The position numbers and the translations under genes are program-made. The notes beneath the pieces are model-generated. The model searched no databases, was not told the DNA's origin, and saw only the letters and a program-made list of their open reading frames with translations. From the NCBI RefSeq assembly GCF_002356555.2, contig NZ_AP017372.2, positions 930,001 to 994,000 of the forward strand: 64,000 bases of DNA. The letters are read 5' to 3'. This document shows positions 1 to 64,000 of this stretch, piece by piece. The stretch's first letter is position 1, and each line of letters opens with the position of its first letter. Source of the stretch: Halorhodospira halochloris (lineage in GTDB: Bacteria; Pseudomonadota; Gammaproteobacteria; Nitrococcales; Halorhodospiraceae).

Positions 1-558
1 TGCCCTGGCCGTGGGCGGCGATCAACAGATCGCAGCGCACATCGACGTTTCCACCAAACTGTGCTGCGCCACAATATGAGCAGTATAGTAAAAGCTGACC
101 TTGGGGATGAGCAGTTCAGCTACCACATTGATGAGCAGGCCTGGTCTGCGGCAGAGCGTATGGATGGCAAGCTGTTGTTAGTTACCAGCCTAAATGATTA
201 CCAAGCTCAGACTATAGTCGACCGCTACCGCTCCTTGGCTGATATCGAGCGCGGATTTCGGGCCTTGAAGAGCACCCTGCAGATCGCACCAGTGCATCAC
301 CGCTTGCCGGATCGAATTCGGGCTCACGCGCTGATCTGCTTTCTAGCCTTGATTCTATACCGTTTACTGCGCATGCGCCTTAAGGCCAATAAGTCAGAAT
401 ATAGCGTCGAGCGCGCACTAGAAGCGCTGGAATCAGTGCAATGGCATAGGGTCAAGATAAACGGCGAGTCACATACCGGCGTTTCGGTTAGCAATCTGCA
501 ACGTAAGCTATTTAAAGATATGGAGGTGAAGCCGCCGAAACAAGCAACCACCGCCTAA
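1..558 (+). CDS. IS1634-family transposase, C-terminal part (runs off left edge)
   Basis: The reading frame is open from the first base and ends with TAA, so only the 3' part of the gene lies in the window. The protein contains the C-terminal half of a DDE transposase: a YRSLADIERGFRALKS stretch that carries the catalytic Glu region of IS1634/IS4-like enzymes, then PVHHRLPDRIRAHALICF, the usual continuation in this family. A GTG at 61 and ATG at 76 could act as internal starts but are unlikely to be the real one. The stop is followed within about 40 bp by a headless outer-membrane protein frame, so the right end of the insertion sequence should lie near 560-600. Family assignment is from recognised motifs; activity cannot be judged without the N-terminus. 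Confidence 0.8.
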   Translation, partial: CPGRGRRSTDRSAHRRFHQTVLRHNMSSIVKADLGDEQFSYHIDEQAWSAAERMDGKLLLVTSLNDYQAQTIVDRYRSLADIERGFRALKSTLQIAPVHHRLPDRIRAHALICFLALILYRLLRMRLKANKSEYSVERALEALESVQWHRVKINGESHTGVSVSNLQRKLFKDMEVKPPKQATTA

Positions 559-575
559 TGTTGTGCCAAGATTGA

Positions 576-1028
576 TTTGCGCCCCCGGCGCATCAGGTGC
601 TTATGGCTGTGGCTGTTGAAGTTGGGGGCGACGGGTATTCCATAGGTATTCGAACTGGTTATCTTGTTGCTTCCAGTTCAATGATTTATGCAAAAGTCTC
701 ATATCAAATGAGAAACTTTGAATATGAACATTCTAACTCATACGTTCCTGATGATGAGTTAGTATCCGGATCACTTTCTCAAGATGAAGACTTTTCTGGG
801 CTTGGTATCGGCATAGGTGCTGAGCAACAGTTTGAACAGATACCCTTAGCATTACGTGTAGAAGCAATGCTAATTGAATATGATGATGAAGAAGTTGGAG
901 ATGAAATGCTTAATCGAACGTATGATGCAGATGATCCCTTTAAGACAGTAGATATTTCGGATGATGAAGGCTCTTCTGCTACACCCACTGAAGTAAATGT
1001 TAATCTTCAAGCAGTTTATAGGTTCTGA
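576..1028 (+). pseudogene. Outer-membrane beta-barrel protein, 5' end lost
   Basis: This frame is open from just after a TGA at 573 and has no convincing ribosome site or signal peptide; the first possible start is GTG at 597. The about 145 residues look like the end of a small outer-membrane barrel: alternating polar and hydrophobic strands, acidic turns, and a terminal VYRF whose final Phe is the classic barrel C-terminus. The head is missing exactly where the IS1634-type element ends, so the simplest reading is that the insertion (or a deletion next to it) removed the N-terminus. Base composition is AT-richer than the core genes further right. It resembles the intact barrel gene at 1797 in type but not obviously in sequence. 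Confidence 0.6.
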
Positions 1029-1796
1029 TAATGCCTAAACAGTAGGCGATTATTGTTTGGTCTACCTTGTCAAAAAACCATGTGCGTGAGGAAGGGAGCG
1101 ATCGCTCTGATTTAGAGCCTCGCTCCGCCTGTCGAGTCTTATAACGCATGTTTTTTTGAGCTGCGCAGGAAGTTGGTGGAGTTACATATAGTGTGGCAGC
1201 AGTACCGCTAGCTTTTTGGTACAGACGATGAAACAGTGCAGTTGCTCAATCGTACGTCGTGACTGTCACGCAGTAGCTGATATGTATAACTACGGCTACG
1301 TCATCTTGCCATCCCGCGAGATCCTGATTCTATCGCGCCGAAAGCGATACTCGCCTTTACCGCGAACGGCGACCCCAGCGGTCGCGCCTCTTTATGGTGG
1401 GTTTGGTGGGTTTCGTGGGATCTTTCCTCTGCAGAACTAAAATTTGTCAGTCAAAATCGTCTGACAGTTTAGAGTAGGGGGCTGGATTGATCCCACCAAA
1501 CCCACCAGGATGTTCTTTGATGCCAGATTTAGTGTCGCTGATCGTGGTGCCTCGGCAGGGGGGGGTTCGAGGTCTCCTCTTGTTAGTGATTCCTCCTCCG
1601 ATAGCTATGACCAAGTATTGGTAGTCCACATAAAAAATCGCCCACAGTGCCCCACCCGCAAAAATGCATCAGTGATGACAATCTGTCCAGGCTATTCTTG
1701 GCAAAGTAGTGCAAAATAGCGACTGGCATGAGGTCCACAGAGAGTCTTCATGCTAGCCAGATAATTATTATTGGCCATGTTCCAAGAGGGGAGAGT
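1029..1796. other. Gene-poor spacer with inverted repeats
   Basis: About 770 bp without a supportable gene. Short frames here lack ribosome sites and family resemblance. It holds a GAGCGATCGCTC palindrome near 1099 and the long inverted repeat listed separately. Nothing else is recognisable. Confidence 0.5.
1396..1506. repeat. Inverted repeat GGTGGGTTTGGTGGG with internal hairpin
   Basis: GGTGGGTTTGGTGGG at 1396-1410 is perfectly complementary to 1492-1506. The left side also contains a second, shifted match (GGTGGGTTTCGTGGGATC, one mismatch to the complement of the right side). Between the arms lies a second hairpin, TGTCAG at 1445-1450 against CTGACA at 1461-1466. No T-run follows, so it is not a standard terminator. 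Confidence 0.6.
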
Positions 1797-2372
1797 ATGA
1801 TGAACTATTTGTGTAAAAAAACTGCACTGCGCGTTTTTTGTGCGGCTGCCATGTCGTTGTTCTCTTTATGTTCATTTGCAGCGCCAAAATTTGATCAAGC
1901 ACCTTACGGAGGGTTGCAGATAAGCTTTGTCGATGTCGATTATGGATGGAGGTCGGAGGAGGAGGCGAGTTTCACAACTGCCTTAGGCCGTTTAGGTATA
2001 CATGCTAGCGAGCGTTTTGCAGCGGAAGTGAGGTTTGGAACAGGTGTAACAAAAGACTCAGTTGGTTATTACAACGCAGATGATGATGTCGATCTTGAAA
2101 TCAAATATATACTGGGCGCATACGGCCTATGGCATGCTCATCTGGTTGACTTGTTTTCCGTATATGGACTCCTTGGCGTAACTAGAGCTGAAGCTGAGGC
2201 TTCTACGTCTGGGGGTTCATTGTCGGAGGAAGAGACCGGTTTCTCTTCAGGATTTGGCGCGGCTTTTTATTTTACCGATAGGGTCACGATTAACATCGAG
2301 TATATTAGCTACATCAATAGCAGCACATTCGATGTTGATGGTTTGAGTGGGGGCTTGTCTATGTTCTTCTAG
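1797..2372 (+). CDS. Small outer-membrane beta-barrel protein (porin-like)
   Basis: The 191-residue product starts at ATG 1797 behind a strong GAGGGGAG ribosome site; a second ATG follows directly. Residues 1-29 form a signal peptide (KK, hydrophobic stretch, cleavage after CSFAA). The rest is a run of amphipathic strands separated by acidic turns and ends in GGLSMFF, with the terminal Phe expected of proteins folded by the Bam complex. Length and pattern fit the eight-stranded OmpA/OmpX-like or 'outer membrane beta-barrel protein' families. Substrate and role are not visible. It has no operon partners: upstream is spacer and downstream is non-coding before the integrase stump. Confidence 0.75.
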   Translation: MMNYLCKKTALRVFCAAAMSLFSLCSFAAPKFDQAPYGGLQISFVDVDYGWRSEEEASFTTALGRLGIHASERFAAEVRFGTGVTKDSVGYYNADDDVDLEIKYILGAYGLWHAHLVDLFSVYGLLGVTRAEAEASTSGGSLSEEETGFSSGFGAAFYFTDRVTINIEYISYINSSTFDVDGLSGGLSMFF

Positions 2373-2750
2373 TCGCGACTTGGAGCATGAAAGAGTCTAC
2401 TTGGTTTAACCTTGGTGTTTTCAGCATACTGCCAGCAGCCTCCGACCGCAGACCGAGGTCTAGGGTCTGCAATGTCACAGGTTGGGCATGAAATGCCGCC
2501 GCCGAAGGACAAACGGGCGGCTATGAAGGGTGTCGCGTAAGTTATTGATTCTTCGTGTGCGCTCACGTGGAATCTGGAGCTACTCCAAGGGGTAGCCCTT
2601 CTTTGGGGACTGCCCAAGCCAAAAGGGGCGCTGAAGATGCCCTAAGTTCGAAGTGCGACGTCCTCAGGTAGAAGATGGGTGTAGCGTTGTAAAGTGCCCC
2701 AGCTCTCATGGAGCGTCAAGGCCCTAACTTCGTGAATTTGGTAACCTGCT
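2373..2750. other. Spacer without a supportable gene
   Basis: About 380 bp between the barrel gene and the integrase stump. Short frames on both strands have no ribosome site and no recognisable family features. It is possibly residual DNA from the element that carried the integrase. Confidence 0.4.
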
Positions 2751-3200
2751 TCAAACAGCCGAGGCGTACGGAGTGCGGGCTTCAGGGCCGCGTGGGCGCG
2801 GTTTGTCGAACCATTCTAGCAGCAGACGCATTTCTTCGGACGTCGGTCTTCGGTCTCGGATTTTGGAGCTGGAGGTGATGCGTGATTGACGGCACGTTTT
2901 GCGAGCGTTGGGAAGGGCTTGCGTGTCGAACTTGTAGTGCCATGCGTGCTGTGCGTAATCTAGCACGGTACCGAGGAAGATGAGGTCTTGGTTTACAGTC
3001 GAGCCGCCCGTGCCTGTCTTTCGGCGGGCGCGGGCGTAGTTGACGACGGCCTGCGTAGTAAGCTCGCACAGCGGTGTTTCGGCCAGCACCGTTTCGCATA
3101 GTGCCTCCAGTGCATAGCGCTTGGAGCGACCAAGCTTGCCCTCGAACTCTTCGAGGTAGTCCGTTACCAAGTCGGCAATGAATGAAGCTAGAATACTGAT
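2751..3200 (-). pseudogene. Tyrosine integrase remnant (core-binding part) abutting dusA
   Basis: On the minus strand, codons from 3200 down to about 2790 read as the SAM-like core-binding domain of a phage integrase: LITxYLEE-type start, ALCETVLAETPLCELTTQAV, then NQDLIFLGTVLDYAQHAWHY and a RPTSEEMRLLLEWFD stretch that normally introduces the catalytic domain. The catalytic domain (R...HxxR...Y) is absent and the frame closes at 2751. The N-terminus is also absent: upstream of 3200 the frame simply runs antisense through dusA. The homology therefore ends at the dusA start codon. Integrases that insert at the 5' end of dusA are a described group, so this is probably the relic of such an element. 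Confidence 0.7.
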
Positions 3201-4181
3201 ATGACAGGCAATCCCTTGAAACCAATACATGGGCCCTTGAGTGTGGCGCCGATGATGGATTGGACAACCACCCACGCCCGCTACTTTCTGCGTATACTTG
3301 CACCACGGGTGCGCCTCTATTCTGAGATGGTGCCAGTATTGGCCTTGTGGCATGGCGATCCGCAGCGTTTTCTCGACTATGACCCCGCGGAGCACCCAAT
3401 CGCCCTGCAACTCGGGGGCAGTTCGCCTGAGCAGCTTGCCTACGGATCCAGGTTGGCAGCTCAGTGGTGTTACGATGAGGTAAACCTTAACGTTGGTTGC
3501 CCGAGTGGACGAGTAAGTGCCGGGCGTTTCGGTGCCTGTTTGATGCTCGAGCCGGAGTTAGTGGCCGAGTGTGTTCAGGCCCTCCACGAAGGGGGTATCC
3601 CGGTTACTGTAAAGACCCGCATCGGGGTCGATGATCACGATAGTTACGACTATCTGCATGACTTTATCGCCAGGCTTGCTGAGGCCGGCTGCAGTAATTT
3701 TATTGTCCATGCCCGCAAGGCCTGGTTGAGTGGCTTAAGCCCCAAGGAAAACCGCGAAATACCGCCGCTCGATTACCCTCGTGTTCACCGTCTCAAGCGT
3801 GACTTTCCCCATCTTGAGATCGTCCTCAACGGCGGCATAGCCAGTGAAGAGGTACTGCTTGAGCAGTTTGGATATGTCGATGGCGTCATGGTAGGCCGCG
3901 AGGCCTTTGCTAACCCCTACAGCATGGCCCTGTGGGAGTGCTCGATAATGGGTGGCGAGCCGCCAGCGCGGCGCGAGGCAGTAGAACAGTATCTACCCTA
4001 TGTTGAAAGGCAGCGTCAGCTCGGGGTGCCTATGTCGCAGCTGGTAAAGGTGCTCATGGGGTTATACCGTGGCTGCAAGGGGGCGCGGCTGTGGCGGCGC
4101 CATCTTACCGAAGGCAGTCAACAACCGGGCGCCGGGCCTGAGGTGATTACTCAGGCGCTGCGCCAGGTGGAAAAGCATTAA
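3201..4181 (+). CDS. dusA: tRNA-dihydrouridine synthase A
   Basis: FMN- and NADPH-dependent reduction of uridine in the D-loop of tRNA (U20/U20a in DusA enzymes). The 326-residue protein has the TIM-barrel hallmarks: VAPMMDWTTTHAR near the N-terminus, NVGCPSGRV with the catalytic Cys near residue 100, VKTRIGVDD, HARKAWLSGLSPKENRE (diagnostic of the DusA subgroup, near 172-188) and LNGGI followed by VMVGREAFANP for phosphate binding. Length is normal. The start at ATG 3201 has no clear Shine-Dalgarno, and the sequence right before it belongs to the integrase stump, so the native promoter may have been replaced or lost. It converges with lpxH (12 bp between stops). Confidence 0.95.
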   Translation: MTGNPLKPIHGPLSVAPMMDWTTTHARYFLRILAPRVRLYSEMVPVLALWHGDPQRFLDYDPAEHPIALQLGGSSPEQLAYGSRLAAQWCYDEVNLNVGCPSGRVSAGRFGACLMLEPELVAECVQALHEGGIPVTVKTRIGVDDHDSYDYLHDFIARLAEAGCSNFIVHARKAWLSGLSPKENREIPPLDYPRVHRLKRDFPHLEIVLNGGIASEEVLLEQFGYVDGVMVGREAFANPYSMALWECSIMGGEPPARREAVEQYLPYVERQRQLGVPMSQLVKVLMGLYRGCKGARLWRRHLTEGSQQPGAGPEVITQALRQVEKH

Positions 4182-4193
4182 AAGCGTCTCAAC

Positions 4194-4925
4194 TTAACCA
4201 GTCTCAAGGGCGAGAGTTTCCAGTTCCCATTTCTGCTCGGTGCAGCGCAGCACGCTGCCCTGTTCATACCAGTCGCCGACAACGAAACGGGCCCCTGGGC
4301 CGGCAGTGGCGTCAAATCGATGGATATTGGGACGGTGGGTGTGGCCGTGAATGAGCCACTGAACATCGTATTTGGCCATTATCTCATCAACGGCCTGCGG
4401 CGATACATCCATGATCTCTTCGGTTAACTCGCTGTTGCGGCTTTTGCTCCGGTCGCGCGCCTCGCGTGCCTTGGCTAGGCGCTGCTCAATGCTCAAAGCG
4501 AGGAACTCTTGCTGCCAGCGCGGGTCTCGCACCATGGCGCGAAAATCTTGATACTCATGATCTTCAGTACAGAGACTGTCACCGTGGAGGATCAACGCTC
4601 GGTGGCCATGGATATCTACGATGCTCGGTTCGTCGAGCAGATGAGTGCCGGTTAGCTGACAAAATCGTTCACCGAGGAGGAAGTCACGATTGCCATGCAT
4701 AATGTATACTGGCGCGCGGGTTGCTGCTCTGTTGAGCAGCTGAATAGTGGGTTCATCGCCGCTTATAGCATCATCCCCGATCCACGCCTCGAATAGATCG
4801 CCCAGGATGTAAATGGCCTCGGCATGGGGCGCTTCACGCTCAAGGAATCTCCCGAAGGTTTGGACGATGTCTGCTCGGGAAGGGTCGAGATGCAGATCGG
4901 CGATAAATAGAACTGGTTTAGCCAT
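4194..4925 (-). CDS. lpxH: UDP-2,3-diacylglucosamine diphosphatase
   Basis: Fourth step of lipid A synthesis: hydrolysis of UDP-2,3-diacylglucosamine to lipid X at the inner membrane. The calcineurin-like metal site is complete: D10-x-H12, GDLFEAW (D43), GNRDFL (N79), HGD (H114) and the final GHTH (H195, H197). The protein is 243 residues with the start placed at ATG 4925 (MAKPVLFIADLHLD). A longer frame from 5030 would add 35 unlike residues that overlap the gltX upstream region. It is divergent from gltX, so the roughly 50-bp gap at 4926-4973 must hold both start signals. In enterics lpxH also lies close to cysS, so this neighbourhood is conserved. Confidence 0.93.
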   Translation of the reverse strand: MAKPVLFIADLHLDPSRADIVQTFGRFLEREAPHAEAIYILGDLFEAWIGDDAISGDEPTIQLLNRAATRAPVYIMHGNRDFLLGERFCQLTGTHLLDEPSIVDIHGHRALILHGDSLCTEDHEYQDFRAMVRDPRWQQEFLALSIEQRLAKAREARDRSKSRNSELTEEIMDVSPQAVDEIMAKYDVQWLIHGHTHRPNIHRFDATAGPGARFVVGDWYEQGSVLRCTEQKWELETLALETG

Positions 4926-4973
4926 GCGGCGCTCCCTGGCAATGGATTTTACAAAGTCTGTAGAATAGTTTTT

Positions 4974-6413
4974 ATGAAAGATAACACTGTGAAGACACGT
5001 TTTGCACCGAGCCCTACGGGAGCTCTCCACCTTGGTAACCTGCGGACTGCCCTGTTCAGCGCGTTATTAGCGCGCGGCCGCGGAGGTAAGTTCGTGCTGC
5101 GGATTGAGGATACCGACCGCGAGCGCTATAAGCCTGAGGCCGCCGAGGCCCTTATGGCCGATCTGCGCTGGGTCGGTCTGGATTGGCATGAGGGCCCCGA
5201 GCAGGGCGGTCCCGGCGGGCCGTATTATCAGTACGAGCGCAGCCACATCTATGCCGCTTACTACCATCAGCTCGAACAAAGCGCTAACGCCTATCCCTGC
5301 TTCTGTAGCGAGAAAGAACTAGAGATGGCGCGCCGGGCCCAGCGCGCCGCTGGCAAGCCGCCGCGCTATCCCGGTACTTGTGCCCGTTTGTCGGCTCAAG
5401 AGGTCGAGCGCAAGCGGGCCGAGGGTAAGCCCGAGACGCTGCGTTTTCGGGTCCCGCCCGGCGAGGAGATCTCATTCGTCGACGCGGTCCATGGTGAACA
5501 GCGCTTTCGCACCGACGACTTGGGTGATTTTATTATTCGCCGGGCTGATGGCACCGCAGCCTACCTGTTTACTAATTCGGTAGATGATGCCTTGATGGGG
5601 ATCACTGATGTGCTGCGTGGTGACGATCATCTGACCAATACCCCACGCCAACTCTTGATCCTGCGGGCGCTTGATCTGCCTGCGCCACGCTATGCGCACA
5701 TGGGGCTGATACTTGGTGATGATAGTGCCCCGCTATCCAAGCGCAACGGCAGTCGTTCTGTCGCCGATTTGGAGCAGTCCGGTTACTTGCCCGAGGCAGT
5801 TGCCAACTATTTGGCCCGGATTGGGCACGTTTATGAACAAGGCGAACAGCTACTTGATCTTGATGAGCTTGCCGCCGGTTTTGATCCGTCACGGTTGAGC
5901 ACCGCGCCATCGCGTTTCGATCCTAACCACTTATTACACTGGCAGGAACTGGCTGTTCAAGCCGCAAGCCCGTTAAGGCTGCGGGCGTGGATGGGGATTG
6001 ACGCGCTTACCCCGCCTGGCTACGCAGACGAACTAGTTAGCGCAATTCGGGCCAATGTGCGCTTTCCCGAAGAGGCTCGAGATTGGGCCAAAAGGGTGTT
6101 TGGGCCACCGCCAGAGCTTGATGACAAGGCCCATAAGGCTTTGGTCGAGGCGGGCGAGGGCTTTTTCGCTGCCGCAGCGGATTGTGCAGAACAAGGCTAT
6201 AACCGCTATCAGGGGTTGACCGCGGCCATTAAAGAGCAGACCGGGGCCAAAGGTAAGGCCCTGTTTATGCCCCTGCGCGCTGCTTTGACGGGGCGCTGTA
6301 GCGGCCCTGAGTTGCAACCCCTAGTAGATCTTATGGGTGGTGAGCGAGTGGTAGAGCGTCTGCGGCGAGCAGCTCAGGTGGCTGCCGAAGATCATGGGCA
6401 AAGGGAGGAGTAA
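4974..6413 (+). CDS. gltX: Glutamate--tRNA ligase
   Basis: Class I synthetase charging tRNA-Glu (and possibly tRNA-Gln if non-discriminating). 479 residues. The HIGH-type motif is [11 protein letters not shown] (about 11-21), followed by [10 protein letters not shown]. Candidate zinc ligands are C109, C111 and C136, with Y132 in place of the fourth. The KMSKS-equivalent is [11 protein letters not shown] with K256, the usual degenerate form in GltX. The C-terminal part is the all-helical anticodon-binding domain. The stop overlaps the cysS start (TAATG), so the two are translationally coupled. The tRNA-Glu gene at 11613 supplies its substrate. Whether it also misacylates tRNA-Gln cannot be told from sequence alone. 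Confidence 0.95.
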
Positions 6414-7801
6414 TGCTCAGGATCCACAATAGCCTAAGTGGTGCCAAGGAGGTTTTTGAGCCAATCGAACCCGGTAAGGTGCGCATCTACGTCTGCGGCA
6501 TGACCGTATATGACTACTGCCACTTGGGCCATGCTCGGGCCTTGGTGGTCTTCGATGCCATAGTGCGCTACCTGCGCTGGTTAGGCTATGAAGTCGTCTA
6601 TGTCCGCAACATTACCGATATCGACGACAAGATCATCAAGCGTGCCGCCGAAAATGGCGAGTCGCTCAGCGATCTTACCTCCCGCTTTATCGCTGCCATG
6701 CATGAAGATTGTGCCGCGCTTGGGGTCGGTCCCCCGGACCATGAGCCAAGGGCGACAGAGTCTTTGCAATCGATGATCGAGCTAATCGGCCAGCTCATAG
6801 AGCGTGGCCATGCTTACGCTGCCGATAATGGCGATGTCTATTTCTCGGTGGCGAGTTTTGCCGATTACGGCAAGCTTTCCGGGCGCAGGCTTGAGGACCT
6901 GCGGGCCGGATCGCGCATAGAGCCGGATGAGGCGAAGAGTGATCCAGCTGACTTCGTCCTCTGGAAGGCGGCGAAGGAGGGCGAGCCGGCTTGGCCTTCG
7001 CCGTGGGGGGACGGGCGTCCGGGCTGGCATATTGAGTGCTCGGCTATGTCGCGTGATCTGCTCGGCGAGCACTTTGATATCCACGGTGGGGGCTTAGATC
7101 TGCAGTTTCCTCACCATGAGAATGAGATCGCCCAGAGTGAGTGCGCCTCGGGTAAGAAGTTCGTTAATTACTGGATTCACAACGGCCATGTGCGGGTCGG
7201 TGATGAGAAGATGGCCAAATCTCTGGGCAACTTCTACACCGTTCGGGATGTGCTCGCCGAGCATCCAGCCGAAGTGGTGCGCCTGTTTCTGCTCTCGAGC
7301 CATTACCGTAGCCCACTGAGCTATACTTTTGCGGCGCTCGACGAGGCAAAGGGCAGCCTTGAGCGGCTGTATAACGCCCTGCGCGATCTTGATGGTGACT
7401 GCTCCTCACCAGATAGGCAAAGCGAGTATAGTGAGCGCTTCCGGGCGGCGATGGATGATGATTTCAATACTCGTGAGGCGTTGGCTGTACTGTTTGAGCT
7501 GGCTCGTGAAGTAAATCGTCACCGTGAAGCGGGCGAAGCCGAACAGGCGCGTAACAAGGCCGGCGAGTTGCGTGAGTTGGGCAGCATACTGGGATTGCTG
7601 GAGCAGAGCCCGGAAGATTTTATGAAGGGCAGCTTCTCAGCTGAAGAGCGCGCGGCGATCGAAGACTTGATAGAGCAGCGTCAGCAAGCGCGCAAAGACC
7701 GCAACTTTGCCGAGGCCGATCGGATACGCGATCAGTTACATGAGCGTGGCATAGCCCTTGAAGATACGCCCCATGGGACTAAGTGGCGAAAAGAACAGTG
7801 A
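6413..7801 (+). CDS. cysS: Cysteine--tRNA ligase
   Basis: Charges tRNA-Cys in the cytoplasm. 462 residues, almost exactly the E. coli length. C28 in [17 protein letters not shown] is the first zinc ligand and HLGH (37-40) is the HIGH motif. [10 protein letters not shown] and [15 protein letters not shown] supply the remaining zinc ligands and the adenylate site. KMAKSLGNF (about 266) is the KMSKS loop. The C-terminal helical bundle ends in the usual HGTKWR. It starts on the ATG that overlaps the gltX stop. Preceding AGGGAGGAG is a strong ribosome site inside gltX. Confidence 0.96.
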
Positions 7802-7841
7802 AGCCTGGTAATGGCTCTATAGTGATATTTGGGGTGGTTGC

Positions 7842-8255
7842 ATGGATACGCTGACGGCTGTAGCGCTGGTGGTTGCTGTAGCGGCGACAGGTGTGGCGAT
7901 CGTGGCTGCATGGCACGCGCTGGGCCTCACTGGCCGCATAAAGCGGGCCGAAAAGCGCATGGAAGGGCTAGAGGCAACTACGCAGCAGATATTGGAGCAC
8001 TTTCAGGGGTTATCGGCAGGAGCGGTAGGCCAGGGTGAGCACCTGGCCAGGCTCGAACAGAATCTGGCGCGTCTGCGCCGCCGGCTTGATCAGGTGGCAG
8101 CAGCGGGTGGCTCCGACGGCGGGAGGTTTAACCAGGCTATACGGATGGCGCGCAAAGGGGCTGCAGCGCAGGAGATAGCTGAGACGTGCCAGATAAGCCA
8201 GGTCGAGGCCGACCTGGTGGTGTTACTGCATTCGCCTTCGAGTGGCGAAAAGTAG
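7842..8255 (+). CDS. DUF2802 membrane-anchored protein
   Basis: A 137-residue protein with one N-terminal transmembrane helix (residues 5-27), a coiled-coil middle rich in RAEKRMEGLE and LARLEQNLARLRRRL heptads, and a C-terminal helix-turn-helix-like segment (NQAIRMARKGAAAQEIAETCQISQVEADLVVLL). That tail is the signature of DUF2802. These proteins are typically found beside cheW and flagellar genes in gammaproteobacteria; function is unknown. Here it is followed by convergent flagellar-type genes, which fits. It may be transcribed with gltX-cysS (40-bp gap). Confidence 0.8.
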   Translation: MDTLTAVALVVAVAATGVAIVAAWHALGLTGRIKRAEKRMEGLEATTQQILEHFQGLSAGAVGQGEHLARLEQNLARLRRRLDQVAAAGGSDGGRFNQAIRMARKGAAAQEIAETCQISQVEADLVVLLHSPSSGEK

Positions 8256-8317
8256 CAGATTGGCAGATGCAGAGGGGGCAAGGTTATACCAAATATATGC
8301 GTGGTATTCTTCTCGGC

Positions 8318-8548
8318 TCAGTCGTTTCGCTGGTTAACTTGGTCGCGCACCTCATTGGCGTGTGCAAAGAGGGTGCAGATTACCGCTTCTAACTCCTCAG
8401 GTAATTCATCCGGTGGGGTTATGTCCCCAAGTGCAGCTATAAGATCCAAGTCCCCGGCGAGCGGGATATCATATTCCTCGGCGCGTCGCACAATGTCCTC
8501 GCCGCGCGGGTTGTTGGTGGGCGCGATGCTGTGATCAGGCTTGTTCAT
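8318..8548 (-). CDS. FlhB-like C-terminal domain protein
   Basis: A 76-residue protein resembling the cytoplasmic C-terminal domain of the flagellar export switch FlhB (and EscU/YscU relatives): VRRAEEYDIPLAGDLDLIAALGDI followed by the PDELPEELEAVICTLFAHANEV helix. The N-terminal part is shorter than in most stand-alone FlhB-like proteins, and the autocleavage NPTH sequence is not present (only NNPRG), so it should not self-cleave. Stand-alone FlhB-C proteins are known next to fliK-like genes and can partly replace the FlhB tail in some bacteria. Its ATG lies inside the end of the upstream gene (14-bp overlap), so translation is coupled. Confidence 0.75.
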   Translation of the reverse strand: MNKPDHSIAPTNNPRGEDIVRRAEEYDIPLAGDLDLIAALGDITPPDELPEELEAVICTLFAHANEVRDQVNQRND

Positions 8549-9671
8549 GGATCATCCCTGCTGGGATCTCTACCGCGGGAGCAGTTTGATCTTGGTTTGG
8601 CCAGCCTTGCTGGACATTGATGCGCTGTTGGTCCAGCCCTTGTTCTGCCAGTTTTTGCCGTAGCTGCGGGATTCTAGCCTGTAAGGCGGCGACAGTCTTC
8701 GCGCAAGTGCTCCACCAGGCGCAGTCGATCGATTTGCCCTGCAGTAAAAGGGCAACATACATTGGTGCAGCGGCGGGCAAATCGAGGCTCGCATCTACAG
8801 TAAAAACCCGCTGAATCTCGTTGCTATCGGTTTCATTGGTATGCTGAGTTGTCTCTGCGCTGCTCCAGCGTATGCGCAGGCTCGCCGACCCCAGCCCATT
8901 ATCGTCGCGTAGTGGTATCTCTAAGGACCAATCAGCCTGCTGGTTGAGGGCAAGACGGGTCTGGAGAGCGGTGATCCGCGCGAGGAAGGCCTCGGCACTA
9001 TTTAGGATTGGGTCCTGCTGAGAAGGTGTTGCTTCCAGGGAGGGAGCGTGTGTAGCTCTCCTAGTGCTGGTGCTGGTGCTGGTGCTGGTGCTGGTGCTGG
9101 TGCGAATGTTGGTGCTGGAATTGGAGCCGGTGTCAGAGCGCATCGCCCTTATCCAGCGCAATAGTTGAGCCTTTTGGTCTTTGGCTAAATCTTCAGGGGT
9201 TTGAGTAGACGCTATGCGGTGCTCACAGAAAAGCCCGGAGTTGTAAAAGGCTTGGTTGAATGAACCGGGGTGCTGCAGGCTGTGCAGGGTAGGTAAGGAG
9301 CTGATGAAGTTGCTCTGCGCTACATCATAAGTACCAAGATTGCTTGTCATGGACTTAATCAGCTGCTTGACACTACCTTGACGGGGGATCGTCTGGCGCA
9401 GCGTTTGCTGCAGGGCGGGGCGCTGACCGAAGTGCTCTACTACCCTTAAGATCAAATCCTGGCGTATGTCCGCAACCTCGAGAAGCAATCTATCTCCATC
9501 GGCTACGATCGTCTCGGCGCGAGCCGGCAGGCGATTTTCGCCAAATACTAAAACTAGTCCATGGGGGGATTTGCGGACGTTGGCGATGAACCTCTGGCCC
9601 AGAGAAAAAGTCAGGGGCAATCGGCCTGTCATTTGCGGGAAACAGATTTGGATCTGATTAAGGCCGACCAT
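8535..9671 (-). CDS. FliK-like flagellar hook-length control family protein
   Basis: 378 residues. No signal peptide. The order is a beta-rich N-terminal domain, a Ser/Thr-rich linker with a (TS)n tract around residues 190-204, and a C-terminal globular domain with SLEIPLRDDNGLGSASLRIRW, the kind of strand pair found in FliK C-terminal domains. Together with the overlapping FlhB-like gene downstream it forms the two-gene module seen beside flagellar or chemotaxis loci in gammaproteobacteria. Its presumed role is interaction with the type III export gate. The linker is encoded by a DNA hexamer repeat (listed separately), so linker length may vary between strains. Start is GTG/ATG-type at 9671 (MVGLNQIQI); product assignment is from context plus domain shape. 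Confidence 0.6.
   Translation of the reverse strand: MVGLNQIQICFPQMTGRLPLTFSLGQRFIANVRKSPHGLVLVFGENRLPARAETIVADGDRLLLEVADIRQDLILRVVEHFGQRPALQQTLRQTIPRQGSVKQLIKSMTSNLGTYDVAQSNFISSLPTLHSLQHPGSFNQAFYNSGLFCEHRIASTQTPEDLAKDQKAQLLRWIRAMRSDTGSNSSTNIRTSTSTSTSTSTSTRRATHAPSLEATPSQQDPILNSAEAFLARITALQTRLALNQQADWSLEIPLRDDNGLGSASLRIRWSSAETTQHTNETDSNEIQRVFTVDASLDLPAAAPMYVALLLQGKSIDCAWWSTCAKTVAALQARIPQLRQKLAEQGLDQQRINVQQGWPNQDQTAPAVEIPAGMIHEQA
9064..9099. repeat. Six tandem GTGCTG hexamers
   Basis: Six perfect copies of GTGCTG followed by a decayed seventh. On the coding (minus) strand they encode alternating Ser-Thr in the linker of the FliK-like protein. Being a multiple of three, slippage would alter linker length without a frameshift. 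Confidence 0.9.
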
Positions 9672-9751
9672 TGTTAGTTAAGTTTCCCGCTTAATTGCTG
9701 TTGCATGGCATATGGCAAGGGGGTATTGATGCTTCCTCCTTGCTGATTTGG

Positions 9752-11434
9752 CTAATTATCGATCGCCTCTTCTATGGATGAGAAGGTTCTGGCCCAAGGT
9801 CCGAACCTGCGCACTTCATCTGGCAGTTGATTGATTTGCGTGTTGGCCGCTGTGCGGTCTTCGTGGCTGCCGTAAACCAATATGTACCACGGCTCTCCTT
9901 CTCGGCGGCTCTCAATGATTTGCGTATCTTCATTTAGGCCGTGCTCTTCGGCATAGTTGACTACAGAGTCGCGGTTTCTGGCGCCGAGCAGTTGGATGGT
10001 GAAGTGTTCACTGTTTTGCTCCTCAAGCCACTGGTTGGTGTCTTGATCCTCAGGGTCGTCTGCCTCTGCAGCCGCTAGTTGCTCTTGCTCGTCAGGTGCC
10101 GTTTCTTCTGTGGCTGCAGCCACTTCAGGGTCTTCATCTAATGGCTCAGCTTCGTCTTGCTGAAGTTCATGCTCATGGTCGTCCTCAGCGGCGATATCCT
10201 GGGTTTGCTCGTCTTCAGCCTCGGGTTCCTCATGGCCGGTCTCAGCAGCCTCCTCCTCCAGGGATGGGGAGTCATCCTGTAGGTCATCATCTACCTGGTC
10301 GGATTCTGTTTCTAAATCTGCGCGCAGCTCGCGGCTGAAGCTGTATTGGCTAGGCATGGTTAAATCGTAAGGCGCTTCTCCATCATCGCGAAGCGCTTCG
10401 GATTCACTATCCCCACCTTGCAGCGGCGTACCTTCGGGTGGTTCGGAGGTGTTTGCGGTGCCGTTTTCAGTCGGTGGTTGGGCGGTTATGTCAAGATCGG
10501 GTTCTGAAATGCTAAATATATCGGTGCCTGATACATACCATGCGGCGCCAGCGCAGAAGATAGCAGCCCCTGAGCCAGCGAGGAGTGGCCAGCGCAATCT
10601 TTTGTCTCCCTTCTTGATGGGTGAGGTGGCGCTAGGCAGATCATCATAGCGTTTTGCTAACCTGTCGCTCAGAGTGCGGTATGCATGATGATGTATTGCG
10701 GAGGGGTATCCATCTGAGTCATAGAAAATGGCCTGTTTTTCTTTTTTGCTCAATAGATCAGGTTCGGCACCAGCACTGGTTAGACGGTGTTCCAGGTAGG
10801 CGTCGGTCTGCTGCTCATTAAAGGGGAAGAGATGCGTTGTATGGATTCTCTCTTGTGGCAGCAGTGAATCTAGGCTTGTCCGGCCTTTGCGGGCTTTACC
10901 CTCTTGGTTCTGGTTGGTGGCAAGAACGATGCCGAAACCTTCACCACTCCGATCAAGTTCGCTCCACAGGCTTATGAGTTCGGAGCTAGTTTGCTCGGGC
11001 AGTTGTTCAGCATCATCGATGACTATTACCGGCCGGGTGCCGGCGCGTCTTGCCCCTTTTATTTTGTGTTTTATCTGCGATCTATCAATCGAAGTGGCGG
11101 CCAGCTCAGGGTCGTTTTCCATGCAGGCGCGCAGGTTGGCGAATAACTCTTCGGCGGTTGTTGTCGGGGCGGCCTGCATATAGGTCATCTGCAGCCCTGG
11201 GGGCTGGAGTTCAATCAGGCGCTGGAGGAAGGTTGTCTTGCCAAGGCCGGCGCTGGCACGTACGAATACAACCCTCTCTCCACTCTGCAGCAGGCTTAGG
11301 GCGACATTTAATTGGGTTATGCGGGCGGTATCCTCAAATTGAGGGAGCGGATCAGCAAACGGCTGACCGGTAAGCCCTAGGCGGTATAGCCCTTCTTCGG
11401 AAAATTTGAGTTCATTGCCTGGCTGTGTCGCCAT
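9752..11434 (-). CDS. damX: DamX-like AAA ATPase with SPOR domain
   Basis: 560 residues. N-terminal ATPase of the ExeA/DamX type: Walker A ASAGLGKTT (about 61-69), Walker B RPVIVIDDAEQLP, and a sensor-like VLATNQNQ. A single transmembrane helix follows (LAGSGAAIFCAGAAWYV), then a very acidic, Glu/Gln-rich periplasmic linker of about 170 residues, and a C-terminal SPOR domain (FTIQLLGARNRDSVVNYA through YILVYGSHEDR) that binds denuded glycan strands at the septum. This is the DamX architecture, a divisome-associated protein. The usual neighbours aroK, aroB and dam are absent here. The length and acidity of the linker exceed those of enteric DamX and fit a halophile. Confidence 0.85.
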   Translation of the reverse strand: MATQPGNELKFSEEGLYRLGLTGQPFADPLPQFEDTARITQLNVALSLLQSGERVVFVRASAGLGKTTFLQRLIELQPPGLQMTYMQAAPTTTAEELFANLRACMENDPELAATSIDRSQIKHKIKGARRAGTRPVIVIDDAEQLPEQTSSELISLWSELDRSGEGFGIVLATNQNQEGKARKGRTSLDSLLPQERIHTTHLFPFNEQQTDAYLEHRLTSAGAEPDLLSKKEKQAIFYDSDGYPSAIHHHAYRTLSDRLAKRYDDLPSATSPIKKGDKRLRWPLLAGSGAAIFCAGAAWYVSGTDIFSISEPDLDITAQPPTENGTANTSEPPEGTPLQGGDSESEALRDDGEAPYDLTMPSQYSFSRELRADLETESDQVDDDLQDDSPSLEEEAAETGHEEPEAEDEQTQDIAAEDDHEHELQQDEAEPLDEDPEVAAATEETAPDEQEQLAAAEADDPEDQDTNQWLEEQNSEHFTIQLLGARNRDSVVNYAEEHGLNEDTQIIESRREGEPWYILVYGSHEDRTAANTQINQLPDEVRRFGPWARTFSSIEEAIDN

Positions 11435-11561
11435 AATTATCTTCCTGGCTTGAAGCCGGTTGGCACAGCTCTTAATGCGCCCAATCGGGGTAACATCACT
11501 TTAACAATTTCTTGGTCGCTTGTGATCATGTTCCGTGTGGTAAATTTTTCGACGGGAGGCA

Positions 11562-11590
11562 TTGACACCACCGTGGCGGATAGCTATTAT
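11562..11590 (+). promoter_or_regulatory. Sigma-70 promoter for tRNA-Glu
   Basis: Perfect TTGACA at 11562-11567, 17-bp spacer, TATTAT at 11585-11590, ending 22 bp before the tRNA gene. Confidence 0.85.
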
Positions 11591-11612
11591 CTGCATCGCT
11601 TCAAGGCAATAC

Positions 11613-11689
11613 GTCCCCATCGTCTAGACGGCCTAGGACACCACCCTTTCAAGGTGGCGACACGGGTTCGAATCCCGTTGGGGACGCCA
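11613..11689 (+). tRNA. tRNA-Glu (TTC)
   Basis: The cloverleaf is readable: acceptor stem GTCCCCA pairs with TGGGGAC, the anticodon loop CTTTCAA carries TTC at 11648-11650, the anticodon stem is CCACC/GGTGG, and the T-arm is CGGGTTCGAATCCCG. CCA is encoded. It is a single-gene unit with its own promoter, and supplies the substrate of GltX. Confidence 0.97.
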
Positions 11690-11697
11690 ACTCAAGC

Positions 11698-11715
11698 GAG
11701 GGGTTATCACCCCTC
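11698..11715 (+). terminator. Possible terminator hairpin after tRNA-Glu
   Basis: GAGGGGT/ACCCCTC stem of 7 bp with a TATC loop begins 9 bp past the tRNA. There is no T-run behind it, so intrinsic termination would be weak; it may instead mark the 3' processing end. Confidence 0.4.
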
Positions 11716-11790
11716 CACCTCATCAAACAAGACTCGTATCTAACACCTATCAAAAATAGCCCTGAGCGCGTCAGCCTGGGGCGCCCCAGC

Positions 11791-13584
11791 CTAACAATCA
11801 CTCAGCTCGACACGATTTGATCTGTCTTGCTGATATTCATTGAGCTGATCGGCGAACTGCAAAGCGCAGAAACGCCGATATAACCTGTTGTTCGCCTGCA
11901 GCTCAGCGTGAGTTCCTTGCGCTTCGATCCTGCCGTGGTTGAAAACGATAATACGCTCCGCGGCCTTTACTGTTGCCAACCGATGGGCGATCACCACAGT
12001 AGTGCGGCCAGCCATAAGCCGCTGTAATGCTTGCTGGACAATTTGCTCGTTCTCCGGATCGAGGGCGCTGGTTGCCTCATCGAGCAGCAACAGCGCCGGG
12101 TTACGCAGCAAAGCCCGCGCTATAGCAATCCGCTGGCGCTGACCGCCGGAGAGTTGTACCCCATTCGGACCAAGCTCGGTGTCTAACCCTTGTGGCAAAT
12201 CTCTTAAAAAATCGAGGGCGTTGGCATCTCGAGCAGCCTGTTCTACCTCCGTATCGCTCGCCCCCGGCTTACCATAGCGGATATTCTCGGCAGCGCTGCC
12301 AGTAAAGAGTACCGGCTCCTGTGCCACCAAGCCGGTACAGGCGCGCAGCTGGGAAGGATCAAGGTGGCGCAAATCAACGCCATCGAACCTTACAGCCCCC
12401 TTGTCGGGATCATGGAAGCGCAACATCAACTGTAACACCGTGCTTTTCCCGGCCCCGGAAGGCCCGACCAGGGCTACACGATGACCAGCCGGGACGGTGA
12501 AGCTAACATCCTGCAAAGCGGGTAGCTGAGGACGACCCGGATAGCTAAAGGTTACCTCGGCGAAGCTGACTTCACCGCGCGGCGGCCTAGCTAGCGGCAC
12601 CGGATGGGCAGGCGCTTGGATCTGCGGCTCGGTGTCTATGAGTTCAAAGATACGGTCGGTAGCTCCTGCCGCGCGCAGGATTTCACCCGCGACCTCAGCA
12701 ATAGATGCTATCGAACTGGCAGCCAATACGGCGTAAAAGACAAAGGCTGAAAGCTCACCAGGGCTCATCCTCCCGGCAAGAACTTCATGGCCTCCCTGCC
12801 AGAGAACGGCCCCAACTGCAGCAAAGACAAACAGCAATGCCACCCCGGTCAACCACGCACGCTGCCAGGTGCGCCTTATGGCGGTATTGAAAGCTTGCTC
12901 GACCCGTTCCGCGTAACGCCGCTGATCCTCCCTCTCATGACCGAAAGCCTGAACAGTGGTCATGGCGTGGAGCGACTCTCCGGCAAAACTACCGAGATCG
13001 GCAACGCGGCTCTGACTATCCCGGGATAGGCGGCGCACACGGCCACCGAACCACCATATCGGCAACATGATTAATGGGATGCCTATGACCACTAGGGAAG
13101 CAAGCTGTGGGCTAGTGACAAAGAGCAGCGTTAGGGCACCAACAAAGGTCAGTGTGTTACGCAGAGCGATGGAGATTGCTGACCCAAAAAGGTTCTGCAG
13201 TACAGTGGTGTCAGCCGTTAAGCGAGATTGGATCTCGCCTGCACCATTGCGCTCAAAAAAGTCCGGCTCCAAATTCAGCAGGCGGTTGTAGACTAGACTC
13301 CTTAAATCAGCAGCAAGGCGCTCACCAATCCAGGTGATTAAATAGTGGCGGCTTGCCGATGCAATTGCCAGTATCAGGATCATGCCCAGGGTTGCCACTA
13401 GGGCGCGATCAAGCATTTGCGCATCGCCCTCGGCGATCCCTTGATCAATTAGAAGGCGCAAACCTTGACCGATAGCCAGCACCCCGCCAGCGGCAATTAG
13501 CATCGCCGTCGCTGCAGCGGCGAGTCGCCAACGATACTGAGCGACCATGCGCGCTAAGCGCCAGGTGGTCGATTTTAACTGCAC
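11791..13584 (-). CDS. ABC exporter, fused permease-ATPase (MsbA/LmrA type)
   Basis: 597 residues. N-terminal six-helix transmembrane domain (residues about 1-310, type-1 exporter fold with a coupling-helix-like LADLRSLVYNRLLNLEPDFFE), then a complete nucleotide-binding domain: Walker A GPSGAGKST, Q-loop VAQEPVLF, signature LSGGQRQR, Walker B LLLLDEATSALD and H-loop IAHRL. It functions as a homodimer in the inner membrane. It belongs to the MsbA-related subgroup common in proteobacteria. It is not obviously MsbA itself, because the neighbouring lipid A kinase gene lpxK is absent; the substrate is unknown. It is alone on its strand, with palindromic element A directly upstream of its start. 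Confidence 0.85.
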   Translation of the reverse strand: MQLKSTTWRLARMVAQYRWRLAAAATAMLIAAGGVLAIGQGLRLLIDQGIAEGDAQMLDRALVATLGMILILAIASASRHYLITWIGERLAADLRSLVYNRLLNLEPDFFERNGAGEIQSRLTADTTVLQNLFGSAISIALRNTLTFVGALTLLFVTSPQLASLVVIGIPLIMLPIWWFGGRVRRLSRDSQSRVADLGSFAGESLHAMTTVQAFGHEREDQRRYAERVEQAFNTAIRRTWQRAWLTGVALLFVFAAVGAVLWQGGHEVLAGRMSPGELSAFVFYAVLAASSIASIAEVAGEILRAAGATDRIFELIDTEPQIQAPAHPVPLARPPRGEVSFAEVTFSYPGRPQLPALQDVSFTVPAGHRVALVGPSGAGKSTVLQLMLRFHDPDKGAVRFDGVDLRHLDPSQLRACTGLVAQEPVLFTGSAAENIRYGKPGASDTEVEQAARDANALDFLRDLPQGLDTELGPNGVQLSGGQRQRIAIARALLRNPALLLLDEATSALDPENEQIVQQALQRLMAGRTTVVIAHRLATVKAAERIIVFNHGRIEAQGTHAELQANNRLYRRFCALQFADQLNEYQQDRSNRVELSDC

Positions 13585-13635
13585 AGATAGACTCCTTGAT
13601 GGCTCACTGGACTGCCTCCAAAACTACTATTGGGA

Positions 13636-13777
13636 ACCTCTAAAAACTCCGCCGGCGCCACCATCCGCCCCGGTGTGGAGGACGCCGTAAATCCATCCCT
13701 GGAGGCTTCATGGCGCCATCCCTGGCGCCAAGACCTCCACACCGGTGCGGATGGTGGCGCCGGCGGAGTTTTTAGAG
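13636..13777. repeat. Palindromic element, copy A
   Basis: Left arm 13636-13680 and right arm 13733-13777 (45 nt each) pair at 44 of 45 positions. The 52-nt loop (ACGCCGTAAATCC..., with the conserved core CATGGCGCCATCCCTGGCGC) is nearly identical to that of copy B. The ends are CCTCTAAAA / TTTTAGAGG. It lies between the divergent ABC exporter and nrdD. Spurious frames through the loop read VEDAVNPSLEASWRHPWRQD on one strand and should not be taken as genes. Confidence 0.9.
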
Positions 13778-14037
13778 GCCACCTATTGTCACTACTGTTG
13801 TCAGGTGCAGATCCAATCTACTTGTTCGCGCCAAGCTTTAAGCCTTTTGAGCTCCAACTAGGTAGCCTAGCTTGCGTATTTTCCAGGGCTTCTGTCGGCT
13901 TCCGGTTAGCATCAAATTTCTCTCTCTTCCATCTGTCATTGTTTCCACTCTATCCCCTTCAGCACCAGAGGATGCAAATCTTCCATCAGATTAATGCTGT
14001 TGGGAATCTCGTGTTTTAGCTGTTGCCTCACGAGCAT

Positions 14038-14085
14038 GTCCTATATATAGTTGCATGTACCGCACTCCAAATACAACATATAGGG
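14038..14085 (+). promoter_or_regulatory. Possible NrdR box pair upstream of nrdD
   Basis: CTATATATAG at 14041-14050 is a perfect palindrome matching the core of the NrdR box. A weaker ACATATAGG lies about 33 bp downstream (14077 onward), close to the 31-32 bp spacing known for NrdR pairs. It ends about 50 bp before the nrdD start. The second half-site is poor, so this is only a candidate. Confidence 0.35.
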
Positions 14086-14131
14086 CTTGGGCCTGTTAAT
14101 TTTCCACAAACGGCATAAGAGCAGCCAGCAT

Positions 14132-16276
14132 ATGACTCAGATTCCCACTCTTGTTGTAAAGCGCGACGGCAGTAGTGCCTATTTCTGTGCCGATCTTATC
14201 ACCGCGGCTATCGGTAAGGCCGGGGCGGCGACGGATGAGTTCGGTGCCATGGAGGCGCAGCGCTTATCCGAGCAGGTGGTTGCCGCGCTGTCGGGTAGTG
14301 ACCGGCCGGAGGTTGAGCAGATTCAGGATACGGTTGAGAGGGCGCTGTTTGAGGCCGGCTATCTGCGAACCCTGCGGGCGTTTATCGCCTATCGGGAGCA
14401 GCATCAGCGGCTGCGGGCCGATCGTAAGACGCTGATCGATGTTGAGCAGTCGGTTAATGAGTATCTCCAGCGGGATGACTGGCGCGTTAATGCCAATGCC
14501 AACCAGGGTTACTCGTTAGGTGGGCTGATTTTGAATACCTCCGGCAAGATGACCGCCAATTACTGGCTCAATCATGTCTATCCGCCGGAGGTTGGCGATG
14601 CCCACCGCAGTGGTGATATCCATATCCACGATCTTGATCTGCTGGCCGGTTACTGCGCCGGCTGGTCGCTGCGCACCTTTCTTAATGAAGGTCTGAACGG
14701 GGTTGCTGGGCGGGTCGAGGCGGGGCCGCCGCGCCATCTCTCCAGTGCCATCGGCCAGATCGTAAACTTCCTCGGCACGATGCAGAACGAGTGGGCCGGG
14801 GCGCAGGCCTTCAGCTCCTTCGATACCTATCTGGCGCCCTATGTGCGTAAAGACCGGCTCAGTTACCCCGAGGTCCGGCAGAATATTCAGGAGCTGATCT
14901 ATAATCTGAATGTCCCCTCACGTTGGGGGTCGCAGTCACCGTTTATCAATCTGACCTTCGATTGGGTCTGCCCGGAGGATCTGCGTGAGCAGGTGCCGCT
15001 TATCGCCGGGGAGGAGATGGATTTCACCTACGGCGAGTTGCAGGCCGAGATGGATATGATCAACCGCGCCTATATCGAGGTGATGACCGAGGGTGATGCC
15101 AAGGGCAGGGTGTTTACCTTCCCCATCCCGACTTACAACATCACCCCCGATTTTCCCTGGGAGGGCGAGAATGCTGAGCGGTTGATGGAGATGACCGCCA
15201 AGTACGGGCTGCCGTACTTTCAGAATTTCGTCAATTCGGATCTCTCGCCGAATATGATCCGCTCGATGTGCTGCCGGCTGCAACTCGATCTGAGTGAGTT
15301 GCTCAAGCGTGGCAATGGGCTGTTTGGTTCGGCGGAGCAGACCGGGTCGCTGGGTGTGGTGACGGTCAACTGTGCGCGCCTCGGTTACCTGCACCGCGGC
15401 GATGAGGAGGGGCTCTTTGCGGCCCTCGATAGGCTTCTGGAGCTGGGCCGCGATAGCCTGGAGATTAAGCGCAAGGTTATTGACCGCCACATGCAGGCCG
15501 GGCTCTTCCCCTATACTCAGCGCTATTTGGGCACGCTGCGCAACCACTTCTCGACCATCGGCGTGAACGGTATCCACGAGCTGCTACGCAATTTCACCGC
15601 CGATCGCGATGATCTGACCACGGAGGGAGGGCGTGAATTTGCCCTGCGGTTGCTGGATCATATCCGCGCTCGCCTGAGCGAGTTCCAGGAGCAGACCGGC
15701 CATCTCTATAATCTTGAGGCGACGCCGGCCGAGGGGACGACCTACCGCTTTGCCCGAGAAGATCGCAAGCGCTACCCGGACATTCTGCAGGCCGGTACTG
15801 CTGAGGCGCCGTACTACACTAACTCCTCGCAGCTGCCGGTCGACTATACCGATGATCCGTTCGAGGAGCTCGAGCTGCAGGAGGCGCTGCAGGGTAAGTA
15901 CACCGGCGGTACTGTGGTGCATCTCTATATGGGGGAGCGCATCTCCAGTGCCGAGGCGTGTAAGCGCTTGGTACGCCGCGCCCTGGAAGGCTTCCGGGTG
16001 CCGTATTTGACTATTACTCCGACCTTTTCGATCTGCCCAACCCACGGCTATCTCAGTGGCGAGCACACCTTCTGCCCGCACTGCGATGAGGCCTTGCGTG
16101 CGGCCGGGTACGCTGAGCCGCTTGCTGATGATCTGCGCACACGCTGTGAGGTCTGGACGCGGGTGATGGGTTATCACCGCCCGGTGCAGTCGTGGAATGA
16201 CGGTAAGCGAGCCGAGCACCGCGAGCGGGCTTTTTTTGAGGAGCGCCGTGTGGTGGCTGAGGCAGAAGTGGCATGA
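14132..16276 (+). CDS. nrdD: Anaerobic ribonucleoside-triphosphate reductase (class III)
   Basis: Glycyl-radical enzyme making dNTPs without oxygen. The start is set at ATG 14132 (MTQIPTLVVKRDG); an upstream in-frame ATG at 14087 would add 15 unrelated residues. 714 residues. An N-terminal ATP-cone (VVKRDGSSAYFCADLITAAI) provides allosteric control. MCCRLQLDL carries the active-site Cys. Zinc ligands are in ICPTHGYLSGEHTFCPHC near the C-terminus, and the glycyl-radical loop is RVMGYHRP with Gly at about 680, followed by a tail longer than in enteric NrdD. It overlaps nrdG by 4 bp (ATGA). The enzyme needs the NrdG activase, which here looks shortened. Confidence 0.93.
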   Translation: MTQIPTLVVKRDGSSAYFCADLITAAIGKAGAATDEFGAMEAQRLSEQVVAALSGSDRPEVEQIQDTVERALFEAGYLRTLRAFIAYREQHQRLRADRKTLIDVEQSVNEYLQRDDWRVNANANQGYSLGGLILNTSGKMTANYWLNHVYPPEVGDAHRSGDIHIHDLDLLAGYCAGWSLRTFLNEGLNGVAGRVEAGPPRHLSSAIGQIVNFLGTMQNEWAGAQAFSSFDTYLAPYVRKDRLSYPEVRQNIQELIYNLNVPSRWGSQSPFINLTFDWVCPEDLREQVPLIAGEEMDFTYGELQAEMDMINRAYIEVMTEGDAKGRVFTFPIPTYNITPDFPWEGENAERLMEMTAKYGLPYFQNFVNSDLSPNMIRSMCCRLQLDLSELLKRGNGLFGSAEQTGSLGVVTVNCARLGYLHRGDEEGLFAALDRLLELGRDSLEIKRKVIDRHMQAGLFPYTQRYLGTLRNHFSTIGVNGIHELLRNFTADRDDLTTEGGREFALRLLDHIRARLSEFQEQTGHLYNLEATPAEGTTYRFAREDRKRYPDILQAGTAEAPYYTNSSQLPVDYTDDPFEELELQEALQGKYTGGTVVHLYMGERISSAEACKRLVRRALEGFRVPYLTITPTFSICPTHGYLSGEHTFCPHCDEALRAAGYAEPLADDLRTRCEVWTRVMGYHRPVQSWNDGKRAEHRERAFFEERRVVAEAEVA

Positions 16277-16779
16277 GTGCGCAGGTGCTAAGAGTAGGGG
16301 GGATGACCCCCTGCTCGACGGTCGATTTCCCCGATGCCCTGGCGGCGGTGATCTACTGCCAGGGCTGCCCGTGGCGCTGCCACTATTGCCACAATCCGGA
16401 GCTGCTGCCAGCGCGCGGGGAGAATCAGCTGGACTGGGCAGATCTGCTAGCGTGGCTGCGCCGCCGTCAGGGTCTGCTCGATGCGGTGGTCTTCTCCGGC
16501 GGGGAGCCGACCATGCAGCCGGGGATCGTCGGTGCAGTGAAGGCGGTGCGTAACCTTGGTTTTAAGGTCGGGCTGCACACTGCCGGTAGCTACCCACAGC
16601 GGCTACAGGAGGTGCTGGCGTGGGTCGATTGGGTGGCGATGGATATCAAGGGGGAGTGGGCTGATTATCCTGAGGTAACCGGAGTTGCCAATAGCGCTGA
16701 GAAAGCCAGGGAGAGTGTAGAGGCGGTGAAGGCGAGTGGTGTGGCGTATGAGTTGAGGGTGTTGGAGGGGGTTGGTTGA
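16273..16779 (+). CDS. nrdG: Anaerobic RNR activating protein, C-terminally shortened
   Basis: Radical-SAM activase that installs the glycyl radical on NrdD. The cluster motif is CQGCPWRCHYCHNP (CxxxCxxC spacing in PWRCHYC), near residue 30-40, followed by VVFSGGEPTMQ for SAM binding and MDIKG further on. The NrdG2-type family is usually about 220-235 residues. This frame stops at 168, right after ASGVAYELRVLEG, where homologs continue with a TTVHP-type strand and a final helix. The DNA after the stop has no recognisable continuation. Either the tail was lost, with function possibly compromised, or a frameshift lies near 16770. Overlap with nrdD indicates coupled translation. Confidence 0.85.
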   Translation: MSAQVLRVGGMTPCSTVDFPDALAAVIYCQGCPWRCHYCHNPELLPARGENQLDWADLLAWLRRRQGLLDAVVFSGGEPTMQPGIVGAVKAVRNLGFKVGLHTAGSYPQRLQEVLAWVDWVAMDIKGEWADYPEVTGVANSAEKARESVEAVKASGVAYELRVLEGVG

Positions 16780-17013
16780 TTAGGGGCAGGCCTTTGAGAT
16801 TGCGAGACAGATGTTTGTGCTGATGGCGGCTTATGAGGTGGGGGAGTCGTAGACTTTCATAGAAATAACAGCCTGGTGTGCCTGTCTTGGCGCAGATGGG
16901 ATGAAGCTAAAGTTGCCAATTAATGTCCGAGACCTCTCGATCTGAACACCAGAATTGATCTTCGCAGCGTAAAAGGGGAGGGGAATTGATCTTGATTTTG
17001 CAGATTACAACTA

Positions 17014-17035
17014 GCAAACTTATTGCAAGTTTTGC
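17014..17035. promoter_or_regulatory. Inverted repeat upstream of AbiEi-like regulator
   Basis: GCAAACTT-ATTGC-AAGTTTTGC, an 8-bp inverted repeat with one bulged T, ends 20 bp before the GTG start. AbiEi antitoxins bind inverted repeats at their own promoters, so this is a plausible operator. Confidence 0.45.
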
Positions 17036-17055
17036 GCAGTATGAGCAAGTGATCG

Positions 17056-17850
17056 GTGACTGCTTCATCTTTTTTGGCTACACATCGAGTTTTCACTGCT
17101 GAAGAGTTCGGAGACGCGCTTAATCTGACTTCGAGCAGTCGTGACTCTTTGCTCGCATATTACCGGCAGCGAGGCCGCATTTTAAGGATCCGTCGTGGCC
17201 TCTACTGGGTGTTACGCACCGGGGAGACGCCCGAGAGCTGTAGCGTCGATCCTTTCCTCGTTGCAGCAAGGATGACGGAAGATGCTGTCCTTGCATATCA
17301 CACGGCGTTAGAGTTTCACGCCCGCGCCTATTCCGTTTTTTCCGAATCGCAATACCAGACGGCGCGAGCAGCGCGCGCGGCAACCTTTCGGGGCTGGCGT
17401 TTTCGGCCCGTGAGCTTTCCGAAGGCGCTGCAGCAGAGCGCAGAGCCATTCTTTGGGGTGGAAGAGCATGATCGGAGTGGACAGAGCGTACGAGTCACCG
17501 GGTTGGAGCGCACACTGGTAGATGCGCTGGATCGTCCCGAGCTATGTGGCGGCTGGGAGGAACTCTGGCGCTCGTTGGAGATGGTGGAGTTCTTCGACTT
17601 GGAGCAGGTGGTGGAATATGCACTGCTTCTCAATAAAGCCACCACAGTGGGCAAGGTTGGTTGGTTCCTTGATCTGCATCGGGACAGCTTGATGGTTCAG
17701 GAGGATCACTTGCGAATCTTGCGGGAGAGGCGCCCACGGCAACCAACATATATCGCTCGCAGGGATTACGAGAAGACTCGGTTCATCGCCGAATGGAACC
17801 TCGTTGTGCCGCAGGCTTTGGTCGAACGGAGTTGGAGCGAAGTGGCATGA
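17056..17850 (+). CDS. AbiEi-family antitoxin/transcriptional regulator, orphan
   Basis: 264 residues. An N-terminal winged helix (residues about 10-55: FTAEEFGDAL, SLLAYYRQRGRILRIRRGLYWV) is followed by the AbiEi C-terminal domain (AYHTALEFHARAYSVF, RVTGLERTLVDALDRPELCGGWEEL). AbiEi proteins repress their own operon and neutralise the nucleotidyltransferase toxin AbiEii, which is normally encoded by the next gene with an overlapping ATGA. An ATGA is present here (17847), but the frame it opens closes after 13 codons, and no AbiEii-like sequence follows. The toxin therefore appears lost. Start is GTG 17056 with a weak ribosome site. Confidence 0.75.
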   Translation: MTASSFLATHRVFTAEEFGDALNLTSSSRDSLLAYYRQRGRILRIRRGLYWVLRTGETPESCSVDPFLVAARMTEDAVLAYHTALEFHARAYSVFSESQYQTARAARAATFRGWRFRPVSFPKALQQSAEPFFGVEEHDRSGQSVRVTGLERTLVDALDRPELCGGWEELWRSLEMVEFFDLEQVVEYALLLNKATTVGKVGWFLDLHRDSLMVQEDHLRILRERRPRQPTYIARRDYEKTRFIAEWNLVVPQALVERSWSEVA

Positions 17851-18027
17851 GACTGTCAGCGGTTGTTGTTGGCTGCCAAAATCCGTAAAGAATTGGCGGA
17901 GCCATTCGATGCCACTTGAATATTATAGATACTTAATAACCTCTGACTTTCTATTTAGTGTGGCCCGTCATGGCTTGATATGCTTGCCCAACAACATCAA
18001 CCCTAAGCTAATTAAACTAAACCACCA

Positions 18028-18717
18028 ATGCCCGACACCCAGCCCCCAAACATCGCCTGGTACAACAACCGCGCCGCGCAGATTGCCGATCAATATGAGC
18101 AGCTCTCTTTTGATCAGGTGCACGGCTGGTTGCGTGATTATTTGCCCAGCGGCGGTGGTGCTTTGGTGCTTGATATAGGTGCTGGATCCGGTCGTGACGC
18201 AGCCTGGCTGGCTGAGCAAGGGCATGACGTAGTGGCGGTTGAGCCAGCCGCTGAACTGCGTCAGGAGGCGCAGCGCCGTCATCCTGATGAGCGGATAAGC
18301 TGGCTCGGTGATTCACTTCCCGATTTGGCTGCGGTGCATCGCCTGGGCACTTCGTTCGATGTGATTCTGCTAAGTGCGGTTTGGATGCATGTGCCGCCTA
18401 AAGTGCGCTCACGCTCTTTCCGTAAGCTGGTAACGCTACTTAAGCCCGGCGGTGTTTTGGCGATCACGCTGCGCTTAGGTGAGCCTGATACCGAGCGTGG
18501 CATGCATGCGGTAAGCATAGAGGAACTGCATCAGCTGGCTAGGGAACATGGCGCCTATATAGAGCATAGTAATCACAGCTCTGATGCGCTCGGCAGGGCA
18601 GAGGTCTCTTGGGCAGAGGTTGCCATTCGGTTGCATGAAGAGCAATTTAGTGAACAATCCAACTATGGGGTGACACTGCTACAAAAGTGGCTGCCTAGAG
18701 CGTCCGCTCCATTTTAG
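18028..18717 (+). CDS. Class I SAM-dependent methyltransferase
   Basis: 229 residues with the Rossmann methyltransferase motifs in order: motif I VLDIGAGSGRDAAWLA (about 47-62), acidic end of strand 2 VVAVEPA, motif post-I RISWLGDSLPDL, motif IV FDVILLSAVWMHVP, and motif VI LLKPGGVLAITLR. The VWMHVP segment is typical of small-molecule or Tam/UbiG-like methyltransferases. The substrate is not evident. No operon partners. Preceding DNA (17851-18027) holds only debris of the AbiE locus. Confidence 0.85.
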   Translation: MPDTQPPNIAWYNNRAAQIADQYEQLSFDQVHGWLRDYLPSGGGALVLDIGAGSGRDAAWLAEQGHDVVAVEPAAELRQEAQRRHPDERISWLGDSLPDLAAVHRLGTSFDVILLSAVWMHVPPKVRSRSFRKLVTLLKPGGVLAITLRLGEPDTERGMHAVSIEELHQLAREHGAYIEHSNHSSDALGRAEVSWAEVAIRLHEEQFSEQSNYGVTLLQKWLPRASAPF

Positions 18718-18755
18718 GCTTGGCGCGCAAACCGCATCCAATCCAAGGTGTATCT

Positions 18756-19013
18756 ATGGGGCGCAACCCCTGGGAATATGCCCTGGATGCGAGTCATGGG
18801 GCGGGTAACTACTATGCAAGTGACCGGGGTGAGACATATTTATCATATTAGGCGCACGGTGATGGCATATCAAACGATGGCTATTTCGTGCCGGAATGGG
18901 CCACGCAGCGCGATTTGGCGGCTCGAACTGCCGCTAGAGTGCTGATGGAGCTGGGTGTCTATCAGATGTTTTCCAAAGAGCCGCCTTATGCTGGCTACTC
19001 TGTAGCGGGATAG
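18756..19013 (+). pseudogene. Small ORF with one in-frame TAG
   Basis: From ATG 18756 the frame reads MGRNPWEYALDASHGAGNYY... for 31 codons, meets TAG at 18849-18851, then continues without another stop for 53 codons (AHGDGISNDGYFVPEWATQR...MELGVYQMFSKEPPYAGYSV) to TAG at 19011. Composition on both sides of the internal stop is protein-like and continuous. I do not recognise the family. The simplest explanation is a gene killed by a nonsense mutation; there is no pyrrolysine machinery in the window to support readthrough. Confidence 0.4.
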
Positions 19014-19678
19014 CCAAACATAACCCTCTCAGCGCACTACATAATAGGAGGGGAGAGCGGCGGTTGAGCGGTAAAGGAGATGCTTGATTGCTCATGTCAA
19101 TTGGAGAGCCTAAGGGTAGGCGCGGCCTTAGAGTAGGGTGGATCAGAAGGCGGGAGAGCTACTGAAGTTGTCCACAAAAGCTGTGGAAAACTTTGTGGAG
19201 AGTTTCCATCTTCCTAATCAGAATGGGCATTTGGCGGGTTTGGATAGTTTTTGTTCAGACAGGCGTTGGGAATATTAAAATCAGTGGGTTATAGCCGTCA
19301 CACAAGGCATCAAAGTGGAAATTGCGCTTTATCACAGGCTGATTATTGGTCCAAATCGCAAGCATTGAGCCTTGTGCATAACTTGACTGGCTGAGTGGTC
19401 TTGACAGGCAAATGTCAAGGGCCAAAAAGCCCTTCATAGGTTGGTCAATACCTGCTCGCAGTCTTAATCCCTTCTCAAACAGGGCCAGATTCAGACCTTA
19501 TCTTCATATCGACTCGGGCAATTTCAGTCCGCTACGGGCGAGCTGCGAAAAAGGGTAGCTATTTTGCCTGTTAGTTTAGGTAGTACGTCCCAGAATGACC
19601 GCTTACCCTTGTTGTGGTTTAATAGTAACGGATACCTCCAATGAGAGATGCTACTTTTGAACAACGAGGCTGGGTCCT
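19014..19678. other. Spacer with DnaA-box-like cluster and hairpins
   Basis: 665 bp with no supportable gene. TTGTCCACA at 19168-19176, TTTTCCACA (reverse) at 19182-19190 and CTCTCCACA (reverse) at 19194-19202 resemble DnaA boxes. A further TTATGCACA (reverse) lies at 19373-19381. A CTTGACA/TGTCAAG inverted repeat is at 19400-19419 and a GGGC/GCCC hairpin directly behind it. Replication or regulatory function is unproven. Confidence 0.3.
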
Positions 19679-19906
19679 ATGAGCCACGACCGCTACTCAC
19701 CGGGCCGAACTATCTTTGAGCAGCTCCAGCAGGTACTGGAGCAGCAGGCGCAGGATGGCGGCTTTGGTTCCCTTGATGAAGCGAGCGATGCCATGCAGGC
19801 CCAGCTAGAACAGCCTAATCGCCTTGCCATAGACGACTTCGAGGGGTTGTCCGCGGAGCAGATGCACCAGATCCTCTTCCACCCCTTCGAGAGCGAGCAT
19901 CATTGA
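19679..19906 (+). CDS. Small hypothetical protein
   Basis: 75 residues, acidic and Gln-rich, starting at ATG 19679. The second half (DFEGLSAEQMHQILFHPFES) resembles the opening of longer proteins that carry a 'GLSxEQM...PF' motif before further domains, so it may be an N-terminal remnant, but it is bounded by a clean stop. No transmembrane segment or signal. The ribosome site is poor (GAGGCTGGGTCCT). Function unknown; followed by wrbA 135 bp later on the same strand. Confidence 0.45.
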   Translation: MSHDRYSPGRTIFEQLQQVLEQQAQDGGFGSLDEASDAMQAQLEQPNRLAIDDFEGLSAEQMHQILFHPFESEHH

Positions 19907-20040
19907 CGAGTTGATGAGAATAGGGCGGTGATGTTAAACAAGTCGATGATTGGTGCATTGTTGTCGAAATGGGGTTTCTGTAGCTCCATGATCCTGACTC
20001 CCGCAACCCTATTACAGCCACGGGTAAGTAAGGAGGCTCG

Positions 20041-20637
20041 ATGAGCAAGGTTCTTGTTCTCTATTATTCTATGTACGGGCACGTTGAGACCCTCGCCCAG
20101 GCGGTCGCAGAGGGTGCGCGCGGGACTGGCGCCGACGTTACCGTCAAGCGGGTGCCGGAGACCATGCCGGAGGATGTGGCACGACAGGCCGGTGCCAAGC
20201 TCGATCAGCAGGCCCCGGTGGCAAGCCCGGAAGAGCTCGCTGACTACGACGCGATCATCTTTGGTACGCCGACCCGATTCGGCAATATGGCCGCGCAGAT
20301 GCGCAACTTTCTCGATCAGACGGGCGCACTCTGGTTCAACGGCAAACTCATTGGCAAAGTCGGTAGCGTCTTCACGTCCACTGGCACCGGCGGGGGCAAT
20401 GAAACAACAATCACCTCGTTTTGGCACACCCTCGCGCACCATGGCATGGTTATCGTCGGTCTGCCCTATGCGGCGGCTGAGCTGACTGACCTCTCAGTGG
20501 TTAAGGGAGGTAGCCCCTACGGTGCCGCCACCATAGCTGGCGGGGATGGCAGCCGGCAGCCGAACGAGCAGGAGCTATCGCTCGCACGTTACCAGGGGCA
20601 GCATGTGGCGCAAATCACCCAACGCCTGCACGGATGA
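20041..20637 (+). CDS. wrbA: NAD(P)H:quinone oxidoreductase WrbA
   Basis: Flavodoxin-like FMN enzyme that reduces quinones by two electrons and so avoids semiquinones. 198 residues, the standard length. The FMN phosphate loop is [12 protein letters not shown] (about 8-19). [21 protein letters not shown] is the WrbA-specific insertion and ring-binding segment, and [13 protein letters not shown] binds FMN. A strong ribosome site AAGGAGG sits 6 bp before ATG 20041. It stands alone between the small hypothetical gene and cobQ (41-bp gap), and could be cotranscribed with cobQ. Confidence 0.95.
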
Positions 20638-20678
20638 TTACGGCGGGATGAGCGGCACAAGGGTGTTGCCTTGTATAT

Positions 20679-22223
20679 ATGATTGATTTCCCTGCGTTCA
20701 CTGATAAAGGCACTCGCAAGGCGCGGGCGCTGATGTTCCAGGGTACCAGCTCTGATGTCGGCAAGAGTATGCTGTTGGCTGGCCTTTGTCGAGCCTATTC
20801 GCGCAGGGGGCTGAAGGTGCGGCCCTTCAAGGCCCAGAACATGAGCAATAACGCTGCAGTGACCCCCGATAGCGATTTGCCGCCCGGGCCGGACGGCGAG
20901 ATTCCGCGGGGGGAAATCGGGCGAGCTCAGCAGCTCCAGGCACGGGCCTGCAAGGTTACACCCTCTATTCATATGAATCCTGTTTTGCTCAAGCCGCAGA
21001 CCACAGCCGGCTCGCAGGTGGTAATGCGTGGGCGGGTGCTGGGTAGTTGGCGCGCTAAGGATTACCATCAGCTAAAACCGCACCTGTTGCCGGCGGTACT
21101 TGATAGCTTCGAGCGCACCGCGGCTGATGCGGATCTGGTATTGGTCGAGGGTGCTGGCAGCGGGGCGGAGGTCTATCTGCGCAAGTCCGATATCACCAAT
21201 ATGAAGCTGGCAGAGTTGGCGGATTTGCCTGTAGTGGTTGTTGGTGATATTGATCGGGGTGGAGCACTGGCCGCGATTGTCGGCACCCACGCGCTGCTCA
21301 ACGAGTCCGAGGATGCCCGGGTAGCTGGTTACATCATTAACAAATTCCGCGGCGATATTTCACTGTTTGAACCAGCTTGTGAGCTAATGACTGAGCGCAC
21401 CGGCTGGCCTTGGCTAGGGGTTGTGCGCTGGTTTGAAGGCGCCTCACGTTTACCAGCTGAGGATTCGTTGGCTTTGGAGAGGCCCGCCGTTACCGATGGC
21501 AGAGGCCTTAAGATCGCCGTCCCGCAACTCTCTCGGGTTGCCAATTTCGATGACCTTGATCCGCTGGCTGCCGAGCCTGGAGTGAGCGTAAGCTGGATTA
21601 AGCCTAGCACCCCGATACCGAGCGACACCGATGTGGTCATTTTACCCGGCTCGAAAGCCACTCGCGCCGATCTGGAAGTGATGCGACGCGAGGGTTGGGA
21701 TATCGATATCCAGGCTCTGGTGCGCCAGGGCGGGCGAGTTGTCGGTCTCTGTGCCGGTTTTCAGATGCTCGGTCGGGTAGTCCGCGACCCACTGGGTATC
21801 GAAGGCGAGCCCGGCGAGACCCCTGGACTAGGTTTGCTCGATATAGAAACGGAGATCGGTGGCGAAAAACAGCTACTTGATCTTGATGCCCGGGATCGGT
21901 ACAGCGACTGTCGGGTCAGCGGCTATGAGATACACATGGGCCGCACCGCGGGTCCAGGGATGAGCCAGCCCTGGCTGTTACTCGACGATGGCAGCAGTCC
22001 TCCACGCCCTGAGGGGGCGGTATCATACGCTGGGCGGGTTGCCGGTTGTTACCTGCACGGTATCTTTGGCAGCGATGAGTTCCGCGCTGCTTGGCTGTCT
22101 AGTGTCGGCGGGCAAGCTGCCTTATCTGATTATGAGGCAAGTGTGGAGGCTGCTCTAGAAGAGTTGGCCGATCACTGCGAAGCCAACCTGGATCTGGATG
22201 CGCTGCTTGAATTAGCCAAATAG
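20679..22223 (+). CDS. cobQ: Cobyric acid synthase (full length)
   Basis: ATP- and glutamine-dependent amidation of the b, d, e and g side chains of adenosylcobyrinic a,c-diamide. 514 residues. N-terminal dethiobiotin-synthetase-like domain: P-loop FQGTSSDVGKS (20-30), KAQNMSNNAA, VEGAGSGAEVYLR, GDIDRGG (189-195). C-terminal glutaminase domain with nucleophile in VGLCAGFQMLG (about 357) and the catalytic His in YLHGIFG. All key elements are present, so this copy should work, unlike the truncated copy at 25985. Only wrbA precedes it and no riboswitch is visible upstream, so its expression is probably not B12-controlled here. Confidence 0.95.
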   Translation: MIDFPAFTDKGTRKARALMFQGTSSDVGKSMLLAGLCRAYSRRGLKVRPFKAQNMSNNAAVTPDSDLPPGPDGEIPRGEIGRAQQLQARACKVTPSIHMNPVLLKPQTTAGSQVVMRGRVLGSWRAKDYHQLKPHLLPAVLDSFERTAADADLVLVEGAGSGAEVYLRKSDITNMKLAELADLPVVVVGDIDRGGALAAIVGTHALLNESEDARVAGYIINKFRGDISLFEPACELMTERTGWPWLGVVRWFEGASRLPAEDSLALERPAVTDGRGLKIAVPQLSRVANFDDLDPLAAEPGVSVSWIKPSTPIPSDTDVVILPGSKATRADLEVMRREGWDIDIQALVRQGGRVVGLCAGFQMLGRVVRDPLGIEGEPGETPGLGLLDIETEIGGEKQLLDLDARDRYSDCRVSGYEIHMGRTAGPGMSQPWLLLDDGSSPPRPEGAVSYAGRVAGCYLHGIFGSDEFRAAWLSSVGGQAALSDYEASVEAALEELADHCEANLDLDALLELAK

Positions 22224-22240
22224 TGGGGCTGAGGGGGCAC

Positions 22241-22320
22241 GGGGCCAATTTATCTTTTGGTTGGGGTTATTGATCGAGCATGTTCCCACTCAAAGATAAA
22301 TTGGTCCCCTTGTTTTTTCT
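22241..22320. terminator. Strong bidirectional hairpin terminator
   Basis: GGGGCCAATTTATCTTT at 22241-22257 pairs with 22292-22309 (one bulged T), followed by TTGTTTTTT. It lies between convergent cobQ and the tcuB remnant and would end cobQ transcripts. Confidence 0.7.
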
Positions 22321-22695
22321 TTACTCTGGCCGCTCCATTGCGGCTCTTAGCAAGGCTGCCGCCCTATAGGCACCGTGGATGAATTTACTATATGGCATGA
22401 TGATAAAGAGACCCAGCACAGTTCCTAGGTGCAGCGCTAATAGCATGCCCATAGCCGCAGTATCGCGCAGCGCCATCAGCATTAGGCCGGTGCCAGCGCT
22501 CGCAAACAGCAGGAGTAGCAGAGTGTAGTCGGCTGGCAGCGTCTCGCGGGCGCTTGGGGCTGGGCCAGCAAATATCTTGAGCCATATCAGACCGGCAGAG
22601 CCGAGCAGCATGCATATTCCGCCTATGCCCGGATTATGCAGCACCACCTCTGAACCTAGCCAACTAGGGATTTGCTCACCGGTCACCGAAGCCAC
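22321..22695 (-). pseudogene. tcuB: tcuB-like membrane protein, C-terminal remnant
   Basis: 124 residues with three hydrophobic helices and the ending LLALHLGTVLGLFIIMPYSKFIHGAYRAAALLRAA, which matches the C-terminus of TcuB/CitB, the membrane iron-sulfur protein of tricarballylate oxidation. TcuB is usually about 370 residues, with N-terminal ferredoxin cysteines that are absent here. A TGA lies 24 bp upstream of the GTG in the same frame, so the frame does not extend. No tcuA neighbour is present. The remnant sits between the cobQ terminator and an IS1380 copy. Family call is from the C-terminal motif only. Confidence 0.55.
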
Positions 22696-22857
22696 TTTGC
22701 ACTCATGAAGGGGTCATTGCAGCGTACTTCGACCCGTTTGGGGGCTAGTAAGAGCGCAATACCATGCTTTCCGTGAGGTCTTGAGGTGCTTTGAACATAG
22801 CAGCCCCCCGCCGGCGTTGCCAGCGGCATTATAGGAGTTTGGTAGTGGGTGCTTCGG

Positions 22858-24243
22858 CTATCCTGGTAGCGGCTGCATCTTGGTTAGCCGTCCCATCAGG
22901 CGGTTCCAGTAGGTCGCAGCCCGTCGCTCGATATCGATCTGGATACACCTAGCGTGAAAACGAACACGCCCAGCTACCTTCAGAAGGCGTTCACGTACCC
23001 TTGCAAGGCTCCAGCCGGTGCCGGTCATCCGCTCTACCTCGCCGCGCAACACATGGAGGATCTGGTAGGCAATCACCCGCAGTGATAGCAGCGCCTGCGA
23101 GCGGGCGAAGACCTCATCTGGGCTGCGCTTTTGGTGGTGGGTGCTACACGGCAGCGACTCGCCGAGGACGGTCTTTAATTCTCCGAAGTGCCCCTCGGCC
23201 TTACCGCGGCGGCGGTAGTGCTCCAAGATGAACTCACCGCTGGCGCGATGTTGGGGCATGTTCGTCACCAGGAAGAAGCAGCGCCGGAACAACTCCTCGG
23301 GATGCTCTTGGACGACGATGAGCACGCGGTGTTCGACCGCTCAGGTGCTCGCCTGATGCTCGGTTTCCACTACCCATTCACGCGGCTTGCTCGATGGTCG
23401 CCCAGGACCGCGATAACGATGGGGTTCGAAGAGTCGCTCGAGCTGCGGGTTGCTAGGTAGCCGGGCGATAAATTCTATACCCTCAGAGTCGATGGCGTTG
23501 AGTGTCTGACCATCGGCAAACCCGGCGTCGATACGCACCCGAATGTGATCGCTCAGGTGCTCCCGGGCTGCTTGCACAAGCTGGGGGATCCAGGTAACTG
23601 CCTGCTCCGCGGGGCCGGCGGTGCCTTCGCGCAGCAGCGCCCCGAGGTGATCTCCCGTCTCCGCGCAGGAGGCGAGCAACGGATAGTGCTGACGCTGATG
23701 CGTATGGCCGCTGTACGCCGTGCCGCTCTGCTGGCCATGGGCGCGCAGCGGCACGCCATCTATATCTATGGTCAGCGTAGAGCGTTTGTAGCCGCGGTTC
23801 TCGGCGCGCAGCCGCCGACCAGCCAATTCGATGATCGCCTCCTGTAGCGCTTTGTGATTCTCTGGCGTGCCCAGCAGCGAGAGTAGACGTGAAAAGCTCG
23901 ACTGCGAGGCAAGTGAGCGCTCCGCCACCGCCTGGCCGCGCCGATCGCTACCGGTGAGGGCGAACAGCGGATCGCCGCGCAGGTGCTCTGCATCACCCTG
24001 ATCGCCCCAACCCTGTGCGGTCATTATTAGCGCATCGCGCAAGAGTTCCGAGAGAGGGTGAGTAACCCGCCTAGGATCCCTCGGATCAAGCAGTCGCGAA
24101 CCCAGGCCCTCAATGAGCCCAGTGTGCTCGATGGCCTCGCGAACCAACACCGCCCCGCAGTCACCGCTGAGATGCGATTCCCGTGATTCGGCGTGTACGG
24201 AACGGTTGAAAGATGGTCTGGATAGCGATAACGTTTCACCCAT
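22858..24243 (-). pseudogene. IS1380-family transposase with internal TGA
   Basis: The DDE transposase starts at ATG 24243 (MGETLSLSRPSFN) and would be 461 residues, the usual length. Motifs: STLTIDIDGVPL (first Asp region), VRIDAGFADG (second Asp), then ILEHYRRRGKAEGHFGELK with the catalytic Glu. A single in-frame TGA at 23341-23343 splits it. The same frame resumes at once (AVEHRVLIVVQEHPEELF), and homologs have Trp at about this position, so a TGG to TGA nonsense mutation is likely. No frameshift is needed. The element is probably immobile unless complemented. Terminal inverted repeats could not be fixed by eye. Confidence 0.8.
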
Positions 24244-24362
24244 GGCGCAGCGTCCCCTTCTGTTGTCAATGTCTCCATAACACTGATTGTGAAGGGATTC
24301 CGGCGCTGCGCCAACCTCTTTTACCTACCGTCGTGCATAATCCGGGGGTAGTTGATCTGTTT

Positions 24363-25262
24363 TTACCGGAAGACTTCTTCTATGCTATTAGCGGTCAGTA
24401 TGTTGACTGACCAGTGTTTGATGGTTTCTTCGTCAGCCTTTTCAATTTTCTCTCGATAGGGATCGACCGCCGTCTCCCCGAACTTTTGTTCGAGTTGCCA
24501 TAAGAGTAACTTGCCTTCTCCTGCCAGCAGTCCTTCGTCTCTACCTTCTTGTCTTGAGCGGCTTACGATTCCGGCCATGATTGCTTCCTCCTCAGGATAG
24601 CGTTGCTTGAATATCTCTTTCTCATCGTCATCGAGTTGCGAGTAGTTATCGACAAGATCCGTGTATTTGAGCCGCTTGTTCAGATCCGGCTCCAGAGCAT
24701 CAAGTCCCTGCAGGGCGTAGGCACGGGCCTCGAGCTTCTCATCACGGCTTTTCCAGTACATAAGCGGCAGGCACAACCGAGCGACGATATTGCTGCTGTC
24801 CAGGTGCTGCCGGTAGTGTTCAGCTCCAGCCTGCCAATAGAGATACTGGAAGCTTAAATATGTATGCTCATCGCCGGCAAGATCGAGCCGTGTAGGCACC
24901 GGGCGTGCGGAGAGGAAAATGACCACCGGCACAATGCGAGTGGTATCGAGCATCTGCGAAAGATCGGTGCAGTAGTGGATGAGCCGATGGATGTCGAAGC
25001 GCTCGGTGTGGGTCTCCTCCTCAAAGGCGAAGGCCAGTGCTTCGCGCTCGCCGTTGGACCACTCGATAAGCAGCGGCGTATCTAGTGCCCGGTAGTGGTG
25101 ACGCAGCCGCTCCTTGAGCTGCTCCTGACGGACAGGGAGCACGCGTGCGGAGTTATCGATGCGCTCTGCCTCCCGGCTGGCGAAAAAGGATATGGCCTCT
25201 CTGGGGTAGTCGACGATGAGGTTCTTAAAATCCTGATCGTAGTCGGGGTTCTGTCGGCTCAT
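24363..25262 (-). CDS. Rpn/PD-(D/E)XK transposase-like nuclease with DUF4351
   Basis: 299 residues. The N-terminal two thirds match the 'Rpn family recombination-promoting nuclease / putative transposase' group: DYDQDFKNLIVDYPREAISFF opening, then LIEWSNGEREALAFAFEEETHTERFDIHRLIHYCTDLSQ, where the E...E-x-x pattern replaces a classic ExK. The C-terminal 60 residues (GEGKLLLWQLEQKFGETA...NILTANSIEEVF) are DUF4351, a helical tail typical of this family. Such proteins nick DNA and occur in many copies in cyanobacteria and gammaproteobacteria. It follows the damaged cobI by 40 bp on the same strand. Confidence 0.75.
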   Translation of the reverse strand: MSRQNPDYDQDFKNLIVDYPREAISFFASREAERIDNSARVLPVRQEQLKERLRHHYRALDTPLLIEWSNGEREALAFAFEEETHTERFDIHRLIHYCTDLSQMLDTTRIVPVVIFLSARPVPTRLDLAGDEHTYLSFQYLYWQAGAEHYRQHLDSSNIVARLCLPLMYWKSRDEKLEARAYALQGLDALEPDLNKRLKYTDLVDNYSQLDDDEKEIFKQRYPEEEAIMAGIVSRSRQEGRDEGLLAGEGKLLLWQLEQKFGETAVDPYREKIEKADEETIKHWSVNILTANSIEEVFR

Positions 25263-25301
25263 TGAGCATCTCTTCTGTGCAGTGTGAATTGAGTAGTTGG
25301 T

Positions 25302-25910
25302 TTAAGTTAATATGAGAGTAACACGGCCTCCACTTGGCACCGATGCCGGCTCTCGAGCAATCCGCCGGAATGAGCGAAGCGGTGCTGGAATTGCCGGATC
25401 GATTAGATCCAGCCAGCTCTCCAGTGCTTGCTCCAGCTGCGGGTCCATGATGGCGTAAAGTACGCGGGCATGAAGTTGCTCCCGCATCTCGAAGTCGGAT
25501 AAATCTCCGAGGGCATCTACACTGGTGTCAAAACGAGTCGCCAAACGCTCATGCATGTAAATATAAGAGCCGTAAAAAAATGGGTCGCCTTCGCATATGA
25601 CGGCTACGTCCAGGCCGCGCGATAACTGTTCTGCGAGGTGTTCGGCACAGGAGTCGTAAAAGGCCCTCATTTGCTGGTGGTAGCGGGGATCGGTTACCGG
25701 TATTTCGGTGGTGAATGGGTAATCCATGCGTATGCGCACCTGTTCGTCACGCAGGTGAGGTTCGACGATGGTCCAGGCGTGGCCGGTCCTGCCTGCCTTG
25801 GCAAAGGCAGCAACCACAGGTGCCGCACGCAGCAGGCGCAACCCCTTTAAGGTGATAAGTTCCGGGTCACCGGGGCCGATGCCGATTCCGTAGAGTACTC
25901 CGCTCGCCAT
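25302..25910 (-). pseudogene. cobI: Precorrin-2 C20-methyltransferase, chimeric 3' end
   Basis: CobI/CbiL methylates precorrin-2 at C20 with SAM. Residues 1 to about 128 are orthodox: LYGIGIGPGDPELITLKGLR, then VAAFAKAGRTGHAW, the FTTEIPVTD segment, and VAVICEGDPFFYGSYIYMHERL. After RFDTSV the expected PGVTS-type sequence and the rest of the SAM-binding domain are missing. Instead, 70 unrelated residues follow (DFEMREQLHARVLYAIMDPQ through REPASVPSGGRVTLILT). The family is normally about 235-250 residues; this is 202. It is most likely a deletion fusing cobI to the end of another gene, so I call it non-functional. Downstream of truncated cobQ on the same strand. Confidence 0.75.
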
Positions 25911-25984
25911 TAGTTGCTGTCTCTCGTATTGCAGTCACAGTTCATGGGTTGTGGATTCCATGTCCTAAACATGTCCCTAAACAG

Positions 25985-27064
25985 TTACTTTGAGATGAGG
26001 GCTGGTTCCTCAGCCAGTTGCCAGAGCGCATTGAGATCCAGATCCTCTTCTAGTTGTGCGGCTAGCGCATCCAAGGTGCTCTCAATCCTTGCGGTGTAGT
26101 TGATTGAGGATGGCTGACCAGCGACTTTGGTCAGCCAGTGGCTGCGAAAATCGTCGCTGTTAAAGATGCCGTGGAGATAGCCCCCCATGACCCGGCCACT
26201 CGGCGATTGGGCGCCTTCCGGCCGAGGTGATTCCCCTTGCTCCGGGGTGAACTCCGCAGCCAGGCCGTCAGCATCCTTGAGCAATAACCAGGGATTCTCG
26301 AGGCCGGGGCCAAAGCTTCTGCCCATGTGCATTTCGTAGCCGCTGATGCGGCAGTCGGATAGCAGATCTGTGGAGTCGAGCTCGATCAGTTTCTTGTCAC
26401 CGCCGATTTCGGTAGCCATATCTATGTAGCCCAAACCTGCGATTTCGCCGGGTGAGCCCTCTATGCCATGGGGATCGCGAATGGTCTGCCCGAGCATCTG
26501 AAAGCCGCCACACAGACCAACTAGGTAACCGCCGTGGCGCACATGGGCGTGAATGTCGTGGTGCCAGCCCTGCTGGTAGAGGAACTCTAGGTCGCTGCGG
26601 GTGGCCTTGGAGCCGGGGAGCATGACTATATCTGCATCCCGGGGCAGGGGAGTTCCAGGTGGTATCCAGCTGATTGCGACACCGGGCTCAGCCGCGAGTG
26701 GCTCGAGGTCGTCAAAATTAGCGACCCGGGGTAGCCGGGGGACGACGATGTGCAACTGATCTGTCTTGCGAGTAGCGTTGCCTTGGCCTTGGCCCTGGTC
26801 CAGGGCTAGCGAGTCCTCCGGCGCGAGTGAGCAGGCCTTATTGAACCAGCGAATCAGGCCGAGGTTAGGCCAACCGGTGCAGCGGGTAATCTGCTCGGCG
26901 GCAGGGGCAAAGATGGCTGGATCGCCACGGAAGCGATTGACCAGAAAGCCTTTAATACGGGATCTTTCGCTGTCGCTGAAAAGCTGATAGGCACCCAGCG
27001 CTGCGGCAGTCATGCCGCCGCGGGAATCCTCCCCGCGGTGGCTGCTCGACAATTTTTCTGTCAC
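25985..27064 (-). pseudogene. cobQ: N-terminally truncated cobyric acid synthase, second copy
   Basis: 359 residues from GTG 27064. From RGGMTAAALGAYQLF onward it aligns with the complete CobQ at 20679 starting at that protein's residue 193, and continues through the whole glutaminase domain (VGLCGGFQMLG, SGYEMHMGRS, GYLHGIFNSDDFRSHWL). The first about 190 residues, including the P-loop and KAQNMSNN, are gone. They are replaced by some 25 unrelated codons reading out of the riboswitch leader. Without the ATPase half it cannot catalyse cobyrate amidation. The riboswitch and promoter upstream are intact, so a useless transcript is still B12-regulated. A glutaminase fragment acting in trans is conceivable but unlikely. 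Confidence 0.85.
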
Positions 27065-27189
27065 CTGATCTCGCGTCTCTTTTACGAGTACAGGCGACTG
27101 ACTGGGGGAAGGCTGGATGGCGAGCTGCTCAGAGCCGCCACCTACCGGAGGTGCTTGCTAATGGAGCAAGACCGGCTAGGCAAGCCCCC

Positions 27190-27425
27190 AAGCGCGCCGC
27201 CCGCACGCCGTTAATGGGTTTCTTATGTGGGCCGGTCTCCGGGCTTGTGGGGTGGCGCCGAAGAGACGCCGAGTGGATTGCCTTCCCGCAGAGTCCGCCG
27301 GACGACGGTTGCTCTGCAGTGGCTCTATAATCCACTTAACCCACCTACCGTTGCGGGGGCAGCGCCGGACTCACCACGCCGTGGCGGCTGTACCGGTCTT
27401 CCCGTTTAACCCGCGTGGCTAAGCA
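27190..27425 (-). promoter_or_regulatory. Cobalamin riboswitch, copy 1
   Basis: On the minus strand, ACGGGAAGACCGGTACAGCC opens the aptamer, followed by GCTGCCCCCGCAACGGTAGG, GCCACTG, GGGAAGGC and the B12-box AAGCCCGGAGACCGGCCCA. All conserved blocks occur in order within about 235 nt. Downstream GGCGTGCGGGCGGCGCGC is shared with riboswitch copy 3 and probably belongs to the expression platform. It controls the decayed cobQ'-cobI' genes. Confidence 0.93.
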
Positions 27426-27455
27426 CGCGAGCACCCACATTCGCTAAGTGGCGTG

Positions 27456-27484
27456 ATTATATGCAGAAGATAACTTGGTATCAA
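27456..27484 (-). promoter_or_regulatory. Sigma-70 promoter of the cobQ'-cobI' operon
   Basis: Minus strand TTGATA (27484-27479), 17-bp spacer, TATAAT (27461-27456). The predicted start lies about 25 nt before the riboswitch, as expected. Confidence 0.75.
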
Positions 27485-27558
27485 TGTCCAATTATATTTT
27501 TATCAACGCCAAACTAGCCGCTGAGTCGCTGTGAGGCAAAGAACCGATGAGCTGCCGT

Positions 27559-27596
27559 TTGACATTGACATCCCATATATTCAATATACATATATT
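27559..27596 (+). promoter_or_regulatory. Candidate promoter of the TsoY-like gene
   Basis: Two adjacent TTGACA hexamers (27559-27564, 27565-27570) precede an AT-rich stretch with several TATA-like hexamers (AATATA 27583, TATATT 27591). It ends 28 bp before the start codon. The exact -10 is ambiguous. Confidence 0.4.
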
Positions 27597-27623
27597 ATTA
27601 CATCATTATGCAAAGGAGAATAT

Positions 27624-28805
27624 ATGGGATATAGGCTACCAACTAACATGGGCTCGCAATACTCACCTCTTTACTTTCTCGCCGCTCTAGGAGCTGGAGG
27701 GCTAACCGTGTCCTTCTTTATGTGGCTGATGTTTTGGGTGCCGAGCTCTCAAGCGCCAGTGCCACTGTTCGACGATATAGTAACAACCTTCCTAGAGGGC
27801 GGAGCCGGTTTTAAGTTCGCTATAGGGCTAGCATGGCTGGGGATAATCTATTTTGCCTATCTGCATATACGCCTGCTTGTCTGGAACCTGCGCGAGTATA
27901 GCGGCTTTAAGGCGAGTGAGGGCTACCGCCAAATGCGCGGCACCAGGACTGAGATACAGCTTCTTGCCGGGCCCTTAACGCTTGCCATGACAATAAATGT
28001 GGGCTTTATCCTCGGTATGGTCTTTATGCCGGGGCTTTGGGAGGTCGTTGAGTGGCTCTTCCCGCTGGCAATGCTCGCCTTCCTGGCTGTCGGTGCCTGG
28101 GCTTTGCGCCTGCTTGGCGACTTCTGGGGGCGTGTCCTCACCGAGAGTGACTGCGACTGCGCAGCCGATAATAGCCTGGCACAAATGCTGCCGGCATTCG
28201 CTCTTGCCATGATAGGGGTCGGTTTAGCTGCACCGGCGGCAATGAGCGACACAACAGGTACCGTAGTGGTTAGCCTGTTTTTGTCGAGCTTCTTTATGGT
28301 CACTGCCATCATTAGCGGCGCTATCATGTTGGTTCTCGGGGTGCGCTCAATGCTTGAGCAGACAGCCAACCCCATTAGTGCGCCAAGTTTGTGGATCGTC
28401 ATCCCTATCTTAACGATTATTGGGATTACTCTAGTGCGGCAAACCCATGGGGTGGAGTTTCACCTCGGCGGCGAAGGTGCCGGTGTTGAGACATTGGGCA
28501 TGTTGATGTACTTTCTGGTCATCCAAATCGCCTTTTTGCTGATCGGCTGGGTGGTGCTAAGACGTTACGGCTACTTCGGTCGGTTTGTCTTGGGGAAGGA
28601 GCGTTCAGCTGGCTCTTATACTCTGGTATGCCCGGGTGTTGCGCTGTCAGTAATGCTCCACTTTTTCACTAATGAGGGGCTGGTTCTGCACGGGGTAATC
28701 GATAAGTTCGGCCCTGTTTATTGGTCTTTGACAGGTTTAGCTATACTGGTGCAGTTCGCCACCATAGCGCTGGTGTTTAGGCTGAATAAGCTTCATTTTA
28801 AATAG
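27624..28805 (+). CDS. Multi-pass inner-membrane protein, TsoY-like
   Basis: 393 residues from ATG 27624, chosen because AAGGAG lies 6 bp upstream; a longer frame from 27531 has no such site. About ten transmembrane helices are evident. The opening SPLYFLAALGAGGLTVSFFM and MWLMFWVP match a family that databases call TsoY, whose members are sometimes selenoproteins; overall helix layout recalls SLAC1/TDT transporters. No in-frame TGA occurs here, but a Cys pair (ESDCDCAAD) sits in a loop. The transported substrate is unknown. Divergent from the riboswitch-led operon, followed by palindromic element B. Confidence 0.6.
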   Translation: MGYRLPTNMGSQYSPLYFLAALGAGGLTVSFFMWLMFWVPSSQAPVPLFDDIVTTFLEGGAGFKFAIGLAWLGIIYFAYLHIRLLVWNLREYSGFKASEGYRQMRGTRTEIQLLAGPLTLAMTINVGFILGMVFMPGLWEVVEWLFPLAMLAFLAVGAWALRLLGDFWGRVLTESDCDCAADNSLAQMLPAFALAMIGVGLAAPAAMSDTTGTVVVSLFLSSFFMVTAIISGAIMLVLGVRSMLEQTANPISAPSLWIVIPILTIIGITLVRQTHGVEFHLGGEGAGVETLGMLMYFLVIQIAFLLIGWVVLRRYGYFGRFVLGKERSAGSYTLVCPGVALSVMLHFFTNEGLVLHGVIDKFGPVYWSLTGLAILVQFATIALVFRLNKLHFK

Positions 28806-28810
28806 ACGCC

Positions 28811-29133
28811 GAATTGGTGACGGCTCAAGGGGTCCATCCATAAGCTCCCCTTGAGCCATATTAGCTGTCCTAGTGTGGGAACATCCGTGAATCCATCTAT
28901 GGGGGTTCATGGGTGCCTCTAAAACCTTCCCCGGAGCCATTTCTGTCCCGGTGTGGAGGACGCCGTGAATCCATACCTGGAGGCTTCATGGCGCCATCCC
29001 TGGCGCCAAGACCTCCACACCGGGACAGAAATGGCTCCGGGGAAGGTTTTAGCGGAGCCCTCATGGTGCCAACCCTGGCTTCAAGACTTCCACATAAGTT
29101 TTGCTAGTTGGCTCAGGGGGGAGTTTCAGAGGT
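28811..29133. repeat. Older, split copy of the palindromic element around copy B
   Basis: The outer left part (GTGTGGGAACATCCGTGAATCC... to CATGGGTGCC) and the outer right part (TCATGGTGCCAACCCTGGCTTCAAG... to TTTCAGAGG) are degenerate halves of the same element. They are separated exactly by copy B. TCATGG(G)TGCC occurs on both sides, as a target duplication would. A GGCTCAAGGGG/CCCCTTGAGCC hairpin at about 28824-28857 also lies in its left arm. Confidence 0.6.
28916..29052. repeat. Palindromic element, copy B (nested)
   Basis: Arms 28919-28959 and 29012-29052 pair perfectly over 41 nt, although their sequence differs from copy A (CCGGAGCCATTTCTGTCC against CGGCGCCACCATCCGC). The loop is almost identical to copy A, including CATGGCGCCATCCCTGGCGC. 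It lies within the older split copy, between the TsoY-like and DUF418 genes. Confidence 0.9.
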
Positions 29134-29238
29134 TCCTGAGAATGTGTAAATTACTAATCCTAACCTGCTGGTGTTACCCTGCAGGCACCTGAAGAGTCCA
29201 TAATCCAGAAAAGCGGCAAAGTCTTGCAAAACAGCGCC

Positions 29239-30414
29239 ATGAACTCAGCACAGCGTTTGGGCAGCCTCGATCTACTCCGCGGTGTAGCTGTTCTGGGCAT
29301 TCTGGTGGTCAATATCCAGCTGTTTGCAATGCCGGTTGCCGGGGTCCTCAGCCCCAAACTGGTAAGTGAACTCCAAGGTGGTGACTTCATTGTTTGGTTT
29401 GTAAGTCACGTACTCTTTGAGGGTAAGTTCATAGCGCTATTCTCTGCGCTGTTTGGCGCCAGCATAGTGATGCTAACCCAAATCCACCGCTCCAAGGGGT
29501 TGGATCACTGGGCTTGTCATTGGCGCCGGATGGCGGCCCTGGGATTAATAGGCATAGCCCACGGGGTGTTGCTGTGGATGGGAGATATTCTATTTCTCTA
29601 CGCCCTTATCGGGATGCTGGCATTCTTTTTCGTGGATAGAGATGTACGTTATCTATTAACGTGGGGAATAATTATATTCGCTGTTCCTATTGTGGCCTAT
29701 GTCGTGGCTGGCTGGGGGATTAGCGAGCTGCCTGTATCCGGCTTTGTCGCACTTGCCTCGTCCGCTCCATCTGTCCATGAGCAAGTTGTAACGGCCGTAA
29801 ACGCTTATCAGGGCAGCTGGATGGAGCAGCTGCAGCAGCGTCTTACCGAGGTGGCAACGCGGTATTTTGTCGGGATCCCAACCAGTCTTGGGTGGCTCGT
29901 ATTGGGGTGCATGCTGGTAGGTATGGCGGGTTATAAATCGGGCTTTTTAACCGCTTCCTGGTCAGCGCGCAGCTATATAAAGACTTCGCTCTGGGGTTTT
30001 GTGGTGGGGATTACCTTGAGTATTGCTGGGGTTATGCACCGCGAAGCCTACGACTGGGAGATACTATCCGGTTTTTTGATTGCCGATCAACTCAACCAAA
30101 TAGCTATACCGTTTACCGCCATTGGTTGGGCTGCTTTGGTGATGCTGATCTATAAACAGGGCTGGTTGCAGAAGGCGCTCTGGCCGCTTGTCGCCGTAGG
30201 GCGTACGGCGCTGAGTTGCTATCTGTTGCAGACACTGCTCTGCACCGCGATTTTCTATGGCTTCGGTCTAGGGCTGTATGGAGAGTTGACGCGGGTGGAA
30301 CAACTCGTTGTGGTTATTGGTGTATGGCTGGCCTTATTACTAGCCGCTCCATTGTGGTTGTATCGGTTTCGGATGGGGCCTGCCGAATGGTTACTCAGGC
30401 GAGCGTCGAGCTGA
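29239..30414 (+). CDS. DUF418 family membrane protein
   Basis: 391 residues from ATG 29239; a TTG at 29224 is a weaker alternative. The family signature RLGSLDLLRGVAVLGILVVNIQLFAMP opens the protein, followed by about ten transmembrane helices and the C-terminal DUF418 domain (GRTALSCYLLQTLLCTAIFY, PLWLYRFRMGPAEWLLR). These proteins resemble acyltransferase-3/NolL-type membrane enzymes in topology; no activity has been firmly assigned. Single gene between element B and a convergent hydrolase. Confidence 0.85.
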   Translation: MNSAQRLGSLDLLRGVAVLGILVVNIQLFAMPVAGVLSPKLVSELQGGDFIVWFVSHVLFEGKFIALFSALFGASIVMLTQIHRSKGLDHWACHWRRMAALGLIGIAHGVLLWMGDILFLYALIGMLAFFFVDRDVRYLLTWGIIIFAVPIVAYVVAGWGISELPVSGFVALASSAPSVHEQVVTAVNAYQGSWMEQLQQRLTEVATRYFVGIPTSLGWLVLGCMLVGMAGYKSGFLTASWSARSYIKTSLWGFVVGITLSIAGVMHREAYDWEILSGFLIADQLNQIAIPFTAIGWAALVMLIYKQGWLQKALWPLVAVGRTALSCYLLQTLLCTAIFYGFGLGLYGELTRVEQLVVVIGVWLALLLAAPLWLYRFRMGPAEWLLRRASS

Positions 30415-30445
30415 GACTGTGCAGCCATGGCCAGAACGGTGGCCA

Positions 30446-31519
30446 TTAGCGCTCGTCGAGCAGCGGCTCTAACTCCTCCAATGCCTGCATCCAGTACTCC
30501 ACGTCGGCGCGGTACCAATCCCCCTCTGGTGTCCGGCAACTGGCATACTGGAACGGAGGTGGCACCTCGGCGATGCGAAAGCGCATATCGGCGTAGATAG
30601 CGCAGGTATCGCCTTGATAGTCGACCAATTTGCGCAGATAGGGCAGCTCGGCGAAGCGTCGAAACTCGGCAAACTCAGGCCGCCACCAAGCCGTCTCGGC
30701 AAATTCGCGCACTGCGCCGTCGCCAAAGCGGGGGTGGCGGACCCACTCGAGTGCTTCAGGGGGGCGGAACGACTGCCGGTGCCGGGTCAGAAGGCCGGCC
30801 TTTTCATCCACGGGCTGCTCCTGAGACCAGAAGCCTAAGTGGGCGGTCAAGTAGGCGTCGTCGCCTTCGATGAATAACCGCCAATTCAGCGGCCATAACG
30901 GCTGCGCCATAGCGTGGACCTGAGCGCCATGCATGCCTCTGTCACGCGCCTCGTCTCGGGCGTGCTCCAGCGCGTGCACCTTGGCCACTGCTTGGATCGC
31001 AATCACACTCCCGGCCGCGGCTAGGCCCAAGCCTGCCCAGAGGCGTCCACCGTAGAGCCAAGTCAGTAATACTCCGAGCAGGAGCGAGGCGGTGATCCAG
31101 GGATCAAGGATGAAGGTCACCGGGAAGGCGAAGGTCTCGCGAGAGAACGGGGCAAGTAGCTGTGTTCCGTAGTTGGTGATCCAGTCCCCGAAGATGTGGA
31201 TGCCAATGCCAAGGGCGAATATGAGGGCGCCATCTCGCCAGTCGCGTTGACCGGGCCACAACCGCGCGACGACCCAGCCGAGCAGCACTGCCCATAGCGG
31301 TAACATCAGCAGTGAGTGGGTCTCGCCGCGGTGCAGGTTGTAGTAGACCAGCGAGTCGGCGATTACCAGTCCGAGGAACCAGTCGATATCGGGGAAGAGG
31401 CCTGCAAGGGCGCCGAGCCAGGTGCGCTCGCGCATCGTGAAGCGCGGAGCGCTGCAGGATCGTGGTGCTACTACTCGGTTGATCAGGGCGCCGCTGGCCG
31501 CATGGGTAACGGGATCCAT
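30446..31519 (-). CDS. Membrane-bound metal-dependent hydrolase (YdjM/DUF457 type)
   Basis: 357 residues with the start at ATG 31519 (MDPVTHAASGAL); the longer frame from 31633 adds residues that overlap the btuB leader. N-terminal MDPVTHAASGALI, GALAGLFPDIDW, RGETHSLLMLPL and HIFGDWITNYGTQLLAPF contain the conserved His and Asp residues of this integral-membrane hydrolase family (E. coli YdjM-like). Four to six helices cover the first about 190 residues. The remainder is a soluble C-terminal domain with many Trp and Arg residues. Role in vivo unknown. Convergent with the DUF418 gene and divergent from btuB. Confidence 0.8.
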   Translation of the reverse strand: MDPVTHAASGALINRVVAPRSCSAPRFTMRERTWLGALAGLFPDIDWFLGLVIADSLVYYNLHRGETHSLLMLPLWAVLLGWVVARLWPGQRDWRDGALIFALGIGIHIFGDWITNYGTQLLAPFSRETFAFPVTFILDPWITASLLLGVLLTWLYGGRLWAGLGLAAAGSVIAIQAVAKVHALEHARDEARDRGMHGAQVHAMAQPLWPLNWRLFIEGDDAYLTAHLGFWSQEQPVDEKAGLLTRHRQSFRPPEALEWVRHPRFGDGAVREFAETAWWRPEFAEFRRFAELPYLRKLVDYQGDTCAIYADMRFRIAEVPPPFQYASCRTPEGDWYRADVEYWMQALEELEPLLDER

Positions 31520-31617
31520 TCCAATAATATGCCAGTGCGGCGGTTTTTTAGGCAAATTGGTGGTTAAGGGGGAGTCTTCTAAAGGTCCGTACTGAGCCAG
31601 GCTCAGCGATTGCCAAG

Positions 31618-31646
31618 TTGAATGTCTACGCAACTTTCGTTAAAGT
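31618..31646 (+). promoter_or_regulatory. Candidate promoter of the btu operon
   Basis: TTGAAT (31618-31623), 17-bp spacer, TAAAGT (31641-31646), ending about 15 bp before the riboswitch starts. Confidence 0.5.
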
Positions 31647-31660
31647 CTCGATCGACCTAC

Positions 31661-31890
31661 AGGTGCCCAATGGCTCATCCGAGCCGAGGGTGAAACGGGA
31701 AGCCGGTGCAGCCGCGTCTTGCGGCGATTCCGGCGCTGCCCCCGCAACGGTAGGTGGGAAAAGGTGGACAGCCCGCGCCACTGTGAGTTTTCCGTCGCTT
31801 GGCGGTGCTCATGGGAAGGCCTTCCATCTGGGGTTTGTTAACTAGCCCCGCCCACGAGCCCGGAGACCGGCCTGTAGGAACCCAGGAGCC
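31661..31890 (+). promoter_or_regulatory. Cobalamin riboswitch, copy 2
   Basis: The blocks are present in order: GGTGAAACGGGAAGCCGGTG, GCTGCCCCCGCAACGGTAGG, GCCACTG, TGGGAAGGC and the B12-box GAGCCCGGAGACCGGCC. A GC-rich hairpin region follows (GAGCCGCGGGGTGCGGCGG). About 145 nt separate it from btuB. It should repress btuB-btuF-btuC-btuD when adenosylcobalamin is abundant. Confidence 0.95.
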
Positions 31891-32033
31891 GCGGGGTGCG
31901 GCGGTCCGGGTGGGAGTACGTGTTTAGAGAAAAACTCAGACCCCGCCTTATGGATCCCTCTCACTAACCCCGCGGCATTGTTCCGTTAACAGTGTCCGGC
32001 GCGCGCGGGTGGCGCGCCTAAGGGGTATGTACA

Positions 32034-33872
32034 ATGCATAAGAAGAGAGTCTTATTAGCTGGCGTTGCCGCTGGATTGGGTGCAACTTCAGCTTCTGCTG
32101 AGATGCGTTTGGCTGTGACTGACCTAGAGACCGTGGTAGTGACGCCGACTAGAACGGCCCAGACCGTCGACCAATCCCTTTCCTCAGTCTCCGTAATCGA
32201 CCGCGACGAGATCGACCGCCAGCAGCCGCGACAGGTCTCGGACCTGCTGCAGGGGCGGGCGGGGACGAGCCTGACGACGTCTGGTTCGTTTGGGAAAGAC
32301 ACCAGTCTTTTTATGCGCGGCACCAACTCCGATCATTCGTTGCTGCTGGTGGATGGTGTGCCGATGAATTCCGCGACCCAAGGAGGGGCTGCCTGGGAAT
32401 ATCTGCCCCCGGCCGAGATCGACCGCATCGAGGTGGTGCGCGGGCCGCGAACCAGCCTTTACGGCGCCGATGCCATCGGCGGCGTGGTGCAGGTCTTTAC
32501 CCGCGAGGGTGAGGAGGGGCCGCCCCGGGTCAATGCCTTCGCTGGCGGCGGCAGCTTCAACACCTATGAATATGGTGTGGGGGTAGCTGGCGGGACCGAG
32601 GATACCCGCTACAGCCTTTCAGCTGGTCATTTTCACACCGACGGTATCAATGTCAGCGAAGAGTACGGCGATGACCAACGAAATGGGTTTGACAACACCA
32701 GCGTTAGCGGCCGTTTGAGTCAACGGCTGCCGGGTGGGAGCGAGCTATTCACTACCGTTATGCGCTCGGAAGGAACGACTGAGTATGACGACCAGGCAGA
32801 TGAGGATGACTTCACCGATTATCTGTTTCAAGCGCTTCGCGGCGGGGTTCGCGGGGACATCACCGAGCGCTGGTTCAGCGAGTTAGCCGTCTCTCAGGCG
32901 AAGGATGAGCAGGATAACGTCGACAGCCGGGGAGAGACTTGGCATTACACTGAACGCCATGAGGTGAGTTGGCGAAATGAATTGTATTGGGGCACCGATA
33001 ATATCTGGTCCTTTGGTGGTGACTGGCGAGATGAAAATGTAGACACCTATGATAATTACGATGAAACTAGCCGTTATAACGTCGGTGCCTATACGCAGCT
33101 TGAGCTGGATCTGGGCCGCCACGATCTCGGCGGCAGTCTGCGCTACGACGACAACGAGGCCTACGGCGACAACGTGACCGGTCAGGTCGCCTGGGGTTTC
33201 GACGCGGCGGATCGTCTTCGGCTGCGTTCGAGCTATGGTACTGCATTCAAGGCTCCGACATTTAACGATTTGTATGCACCTGAAAATCAAGCTTGGGGGC
33301 TTGCCGGAGGAAACCCGGATCTTGAGGCCGAGGAGTCCGCCTCCGCGGAGGTAGGTGCTCGCTGGCAGGTACGAGATGGTTACGTGGATGCAGCGATTTT
33401 CCAGACGGATATCGACAATCTTATTTCCAGCAGACCGGCAAATGGCCTAGAGAAACCCTTTAACATTGGCGAAGCACGAATCCGCGGCGCCGAGCTGGAG
33501 GCGGGTGCCCAATGGCAGGAATGGCAGATCTCCGGCGCCTTTACTTACCTCGATCACGAGAATAGAGATACCGGGAACGAGCTGCAGCGTCGGCCCAATG
33601 AATCGGCGCGTGTAGATATCGACCGGCAGCTTGGCGACTTCTCGGTGGGTGCCACTGCTCTTGCGCGGGGGCGCAGCTACGACGATCCGGCCAATGATAC
33701 GCGCCTCTCTGGCTACGGCCTGCTGAACCTTCGCACCAGCTATGCCTTTACCCCGGAGTGGAGCCTGCGCGGTACGCTGGAGAACGCCCTGGACAAGGAC
33801 TATGAGACGGTGAGTGGCTACAACCAGCCTGGCCGGGCGGTCTACGTCTCGATCCACTTCGAGCAGGAGTAA
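32034..33872 (+). CDS. btuB: TonB-dependent vitamin B12 receptor
   Basis: Outer-membrane cobalamin importer. 612 residues, close to E. coli BtuB. A signal peptide runs to SASA (about residue 22). The TonB box/plug start is LETVVVTPTRTAQTVDQSLSSV, followed by the plug motifs LLQGRAGTSLTTSGS, GTNSDHSLLLVDGVPMN and IEVVRGPRTSLYGADAIGG. The barrel ends in YVSIHFEQE rather than the usual terminal aromatic: a Phe sits four residues from the end. It is first gene of the operon behind riboswitch copy 2 and is followed by btuF 55 bp later. Confidence 0.93.
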   Translation: MHKKRVLLAGVAAGLGATSASAEMRLAVTDLETVVVTPTRTAQTVDQSLSSVSVIDRDEIDRQQPRQVSDLLQGRAGTSLTTSGSFGKDTSLFMRGTNSDHSLLLVDGVPMNSATQGGAAWEYLPPAEIDRIEVVRGPRTSLYGADAIGGVVQVFTREGEEGPPRVNAFAGGGSFNTYEYGVGVAGGTEDTRYSLSAGHFHTDGINVSEEYGDDQRNGFDNTSVSGRLSQRLPGGSELFTTVMRSEGTTEYDDQADEDDFTDYLFQALRGGVRGDITERWFSELAVSQAKDEQDNVDSRGETWHYTERHEVSWRNELYWGTDNIWSFGGDWRDENVDTYDNYDETSRYNVGAYTQLELDLGRHDLGGSLRYDDNEAYGDNVTGQVAWGFDAADRLRLRSSYGTAFKAPTFNDLYAPENQAWGLAGGNPDLEAEESASAEVGARWQVRDGYVDAAIFQTDIDNLISSRPANGLEKPFNIGEARIRGAELEAGAQWQEWQISGAFTYLDHENRDTGNELQRRPNESARVDIDRQLGDFSVGATALARGRSYDDPANDTRLSGYGLLNLRTSYAFTPEWSLRGTLENALDKDYETVSGYNQPGRAVYVSIHFEQE

Positions 33873-33927
33873 TGATGGCTTATCGCCTTTACTGCGCAGG
33901 CGCTGCTTATAGATCAAGGTTAAATAT

Positions 33928-34815
33928 ATGCCGATTTACACCAAAAAAGTAATCGCGGCGCTTTCCCTCGCTCTGCTCATGCCGCTGACTGCAGCCACAG
34001 GCGAGGAGATCTGCGCCACCGACGACACCGGGCAAGAAGTCTGTCTCGACGAACCGGCGCAGCGCATTGTGGCGCTCTCGCCGGGAGTCACCGAGCTGCT
34101 TTATGCCGCCGGTGCCGGTGCAAATGTAGTAGCAGCGGTGAGCCACGCTGACTACCCGGAGCAGGCTCAGGACCTGCCCCGGGTGGGCAGCTATAACCGG
34201 CTTGATGTCGAATCCATACTCGCCAAGCAGCCTGATTTGGCTATCGGCTGGCACAGCGGTAACTCCCCCGGGCAGCTCGATCGGTTGGAAGAGCTTGGTG
34301 TGAAGGTTTATCGCAGCGAACAGCGTGATCTGGAAGATATTCCCAGCACCTTGGAGCGCTTCGGTAAACTGGCGGGCAGTAGCGATGAGGCGCAAGCCGA
34401 GGCGGATGAGTTCCGAGTTCGTCGCGACGAACTCGAGCAGCGCTATGCCGAGGGTGAGAACGTCGAAGTCTTCTATCAGGTTTGGGACGATCCGATTACC
34501 ACCATCAATGATGAGCAGATCATCAGCGAAGTTATCCGCCTGTGCGGCGGCAGCAACGTCTTTGGCCATCTAGAGCGGTTAACGCCGCGTCTGGATACCG
34601 AATCGGTGCTCGCCGCTGATCCTCAGGCGATAGTGGTAGGTGGCATGGGCGAGGCAAATCAGGCCTGGCTCGATAAGTGGCGCGAGTATGAGCGGATGAC
34701 CGCAGTACAGCAGCAGAATCTCTTCTTTGTCCCGCCATCGAAGATTCAAAGGCCGACCCCGCGTCTGTTAGAGGGAGCCGCTAAACTATGCGAGCAACTC
34801 GAGAAAGCCCGCTAG
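33928..34815 (+). CDS. btuF: Periplasmic cobalamin-binding protein
   Basis: 295 residues. Residues 1-25 are a signal peptide (KK, LSLALLMPLTAATG). Class III binding-protein fold: RIVALSPGVTELLYAAGAGANVVAA, then DLPRVGSYNRLDVESILAKQPDLAIG, and FYQVWDDPITTINDEQIISEVIRLCGG, all typical of BtuF. It hands cobalamin from BtuB to the BtuCD permease. Two Cys residues near the mature N-terminus (ICATDDTGQEVCL) may form a disulfide, as in related binding proteins. The 142-bp gap to btuC holds small hairpins bounded by GGTACC repeats. Confidence 0.9.
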   Translation: MPIYTKKVIAALSLALLMPLTAATGEEICATDDTGQEVCLDEPAQRIVALSPGVTELLYAAGAGANVVAAVSHADYPEQAQDLPRVGSYNRLDVESILAKQPDLAIGWHSGNSPGQLDRLEELGVKVYRSEQRDLEDIPSTLERFGKLAGSSDEAQAEADEFRVRRDELEQRYAEGENVEVFYQVWDDPITTINDEQIISEVIRLCGGSNVFGHLERLTPRLDTESVLAADPQAIVVGGMGEANQAWLDKWREYERMTAVQQQNLFFVPPSKIQRPTPRLLEGAAKLCEQLEKAR

Positions 34816-34957
34816 GGATTCATGGTAGCCCTTTAAGCCACGGTACCTTAAGCAACGCGCTCGCCTACTTGCTACAAGCGGCGCTGCTTCGGCAAGGGGG
34901 TTGTGGTACCGAGGGTGGCGCTAAGATTGCTCCCAAGCAGAGTTTAAGGGTCGCTCA

Positions 34958-35926
34958 GTGCTCCGCCTAGCACCGCCACTCATTGCCCTGAGCCTCTTGG
35001 CCGTCCTGGCCATAATTGTGGCAGTCGCCATCGGCAGTGTGCCCATTAACCCCGCGCAGTTATGGGCGGTTATTACTGGAGAGGGCGAGCCACTACACCG
35101 GACCCTGATATTCGAATTGCGCGCTCCGCGGGTATTGGCGGCCTTTGCCGTAGGCGGGTTACTGGCAGTGGCCGGTGCCCTGATGCAGGTCCTATTGCGC
35201 AATCCGCTTGCCGACCCCTACGTTTTGGGTCTATCCGGTGGAGCGGCTGTAGGCGCTCTGACCGCGATGCTGGCCGGATTAGGTATGGCCATGGTTTCCG
35301 GTGGGGCGTTTATCGGCGCGCTCTTCTCCACCTTGCTAGTCTTTGGCTTGGCCCATGGGACCGGCAGTTGGACGCCGACGCGGTTGCTGCTCACCGGTGT
35401 GGTTGTGGCCTCAGGTTGGGGGGCGCTGGTTACCTTCATGTTGGCGGTTGGCCCTACCGAACAGCTGCCCGGCATGCTCTACTGGCTGATGGGGGATATG
35501 GCCTATGCCCGCAGCCCCTGGTTGGCCCTCAGTGTGCTGGGCGTGGCGGTGCTCGCCGCGGCTCCGTTGGGGCGGAGTTTGAATGTGCTGGCCCGCGGCC
35601 ACATGCAGGCCCAGGCCTTGGGAGTGGCGGTACGCCCCCTGGAGTGGGGAGTCTACGTGGCGGCTAGTTTGCTTACCGCCGTTGCCGTTACCACCGCCGG
35701 TAGCATCGGTTTTATCGGTCTAGTGGTGCCGCATATGCTGCGCTTGGTGTTGGGTAACGATCAGCGCTTGATCCTGCCCGCAGCAGCACTCGCCGGCGGG
35801 GCGCTGCTAGCCTTGGCAGATGTTCTGGCGCGCACGCTGATCGCCCCGGAGCAGCTGCCGGTAGGGGTTATTACCGCCATGCTGGGGGTGCCGTTATTCC
35901 TGTATCTGCTGCATCGGAGCAAATAG
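34958..35926 (+). CDS. btuC: Cobalamin ABC permease (FecCD family)
   Basis: 322 residues with about ten transmembrane helices. FecCD motifs: TLIFELRAPRVLAAFAVGGLL, GALMQVLLRNPLADPYVLGLS, GAAVGAL, and the C-terminal GSIGFIGLVVPHMLRL followed by LPVGVITAMLGVPLFLYLL. Forms a homodimer with the ATPase encoded next. The start is GTG 34958 with AAGGGT upstream; its stop abuts the ATG of btuD. Substrate follows from the operon (btuB, btuF and riboswitch). Confidence 0.9.
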   Translation: MLRLAPPLIALSLLAVLAIIVAVAIGSVPINPAQLWAVITGEGEPLHRTLIFELRAPRVLAAFAVGGLLAVAGALMQVLLRNPLADPYVLGLSGGAAVGALTAMLAGLGMAMVSGGAFIGALFSTLLVFGLAHGTGSWTPTRLLLTGVVVASGWGALVTFMLAVGPTEQLPGMLYWLMGDMAYARSPWLALSVLGVAVLAAAPLGRSLNVLARGHMQAQALGVAVRPLEWGVYVAASLLTAVAVTTAGSIGFIGLVVPHMLRLVLGNDQRLILPAAALAGGALLALADVLARTLIAPEQLPVGVITAMLGVPLFLYLLHRSK

Positions 35927-36778
35927 ATGAGTATCTGGCAGCAACCCAGTGAAGCGCATACGCCGTGGGGGGGAGCGCCGCACTGCCCGGCCGGGTCGGG
36001 TGCTGATCCGACCGTGCGGCTAAGCTGCAAGGAGCTTATCACCGACATCCCGGAGCGTCCCGACGGTAATCCGCTTAACTTCAGCATCGAGCCTGGCCAA
36101 ATATGGGGCGTGCTAGGCCCTAACGGGGCGGGCAAAAGTACCTTGCTGCATACTCTAGCCGGGTTGCGCAAGGCGCGTCACGGCAGTGTCAAGATAGCCG
36201 AGGTGGATATTCAGCGCTGGCGGCGTAAGCGCTTGGCACAGCGCCTCGGGGTGGTGTTTCAGGAGCGTCAGGACGACTTCCCGGCGACTGTGCTTGAGAC
36301 CGCTTTGATTGGCCGTCATCCCTTTCTGCCGCCATTGAGCATGGAGCGCGGCGATGATGTCAGCGTCGCCCGGCAAGCGCTGGAGCGCCTGGAGCTTGAC
36401 GGACTTGAGCAGCGCTTGGTCAGCACGCTCTCCGGCGGTGAGCGGCAGCGCCTGACTATCGCTACGGTGTTGACGCAAAACCCGCGCCTCTGGCTGGCTG
36501 ACGAGCCAACCAATCACCTGGATCTGCGCCATCAGGTTGCGGTGATGGCCTTGCTCGCCGAACAGGCTGCCAGTGGATGTGGCGTTTTCCTCTGCCTTCA
36601 TGACATTAACCTCGCCGCGCGCTGGTGCTCGCATATCCTGCTGCTCTATCCGGACGGTCGCGCATGTTGGGGAGAGACCCAGAGCATGCTGGAGAAGAGT
36701 GCCCTTGAGCAGCTATATACTCAGCCGCTGGATTCGGCCTGGGTGAATGGCACTAGGGTCTTTGCTCCGGTCGCATAA
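35927..36778 (+). CDS. btuD: Cobalamin ABC transporter ATPase
   Basis: 283 residues. Walker A GPNGAGKST (about 64-72), Q-loop VVFQERQDD, signature LSGGERQRL, Walker B LWLADEPTNHLD and H-loop LHDINLAARW. An N-terminal extension of about 30 residues (QQPSEAHTPWGGAPHCPAG) is longer than in most BtuD/FepC proteins. ATG 35927 is contiguous with the btuC stop, so translation is coupled. Energises BtuC for cobalamin uptake. Confidence 0.88.
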   Translation: MSIWQQPSEAHTPWGGAPHCPAGSGADPTVRLSCKELITDIPERPDGNPLNFSIEPGQIWGVLGPNGAGKSTLLHTLAGLRKARHGSVKIAEVDIQRWRRKRLAQRLGVVFQERQDDFPATVLETALIGRHPFLPPLSMERGDDVSVARQALERLELDGLEQRLVSTLSGGERQRLTIATVLTQNPRLWLADEPTNHLDLRHQVAVMALLAEQAASGCGVFLCLHDINLAARWCSHILLLYPDGRACWGETQSMLEKSALEQLYTQPLDSAWVNGTRVFAPVA

Positions 36779-36891
36779 CAATGCATTCACCTCGATTGCC
36801 GGCAAAGCCGGTGCCGGCTAATGCAAACGTCGGTGGAGGAGTGCGATAATCAGCGGGGAGCCATTTAGCAGGTTTTGAGCAGGACAGATAT

Positions 36892-37218
36892 ATGGACGAG
36901 GCCGAAGCAGCGCAACAGTCGGTGACCGGCGTCGATATCGCAGTGCTCCGCGCTGCTATCGAGCCTCTGGCGCGCACCTATGAGTGGCGCCTGGTGTTAC
37001 TCTTCGGCTCGGTAGCCCGCTCGGGCACGGGGCGGGACCTCGATCTGGCGGTGCTGCCGGCGGCAGTTCCTGATCTCATGACACAGGGGCGGTGGTGCCG
37101 CCGCCTTGAGGAGGTTGTCGGCTACCCGGTGGATTTGCTTGTCATCCACGCCGGAACTTTGCCTTTGGTCCGCTTCCAAGCGCTTCGCGACGGCGTCTGC
37201 TTGTGTGCGACACCATAG
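36892..37218 (+). CDS. MNT-type nucleotidyltransferase (antitoxin-like)
   Basis: 108 residues of the minimal nucleotidyltransferase fold. LLFGSVARSGTGRDLDLAVLP carries the GS...DLD catalytic signature, and YPVDLLVIH the third carboxylate strand. Such MntA proteins AMPylate and neutralise HEPN (HepT) toxins encoded immediately downstream, usually with overlapping frames. An overlapping GTG-started frame does begin here at 37203, but it is cut off by the AAA gene (see next entry). So the antitoxin-like gene is intact and its partner is not. Ribosome site weak (AGGACAG). Confidence 0.75.
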   Translation: MDEAEAAQQSVTGVDIAVLRAAIEPLARTYEWRLVLLFGSVARSGTGRDLDLAVLPAAVPDLMTQGRWCRRLEEVVGYPVDLLVIHAGTLPLVRFQALRDGVCLCATP

Positions 37219-37349
37219 ACTTGGATCGGGTAGCGGCGGCAGTCGGGCCAGCGCTGGAGGTTTATGGCGATTACATAGAGTGGGTCGAGGCCCTGGTGGT
37301 GGAGTGGGCTAGTGACCAAGGCGGAGGGCGATTTGACGGGTGCTGCTAA
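37203..37349 (+). pseudogene. Start of a HEPN-like partner, interrupted by AAA copy 1
   Basis: A frame from GTG 37203 overlaps the MNT stop and reads DTIDLDRVAAAVGPALEVYG then YIEWVEALVVEWAS, helical and compatible with the first helices of a HepT-type HEPN toxin. At about 37319 the sequence becomes that shared by all four AAA copies and the frame closes at 37347. HEPN identity is inferred mainly from position next to MNT. Confidence 0.4.
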
Positions 37350-38907
37350 GAAAAAGCTGCCGATAGGTATTCAAACCTTCGCCGACATGGCTAGCGGTGA
37401 ATACTACTATGTTGATAAGACGGCGCATATTCATCAGCTAGTCGAGGAGGGGCGTTACTTTTTTCTCTCTCGGCCAAGGCGCTTTGGTAAGAGCCTGCTG
37501 ATCGACACCATCAAGTCTCTATTCGAAGGGCGCGAGGAGCTCTTTCGCGGCCTGTATGTTCACGATAGGTGGGACTGGGAGCAAACACACCCGGTGATTC
37601 GGCTGAGCTTTGCCGATGGGGTAGTTACTTGCCGCGAGGAACTCGATGCGCGCATTCGTTACCAACTGCGCCGCAGCCGAGATAATTTACGTTTGCCTGG
37701 CAGCGATGCCGAGGATATACCCGGTGAGTTCGCCGATCTTATAGCCGCTGCCCATGAGCATCACGGCGCCAGGGCGGTGGTGCTAATTGATGAGTACGAC
37801 AAACCCATCCTCGATAACATCACTGCACCGGATCGGGCGCGCGAGTTGCGCGAGGGTTTAAAGAATCTCTACTCGGTATTAAAAGACGCCGACCCTCATT
37901 TGCGTTTTTGCCTGCTCACCGGGGTCTCTAAGTTCAGTAAGGTGAGCCTCTTTTCGGGGTTGAATAACCTTAACGATATTACTCTGGATGCCCCTTACGC
38001 CACCATCTGCGGCTATACTGATAGAGATATCGATACCGTCTTCGCCCCTGAATTACCGGGGCTAGATCGCGAGCAGGTCCGTTACTGGTATAACGGCTAT
38101 CGCTGGGGTGATGAGTGCTGCGATTCTATCTACAATCCTTTCGATATATTGCTCTTGCTACAAAAGCGCCGCTTTGCCCCTTACTGGTTCGAGTCGGCAA
38201 CGCCGACCTTTCTCGTTGATCTGCTCGCCGAGCGCGGTATCTTTACTCCGCGTTTGGAGCAGATGCAGACCGAAGCCGAGCTGCTCAGCCGTTTTGATGT
38301 CGAGCAAATCGCTACCGAGGCCTTGCTGTTCCAGACCGGCTACCTGACAGTCCACCATGTTGAGGAGCCGATGACCGGTTACTGGCTCTACACCCTTGGT
38401 TACCCCAATGTTGAAGTCGAATCCAGTCTCAACCAAGCTTTACTGCCGGCGCTTGGTGTTGACGAGGCGCCGCGACAGCGCCTTGCCCTGTTCAGAATCC
38501 TGCAGGCGGCGGATCTTGAGGCCTTGGCAGATCACCTGAAAGGACTCTACGCCTCACTGCCCCATGATTGGTACCGCAACAACCCCATTGCCCGCTATGA
38601 GGGTCACTACGCCAGCGTATTTTACAGCCACTTTGCCGCCCTGGGGCTGGATATAACCGTCGAAGACTCAAGCAATACTGGCAAGGTCGACATGAGCGTC
38701 GATTTCAACGGCACTATCTATCTGTTCGAGTTCAAGGTCGTCGAACAGATCCCTACAGGCAAGGCTCTGCAGCAGCTCAAGGACAAGGGCTACGCCGCTA
38801 AATACCAAGGCGAGGGCAAACCGATCTACCTTATCGGCGTAGAATTCTCCCGCGAAGAGCGCCAGATTGTTGGCTTTGAGGTGGAAGAAATAGCAAAACC
38901 GGCTTAG
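37333..38907 (+). CDS. AAA-ATPase-like / PD-(D/E)XK protein, copy 1 (blocks a-a-a)
   Basis: 524 residues from TTG 37333, with GGAGGG 4 bp upstream. The same TTG and ribosome site occur in the other copies, so I prefer it to the GTG at 37312. N-terminal AAA-ATPase_like domain (PF09820): unusual Walker A LSRPRRFGKSLLIDTI (about 45-60) and Walker B VVLIDEYDKPI (about 148-158). C-terminal DUF1703 nuclease-like domain: VDMSVDFNGTIYLFEFKVV with the D...ExK signature. Variable block 1 is type a (VTCREELDARIRYQLRRSRD), block 2 type a (LDAPYATICGYTDRDIDTVF), block 3 type a (RLEQMQTEAELL). Unlike copies 2-4 it lacks the TATAAT leader and sits at the cut HEPN frame. Family function unknown. Confidence 0.85.
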   Translation: MTGAAKKKLPIGIQTFADMASGEYYYVDKTAHIHQLVEEGRYFFLSRPRRFGKSLLIDTIKSLFEGREELFRGLYVHDRWDWEQTHPVIRLSFADGVVTCREELDARIRYQLRRSRDNLRLPGSDAEDIPGEFADLIAAAHEHHGARAVVLIDEYDKPILDNITAPDRARELREGLKNLYSVLKDADPHLRFCLLTGVSKFSKVSLFSGLNNLNDITLDAPYATICGYTDRDIDTVFAPELPGLDREQVRYWYNGYRWGDECCDSIYNPFDILLLLQKRRFAPYWFESATPTFLVDLLAERGIFTPRLEQMQTEAELLSRFDVEQIATEALLFQTGYLTVHHVEEPMTGYWLYTLGYPNVEVESSLNQALLPALGVDEAPRQRLALFRILQAADLEALADHLKGLYASLPHDWYRNNPIARYEGHYASVFYSHFAALGLDITVEDSSNTGKVDMSVDFNGTIYLFEFKVVEQIPTGKALQQLKDKGYAAKYQGEGKPIYLIGVEFSREERQIVGFEVEEIAKPA

Positions 38908-38973
38908 GTTGATCGCCCACCCGGAAACAATGGCCCTTGCTCTCAGGAGGGATCGGTCTCATAATCGTTTTTC

Positions 38974-40515
38974 ATGGAGAGAGCTTTAAATAAGCGTTTT
39001 TCGGAGGCCGTAACCTTTTTTCGTGGGCTCTGGCTGCCCGAGCGCGCTACACCGGTGGGCTACGCAGCCCTGATCGACGCATACGATCTGCAGGTCCCTT
39101 GGCCGCGCAAGCTACGGGCAGTGAGTGAGCGTCACAGGGTCTATTCAGAGCATGGTTGGGAGATTCTAACGCCGCGCCACCGCCCTCCTGCGACCTTTGA
39201 GGGCCACCTCGCCTTCGCGCTCAAGCACGAGGGGCTCGATCTCGCTGTGCTGAAGCGGCTCTTTCAGGCGGTCGGACCGCAGCCAATCGCAGAATGGATC
39301 CGTGCCAAGCCAACTGGGTCTTATACGCGGCGTGCCTGGTTTCTGTACGAGTGGTTGCTAGGCGAGCGGTTGCCGCTAAACGACGCTAAGCGCGGGAACT
39401 ACGTCCTAGTGGTAAATCCTGCCATCCAGTGGGCAGGCGAAGGGGTGGCCTCGAAGCGCCATCGAGTTCGCAATAATCTGCCTGGAACTCCGTCGTTTTG
39501 CCCTCTGGTATTCCGCACCGAGGCACTAAAAGCGATGGTAGATCTCGATCTGTCCGCTCGCGCCCGGGAGGTACTAGGTGAAGTGCCCAAGGATATTCTT
39601 TCGCGTACGGCTTCCTTCCTGCTCTTGAAGGACTCGCGGTCGAGCTATGCTATTGAGGGCGAGCGTCCGCCGCAAGACCGTATCCAGCGCTGGGCGCGGG
39701 TGATAGGTGAAGCAGGCCGTCACCCGGTGGATGCAGAGGAGCTTCTTCGCCTGCAAGCCATAGTTATAGGCGATGCTCGGTTTGTGACGCTTGGTCTGCG
39801 CAAAGAGGATGGTTTTGTGGGGGGGCGAGAGCATTCTAGTTTGCGCCCGCTGCCCGAGCACATTAGTGCGCGGCCTGAGGACCTGCCCGATCTGGTCTCC
39901 GGTATGACCGCTTTTGACCAAGAGGCTGCTGGCCAGCTTGACCCGGTGATAGCTGCGGCTGTGCTCGCGTTCGACTTTGTCTATGCGCATCCTTTCGAAG
40001 ATGGCAACGGGCGGATCCATCGCTATCTGATCCACCATGTGCTCGCCGAGCGCGGCTTTAATCCGCCGGGGCTTGTGTTTCCGGTGTCCGCGGTGATGCT
40101 TGAGGAGATCGACCGTTACCGGCAAGTTCTTGAAGATTACTCGCGGCGTCTGCTCCCTGTCATTGAGTGGCGACCGACTGCAGGTGGCAACGTTGAGGTG
40201 CTCAGCGCTAGCGCTGACTTTTACCGTTTTTTCGATGCGACGCCACATGCAGAGTTTCTCTATCACTGTGTCTATCGCACCATCGAGCGCGACCTGCCGG
40301 AGGAAGCGCAGTTCTTGCGCCGTTATGATGCCTTTTGCCAGCGTATCGAGCAGATTGTTGATATGCCTGATGCGACGCTCGATCTGCTCTTCCGCTTTCT
40401 TCAGCAAAACGCTGGGCAACTATCCAAGAGGGCCCGCACCAAAGAGTTCGCGCAGTTGACCGATCCTGAGGTTGCTGCTGTGGAGAAGATATATCTTGAT
40501 CTGTTTGAGGCGTAA
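38974..40515 (+). CDS. Fic-domain protein (probable AMP transferase, class II)
   Basis: 513 residues. The Fic core motif HPFEDGNGRIHRYL (about 339-352) is complete, so nucleotidyl transfer, usually AMPylation of a protein hydroxyl, is expected. An inhibitory-helix motif SYAIEG ([S/T]xxxE[G/N], about 223-228) lies upstream in the same chain, which marks class II Fic proteins that regulate themselves. The N-terminal 200 residues are a family-specific extension with a winged-helix look (FEGHLAFALKHEGLDLAVLKRLF), and the C-terminus is helical. Target unknown. It lies between AAA copy 1 and a ParDE pair, in a stretch of toxin-like genes. ATG 38974; ribosome site poor. Confidence 0.88.
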   Translation: MERALNKRFSEAVTFFRGLWLPERATPVGYAALIDAYDLQVPWPRKLRAVSERHRVYSEHGWEILTPRHRPPATFEGHLAFALKHEGLDLAVLKRLFQAVGPQPIAEWIRAKPTGSYTRRAWFLYEWLLGERLPLNDAKRGNYVLVVNPAIQWAGEGVASKRHRVRNNLPGTPSFCPLVFRTEALKAMVDLDLSARAREVLGEVPKDILSRTASFLLLKDSRSSYAIEGERPPQDRIQRWARVIGEAGRHPVDAEELLRLQAIVIGDARFVTLGLRKEDGFVGGREHSSLRPLPEHISARPEDLPDLVSGMTAFDQEAAGQLDPVIAAAVLAFDFVYAHPFEDGNGRIHRYLIHHVLAERGFNPPGLVFPVSAVMLEEIDRYRQVLEDYSRRLLPVIEWRPTAGGNVEVLSASADFYRFFDATPHAEFLYHCVYRTIERDLPEEAQFLRRYDAFCQRIEQIVDMPDATLDLLFRFLQQNAGQLSKRARTKEFAQLTDPEVAAVEKIYLDLFEA

Positions 40516-40639
40516 GACTCTCTTAGCTGATCCGTTGCTGGTAATGGTATGGGCGCGCTAGGGATGTGTGGGCAAGGATGCTGCCACCCCTGGTTCAGTG
40601 TGATATTGTCATACCTCTACCATGTTAGGAGGAGCAGCC

Positions 40640-40894
40640 ATGAGCATGCACCGGAAAACCATCACGCTGACCGAACAGCAAGACGGCTGGGTGAAAGCCC
40701 AGATTGAAAGCGGCCAGTTTAGCAACGATAGTGAGTACATCCGCGATCTCATCCGAAGGGATCAGCAGGCCAAGGAAAGTCTTGCCATACTCAGGCAAGC
40801 CCTCGCTGAGGGTGAATCAAGCGGGGCACCGAAACCTTTGGATATATCGGCTATTAAGGCGGCTGGCCGTAAGCGGATAAAGGCGCATGGTTAG
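40640..40894 (+). CDS. parD: ParD-family antitoxin
   Basis: 84 residues from ATG 40640, with TTAGGAGGAG upstream; an ATG-like start at 40622 would place the ribosome site inside the gene. Ribbon-helix-helix N-terminus (RKTITLTEQQDGWVKAQIESGQF then SEYIRDLIRRDQQ) and a flexible toxin-binding tail. It binds the operon promoter and ParE. Stop overlaps the parE GTG by one base. Confidence 0.88.
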   Translation: MSMHRKTITLTEQQDGWVKAQIESGQFSNDSEYIRDLIRRDQQAKESLAILRQALAEGESSGAPKPLDISAIKAAGRKRIKAHG

Positions 40895-41190
40895 TGCTTA
40901 AGTTGAACATCACTCCGCAAGCGGAATCAGATCTCATCGGCATTTGGGTGTATACCTGTGAGGAATGGGGAGTTGATCAGGCGGATAATTACCTGGATCG
41001 GCTTGAGGCTGGTATGAAAGGGCTGACTTATCATCCATCACTTGGTGCAAACTACGGCCATGTTCTTTCTGGGTATCGCAGATTGCAGGTCGAGCATCAC
41101 GCTTTATTTTATCAATTGCTTGAATCGGAAGTGCTTGTTGTTCGTGTGCTGCACGAGGACATGGATGCACCGAAAAGGCTGCTGGAATAA
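40894..41190 (+). CDS. parE: ParE-family toxin
   Basis: 98 residues of the RelE/ParE fold: KLNITPQAESDLIGIWVYT opening, YLDRLEAGMKGL helix and the C-terminal SGYRRLQVEHHALFYQL then VLVVRVLHEDMD. ParE toxins poison DNA gyrase. GTG start overlapping the parD stop gives coupled translation. Complete length; the pair should be functional. Confidence 0.9.
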   Translation: MLKLNITPQAESDLIGIWVYTCEEWGVDQADNYLDRLEAGMKGLTYHPSLGANYGHVLSGYRRLQVEHHALFYQLLESEVLVVRVLHEDMDAPKRLLE

Positions 41191-41202
41191 TGGGTGCTAG
41201 CA

Positions 41203-41275
41203 TCGATCTTAGTGGCTTTGCCCTCCCATTAAGCACTGAGAAAGCGGTAATCTCTGCTGCATAACAACTAGTTGG
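41203..41275 (+). repeat. Remnant of the 3' end of the gene at 43683
   Basis: CTCCCATTAAGCACTGAG... through GCATAACAACTAG matches 43860-43911 with few differences. No start or upstream part is present. Confidence 0.8.
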
Positions 41276-41279
41276 GATA

Positions 41280-41315
41280 ATCGAAATCGAAATCGGGATC
41301 GCTATCGGGATCGAA
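41280..41315. repeat. Six ATCGNN hexamers
   Basis: ATCGAA, ATCGAA, ATCGGG, ATCGCT, ATCGGG, ATCGAA in tandem. Simple-sequence tract in the debris zone upstream of AAA copy 2. Confidence 0.8.
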
Positions 41316-41515
41316 GAGATATGGGGCTTGGACACGAGAAACTGGATGCCGCATGGCAGCAATGCTCAGCCGTCTCGGCGGAAGAGGATACCAAGTTCGA
41401 GAGGAACAAGCGGTCTACAGTGTCGATTTCGATCCCGAAGAAAGGAAATCCCAACAAGCGGATCCACTGGACGCTCGTGCCTCGCGCCAGTGATCCTTGT
41501 CGCTCCACCTCTTTA

Positions 41516-41580
41516 TTGTTGGCTTCGAGACAGACCAGATGAACTGATGGCAGACTGTGATTTGACTGCCGCCGGGCTGC
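41516..41580 (+). repeat. Remnant of an AAA-gene 3' end
   Basis: ATTGTTGGCTTCGAG then CAGATGAACTGATGGCAGAC and TGTGATTTGACTGCCGCCGG match the tail and downstream flank of AAA copy 3 (46617-46677). It is preceded by unmatched sequence (41320-41515) in which I see no gene. Confidence 0.8.
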
Positions 41581-41600
41581 AGAGGCGGCGATAGAGGGCG

Positions 41601-41732
41601 AGCCCCTGGGCTTTATATACAAGTGGGCTGACATCAGGGCGGAGCGCGGCCTGACCTTTAAATTTGTGCGGGGAGGGCGCTTTAGAGGTTCCTGCTTGTA
41701 TAATGCAAAATCCATTTTGCGTCCTAGGCGGA
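41601..41732 (+). repeat. Duplicated leader of AAA copy 2
   Basis: From AGCCCCTGGGCTTTATATAC to the ribosome site this is nearly identical to 44949-45081 before copy 3. Its middle (TTTGTGCGGGGAGGG...TTTAGAGGTTCC) resembles the right arm of the palindromic elements. Confidence 0.85.
41699..41720 (+). promoter_or_regulatory. TATAAT box with palindrome, AAA copy 2
   Basis: TATAAT at 41699-41704 is followed directly by the perfect palindrome GCAAAATCCATTTTGC (41705-41720), a site where a repressor could block initiation. No good -35 is visible. The TTG start lies 20 bp further. Confidence 0.55.
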
Positions 41733-41739
41733 GGGTGAT

Positions 41740-43302
41740 TTGCCGGAGACTGCTAAGAAAAAGCTGCCGATAGGTATTCAAACCTTCGCCGATATGGCTA
41801 GCGGTGAATACTACTATGTTGATAAGACGGCGCATATTCATCAGCTAGTCGAGCAGGGGCGTTACTTTTTCCTCTCTCGGCCAAGGCGCTTTGGTAAGAG
41901 CCTGCTGATCGACACCATCAAGTCTCTATTCGAAGGGCGCGAGGAGCTTTTTAGTGGTCTGCATATTCACGATAAGTGGGATTGGCAGCAAACACACCCG
42001 GTGATTCGGCTGAGCTTTGCCGATGGGGTGATGCAGAATCGCTCGCAGCTCGATACCCATATCCTGGAGCTACTTGAGGAGTCCGCCGAGCGGTTGGGTA
42101 TCTCTTGCGACAACTCCTCCATCCACGGCCGGTTTCGTGAGCTGATCCACAAGGCCCACGAGCATCACAGCGCCAGGGCGGTGGTGCTAATTGATGAGTA
42201 CGACAAACCCATCCTCGATAACATCACTGCACCGGATCGGGCCCGCGAGCTGCGCGAGGGTTTAAAGAATCTCTACTCAGTATTAAAAGATGCCGACCCC
42301 CATTTGCGTTTTTGCCTACTTATCGGGGTCTCTAAGTTCAGTAAGGTGAGCCTCTTTTCGGGGTTGAATAACCTTAACGATATTACTCTGGATGCCCCTT
42401 ACGCCACCATCTGCGGCTATACCGATAGAGATATCGATACCGTATTTGCCCCTGAGTTATCAGGGCTAGATCGCGAGCAGATTCGTTACTGGTATAACGG
42501 CTATCGTTGGGGGGATGAGTGCTGCGATTCTATCTACAATCCTTTCGATATATTGCTCTTGCTACAAAAGCGCCGCTTTGCCCCTTACTGGTTCGAGTCG
42601 GCAACGCCCACATTCCTTGTCGAGCTGCTCGTCGAGCGCGGTATCTTTACTCCGCGTTTGGAGCAGATGCAGACCGAAGCCGAGCTGCTCAGCCGTTTTG
42701 ATGTCGAGCAAATCGCTACTGAGGCCTTGCTGTTCCAGACCGGCTACCTGACAGTCCACCATGTCGAGGAGCCGATGACCGGTTACTGGCTCTACACCCT
42801 TGGTTACCCCAATGTTGAAGTCGAATCCAGTCTCAACCAAGCTTTACTGCCGGCGCTTGGTGTTGACGAGGCGCCGCGACAGCGCCTTGCCCTGTTCAGA
42901 ATCCTGCAGGCGGCGGATCTTGAGGCCTTGGCAGATCACCTGAAAGGACTCTACGCCTCATTGCCCCATGATTGGTACCGCAACAACCCCATTGCCCGTT
43001 ATGAGGGCCACTACGCCAGCGTTTTTTACAGCCACTTTGCCGCCCTGGGGCTGGATGTAACCGTCGAAGACTCGAGCAATACTGGCAAGGTCGACATGAG
43101 CGTCGATTTCAACGGCACTATCTATCTGTTCGAGTTCAAGGTCGTCGAGCAGGTACCTACAGGCAAGGCTCTGCAGCAGCTCAAGGACAAGGGCTACGCC
43201 GCAAAATACCGAGGAGAGGGCAAGCCGATTTACCTTATCGGCGTAGAATTCTCCCGCGAAGAGCGCCAGATTGTTGGCTTTGAGGTAGAGCGGATGAGCT
43301 GA
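41740..43302 (+). CDS. AAA-ATPase-like / PD-(D/E)XK protein, copy 2 (blocks b-a-a)
   Basis: 520 residues from TTG 41740 (MPETAKKKLPIG), with GGAGGG upstream. Walker A RPRRFGKS, Walker B VVLIDEYD and the ExK-type end FEFKVV are all intact. Variable block 1 is type b (VMQNRSQLDTHILELLEES, GISCDNSSIHGRF); blocks 2 and 3 are type a and almost identical to copy 1. Outside the blocks it is near-identical to the others at DNA level. It ends VERMS, shorter than copy 1. Downstream is a scrap of ABC ATPase sequence. Confidence 0.87.
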   Translation: MPETAKKKLPIGIQTFADMASGEYYYVDKTAHIHQLVEQGRYFFLSRPRRFGKSLLIDTIKSLFEGREELFSGLHIHDKWDWQQTHPVIRLSFADGVMQNRSQLDTHILELLEESAERLGISCDNSSIHGRFRELIHKAHEHHSARAVVLIDEYDKPILDNITAPDRARELREGLKNLYSVLKDADPHLRFCLLIGVSKFSKVSLFSGLNNLNDITLDAPYATICGYTDRDIDTVFAPELSGLDREQIRYWYNGYRWGDECCDSIYNPFDILLLLQKRRFAPYWFESATPTFLVELLVERGIFTPRLEQMQTEAELLSRFDVEQIATEALLFQTGYLTVHHVEEPMTGYWLYTLGYPNVEVESSLNQALLPALGVDEAPRQRLALFRILQAADLEALADHLKGLYASLPHDWYRNNPIARYEGHYASVFYSHFAALGLDVTVEDSSNTGKVDMSVDFNGTIYLFEFKVVEQVPTGKALQQLKDKGYAAKYRGEGKPIYLIGVEFSREERQIVGFEVERMS

Positions 43303-43412
43303 TGGCAGGCTGGGGGTTGGCTGCCGCCGGAACGCGCGGCTCTTCGGTGGCGAGCAGCAGCTGGTAGCGGTTTCCCGAGCTATTACCAATCGCCCGCATG
43401 TGTTGCGCTAAC
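43303..43412 (+). repeat. Remnant of AAA downstream flank and ABC-ATPase signature
   Basis: TGATGGCAGGCTG...GCCGCCGG matches the flank behind copy 3. From about 43344 GGTGGCGAGCAGCAGC then GGTTTCCCGAGCTATTACCA and GCCCGCATGTGTTG matches the coding DNA for [20 protein letters not shown] in the intact ATPase at 46704, with frame-breaking changes. Confidence 0.75.
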
Positions 43413-43444
43413 GCTGTTATGTAAATAAGAAGCGAGGGAAATAG

Positions 43445-43681
43445 GTGATTTTCGAAATCATCGGAGAAATTGAGGGAGCTGAGACATTTGCCGTTGGCAG
43501 CTCAATTCGTGAGCTTCCCCGTCTCCGGAAAACTTACGGACAGGGGAAATGGCGAAAGCGAAAAGGAATCGCCACCATTAGGCTGCGCAGTGGCGTTGAG
43601 CGTCGGGCCGAGATACACTGGTATGAGGCGACAGGCATAGGACGGAAGGAATTCAAGATCAAAAGATTTTTGGGAAACTGA
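43445..43681 (+). CDS. Small conserved protein of a two-gene pair (first)
   Basis: 78 residues from GTG 43445 behind a GAGGGA site. Basic, with RELPRLRKTYGQGKWRKRKGIATIRLRSG and a HWYEATGIGRKEFKIKRFL ending. I know this as a small protein that travels with the next gene in many proteobacteria, but no function has been assigned. Its size and basic end are toxin-like; the pairing suggests a toxin-antitoxin or similar module. One base separates its stop from the next ATG. Confidence 0.6.
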   Translation: MIFEIIGEIEGAETFAVGSSIRELPRLRKTYGQGKWRKRKGIATIRLRSGVERRAEIHWYEATGIGRKEFKIKRFLGN

Positions 43682-43682
43682 T

Positions 43683-43901
43683 ATGAATCAGCAATTTGTA
43701 ATCTGCATCGATAACGCGGAATATCCCGCGTCCTTGGAGCGGCGGAAACTTTATGAGGTCGTTCCAGATGCGGACGCAGAAGCTCTGGGGCAGGTGCGGG
43801 TCAAAGATGAATCCGGAGAGGACTACCTGTATCCGCAAGAGCTGTTCGTGGCTGTCGACCTCCCATCAAGCACTGAGAAAGCGGTAATCTCCGCTGCATA
43901 A
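43683..43901 (+). CDS. Small conserved protein of a two-gene pair (second)
   Basis: 72 acidic residues: FVICIDNAEYPASLERRKLY then VVPDADAEALGQVRVKDESG and EDYLYPQELFVAVDLP. The family is common and small, with no assigned function; it always seems to be a short beta-rich domain. Together with the basic partner at 43445 it forms a tight pair (ATG two bases after the stop). A decayed duplicate of its 3' end lies at 41203. Confidence 0.65.
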   Translation: MNQQFVICIDNAEYPASLERRKLYEVVPDADAEALGQVRVKDESGEDYLYPQELFVAVDLPSSTEKAVISAA

Positions 43902-43911
43902 CAACTAGCTC

Positions 43912-43965
43912 CAGCTCTTTATTGTTGGCTTCGAGGCATAGCAGAATCTCACCGCTCGCGAACCG
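43912..43965 (+). repeat. Scrambled AAA-tail and ABC-ATPase remnants
   Basis: TTTATTGTTGGCTTCGAGG matches an AAA 3' end, and AATCTCACCGCTCGCGAAC matches the ATPase gene near 47036. The two are directly joined, which indicates deletion between them. Confidence 0.65.
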
Positions 43966-43970
43966 GAACC

Positions 43971-44876
43971 CTAGCGCAGGATGAGCAGCGGCGTGCTCGA
44001 GCGCATGATCATGTGGGTGGTCGTGCTGCCGACAAAGAACCGGCGCAGCCGCGAGTGGCCGTAGGCCCCCATGGCCATGAGGTGGATATCCTGCTCCTTG
44101 CGGTAGTTGCACACTGTTTCGTCGATCCCGCCGGAACGGACCTCGGCGTGGACCGTGAAACCGGCCGCATCCAGCTGCTGAAGCGGGGCGAGCAACCGCT
44201 CGCGGTTGACTGCGGTGTCGGCGTCCACAAGCAGCAGGTGCGCCTCGAGCCCCTGGAGCAGCGGGCTCTCGGTGATGCGAACGACCACCTTGCGGGCCGC
44301 CGGGCTGCCGTCGTAGGCGATCAGGAATCGTTCTGGCTCGCGGAAGGCCAGCGGTGCCACCAGGATCGGCTTCTGCACTCGGCGGATGGTGCTCTCCAGG
44401 TGACTGCCGATATGCCGCTCTACGGCATCGCCGTCCTCACCCTGCTTGCCGAGCACCAGCAGGCGCATCTCCTCCTCGTAGCGGCGATGCAGCGTCTGAT
44501 CGTCGGGCAGGCTCTGCACGTCCGAGCGCACATACATGAAGCGGCTTACCTTGTTGGCGAAGAACAGCGCAGCGAGCAGAACGCCGGTGAGTACGCCGAT
44601 GGCCAGGTTGTGAGTGATCACCGTAACTGCCACGGTGCTAATCATGACTATGTTGGTGCTCATCGGGTGCTTGGGCAGATCCCGGATCGAGGCCCAGCTG
44701 AAGGTGTCGATGGAGACCATGATCATCACCGCCACCAGCGCCGCCATCGGGATTATTTCCAGTAGCGGGGTCAGAAAGACCACGAGGATCAGCAGCACTA
44801 GGCCGGCTCGTACGCAATACGAAACCACGCTGGTGCGCTCACGGGCCGAACCCGGAGCCTGGACGTCGCGAATCAC
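43971..44876 (-). pseudogene. SulP-type transporter fragment fused to UspA domain
   Basis: 301 residues. The first about 115 are the last helices of a SulP anion transporter (LVVFLTPLLEIIPMAALVAV, SIRDLPKHPMSTNIVMI, NLAIGVLTGVLLAALFFANK). The front two thirds of the transporter and its STAS domain are missing. After RFMYVRSDVQS the chain switches to universal-stress-protein sequence: RYEEEMRLLVLGKQGE, FLIAYDGSPAARKVV, and the ATP-binding end MGAYGHSRLRRFFVGSTTTH. SulP and UspA genes are often adjacent (bicarbonate/sulfate transport), so this looks like a deletion that fused two neighbours. Upstream at 44877-44905 the similarity simply stops. Probably not functional. Confidence 0.7.
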
Positions 44877-44948
44877 CAGCAGACCCGGAAGGGCCTGCCA
44901 CCAAGGAGGGCGCTGTTCGTGTCAATCGTGAAGGGCGGGGGTCCTACC

Positions 44949-45081
44949 AGCCCCTGGGCTTTATATACAAGTGGGCTGACATCAGGGCGGAGCGCGGCCT
45001 GACCTTTAAATTTGTGCGGGGGGCGCTTTGGAGGTTCCTTCTTGTATAATGCAAAATCAACTTTGCGTCCTAGGCGGAGGG
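44949..45081 (+). repeat. Duplicated leader of AAA copy 3
   Basis: Near-identical to 41601-41732, containing CTTTATATACAAGTGGGCTG and the TATAAT region. It is preceded by 70 bp of unmatched sequence at the SulP break. Confidence 0.85.
45045..45066 (+). promoter_or_regulatory. TATAAT box with imperfect palindrome, AAA copy 3
   Basis: TATAAT 45045-45050, then GCAAAATCAACTTTGC, in which GCAAA/TTTGC pair. Same layout as copies 2 and 4. Confidence 0.5.
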
Positions 45082-45085
45082 CGAT

Positions 45086-46648
45086 TTGACGGGTGCTGCT
45101 AAGAAAAAGCTGCCGATAGGTATTCAAACCTTCGCCGACATGGCTAGCGGTGAATACTACTATGTTGATAAGACGGCGCATATTTATCAGCTAGTCGAGC
45201 AGGGGCGTTACTTTTTTCTCTCCCGGCCAAGACGCTTTGGTAAGAGCCTGCTGATCGACACCATTAAGACTCTATTTGAAGGGCGTGAGGAGCTTTTTCG
45301 CGGCCTGTATGTTCATGATAAGTGGGACTGGAAGCAAACACACCCGGTGATTCGGCTGAGCTTTGCCGATGGGGTGATGCAGAATCGCTCGCAGCTCGAT
45401 ACCCATATCCTGGAGTTGCTCGAGGAGACCGCCGAGCGGCTGGGCATTTCTTTAGATAATACCTCCATCCACGGCCGTTTTCGTGAGCTGATCTACAAGG
45501 CCCACGAGCATCACTGTGCCAGGGCGGTGGTGCTAATTGATGAGTACGACAAACCCATCCTCGATAACATCACTGCACCGAATCGGGCGCGCGAGCTGCG
45601 CGAGGGTTTAAAGAATCTCTACTCGGTATTAAAAGACGCCGACCCTCATTTGCGTTTTTGCCTGCTCACCGGGGTCTCTAAGTTCAGTAAGGTGAGTCTC
45701 TTTTCGGGGCTGAATAATCTGCGTGATATAACACTATCTACCGATTACTCTACCATCTGTGGCTACACCGACACCGATGTCGACTCCGTCTTCGCCGCAG
45801 AGTTGTCGGGGCTAGATCGAGAACAGATCCGTCGTTGGTATAACGGCTACAGCTGGGCAGATCAGCAAAATGCAGCGGTTTATAACCCTTTCGACCTACT
45901 GCTCCTGTTCCAGGAGCGCCGTTTTGCCCCTTACTGGTTCGAGTCGGCAACGCCCACATTCCTTGTCGATCTGCTCGCCGAGCGCGGTATCTTTACTCCG
46001 CGTTTGGAGCAGATGCAGACCGAAGCCGAGCTGCTCAGCCGCTTCGACGTTGAGCAGATCGCTACCGAGGCCTTGCTGTTCCAGACCGGCTACCTGACAG
46101 TCCACCATGTCGAGGAGCCGATGACCGGCTACTGGCTCTACACCCTTGGTTACCCCAATGTTGAAGTCGAATCCAGTCTCAACCAAGCTTTACTGCCGGC
46201 GCTTGGTGTTAACGAGGCGCCGCGACAGCGCCTTGCCCTGTTCAGAGTCCTGCAGTCAGCCGATCTTGAGGCCTTGGCAGATCACCTGAAAGGACTCTAC
46301 GCCTCATTGCCCCACGATTGGTACCGCAACAACCCCATTGCTCGTTATGAGGGCCACTACGCCAGCGTTTTTTACAGCCACTTTGCCGCCCTGGGGCTTG
46401 ATGTAACCGTTGAGGATTCGAGCAACGCCGGTAAAGTCGACATGAGCGTCGATTTCAACGGCACTATCTATCTCTTCGAGTTTAAGGTTGTCGAACAGGT
46501 ACCTACAGGCAAGGCTCTGCAGCAGCTCAAGGACAAGGGCTACGCCGCAAAATACCTAGGCGAGGGCAAGCCGATCTACCTTATCGGCGTAGAATTTTCC
46601 CGCGAGCAGCGCCAGATTGTAGGTTTTGAGGTAGAGCAGATGAACTGA
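45086..46648 (+). CDS. AAA-ATPase-like / PD-(D/E)XK protein, copy 3 (blocks b-b-a)
   Basis: 520 residues from TTG 45086. Walker A RPRRFGKS at 47-54, Walker B VVLIDEYD at 148-155, and E465-F-K467 with upstream D452/D456 as the nuclease-like site. Block 1 (about 97-144) is type b, block 2 (about 213-278) type b (STDYSTICGYTDTDVDSVF, WADQQNAAVYNPFDLLLLF), and block 3 (about 302-404) type a (RLEQMQTEAELL, EEPMTGYWLYTLGYP). Ends EQMN. It is followed 55 bp later by an intact ABC ATPase, and the shared flank suggests that this order is the ancestral unit. Confidence 0.87.
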   Translation: MTGAAKKKLPIGIQTFADMASGEYYYVDKTAHIYQLVEQGRYFFLSRPRRFGKSLLIDTIKTLFEGREELFRGLYVHDKWDWKQTHPVIRLSFADGVMQNRSQLDTHILELLEETAERLGISLDNTSIHGRFRELIYKAHEHHCARAVVLIDEYDKPILDNITAPNRARELREGLKNLYSVLKDADPHLRFCLLTGVSKFSKVSLFSGLNNLRDITLSTDYSTICGYTDTDVDSVFAAELSGLDREQIRRWYNGYSWADQQNAAVYNPFDLLLLFQERRFAPYWFESATPTFLVDLLAERGIFTPRLEQMQTEAELLSRFDVEQIATEALLFQTGYLTVHHVEEPMTGYWLYTLGYPNVEVESSLNQALLPALGVNEAPRQRLALFRVLQSADLEALADHLKGLYASLPHDWYRNNPIARYEGHYASVFYSHFAALGLDVTVEDSSNAGKVDMSVDFNGTIYLFEFKVVEQVPTGKALQQLKDKGYAAKYLGEGKPIYLIGVEFSREQRQIVGFEVEQMN

Positions 46649-46703
46649 TGGCAGACTGTGATTTGACTGCCGCCGGTATGCGCGGCTCTTCCATGGAGTA
46701 CGC

Positions 46704-47441
46704 ATGGTGTCAGAACAAAAAAATCAATCTGCCTGCTGTTCAGAAGTCTTCAACGCCCGCGGTATAACCAAGGTCTACCGCATGGGCGAAGTCGAGGTCT
46801 ACGCGCTACGCGGTGTGGACCTAACCATCTATGCCGGTGAGCTGGTCGTCCTGCTAGGACCGTCGGGGAGCGGTAAATCGACGCTGCTCAATATCCTCGG
46901 CGGCCTTGATGTGCCTAGCACAGGTCAGGTCATAGCACAGGGACAGGATCTGAGCACCGCTAGCGAGGGAGTGCTCACGGCGTTTAGGCGGCATTTCGTC
47001 GGTTTTGTCTTTCAGTTTTACAATCTTATTCCTAGTCTCACCGCTCGCGAAAACGTCGCTATCGTCACCGAGATCGCCCGCGATCCCATGGCCCCCGAGG
47101 AGGCGCTTGATATGGTTGGGCTGGGTAAGCGCATAGATCACTTTCCGGCACAGCTCTCCGGCGGCGAGCAGCAGCGAGTAGCGATTGCCCGAGCTATTGC
47201 CAAGCGCCCGCAGGTGTTGCTTTGCGATGAGCCGACCGGGGCGCTCGACTCAAAGACCGGTATTGCCGTGCTTGAGGTGCTGGAGCAGATAAATCAGCAA
47301 ATCGGCACGACTACCGCGATCATCACCCACAACGCCGATATAGCCTCCATGGCGCACCGGGTCATCGACTTTAAGGATGGTCTGATTGACTCAGTGCGGG
47401 CGAACCCGGTTCGCCGAGCGGCTCGAGATATAGTCTGGTGA
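46704..47441 (+). CDS. ABC transporter ATPase (MacB/LolD type)
   Basis: 245 residues. Walker [10 protein letters not shown] (about 52-60), Q-loop [14 protein letters not shown], signature LSGGEQQR, Walker [14 protein letters not shown]-loop ITHN. The [13 protein letters not shown] opening and short length place it with the ATPases of FtsX-like MacB/LolD exporters, which extrude substrates or lipoproteins rather than move them through a channel. It is the first gene of a three-gene operon with permease and periplasmic adaptor. Overlaps the permease start by 4 bp. A short N-terminal extension has two adjacent Cys (ACCSE). Confidence 0.9.
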
Positions 47442-49801
47442 GAGCCCTCAACCATAAGCTGGTGCGCGAGCTGGTGGCGATGCGCAGCCAGGTTTTCGCC
47501 ATTGCGGTAGTTATCGCCGCCGGAGTGGCCACTTTGGTGATGTTTCTTACCTCGCTCTATGCCCTTACTGAGACGCGCGCTTCGTTCTATCAAGATTATC
47601 GATTTGCCGATGTCTTCGCCGCTGCTGAGCGTGTCCCGCAAGGGGTAGTGGCGGAGATAGAAAGCATCCCTGGTGTGCAGCGCGTTGCCGAGCGGGTAGT
47701 TGCGGGGGCTAATATTGAAGTTGCGGGGTTTGCGGATCCGATCAGCGGTCGCATCATTTCACTGCCTGATGGCGACAATGCCGAACTCAACAGCCTGTTC
47801 CTGAGCTCCGGGCGGCTGCCTGAGCCATATAGAGATGATGAGGTTGTGATTAGTGATGGTTTCGCTGAGGCGCATGAGTTGCAGCCCGGCGATAGCTTGA
47901 GCGCCATAGTCCGCGGCCGCTATCAGCGCTTGGAAATTGTCGGAGTGGCGATTTCGCCGGAATTTATCTATCAGATCCGCCCTGGGGAGTTCCTGCCCGA
48001 TTTTGAGCGCTACGCCATCATGTGGCTGAACCGCTCGGCGCTGGCCGCCGCTTATGACATGGAAGGTTCGTTTAATGACGTGGTGCTGACTCTGCAACGG
48101 GATGCCCGCGTCGGCGATGTTATTGATGAGCTAGATCATCTCCTTGAACCGTGGGGCGGGCAGGGCGCGTATAGTCGCGACCATCAACTCTCGCACCGGT
48201 TGCTGGAGGATGAGTTCGAGCAGCTAAGCGATATGACACTGCTTATCCCGGCAATATTTCTGGGGGTTTCGGCCTTTTTGCTCAATGTAGTTATCGGCCG
48301 ACTGATCGCGACTCAGCGCGAGAGCATAGGCATTCTCCGAGCCTTTGGTTACTCCCGCCTGGCCATCGCGAATCACTATCTGCTGCTGGTCTTGGTTATT
48401 CTGGCCATTGGCCTACTCCTCGGGGTGGGTCTGGGGTATTGGCTTGGCGAGGGGATGGCCGCCTTATACGCGGATTTTTTCCGTTTCCCCTTTCTCGACT
48501 ATCAACTTCAACTGCGCACCGTTGCAATCGCAGCGCTGGTTACCTTGCTGGCCGGAGTGGCCGGTACCCTGGTTGCCGTGCAGCGCGCGGCCAAACTTGC
48601 CCCAGCGCAAGCGATGCGCCCTGAGCCGCCGCCTAGTTTTCGCCCCACAGTTATCGAGCGTCTCGGCCTGCAGCGCTATCTCGGTCAGCCGACGCGGATG
48701 ATCTTACGCTCACTCGAGCGCTGGCCGTTGCGCACCATGTTGAGTGTTACCGGTATAGCCTTCGCCGTCGGGATCCTTTTGATAGGCCCCTATCAGCGCA
48801 ACGCCCTGGATGCCCTGATCGGGGTGCAATTTAACTTGATCCAGCGTGATGATGTCACGGTCTCTTTCTATGAGCCTACCTCGCGCAAGGTCATCCACGA
48901 GTTGGCTGGACTGCCGGGGGTGGAGCTGGTCGAGCCGCATCGCTACGTCAGTGCCGAGGTGGGTAAGGGGCACCGCTATCAGCGCATGGCAATCCTCGGC
49001 TTGGAGCAGGATGCGAGCCTGCGGCGGTTGATCGACACCGATCATAGGCAGGTCAACCTGCCCGCTGAGGGTGCCCTGATAACCGATTATCTGGCTGAAA
49101 TGCTCGACGTCGAAATCGATGACACATTGCACATCCGTTTTCTCGAGGGGCGTCGAGGCAGTGTCGAAGTCCCGGTGAGCGGGATTATCGCCGAGTATGT
49201 AGGCGTCTCCGTCTACATCAATCTCGCAACTCTCAATCGGCTGATGGGTGAGGGCGAGGCGGTTTCTGGGGCGTGGCTGGCGGTCGATCCAGATCGACGC
49301 CAAGAGTTGCTGACTGAGCTTGATCGACGACCGCGGACTGCCAGCGTAACCGAGAGCGCTGCGGCGATGAGAAGCTTCAGCGAGTATGTTGCTGAGACAA
49401 TGTACGCCGTGCTATTTATGACCATGCTGCTGGCATCTGCCATAGCCTTCGGGGTGATTTACAACAACGCCCGTATAGCCTTGGCGGAACGGGCGCGCGA
49501 ATTGGCTAGCTTGCGGGTGCTTGGATTTACCCGCAATGAGATCGGTTACATCCTTATCGGCGAGCAAGCGGTTTTAATAGCTCTGGCGCTTGTTCCCGGC
49601 TTTGTCATTGGCCACTTTCTCTATGCCGCTATGGTGGCGGCGGTTGAGTCGGAGCTATATCGTGTGCCGATGTTGCCCTCGCTAAGTGGTATGGCCACAG
49701 CTAGCGCGGTTATTTTTGCTGTCGGGCTCTTTTCCGGTTGGGTGGTAAAGCGGCGCCTGGATCGGCTCGATTTGATTGAAGTGCTTAAGTCGCGAGAATG
49801 A
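47438..49801 (+). CDS. ABC transporter permease with two FtsX domains
   Basis: 787 residues from GTG 47438, inside the end of the ATPase gene. Layout: N-terminal helix ([20 protein letters not shown]), a periplasmic MacB-core-like domain, three helices forming the first FtsX domain ([19 protein letters not shown] onward), a central helix and second periplasmic domain, and a second FtsX domain ending [19 protein letters not shown]. This duplicated form usually works as a homodimer of one long subunit with an ATPase dimer. The adaptor gene follows. Substrate unknown; such systems handle lipoproteins, lipids or peptides. Confidence 0.9.
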
Positions 49802-49831
49802 GCGGTCGTCAGGCGACTGGCAGCGTAGCTC

Positions 49832-49888
49832 CACTAGGCTAGCGTCTTCTCCAGCTACTTTGCCGCTCTGGGGCTGGATAAAACAGTG
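49832..49888 (+). repeat. AAA-gene fragment between permease and adaptor
   Basis: CACTAGGCTAGCGTCTTCTC then CAGCTACTTTGCCGCTCTGG and GGCTGGATAAAACAGT corresponds to the AAA coding segment for HYASVFYSHFAALGLD, with scattered changes and a stop. It shows that AAA sequence recombined into this operon. Confidence 0.75.
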
Positions 49889-49910
49889 TAGCCATTCGCG
49901 GGAGTCAATT

Positions 49911-51218
49911 GTGGGGGCGACAGGTTCGGTTAAAAAGTGGCTGCTTGGGTCTGCGGGGGTGCTGCTGGCAGCCATGTTGGTGGTGTTGATTGCCAGGCCC
50001 GCACCGGTCTCGGTTGATGAGGGCACGGTTAGCCGCGGGGCGTTAGAAAGAACCCTGGAGGAGGAGGGCGAGACGCGGGCGATGGAGCGCTACGTCCTCT
50101 CCGCCCCGGTCAGTGCTTTTGTGCGCCGCTTGCACCTGGATGCCGGTGATCGTGTTAGCCAAGGCGACACCTTGGCAGTGCTCGATCCGCTGGCCTCGGC
50201 GGCACTCGATCCGCGCGCCCGGGCGCAGGCTCAGGCGCAACTCAGTGCTGCAGAGGCGGCGATAGAGAGCGCGCGTGCCGATATGCAGGCAGCGCTGGCG
50301 AGTGCTGATGGCGCTGCCGATGAGCACCAACGGTTAGCCGATTTGGCAGCCGATGACGCGGTGAGTGAGCGTGAGCTGGAGCGCGCCGCCGCTGAGCGCC
50401 GGCGTTTCGAGGCGCTGCAGCGCGCGAGCGAGTTCCGACTCGCAGTGGCTCAGGCCGAACGTGAGCAGGCAGCTGCGCTGCTCGAGGTAGGGCCCGGTAC
50501 GGTCGGCTACGGTCTTCTCGATATGTTCACTAGTGATCCGCACGGCTCAACGACTGCGAGTGGCGTAAAAGCGGAGGCCAAAGAAGCACCTGGTAAGTCC
50601 GACAAGAAGCCTCACGGGCCCGCCGCTGGGCGACTCTTTATGCCAGCCCCAGTTGACGGCGTGATACTTGGGCGGGCCTTTGAAAGCGCCCGCGTGGTGC
50701 AGCCTGGTGAGCCCATCCTGGAGCTGGCCAATCTCGATTATCTCGAAGTGGAGGTAGAGGTGCGCTCGGCTGACGCGGTTCGCATTGAACCTGGTATGCC
50801 GGTGCGCCTTGAGCGCTGGGGCGGAGATGTGCCTCTCAAGGCTCAAGTCAGGCGGATAGAGCCGGGCGGTTTTGAGTACATCAGTGCGCTCGGCGTCGAA
50901 GAGCGTCGGGTCAGGGTGATAGTAGATATCTTATCGCCACGTGAGGATTGGCAGGGTCTGGGGGATGGCTTCAGGGTCAATGCAGTCTTTATCCTGGCCT
51001 CGGCAGAAGATGTCCTGCGAGTCCCGGTCAGCGCTCTGTTCAGGCATGAGGGTGAGTGGGCGGTGTTTGCTATCGAGCAGCGCCGAGCCCGCTTGCGCGA
51101 AGTCGAGATAGGTGAGCGCGGGGTGCGTTTTGCTGAGATAAAGGCAGGCTTGGGTGAGGGCGATCGAGTAGTAGTGCATCCGCCGCGTGAGCTTGAAGAT
51201 GGGAGCCGAGTTAATTAG
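49911..51218 (+). CDS. Periplasmic adaptor (HlyD/MacA-like) of the ABC system
   Basis: 435 residues from GTG 49911 (VGATGSVKKWLLGSAGVLLA), with GGAG upstream. A longer in-frame ATG at 49776 would read through the permease end and the AAA fragment and is rejected. One N-terminal anchor helix, then the lipoyl half-motif (VLSAPVSAFVRRLHLDAGDR, QGDTLAVLD), a long helical hairpin (QAQAQLSAAEAAIESARADM ... AERRRFEALQRASEFRLAVA), the second lipoyl half (MPAPVDGVILGRAFE), and beta-barrel and membrane-proximal domains. Connects the permease to an outer-membrane exit duct not encoded here. Confidence 0.88.
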   Translation: MGATGSVKKWLLGSAGVLLAAMLVVLIARPAPVSVDEGTVSRGALERTLEEEGETRAMERYVLSAPVSAFVRRLHLDAGDRVSQGDTLAVLDPLASAALDPRARAQAQAQLSAAEAAIESARADMQAALASADGAADEHQRLADLAADDAVSERELERAAAERRRFEALQRASEFRLAVAQAEREQAAALLEVGPGTVGYGLLDMFTSDPHGSTTASGVKAEAKEAPGKSDKKPHGPAAGRLFMPAPVDGVILGRAFESARVVQPGEPILELANLDYLEVEVEVRSADAVRIEPGMPVRLERWGGDVPLKAQVRRIEPGGFEYISALGVEERRVRVIVDILSPREDWQGLGDGFRVNAVFILASAEDVLRVPVSALFRHEGEWAVFAIEQRRARLREVEIGERGVRFAEIKAGLGEGDRVVVHPPRELEDGSRVN

Positions 51219-51302
51219 GGGGAAGTCTGAGGTGCACGATCTGTTGATCACGCCACTGCACCGGAACGGGTCCGCGGGCAGCGCGAGGAGCTTCAGTGCC
51301 CG

Positions 51303-51419
51303 GTACCCTAGCGCAGGATGAGCAGCGGTGTGCTCGAGCCCCTGGAGCAGCGGGTTCTCGCTGATGCGATCCGGCCACCTTCCGGGCCGCCGGGCTGCCG
51401 TCGTAGGCGATCAGGAGGT
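51303..51419 (-). pseudogene. Universal-stress-protein remnant
   Basis: CCTAGCGCAGGATGAGCAGC then GGTGTGCTCGAGC matches the 3' end of the fused gene at 43971. It jumps directly to CCCCTGGAGCAGCGGGTTCTCG...GTCGTAGGCGATCAGGA, which matches 44248-44325 inside the same gene, so an internal deletion has occurred. It joins immediately to the AAA copy 4 leader. Confidence 0.75.
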
Positions 51420-51428
51420 TCCTTCTTG

Positions 51429-51450
51429 TATAATGCAAAATCAACTTTGC
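51429..51450 (+). promoter_or_regulatory. TATAAT box with imperfect palindrome, AAA copy 4
   Basis: TATAAT 51429-51434, then GCAAAATCAACTTTGC as in copy 3. The shared leader of copy 4 begins only about 10 bp upstream (GGTTCCTTCTTG), so the box itself is the minimum conserved control region. Confidence 0.5.
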
Positions 51451-51469
51451 GTCCTAGGCGGAGGGTAAT

Positions 51470-53038
51470 TTGCCGGAGACTGCTAAGAAAAAGCTGCCGA
51501 TAGGTATTCAAACCTTCGCCGATATGGCTAGCGGTGAATACTACTATGTCGATAAGACGGCGCATATTCATCAGCTAGTAGAACAGGGGCGTTACTTTTT
51601 TCTCTCCCGGCCAAGGCGCTTTGGTAAGAGCCTGCTGATCGACACCATCAAGTCTCTATTCGAAGGGCGCGAGGAGCTTTTTCGCGGTCTGTATGTTCAC
51701 GATAGGTGGGACTGGCAGCAAACACACCCGGTGATTCGGTTGAGCTTTGCCGATGGGGTGATGCAGAATCGCTCGCAGCTCGATACCCATATCCTTGAGC
51801 TGCTCGAGGAGACCGCCGAGCGGCTGGGCATTTCTTTAGATAATACCTCCATCCACGGCCGTTTTCGTGAGCTGATCTACAAGGCCCACGAGCATCACGG
51901 CGCCAGGGCTGTGGTGCTAATTGATGAGTACGACAAGCCCATCCTCGATAACATCACTGCACCTGATCGGGCCCGCGAATTGCGCGAGGGTTTAAAGAAT
52001 CTCTACTCAGTATTAAAAGACGCCGACCCCCATTTGCGTTTTTGCCTACTCACCGGGGTCTCTAAGTTCAGTAAGGTAAGCCTCTTTTCGGGGCTGAATA
52101 ATCTGCGTGATATAACACTATCTGCCGATTACTCTACCATCTGTGGCTACACCGACACCGATGTCGACTCCGTCTTCGCCGCAGAGTTGCCGGGGCTAGA
52201 TCGAGAACAGATCCGTCGTTGGTATAACGGCTACAGCTGGGCAGATCAGCAAAATGCAGCGGTTTATAACCCTTTCGACCTACTGCTCCTGTTCCAGGAG
52301 CGCCGCTTCGCCCCTTACTGGTTCGAGTCGGCAACGCCCACATTCCTTGTCGAGCTGCTCGCCGAGCGCGGTATCTACACGCCGTCGCTTACCAACTGGC
52401 AGAGCCGTCCGGCGCTGCTCAGCCGCTTCGATGTCGAGCAGATCAGCACCGAGGCTTTGCTGTTCCAGACCGGTTATCTTACCCTTGTCGGCAGCCGCGA
52501 GATCGTGCCTAACAAACCGATATACCAACTCGCTTTGCCCAATTACGAGGTCGAGTGCAGCCTTAACGAGGCACTGCTCCCGGTTCTGGGTATTAGCGAC
52601 GATGCCCTGGATGAGATTGTCTTAAAGTTGCCACAACTACTCCAGTCCAACGATATGGCCGGACTTGAGGAGTATTTCAAGGCGCTCTACGCCTCACTGC
52701 CCCATGATTGGTACCGCAATAACCCCATTGCCCGTTATGAGGGTCACTACGCCAGCGTTTTTTACAGCCACTTTGCCGCCCTGGGGCTGGATATAACCGT
52801 CGAAGACTCAAGCAATACTGGCAAGGTCGACATGAGCGTCGATTTCAACGGCACTATCTATCTCTTCGAGTTTAAGGTCGTCGAACAGATCCCTACAGGC
52901 AAGGCTCTGCAGCAGCTCAAGGACAAGGGCTACGCCGCAAAATACCGAGCCGAGGGCAAGCCGATTTACCTTATCGGCGTAGAATTTTCCCGCGAGCAGC
53001 GCCAGATTGTAGGTTTTGGGGTTGAGGAAAAGGCATAA
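51470..53038 (+). CDS. AAA-ATPase-like / PD-(D/E)XK protein, copy 4 (blocks b-b-b)
   Basis: 522 residues from TTG 51470 (MPETAKKK). Motifs as in the other copies: RPRRFGKS, VVLIDEYD, FEFKVV. All three variable blocks are type b: block 1 MQNRSQLDTHILELLEET, block 2 SADYSTICGYTDTDVDSVF, and block 3 a unique sequence (IYTPSLTNWQSRPALLSRF, LVGSREIVPNKPIYQLALP, LGISDDALDEIVLKLPQLL). The common C-terminal part resumes at LYASLPHDWYRNN. It ends VEEKA. crcB follows after 21 bp, marking the right edge of the island. Confidence 0.87.
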   Translation: MPETAKKKLPIGIQTFADMASGEYYYVDKTAHIHQLVEQGRYFFLSRPRRFGKSLLIDTIKSLFEGREELFRGLYVHDRWDWQQTHPVIRLSFADGVMQNRSQLDTHILELLEETAERLGISLDNTSIHGRFRELIYKAHEHHGARAVVLIDEYDKPILDNITAPDRARELREGLKNLYSVLKDADPHLRFCLLTGVSKFSKVSLFSGLNNLRDITLSADYSTICGYTDTDVDSVFAAELPGLDREQIRRWYNGYSWADQQNAAVYNPFDLLLLFQERRFAPYWFESATPTFLVELLAERGIYTPSLTNWQSRPALLSRFDVEQISTEALLFQTGYLTLVGSREIVPNKPIYQLALPNYEVECSLNEALLPVLGISDDALDEIVLKLPQLLQSNDMAGLEEYFKALYASLPHDWYRNNPIARYEGHYASVFYSHFAALGLDITVEDSSNTGKVDMSVDFNGTIYLFEFKVVEQIPTGKALQQLKDKGYAAKYRAEGKPIYLIGVEFSREQRQIVGFGVEEKA

Positions 53039-53059
53039 ACAACATAAGGAGCGGTGTAG

Positions 53060-53491
53060 TTGCTAATTGGCTGGACTGAATTGGCTGCAGTGGCGCTAGG
53101 AAGCGCCGCAGGAGGCATGGCGCGGTACTGGATTACGGCGCTGGTAAGTCGCGTGTGCACTTCCGCATTCCCCTGGGGAACGCTAGTTGTCAATGTCAGC
53201 GGTGCTGCTCTGGCTGGGTTGATCCTTGGTCTGTTGACAATAAAGACGCCTATCATCGCTTCACAAACTGCCGTCGCGTTACTTCTCATCGGGTTTTGTG
53301 GCAGCTATACCACTGTCTCCTCGTTCGCCCTGCAGAGCTTTGTCCTGTTTCGTGATGGCAGATCGATGGCGGCCATAGGCAATATAATCGGTTCGTTTGT
53401 GCTCAGTCTGCTCGCCGCTTATCTGGCGATATATATCATTGCTGCTCGCTCTGAGCTTGGTCCGTGGCAGATCGCTGGGGGGCTGTGGTGA
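53060..53491 (+). CDS. crcB: Fluoride channel subunit CrcB (first)
   Basis: 143 residues, four transmembrane helices. Fluc motifs: GSAAGGMARYWI, FPWGTLVVNVSGA and GFCGSYTTVSSFALQS (the Phe-box and TxxSS region lining the pore). Dual-topology or paired CrcB proteins export fluoride. The start is TTG 53060 behind AAGGAG. The second crcB overlaps its stop, a layout typical of heterodimeric Fluc pairs. No fluoride riboswitch is visible; the upstream DNA is the AAA gene. Confidence 0.9.
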   Translation: MLIGWTELAAVALGSAAGGMARYWITALVSRVCTSAFPWGTLVVNVSGAALAGLILGLLTIKTPIIASQTAVALLLIGFCGSYTTVSSFALQSFVLFRDGRSMAAIGNIIGSFVLSLLAAYLAIYIIAARSELGPWQIAGGLW

Positions 53492-53880
53492 AGGTATCCT
53501 TGTGGATAGGGGCTGGTAGTGCTATTGGCGGCACAGCCCGTTTCGGGATCGATCAGCTATTTATAGGTATGGGTCTCGACTGGTTTCCCTGGGGGACCTT
53601 GGCAGTCAATGCGGTCGGCTCATGGTTGATAGGGCTGGTCGCGGCGATAACCATGTTTGCTGAGCGTTCGGCTCTGCCTAACCATATCCAGCAGTTTATC
53701 ATCGGCGGTTTCTGCGGCGGCTTCACCACCTTTTCGATCCTGAGCCTGGAAACCTTGCAGCTGTTTGAGAGTTATCCGCACCTGGCTGCTGCGAATATCC
53801 TGGTTACTTTGCTCGTCTGTTTGCTCTCTGTTTGGTCGGGTTACCTTCAAGGTAAGCGCTTAAAAGATGTCCTCGGTTAA
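53488..53880 (+). CDS. crcB: Fluoride channel subunit CrcB (second)
   Basis: 130 residues from GTG 53488, overlapping the previous stop (GTGA). Motifs GSAIGGTARFGID, FPWGTLAVNAVGSW and GGFCGGFTTFSILSLETLQL. A longer TTG/ATG-type start at 53464 lies deep in crcB-1 and is less likely. With the first subunit it probably forms an antiparallel heterodimer. It overlaps cobK by 14 bp, so the three genes form one translational run. Confidence 0.9.
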   Translation: MKVSLWIGAGSAIGGTARFGIDQLFIGMGLDWFPWGTLAVNAVGSWLIGLVAAITMFAERSALPNHIQQFIIGGFCGGFTTFSILSLETLQLFESYPHLAAANILVTLLVCLLSVWSGYLQGKRLKDVLG

Positions 53881-54610
53881 TGTGCTAATCCTCGGGGGAA
53901 CTACTGAGGCCATGCAATTGGCCCGGCTGCTGGAGGGAGATGCCCGCTTTCAGGCGGTATATTCGGTCGCCGGGCGGACTAGCAATCCCCGTTTGCCTAA
54001 CTTGATTTGCCGCAGCGGTGGCTTCGGTGGGGTAGAAGGTCTGCGTGACTGGTTGGCGGCCAACCAGTGCGGCATTATAGTCGACGCGACGCATCCATTT
54101 GCCGGGCAGATCTCGCATAATGCTGCACGCGCCGCTGAGCTGTCTGGGGCGAGATTATTGGCTGTGTCGCGCCCGCCTTGGCGAGCAGTGGCGGGTGATA
54201 GCTGGCAGAGCGTTACGAGCATGGCGGAGGCAGCTAGGGCCTTAGGCGAAGCACCCAAGCGGGTCTTGTTGACCATCGGCAAACTCGAGCTGGCCGCCTT
54301 TTGTCGCGCACCTCAACACTACTATGTATCTCGCAGCGTGGATTTGCCGGAGCAGCACCCCCCGCACTGTGAGTGCATAACCCAGCGGGGCCCCTTTCGC
54401 CTTGAAGATGAGTTAGCGTTGCTCGATGATTACTCTATTGAGGTCATGGTGACCAAGAACTCCGGCGGAAGCGCTGCGCAGCCTAAGCTGGAGGCCGCCC
54501 GTAGGCGACGGGTTCCGGTGGTGATGGTGGAACGTCCGCCGCTACCCGGGGTCGCCGAACAAGTTCAGGATGCTGAGCAAGCATTGCGCTGGTTGGAGGG
54601 TTATACATGA
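53867..54610 (+). CDS. cobK: Precorrin-6A reductase
   Basis: NADPH-dependent reduction of precorrin-6A (CobK/CbiJ) in corrin synthesis. 247 residues. VLILGGTTEAMQLARLL binds NADPH. GIIVDATHPFAGQISHNA is the family hallmark, with RPPW following; VMVTKNSGGSAAQPKLEAAR is the C-terminal active-site segment. Length normal and all motifs present, so it should be active. It overlaps crcB, an odd partner, and no other corrin gene adjoins it. Start ATG 53867. Confidence 0.92.
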   Translation: MSSVNVLILGGTTEAMQLARLLEGDARFQAVYSVAGRTSNPRLPNLICRSGGFGGVEGLRDWLAANQCGIIVDATHPFAGQISHNAARAAELSGARLLAVSRPPWRAVAGDSWQSVTSMAEAARALGEAPKRVLLTIGKLELAAFCRAPQHYYVSRSVDLPEQHPPHCECITQRGPFRLEDELALLDDYSIEVMVTKNSGGSAAQPKLEAARRRRVPVVMVERPPLPGVAEQVQDAEQALRWLEGYT

Positions 54611-54630
54611 TGGGAGGTCCGGGGTCCGTT

Positions 54631-57192
54631 TTACTCCTCCCAGCCGGAGCGAGTCGTCGGTGACTCCGCCTCTTGCGGCGGACTGCTGAACGGTGTGAGA
54701 TCGAAGAAGGCTTGCAGATGGCGCTGGGCGAGAGCCCCATTCCCCTCGTTGCGCAAAACGTTGTAGTGGTAGTAGTGCCGTCCGGCAGCGACATAGCCTA
54801 AGGCGGGTGGGTGGGCGGCGCGTACTCGCGCTAGATAGGGGTCTTCATGATGCGGGTTGCGCTCCGCTAGGACCTCATAGAAGTGCCCCAGGTTACGAGC
54901 AATCAGCCAGGAGGCCTCGCCGGCCTGGACCCGGCGCTGAGTGCGCGGGGCCTGATATTCGATGACCGGCCGATCCAGCGTGTTGATCGGTGCATCCTCA
55001 AAGAGTCCACTATCGGTGATCCGTCCGGCGTACATGCGCAGAGCGGAGGCCAGTAAGGCGGCCTCCGGATGAGGCGCGTTGCCTGCCAGCCGCCTCCCGT
55101 GGCGGATGAGCGCCTCGGGATCAAGGGTGACGCCCTCTTCGGTGCCGACCAGCGCCAGTATCGAGCCATCGGCGAATAAGTCCCCGCGCCAGGCGACTAC
55201 TTGCGGGAATACGGCATCCATGGTTCGGGCGATGATCGCGAAGTCATCAGCGCTGAGTTGGTAGAGTGGCAGCCACTGGACGAATAGGCCGCCCTCTTCA
55301 AGTCGCTGACGGGCTTGCTGATAGTGTTCTTTGGTGTAGAGGTTGCCGGTGCCGGCGCGCCACGGAGTAAAGAGGTCGCTGATAATGACGTCGTACTTAT
55401 GTTCGGCGTGGCGAAGGCAGTGGTGCGCATCCTGGGCCCGCACGCGAGCACGGGGATCTTCGAATAGCCCCTGGGTCCAAGGTTCGAAGTGGGCCTCGGC
55501 CAATTCGATGACCTCCGGGAGTAGCTCGCAGGCGTCGAGCCGCTCCACCGAGAAGCTCAAGGCAGTGCCCGCCGTGATCCCTGTGCCGAGCCCCAGGAAG
55601 AAGACGGATTGCGGCTCGGGGTGCGCCATCATGGGGATCAATGTCTGGTTGCGCTCAGACTCGAGTCCCCCGGTTCCGCCCAATGTGTAGTAGTTGTTGA
55701 CCCGCAGGAGACGATTTCCGTCCCGCTTAATAGCCGCAACGGTTGCATGGGTGCCCTCTCGCGCTTCGATCAACCGCTCGCCGGCGGCCTCATCAACCCG
55801 TGCAATGTTCCATTCGCCGGGCCGGAAAACGGCGAGGGCGACAGCGGCTACCAGCAATGGTGTAGCGTACGTCCAGCGCTGCCAGCGCGGGAGCGGTTCG
55901 CGGGCAAGCACAGCCACGGCCAACAGGGGGTAGATCGCACCCAAAGCAATCAGGCTACCCGTGGCGCCAAGGGTGGGGAGCAGGACGAAGCCGGCAGCTA
56001 GAGAGCCGAGAATGGCACCTGATGTGTTGGCGGCAACGAGTTGGCCGATGGCTGGGCCGGGTTGTGGATTGGCGGCCTGGACGACGCGCAGCAGATAGGG
56101 GAGTACAGCCCCCAGCATGACGCCCGGCAGAACCATGACCAGTAGGGCAATGCCCGAGACCGCCGTGAGGTATTCCGCCCAGCCCGCTCCAGAACCGACG
56201 TAGGTCAGGCCCGCCGTCGCGCTGTGGAAAGCCCAGGGCGAGACGGCCACCACCGCCGCCGCAATGGTGAGCAGGGCGAGGAGCACATGACGGGGGTTGA
56301 AGCGAGGTATCCGGGCGAGTCCATGGGAGGCGATAGAGCCTAAGCTCAGTGCCAGGAGGAAGGCGACCAGGACGATTGCATACGTATAGACCGAGTTCTG
56401 GAGAACCTGGGCAAAGAGGCGAGTCCAGAGCACTTCAACAGCGAGGGTCACAAACCCCGATGCGAAGGCGATCCAGAGCACGAGCCGGGACGACAGCCCA
56501 CCGGCCTCCAATGTCGGAGTGGCGGGTTTGGAGGGCGATGTCAGCGGATCGGCGCAAGCCCGTTTTGCCGCCTGGCCGCGGGCAAGGATAAGCGCGGCTG
56601 CCCCGACACTCAGGTCGATGGCAATCGCTAACAGGTAGGTTCCACTGAACCCCAGGGCCATCGGTAGAAAGAATCCGGCAGCCAGCGCGCCGAGGACAGA
56701 ACCGAAGGTGTTGAGTGCATAAAGCGCTGTGCCGGTGGTCGCCAGCCGTCTCGGGGCCCGAACCATGAATTGCCCGATCATGGGGAACGTCCCGCCCATC
56801 AAGAATGCCGGCGGGAAGAGGATCAGCGTGGCGAGTGAGATCCGCAGGGCCAGGTCGGCCGCAGCCAGGTCGCCGGCCAGTCCATAGAGCGCCGGGTAGA
56901 TGGCGTGGTAGAGGTCGTAGAGCAGGAAATGACCAAGCGCGGTGATGGCCACGCCGATCTCCAACAGGCCGAAGCCGGCTAGCGGGGAGCGTAAGCGCGG
57001 CGCCAGTCGCCCCCAAACCCAACTACCTGCGGCGAGACCAGCGAAAAAGACCGCAATCGCCAGCGCCGCGGCCTGGGCAGTGTTGCCGAAGAGCAGGCCT
57101 AGCTCGCGGACCCACAGCACTTGGTAAACAAGTGCGGCAAAACCGGAGCAGAGGAAGAGGATGACTGTCCACCAGCGGAGCCCGCGTGCCAT
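54631..57192 (-). CDS. Membrane-fused spermidine-synthase-like protein
   Basis: 853 residues. Two blocks of transmembrane helices (about 1-205 and 235-460; FLCSGFAALVYQVLWVRELG in block 1, ASGFVTLAVEVLWTRLFAQV in block 2) precede a spermidine-synthase/methyltransferase-like domain (VFFLGLGTGITAGTALSFSV, ACELLPEVIELAEAHF, YDVIISDLFTPWRAG). A C-terminal tail ends in PPQEAESPTTRSGWEE. The internal repeat of the 'FxxLVYQVLW' motif marks the fused MFS/SpeE-like family. Aminopropyl transfer is not demonstrated for such proteins and the product is unknown. Convergent with cobK (20 bp). Confidence 0.8.
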   Translation of the reverse strand: MARGLRWWTVILFLCSGFAALVYQVLWVRELGLLFGNTAQAAALAIAVFFAGLAAGSWVWGRLAPRLRSPLAGFGLLEIGVAITALGHFLLYDLYHAIYPALYGLAGDLAAADLALRISLATLILFPPAFLMGGTFPMIGQFMVRAPRRLATTGTALYALNTFGSVLGALAAGFFLPMALGFSGTYLLAIAIDLSVGAAALILARGQAAKRACADPLTSPSKPATPTLEAGGLSSRLVLWIAFASGFVTLAVEVLWTRLFAQVLQNSVYTYAIVLVAFLLALSLGSIASHGLARIPRFNPRHVLLALLTIAAAVVAVSPWAFHSATAGLTYVGSGAGWAEYLTAVSGIALLVMVLPGVMLGAVLPYLLRVVQAANPQPGPAIGQLVAANTSGAILGSLAAGFVLLPTLGATGSLIALGAIYPLLAVAVLAREPLPRWQRWTYATPLLVAAVALAVFRPGEWNIARVDEAAGERLIEAREGTHATVAAIKRDGNRLLRVNNYYTLGGTGGLESERNQTLIPMMAHPEPQSVFFLGLGTGITAGTALSFSVERLDACELLPEVIELAEAHFEPWTQGLFEDPRARVRAQDAHHCLRHAEHKYDVIISDLFTPWRAGTGNLYTKEHYQQARQRLEEGGLFVQWLPLYQLSADDFAIIARTMDAVFPQVVAWRGDLFADGSILALVGTEEGVTLDPEALIRHGRRLAGNAPHPEAALLASALRMYAGRITDSGLFEDAPINTLDRPVIEYQAPRTQRRVQAGEASWLIARNLGHFYEVLAERNPHHEDPYLARVRAAHPPALGYVAAGRHYYHYNVLRNEGNGALAQRHLQAFFDLTPFSSPPQEAESPTTRSGWEE

Positions 57193-57352
57193 TCTTGATG
57201 CACCTGAGTTGCAATTGGGGTTCTAATCGTATCAGAAAAAACGAGCTGCCTGTCGGTGTCTTCAGGCACCTCAAAAGGCAGGCTCCTCCGGTTTCCTTAA
57301 GCCGCTTACGCCAATAAAATGGTGAAGCAAACCAAATTTATGGAGTTAACCA

Positions 57353-57562
57353 ATGAGCGATAAAGTATATAAGACTATTGAACTGACCGGCACTTCAAAG
57401 ACTAGCATGGAGGAGGCGGTCAATAACGCGGTAAACCGTGCCCACAAGACTCTGCGCCATTTGCGCTGGTTCCAGGTTACTGATACCCGTGGTCACATTG
57501 AAGATGGCGAGATTGTCCACTGGCAGGTGACGGTCAAGATCGGCATGACCATAGAGGATTGA
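57353..57562 (+). CDS. Dodecin
   Basis: 69 residues: [20 protein letters not shown] and [20 protein letters not shown]-like core (here [20 protein letters not shown]), then WQVTVKIGM. Dodecins form hollow 12-mers that store riboflavin or FMN; the Trp at about residue 39 and Gln at about 58 are the flavin-stacking residues. ATG 57353 with GGAG 7 bp upstream. Single gene. Confidence 0.93.
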
Positions 57563-57616
57563 GGGGAGCGCTGTGCCCTCACTGACCAGTGATCCAAGTT
57601 ACGCCTATCAACGCGG

Positions 57617-58441
57617 TTACTGCTCATCATCCATCCGGTATCCGATCACGAAGGGTAGCCCGGCGTGCCTGGTCATGTTGACCTCGACAGCGTAAGCGGC
57701 ATGGATATTATCGTGGGTGATTACCTTATCCGGTTGGCCCTCGGCGACTATTTGGCCACTTTCCAACAGTGCTATGCGATCGGCGAGCTGAACTGCTAGG
57801 TTGATCTCGTGGAGGACGATGAGTATCCCTTGATTGTGTTCGCGGCTATGCCGGCGCAAGATCTGGATAGTGTCGCGCTTGTGCTTCATGTCGAGGTGGT
57901 TGGTCGGCTCATCGAGCAGCAGAAAGGGCGTCTCACGGACTAGCGCCCGGGCGATTGCAGCCTTCTGTCGTTGGCCGCCACTGAGTTCAGTAAGCAGCTT
58001 GTTACTCATCGAATCGAGCCCTAGCTGCTCCAGCGTGTTGGCTACTGTAGCCATGTCATCTTCTGAGTAGTGCCAGCTGCTCCGGCGCAGGCCGAGCATA
58101 ACGCTCTCGAAGACGGTCATTGGATAGACTATGTCGGCTGCCTGGGGGACATAGGAGACCCGCTCGGCAATCTGCCATTGCCGCAACCTACGCAGGTCAT
58201 CGCCGGCGATATCAATGGTGCCGTGACGGCTGCGCAGAAACCGATTGGCGCACTTGAGCAGCGTGGTCTTGCCCGAGCCATTGGGGCCGATAAGCGCGAC
58301 TATCTCGCCACGGTTAATCTGCAGGCTGACCTCATCGAGGACCTTTTCTTTGCCGTAGGCAAAGGAGAGATCGCTGATGCTAAGCTTGTTATGCTCAGAG
58401 ACATAGCCACTAGTCGGCCTATTGGCACCTGCCTTAGACAT
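57617..58441 (-). CDS. Iron-siderophore/corrinoid-type ABC ATPase
   Basis: 274 residues from ATG 58441, preceded by AAGGGG; a GTG at 58462 overlapping the permease stop is an alternative that adds seven residues. Walker A GPNGSGKTT, Q-loop YVPQAADIVYPMTV, signature LSGGQRQK, Walker B FLLLDEPTNHLD, H-loop LHEINLAVQL. FepC/BtuD class. It closes the second uptake operon (receptor, binding protein, permease, ATPase), led by cobalamin riboswitch copy 3, so a corrinoid or cobalt-complex substrate is inferred. Confidence 0.88.
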   Translation of the reverse strand: MSKAGANRPTSGYVSEHNKLSISDLSFAYGKEKVLDEVSLQINRGEIVALIGPNGSGKTTLLKCANRFLRSRHGTIDIAGDDLRRLRQWQIAERVSYVPQAADIVYPMTVFESVMLGLRRSSWHYSEDDMATVANTLEQLGLDSMSNKLLTELSGGQRQKAAIARALVRETPFLLLDEPTNHLDMKHKRDTIQILRRHSREHNQGILIVLHEINLAVQLADRIALLESGQIVAEGQPDKVITHDNIHAAYAVEVNMTRHAGLPFVIGYRMDDEQ

Positions 58442-58458
58442 ATCATGGCCCCTTACGT

Positions 58459-59550
58459 TCACGCTGCAGCACCTTCGCGACGGCGCAGGATCAGGTAGAT
58501 GAATAATGGCGAACCGATGAATGCGGTAACCACGCCCACTGGCAGGATCACCGAGCCGAAGGCGTGGAGTGATACCAGATCGGCTAGTGCTAGCAGAAGG
58601 CCGCCCATAAGTGCCGTGGCCGGGATTAAGAAGCGGTGATCGGTGCCAATCAGCAATCTTGCCAAGTGGGGGGCAACTAGGCCGAGAAAACCGATGCCGC
58701 CAGTGAATGCGACCACCACGGCGACCAGAAACGCGACCAACAGCATCAAGGCTATCCGTAGCCTCTCCACAGCCATACCGAGGCTCTTGGCGGTATCGTC
58801 ACCGAGGAGAAGGCGGTTTAGGTCGTTGGCGCGCCAGAGAAAGACCGGCAATGTTAGCAGCAGGGCTATGCCGATAAAGGCCAAGCTCTCCCAGTTGGCG
58901 CGGCTGAGGCTGCCGACAGTCCAGAACATTACCTCGCGCGTGGCGTAGGCGTCGGAGAAGTAAACGATCAGGGTGGTGGTGGCGCCGAAAAAATACATCA
59001 GGGCGATACCGGCGAGGATCAGACTGGTGGGGGTCGCTCCCTTCCATTGGCCGATCATAAGGATAAGCAGTGATACCCCCATGGCGAAGATGAAGGCGTT
59101 GGCGACGATGCCGTACACGCCAAAAGCCGAAAAGCCGAAGACGATAACCAGGGCCGCACCCAGTGAAGCGCCGGAGGAGAGGCCGAGGGTAAAAGGCGAG
59201 GCCATGGGGTTGCGCAGCAGGGTCTGGAGGATAACGCCGCCGAGCGCTAGGCCCATTCCGGCGGTGACTGCCGTGCCCAGCCGGGGTAGGCGGATGTTCC
59301 AGACGACGTTCTCGATCTGGGAGCTGACCAGTCCCCCACTGACCCACGGTGAGAGTAGAGCGCGGAGCGTATCCATGGCGCCGATCTGCAACGGTCCGAG
59401 GGTAAGACCGTAGACGCTTACCGCGCCCAGACTGCCAATTAGAGATAGTAAGACCAACCAGCGGCGGCGATTTTGCGCTCGGTAGGCGGTGACCGGTGAG
59501 CTATACCCGCCGGTAGTTTTAGCAGTTTTATGGCTGGCCTGCTGAGTCAT
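58459..59550 (-). CDS. FecCD-family ABC permease
   Basis: 363 residues from ATG 59550 (MTQQASHKTAK). The much longer frame upstream runs through palindromic element C and is rejected. Ten transmembrane helices with FecCD motifs: NIRLPRLGTAVTAGMGLALG, GGVILQTLLRNPMASPFTLG, GGIGFLGLVAPHLARLL, LPVGVVTAFIGSPLFIYLIL. It pairs with the ATPase encoded downstream. The N-terminal about 45 residues are polar and precede the first helix. Confidence 0.88.
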   Translation of the reverse strand: MTQQASHKTAKTTGGYSSPVTAYRAQNRRRWLVLLSLIGSLGAVSVYGLTLGPLQIGAMDTLRALLSPWVSGGLVSSQIENVVWNIRLPRLGTAVTAGMGLALGGVILQTLLRNPMASPFTLGLSSGASLGAALVIVFGFSAFGVYGIVANAFIFAMGVSLLILMIGQWKGATPTSLILAGIALMYFFGATTTLIVYFSDAYATREVMFWTVGSLSRANWESLAFIGIALLLTLPVFLWRANDLNRLLLGDDTAKSLGMAVERLRIALMLLVAFLVAVVVAFTGGIGFLGLVAPHLARLLIGTDHRFLIPATALMGGLLLALADLVSLHAFGSVILPVGVVTAFIGSPLFIYLILRRREGAAA

Positions 59551-59572
59551 AGGAGCTTTAAATCTATACTGT

Positions 59573-59716
59573 GGCGCCTCTAAAATTTCCCCGGAGCCAT
59601 CATCCGCCCCGGTGTGGAGGCCATGGCGCCAGTGATGGCTCCATGCAACCTCCAGGGAGGGGGTCACGGCGTCCTCCACACCGATCGGATGATGGCTCCG
59701 GGAAGATGGAGGCGCC
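59573..59716. repeat. Palindromic element, copy C (inverted loop)
   Basis: Left arm 59573-59620 and right arm 59673-59716 pair over most of their length (GGCGCCTC at one end; GGAGCCATCATCCG in the stem). The loop is in the opposite orientation to copies A, B and D: CATGGCGCCAGTGATGGCTCC is complementary to their core. It lies inside the operon, between binding-protein and permease genes. Confidence 0.88.
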
Positions 59717-59732
59717 TACCAAAAGCAGTGGG

Positions 59733-60932
59733 CTATTTTGAGGTGTTCTCCAGCAGGCTGCTTTGCTCATTAAGGTGCTCAAACAAGCCTTCCTGGCCGT
59801 AGAATTTATTAAGTATTTGCTCGCCACGCTGAGCGGTATCTATATCATCGAACGCCTCAGGGTAAAGGATTTTGCCCATATGGATCAGATCTATCAGGCC
59901 GGTCGCCAAGTCCCAGCCCATATAGGTTCCCTTGAAGCGGTAGATGTTACCATCCTGTACTGCGCTTATCTGCGCTAGGCTCGAATCTTCGCCTATCTCA
60001 CTGGCTGCAACACGGCTCGTTTGCGATGGGGTGTGGAGGAAGATGTACTCCGGATCCCAGGCCAGTAACTGCTCAGCGCTTATCTCGCCATCCCGGCCGC
60101 GCCTCGCGGTCGCGACATTATCCGCGTCTAGTTGCTCGATCGGCAAGTAGAAGGCTACGTTGTTGAACAGGTTGCTGCGATGGGCCATGTAGACGCGCGG
60201 TGCGGCAAGCTCCTGAGCCTCTTTGCCTTGTTCTGCGGCAGCGCTCTTGCGGTGCTCGGCGATGCGCTCCTGGATCTGTTCAACCTCGGTAAAGTAATCC
60301 TCGACCAGGCTTGAGGCGCGCTCTTCACGATCAAGAACCGCACCCATGAGCTGGTAGGCCTGTTCAATCTCGGCGTAGATCTGTTCCTCTTCGCGGTCAC
60401 GCCCTAGGGTGTTGACGGCGATGACCGGTATGCCGAGTTGTTGCTGGATCTGATCGGCACGGTTTGCCATCGCCTCTGCCGAATCGCCGCGACTGAAGGC
60501 CCAGAATAGAAAGACATCGGGCTCGACGCTGACGATTTTCTCCAGGCTTATCTCTGACCCGGGTTGGCCACCGCCAATTTTGGGGGTGTTTTCAAGACCG
60601 TCAAAGGCGCGTGCCTCGATGGTCTTGTCCTCGGAGAAGCGCGAACCGAACATGTCGCTGGGGATGCCGACGAGCTTTTCGCCGGCATCAAGGTGGAGCG
60701 TCATGCGAAAGGCATCGACGTTGACGGTGGCAACCCGTTCGACCTCTGCGGGGATCTCGACGCTGCGTCCGAGCATGTCTTCAACGGTTTGGGTTTCAGA
60801 CGATGACTCCACGTCCGGTGTGGCTTGCTCGGTCGGCTTGAAGTCATCGCAGCCGGTGCTTGCCCAGAGCAAGAGTAGGGCGCCAACCGGGATGGCTATC
60901 CAGCTCGGAAGTCGGCGTTGTTTAGGTTGCAT
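59733..60932 (-). CDS. ABC substrate-binding lipoprotein (class III)
   Basis: 399 residues. The N-terminus (KQRRLPSWIAIPVGALLLLW) ends in ASTGC, a slightly irregular lipobox, so the mature protein is probably tethered at Cys 28. Binding-protein motifs: EDMLGRSVEIPAEVERVATV, SLEKIVSVEPDVFLFW, LLAWDPEYIFLHTP. It is larger than BtuF and contains an Arg/Glu-rich helical insert (VEQIQERIAEHRKSAAAEQG). It delivers substrate to the permease and ATPase encoded after element C. Located 106 bp behind the receptor gene. Confidence 0.85.
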   Translation of the reverse strand: MQPKQRRLPSWIAIPVGALLLLWASTGCDDFKPTEQATPDVESSSETQTVEDMLGRSVEIPAEVERVATVNVDAFRMTLHLDAGEKLVGIPSDMFGSRFSEDKTIEARAFDGLENTPKIGGGQPGSEISLEKIVSVEPDVFLFWAFSRGDSAEAMANRADQIQQQLGIPVIAVNTLGRDREEEQIYAEIEQAYQLMGAVLDREERASSLVEDYFTEVEQIQERIAEHRKSAAAEQGKEAQELAAPRVYMAHRSNLFNNVAFYLPIEQLDADNVATARRGRDGEISAEQLLAWDPEYIFLHTPSQTSRVAASEIGEDSSLAQISAVQDGNIYRFKGTYMGWDLATGLIDLIHMGKILYPEAFDDIDTAQRGEQILNKFYGQEGLFEHLNEQSSLLENTSK

Positions 60933-61038
60933 AGGTTAATCTCACAGTGCTGTTGATCTGGCGTTGTCTGTTTAAGGCGAACGTGCTGTGAATCCTCTGT
61001 GGGCAGTTCGAAACTGCCCACTGCCAATGGTTGCCTCT

Positions 61039-63195
61039 CTAAAAGCGCAGTTCGGCGGTGATTCGCACATCTCTGCCGGGCTCGCTGCGGATGTGATAAT
61101 CGCCGTTATCTTCCCAGGCTAAGGAGGTGTGCTCGGCGTAGCGGGTGTCGAAGAGGTTGTTGATGGCCAAGGCCAATTTCAGCTCTTCGCCGCCACCCGG
61201 TAGTCCAGAGGGGCCACAAGGCAGCCACTCAACCTGGATGTCGTGCAGATCGTAGCCGTCGCGCTCGGGCTCGTCATCCGGGACGTCGGTGTGGTCGCCG
61301 ACCCAGGTCAGCGTATAACCGAGGGTAATTTGTTCGGTTGCCGCCCAGCGGTTGTCCCATACCAGGCGGTCTCCGCCTATGCCACCACGGCGCCTGGATA
61401 CCCCTTGTGGGTCGCCGTCCTCGTTTACCGTTTCGGCGCTCATAAAGCTAAGTTGGGTGTCGTAGGTGGCGTAGCCCCAGGCAGCGCGGATCTCGAAACC
61501 GCGGGTTATTAGAGTGTCGTCGCGGTTGATGACATTACCTACTAGTGGGTCGTCTTCCTTCTGGACGCTTGGAGGTCTTCGATCGTCGTCCCATGTGACG
61601 GTGTAAGGGCTACCCCAATTGTCATCGCGCTCAATGCTATTATCTATCTTGGTTTCAAAGTAAGTCGCATTTAATTTGAAACTATCGCGTTCTTTGAATA
61701 ACCCTCTCGATTCATAGTCTAACCCTGCTTCCCAGCGGCTCGATTCTTCAGCCTTGAAAGGCTCATCGTTGTTTAGGTTGGTTCGCTCATCTATAAACTG
61801 CATCCAACCAACAGGGATTAAGCCGCTGCCGCTTACTGCCTCACCGTAGCCGGCAAATGCAGTCCATCCTTCAGTCATTTCAAAATCTGTACTGATATTA
61901 GGCGATAAGGCATCGCCTTCAAGCTTGCGATCGAAAAATTCTGTTGAGTAATCATCAAAACGCGCCCCTAGCGATACACCCAAGCGTCCGTAACGCATCC
62001 GGTTCTGTAAGAAGAGACCGAGGTTGCGTGATTCGTGGCTGAGATCAGGTTCATCAGGGCGGTTGTTTTGGCCGTCCTCCAGGTAGTAGTCAGCACCCGC
62101 GGTCAACCTATGCTCGCTATCCCCGATGTGAAAAGTGAAGGTGTTGCGCAGATCGGCGCCGTGCTCCAGGGCGCGGGTCTCGCTATCATCATCGAGGCGT
62201 TTGAGGCGGTTGTCGTTGCGGTAGATGTTTAATCGCCAATCAATATGGTTAGCATCCGGGTCGTAGTGGTGCGCGAAGTTATAGGTGTCACGCTCGCGCT
62301 CTTGTCTGACCTCGTCCTGGCGTGTTTCAAGTTTAGGATCACCGAAATCACTGCCTATGGAACCATAGGCGTGATCGCCGACGAAGGTGTTGCGCTGGGC
62401 GCTAAAGCGTAGCTCATGGTCGTTAAAGCGCGACTCGTCGCCGTTTGTCTCCGGTATCCGGCTAAGCTTAAGCATATAGTCGCGGTCCCGTCCCCCCGAG
62501 CCGGGCATGGTGCCGCCTTCGCCGATACGATAATCGTCGCGGTTTACAGCACTTATGTGGGAGAGGATGCCGGTGTTTTGGCCCAGCATGGCGTAGGCGG
62601 TGGTCGAGCCGCGATACGATTTATCCGCGCTGGCGTAACCGGTTTTGGCCCGCGCTCCCCGATCTTTATCGGGTAGCAGCAGATCCTGGGCATCTTTGGT
62701 GGTAAAGCGAATGCTCCCGCCAAGTGCACCTGCGCCTTGGTCGGCGGCGGGGCTTGGGTCGATATCGACCGCTTTGAGGAGGTCCGGGTCAATACCGCTT
62801 AGGCCACCGCGGTGTTGGTGCAGATCGCGCCCCTCGCGAGCCCCATCGATAGTAACGTTTAAATTGTTGGCCTCAATGCCGCGCAGATAGAGGCGCTGCG
62901 CGTTACGGCTGCCGCCGCCGACGTTGGCCGCTGCCTCGCCGCGAAATATCTCGCCGCTATGTGATGCCTGGCGACGTTGCAGCAGTTCACTGCTGATGCT
63001 GCTAGCGCCGCCCTCGGCGCCAGCTTCTATGGTGACCGGTGAGAGCAAGGTTGTGCCGGCGCCAGAGCTGGTGGTTATGGATTGGCTGTCTTGTTGTTCG
63101 GCTAGCAGTGCCGCGGGGTAGAGGGCCGAGAGGGATAGTAAGCCTAACGATCCGAGAGAGAATTGTCTTAAGTTATGGGAATCAAACCTTAACAT
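61039..63195 (-). CDS. TonB-dependent outer-membrane receptor
   Basis: 718 residues. Signal peptide to about residue 32 (LLSLSALYPAALLAEQ). Plug domain: LYLRGIEANNLNVTIDGARE, LKAVDIDPSPAADQGAGALGGSIRF. The barrel carries NLFDTRYAEHTSLAWEDNGD near the end and terminates in VRITAELRF, with the correct terminal Phe. The plug resembles heme/hemophore-type receptors (GREGRDLHQHRGG-like), but the riboswitch upstream argues for a corrinoid or cobalt-related substrate. First gene of the minus-strand uptake operon. Confidence 0.9.
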   Translation of the reverse strand: MLRFDSHNLRQFSLGSLGLLSLSALYPAALLAEQQDSQSITTSSGAGTTLLSPVTIEAGAEGGASSISSELLQRRQASHSGEIFRGEAAANVGGGSRNAQRLYLRGIEANNLNVTIDGAREGRDLHQHRGGLSGIDPDLLKAVDIDPSPAADQGAGALGGSIRFTTKDAQDLLLPDKDRGARAKTGYASADKSYRGSTTAYAMLGQNTGILSHISAVNRDDYRIGEGGTMPGSGGRDRDYMLKLSRIPETNGDESRFNDHELRFSAQRNTFVGDHAYGSIGSDFGDPKLETRQDEVRQERERDTYNFAHHYDPDANHIDWRLNIYRNDNRLKRLDDDSETRALEHGADLRNTFTFHIGDSEHRLTAGADYYLEDGQNNRPDEPDLSHESRNLGLFLQNRMRYGRLGVSLGARFDDYSTEFFDRKLEGDALSPNISTDFEMTEGWTAFAGYGEAVSGSGLIPVGWMQFIDERTNLNNDEPFKAEESSRWEAGLDYESRGLFKERDSFKLNATYFETKIDNSIERDDNWGSPYTVTWDDDRRPPSVQKEDDPLVGNVINRDDTLITRGFEIRAAWGYATYDTQLSFMSAETVNEDGDPQGVSRRRGGIGGDRLVWDNRWAATEQITLGYTLTWVGDHTDVPDDEPERDGYDLHDIQVEWLPCGPSGLPGGGEELKLALAINNLFDTRYAEHTSLAWEDNGDYHIRSEPGRDVRITAELRF

Positions 63196-63319
63196 TCAGC
63201 GCTCCTCATCATCTGATGGGCGCTGGCGACAGTTGCTGGGGGAAGGGCGGCGCAGCAAGCAACGCAATAGCGCGTGGCTGCGCTACTGTGTGATTACAGA
63301 AGTGCCTATGCCCCCAGGC

Positions 63320-63760
63320 GCGCCGCCCGCACGCCGTTACATGGGTTGTGGTGGGACGGTCTCCGGGCTCGTGGGGCAGCCAGATCGACACCAACTCTGA
63401 TGTTGATCTGCTGAGCGGATCGCCTTCCCACGGAGGCCGCCTGAATGACGGCTGTTCCGCAGTGGCTTGCCCGGGCACCTTGAAGACTCCTCTGGAGCCA
63501 TTTTCCTGGACTGGTGTGGAGGACGTCTTGCATCCATCCTTGGAGCCTTCATGGCGCCATCCTTGGCGCCAAGACCTTCAAACCAGGGCAGAAAATTGGC
63601 TCCGGGGGAGCTTGCGATATGCCCGTTTACTTGCTCCCTATGGGCGCGCCTTATTCACGCCCCTCGAGAGCAAGCTGATCCGCTATACCCACCTACCGTT
63701 GCGGGGGCAGCGCCGGCTTCACCGCTACTTGCGGCTGTACCGGACTTCCCGTTTCCCAAC
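63320..63760 (-). promoter_or_regulatory. Cobalamin riboswitch, copy 3, interrupted by element D
   Basis: Minus strand, in order: GGGAAACGGGAAGTCCGGTA, GCGCTGCCCCCGCAACGGTA at about 63720-63698, then an insertion, then GCCACTGCGG near 63465, GTGGGAAGGC and the B12-box GAGCCCGGAGACCGTCCC near 63360. The two halves are about 230 nt apart instead of the 20-40 nt in copies 1 and 2. All conserved blocks survive. The GGCGTGCGGGCGGCGCGCCT platform equals that of copy 1. Confidence 0.85.
63478..63615. repeat. Palindromic element, copy D (inside the riboswitch)
   Basis: Arms around CTCTGGAGCCATTTTCCTGG (63489-63510) and CAGAAAATTGGCTCCGGGGG (63589-63608) pair imperfectly. The loop CATCCATCCTTGGAGCC then TTCATGGCGCCATCCTTGGC matches copies A and B. 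It occupies the peripheral arm of riboswitch copy 3. Confidence 0.8.
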
Positions 63761-63767
63761 CAGTGGG

Positions 63768-63823
63768 GTGCCTCTAAAGCCCCACCTTGCGCCAATTGGC
63801 TAAGGGGAGTTTTAGAGGCGCCC
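63768..63823. repeat. Short palindrome, copy E (loop deleted)
   Basis: GGTGCCTCTAAAGCCCC...GCGCCAA faces TTGGC-AAGGGGAG-TTTTAGAGGCGCC across a 4-6 nt loop. Only the arms of the element family remain. It lies just 5' of riboswitch copy 3 in the transcript. Confidence 0.75.
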
Positions 63824-63849
63824 AGTGCTTTCAAAGCTAACAGGATTCT

Positions 63850-64000
63850 TTAAAGGCGACGCATCCTACAGTGGAAAAGGCTTAAAAGCAAATTGCCGTC
63901 GATATCGCATAGCTCCAGGCTGCTGGTCTCTGGGGTAAGCGCTGCGCTGGCGCTCTGCAGATTTGCGAGCAGGAATAGGGTGTTGATGCTGGCGGTATCG
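63850..64000 (-). CDS. C-terminal end of an unidentified gene (runs off right edge)
   Basis: A minus-strand frame is open from the window edge to TAA at 63850 and encodes about 49 residues (SINTLFLLANLQSASAALTP then SLELCDIDGNLLLSLFHCRM). The text is protein-like, with a plausible strand-turn-strand, but too short for a family call. Confidence 0.35.
   Translation of the reverse strand, partial: DTASINTLFLLANLQSASAALTPETSSLELCDIDGNLLLSLFHCRMRRL
63863..63891 (-). promoter_or_regulatory. Candidate promoter of the second uptake operon
   Basis: Minus strand TTGCTT (63891-63886), 17-bp spacer, TAGGAT (63868-63863). It lies upstream of element E and riboswitch copy 3, inside the end of the partial frame below. 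Confidence 0.35.

Follow-up and report, generated by a model that had tools for sequence, protein, structure and literature searches.

Kissing between loops L5 and L13 with sequestration of the ribosome binding site (RBS) is an established mechanism of control by cobalamin riboswitches (PMC10653944). In the aptamer of the E. coli btuB riboswitch an optional stem, P9, occupies the same place as the insertion described below (PMC5359240). The nearest precedent that we found for a mobile repeat associated with riboswitches is in pneumococcus, where two T-box riboswitches upstream of trp have a BOX element between them (PMC3049150). No description of palindromic or transposable elements inside riboswitches was found in the open-licence PMC literature. 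The window analyzed here is a 64,000-nucleotide stretch of the genome of Halorhodospira halochloris, a purple bacterial species of salt lakes that was since transferred, together with Halorhodospira abdelmalekii, to Halochlorospira (PMC8877833). Near one end of the window, a mobile palindromic element, copy D, interrupts the aptamer of a cobalamin riboswitch. We consider it quite probable that D is a tolerated insertion and that the translational riboswitch around it is still functional.

The interrupted RNA is best read as a class-I cobalamin riboswitch of the translational type, located in the 5′ leader of a B12-transport operon. All features of the riboswitch, of its insertions, and of the operon described below are on the minus strand. 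The aptamer extends from the P1 5′ strand, UGGUUGGGA (63762-63754), to the P1 3′ strand, UCCCACCA (63356-63349), and therefore covers 63349..63762 with D inside. Helices were numbered by analogy with E. coli btuB (PMC5359240), P10 being GCC/GGC, P11 CTGCGGA/TCCGTGG, and P9 the arm of about 50 nt. The blocks AACGGGAA, GCTGCCCCCGCAAC, GCCACTG, GGGAAGGC, and GAGCCCGGAGACC were found in this order and all the conserved blocks of the aptamer are present. The GCTGCCCCCGCAACGG block was read in the sequence from 63711 downward, and the conserved GCCACTG block, which comprises P10, J10/11, and the start of P11, is at 63460..63466. The interval between these two blocks contains the P8 5′ strand AGCGGATC (63677..63684), an arm of about 52 nt at the P9 position (63625..63676), and then D (63473..63624). 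The P8 5′ strand pairs perfectly with 63421-63414, where the P8 3′ strand GATCCGCT (63414..63421) was identified by complementarity and by the predicted fold; elsewhere in the genus the P8 strands are TGCGGAT/ATCCGCA. The P1, P3, P7, P8, and P10 strands flanking D are mutually complementary, and direct reading of complementarity indicated that the core and peripheral helices P3, P4, P6, P7, P8, P10, and P11 can form across the insert, which is part of an intervening stretch that keeps the riboswitch halves about 210 nt apart. The initial annotation had proposed that D splits the aptamer before GCCACTG with every conserved block retained, and this arrangement was confirmed. On the plus strand, a 151-codon open frame that is probably spurious lies antisense to the riboswitch and D (63348-63803).

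The riboswitch is missed by Rfam owing to the insert, which exposes a gap in annotation. While the two other cobalamin riboswitches in the window match RF00174 with 99.9 and 97.0 bits, the interrupted copy scored 30.9 bits, the cut-off being 31.5. The low score is due to the insert, which breaks the alignment: the Rfam model places the 3′ half wrongly, in the stretch adjoining D, and part of the true 3′ half appears as a separate match of 9.3 bits. Assignment of the two halves to different riboswitches by a covariance search, an outcome that the initial annotation had named as contrary to its reading, could be deduced from this split at a permissive threshold. However, the D-free orthologue in H. 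abdelmalekii produced one Rfam match of 43.8 bits and its blocks are contiguous, so the split is a misalignment and not evidence for two riboswitches. As judged from these sequence comparisons, both halves belong to a single riboswitch.

The sister used for comparison was H. abdelmalekii DSM 2110 (NZ_NRRN01000011.1), that is, two close genomes with one strain per species were compared. The orthologous leader carries the same riboswitch without D and without E, a second element copy described below; this is the uninterrupted form that the initial annotation had suggested looking for in sister strains. The same blocks are contiguous in the sister apart from the stem of about 50 nt, which is common to both species and was already in the junction before D arrived. 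The location of D had been explained by the initial annotation as the region where riboswitches vary most in length. This reason was wrong: among 39 riboswitches, which come mostly from the same order, 35 have a spacing of 22-25 nt between CCGCAAC and GCCACTG, and the other four have 44, 55, 73 (the sister), and 228 nt (the interrupted copy). The insertion site is instead that of an optional stem.

Copy D is a full-length, 152-nt MITE-like element (GGGCAT...GGTGCCC) with no intact target-site duplication. It aligns end to end with the 152-nt consensus of its family at 82% identity. The family elements, shorter than 500 bp, have terminal inverted repeats GGGNACCTCTAAAA ... TTTTAGAGGTNCCC and the terminus GGGAACCTCTAAAA. 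Copy E (58 nt, 63766..63823), just 5′ of P1, is a derivative without the core that consists of the terminal arms only. It is flanked by a CACT target-site duplication, at 63824..63827 upstream and at 63762..63765 downstream, where it overlaps the first base of P1; the empty site in the sister is CCACTGG. Both copies had been described as palindromes, and the strong hairpins and the location of E just upstream were verified: D folded alone reached −74.1 kcal/mol (z = −5.6, with none of 200 shuffles as good), and E, a near-perfect palindrome, −36.4 kcal/mol (z = −5.5). They are not generic palindromes, though. According to their sequences, D and E are copies of a MITE-like mobile family, whose copy number in the genome was estimated at ~350-400 from sampled stretches (75 covariance-model matches in 564 kb, and 86 BLAST core matches in the same sample). 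H. abdelmalekii had four copies in 868 kb, every one on stretches picked for holding copies. The target-duplication test included 107 copies with flanks, of which 75 had clean ends. An exact 4-bp duplication, often of the form C-NNNN-G, was present in 25 of these 75, while 0.42 were expected and the maximum in 2000 permutations was 3. Orthologous sites were empty in all four testable cases, that of D included, and the E site was empty too. The 4-bp target duplication at many sites of the family, together with the sister riboswitch without D, indicates that D was inserted.

Mis-joins often arise at high-copy repeats, and an assembly artefact or chimera would place D elsewhere in the organism. 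We regard this as extremely improbable, since the genome is a single contig of 2.83 Mb, the aptamer halves flanking D match one orthologue in the right order, the nearby E has a clean target duplication, and three other copies have the same empty-site pattern.

A search with PF01609 produced six matches, with no convincing matching ends at a transposase, and a search with PF05598 produced no match. A DDE_Tnp_1 transposase gene runs into the start of the window (1-357; G000:C1:929407-930357), with only weak matches to the element termini around it. Several adjoining copies and fragments at 28842-29136 of the window look like nested or composite insertions, and composite copies (e.g., L064) and two-copy clusters occur in the family. 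The changes in the arms within copies are symmetric, with 317 compensated double changes compared to 128 when the right arms were shuffled. This joint change fits selection for pairing or hairpin-templated (quasipalindrome) correction; shared ancestry within subfamilies may account for some of it. A role of the element as an RNA acting for neighbouring genes was considered and rejected: relative to the genes in tandem contexts, 9 copies were sense and 10 antisense by crude ORF calls, and this balance argues against a general RNA function for the neighbours. Balanced orientation would fit an element that is recognized as a folded DNA strand, or a property related to mobility.

The core of the element folds as a three-way junction, supported by strong covariation, in which two hairpins have the form CA-GGGA-TG (CA-GGGA-UG in RNA). 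It is conserved in D (63514..63583), where the covariance model R1 matched over its full length with 72.4 bits. In addition to that of D (63514-63583), core copies are found in the window at 59612-59681, 28951-29020, and 13673-13742, and further loci are L082-L100 and L208-L219. Copies from other genera retain AAGCCTCCAGGGATGGATTCACGGCG with few changes and the two hairpins, and vary widely in stem 1 and the outer arm. A set of 19 sequences, drawn from at least 14 genomes, had changes on both sides in 20 of the 27 pairs; the compensated cells numbered 116, versus 37 in shuffles and at most 15 with the partner slid. Of the 185 Gammaproteobacterial genomes sampled, 32 had matches to the core model, and many of these had at least 27 copies each. 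A core search of plasmid records found none, no Rfam family was matched by any element copy in the window, and neither the core sequence nor the repeat in the genus had a description that we could find in the open-licence PMC literature. The strong covariation, the presence in many genomes, and the lack of an Rfam match for the window copies make this repeat family worthy of its own description. A wider proposal would have D as a member of an undescribed, Gammaproteobacteria-wide mobile class that is selected for its fold, with variable palindromic arms surrounding the conserved junction, and whose machinery reads the folded strand, one copy having been incorporated as a structural branch into a B12 riboswitch that still works. 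We advance it only tentatively, as a rather unlikely reading.

Downstream of the aptamer, the L13 segment CTGGGGG (63311..63317) has complements in L5 (CCCCC) and in CCCCCAG at 63242-63236. The RBS hairpin, CAGCGC...GAGGAGCGCTG (63197..63225), is directly before the ATG at 63195. The L5 CCCCC/L13 GGGGG complementarity is present, the RBS hairpin is kept across the genus, and every Halorhodospira orthologue read has the conserved platform (CTGGGGG, CCCCCAG, and the RBS hairpin). The gene predicted to be controlled by the riboswitch codes for a TonB-dependent outer-membrane receptor (61039..63195). The operon also includes genes for a periplasmic binding protein in a BtuF-like position (59733..60932), a FecCD-type permease with BtuC as its best NCBIfam match, below the cut-off of that model (58459..59679), and an ABC-transporter ATPase in a BtuD-like position (57617..58462). 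None of these transport proteins reached an NCBIfam cut-off, and the receptor was scored higher by heme-receptor models than by BtuB models. With all protein models below cut-off, it is the riboswitch and the permease that suggest a corrinoid as the transported compound. Another element copy, C (59573-59683 of the window), extends into the permease ORF (58459-59679) at its 5′ end; the long N-terminal extension of the permease (MEDAVTPSLEVAWSHHWRHGLHTG...) is therefore element-derived, and the true start is probably further downstream. In H. abdelmalekii (L102/L025, G002:C11:37927-37928), the segment matching window 59000-60578 is missing. It corresponds to the start of the permease gene and the end of the binding-protein gene, and it looks as if the same transporter is broken in that species or the contig is mis-joined. 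Upstream of E, CGACGGCAATTTGCTTTTA is conserved in both species (63843-63900). Overlapping this stretch is TTGCTT-N17-TAGGAT, a possible promoter that would put E and D inside the transcript; a promoter scan by consensus reported nothing, this candidate included. A terminator in D was also considered and rejected: there was one terminator-like match, with as many in shuffles, and no T-run follows the D or E hairpins.

Secondary structures were predicted with and without D. The minimum free energy structures outside D were identical in both cases, for the aptamer and for the 701-nt leader from 63861. Helix probabilities with and without D were, respectively, 0.98 and 0.98 for P8, 0.93 and 0.90 for P10, 0.98 and 0.98 for P11, and 0.86 and 0.86 for P1. 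With D present, P4, P7, P8, P10, and P11 were predicted at 0.93-1.00, pairing of D outside itself was 0.000, and the RBS hairpin was unchanged, in predictions that are blind to the docking of J11/10 with J6/3, an interaction that could suffer from an additional branch at the junction. Neither P3 nor P5 appeared in the predicted fold, whether D was present or not. Loss of an essential helix is thus not predicted, and ligand binding, which the initial annotation had thought might survive, probably does. The mean helix retention was 0.767 with D, 0.740 with other family members in its place, and 0.708 with dinucleotide-shuffled inserts. The idea that only a palindrome is tolerable at this site was not supported. 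Since 32 of 100 shuffled inserts left the predicted fold at least as intact as D did, the self-folding of D helps without being a demonstrable requirement.

The riboswitch could have been inactivated by D, through misfolding or slow folding, leaving the transporter operon constitutive or off. The P8-P10 spacing is normally very constrained, and the interrupted copy is the sole one just under the Rfam cut-off among the matches listed in 40 genomes. The low score, however, stems from the insert, neither the platform nor the kissing-loop complementarity is damaged, and the predicted fold is unchanged. Moreover, compared to the sister, the core had 0 substitutions in 137 positions while the P9 arm and platform spacer had 34 in 119 (Fisher p = 2.6e-13), although D looks like an old copy. 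The P4 arm changed with compensation (CCGC/GCGG versus CTGC/GCAG). The age of D was estimated from its divergence from the consensus, assuming near-neutral evolution of arms and spacers: its core diverges 11.5%, compared to a family median of 3.8%, and its arm mismatches are the fifth highest among 75 copies. The loss of its target duplication also points to an old copy. Provided that arms and spacers are close to neutrality (about 14% per lineage), the age of D would approach that of the species split, and about 15 changes should have accumulated in a core free of selection, where 0 were seen. As D looks old, much of the branch seems to have been lived with it in place, and the substitution pattern suggests that the switch kept working around D. 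This selection argument would be weaker if D had inserted recently, as a copy that had diverged beforehand. Taken together, we consider inactivation improbable.

Exaptation of D as a peripheral stem, an RNase site, or a stability element, altering the behavior of the riboswitch or mRNA and now under selection, is less probable still. D retains the full family fold and is among the older copies. E lies where this leader begins on the 5′ side, so that the transcript probably includes both copies, given the inferred position of the promoter. On the other hand, a core divergence three times the family median looks like decay, and the family has no strand preference.

The preferred reading, a tolerated insertion, would involve the following steps. 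A MITE-like element inserted in the aptamer, at the junction beside the optional P9 stem and between P8 and P10. D is predicted to fold onto itself and, for that reason, P1, P4, P7, P8, P10-P11, and the expression platform would fold as before; the insertion would convert the P8/P9/P10 junction into a four-way junction. Binding of B12 would dock L5 on L13, and docking would keep the RBS in its hairpin so that translation of the receptor falls. D would be a passenger whose main effect is to delay completion of the aptamer by the time needed to transcribe about 150 nt more; folding kinetics may be affected. Because the sister carries the same riboswitch without the element, the locus is a natural insertion experiment, in which direct comparison with the empty form can measure how well an aptamer tolerates a large insert that folds on itself. 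Mobile palindromes could in this way add peripheral stems to riboswitches.

Compared with described systems, this locus resembles E. coli btuB and RF00174 in having all the conserved blocks, P1, P3-P8, P10-P11, the L5-L13 complementarity, and a TonB receptor gene preceded by an RBS hairpin. The btuB riboswitch, also translational, has P9 and P12 stems, whereas here a 152-nt mobile element is located beside P9; the P2 hairpin is lacking here and in the sister too. The family shares with bacterial MITEs a size below 500 bp, terminal inverted repeats, short target duplications, high copy number, and stable transcribed stem-loops (PMC10969869). It differs in that searches with PF01609 and PF05598 found no autonomous partner, and in its core, a conserved covarying three-way junction found in many Gammaproteobacteria with arms that differ between species. 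REP, BIME, and REPIN sequences are likewise high-copy interspersed palindromes, but REPs are 20-40 bp long (PMC3733652), whereas the elements of this family are 152 bp with 4-bp target duplications. The BOX element is likewise a small mobile repeat co-transcribed with riboswitches, which are reported to be still regulatory (PMC3049150). BOX, however, is located between complete aptamers, and D is within one.
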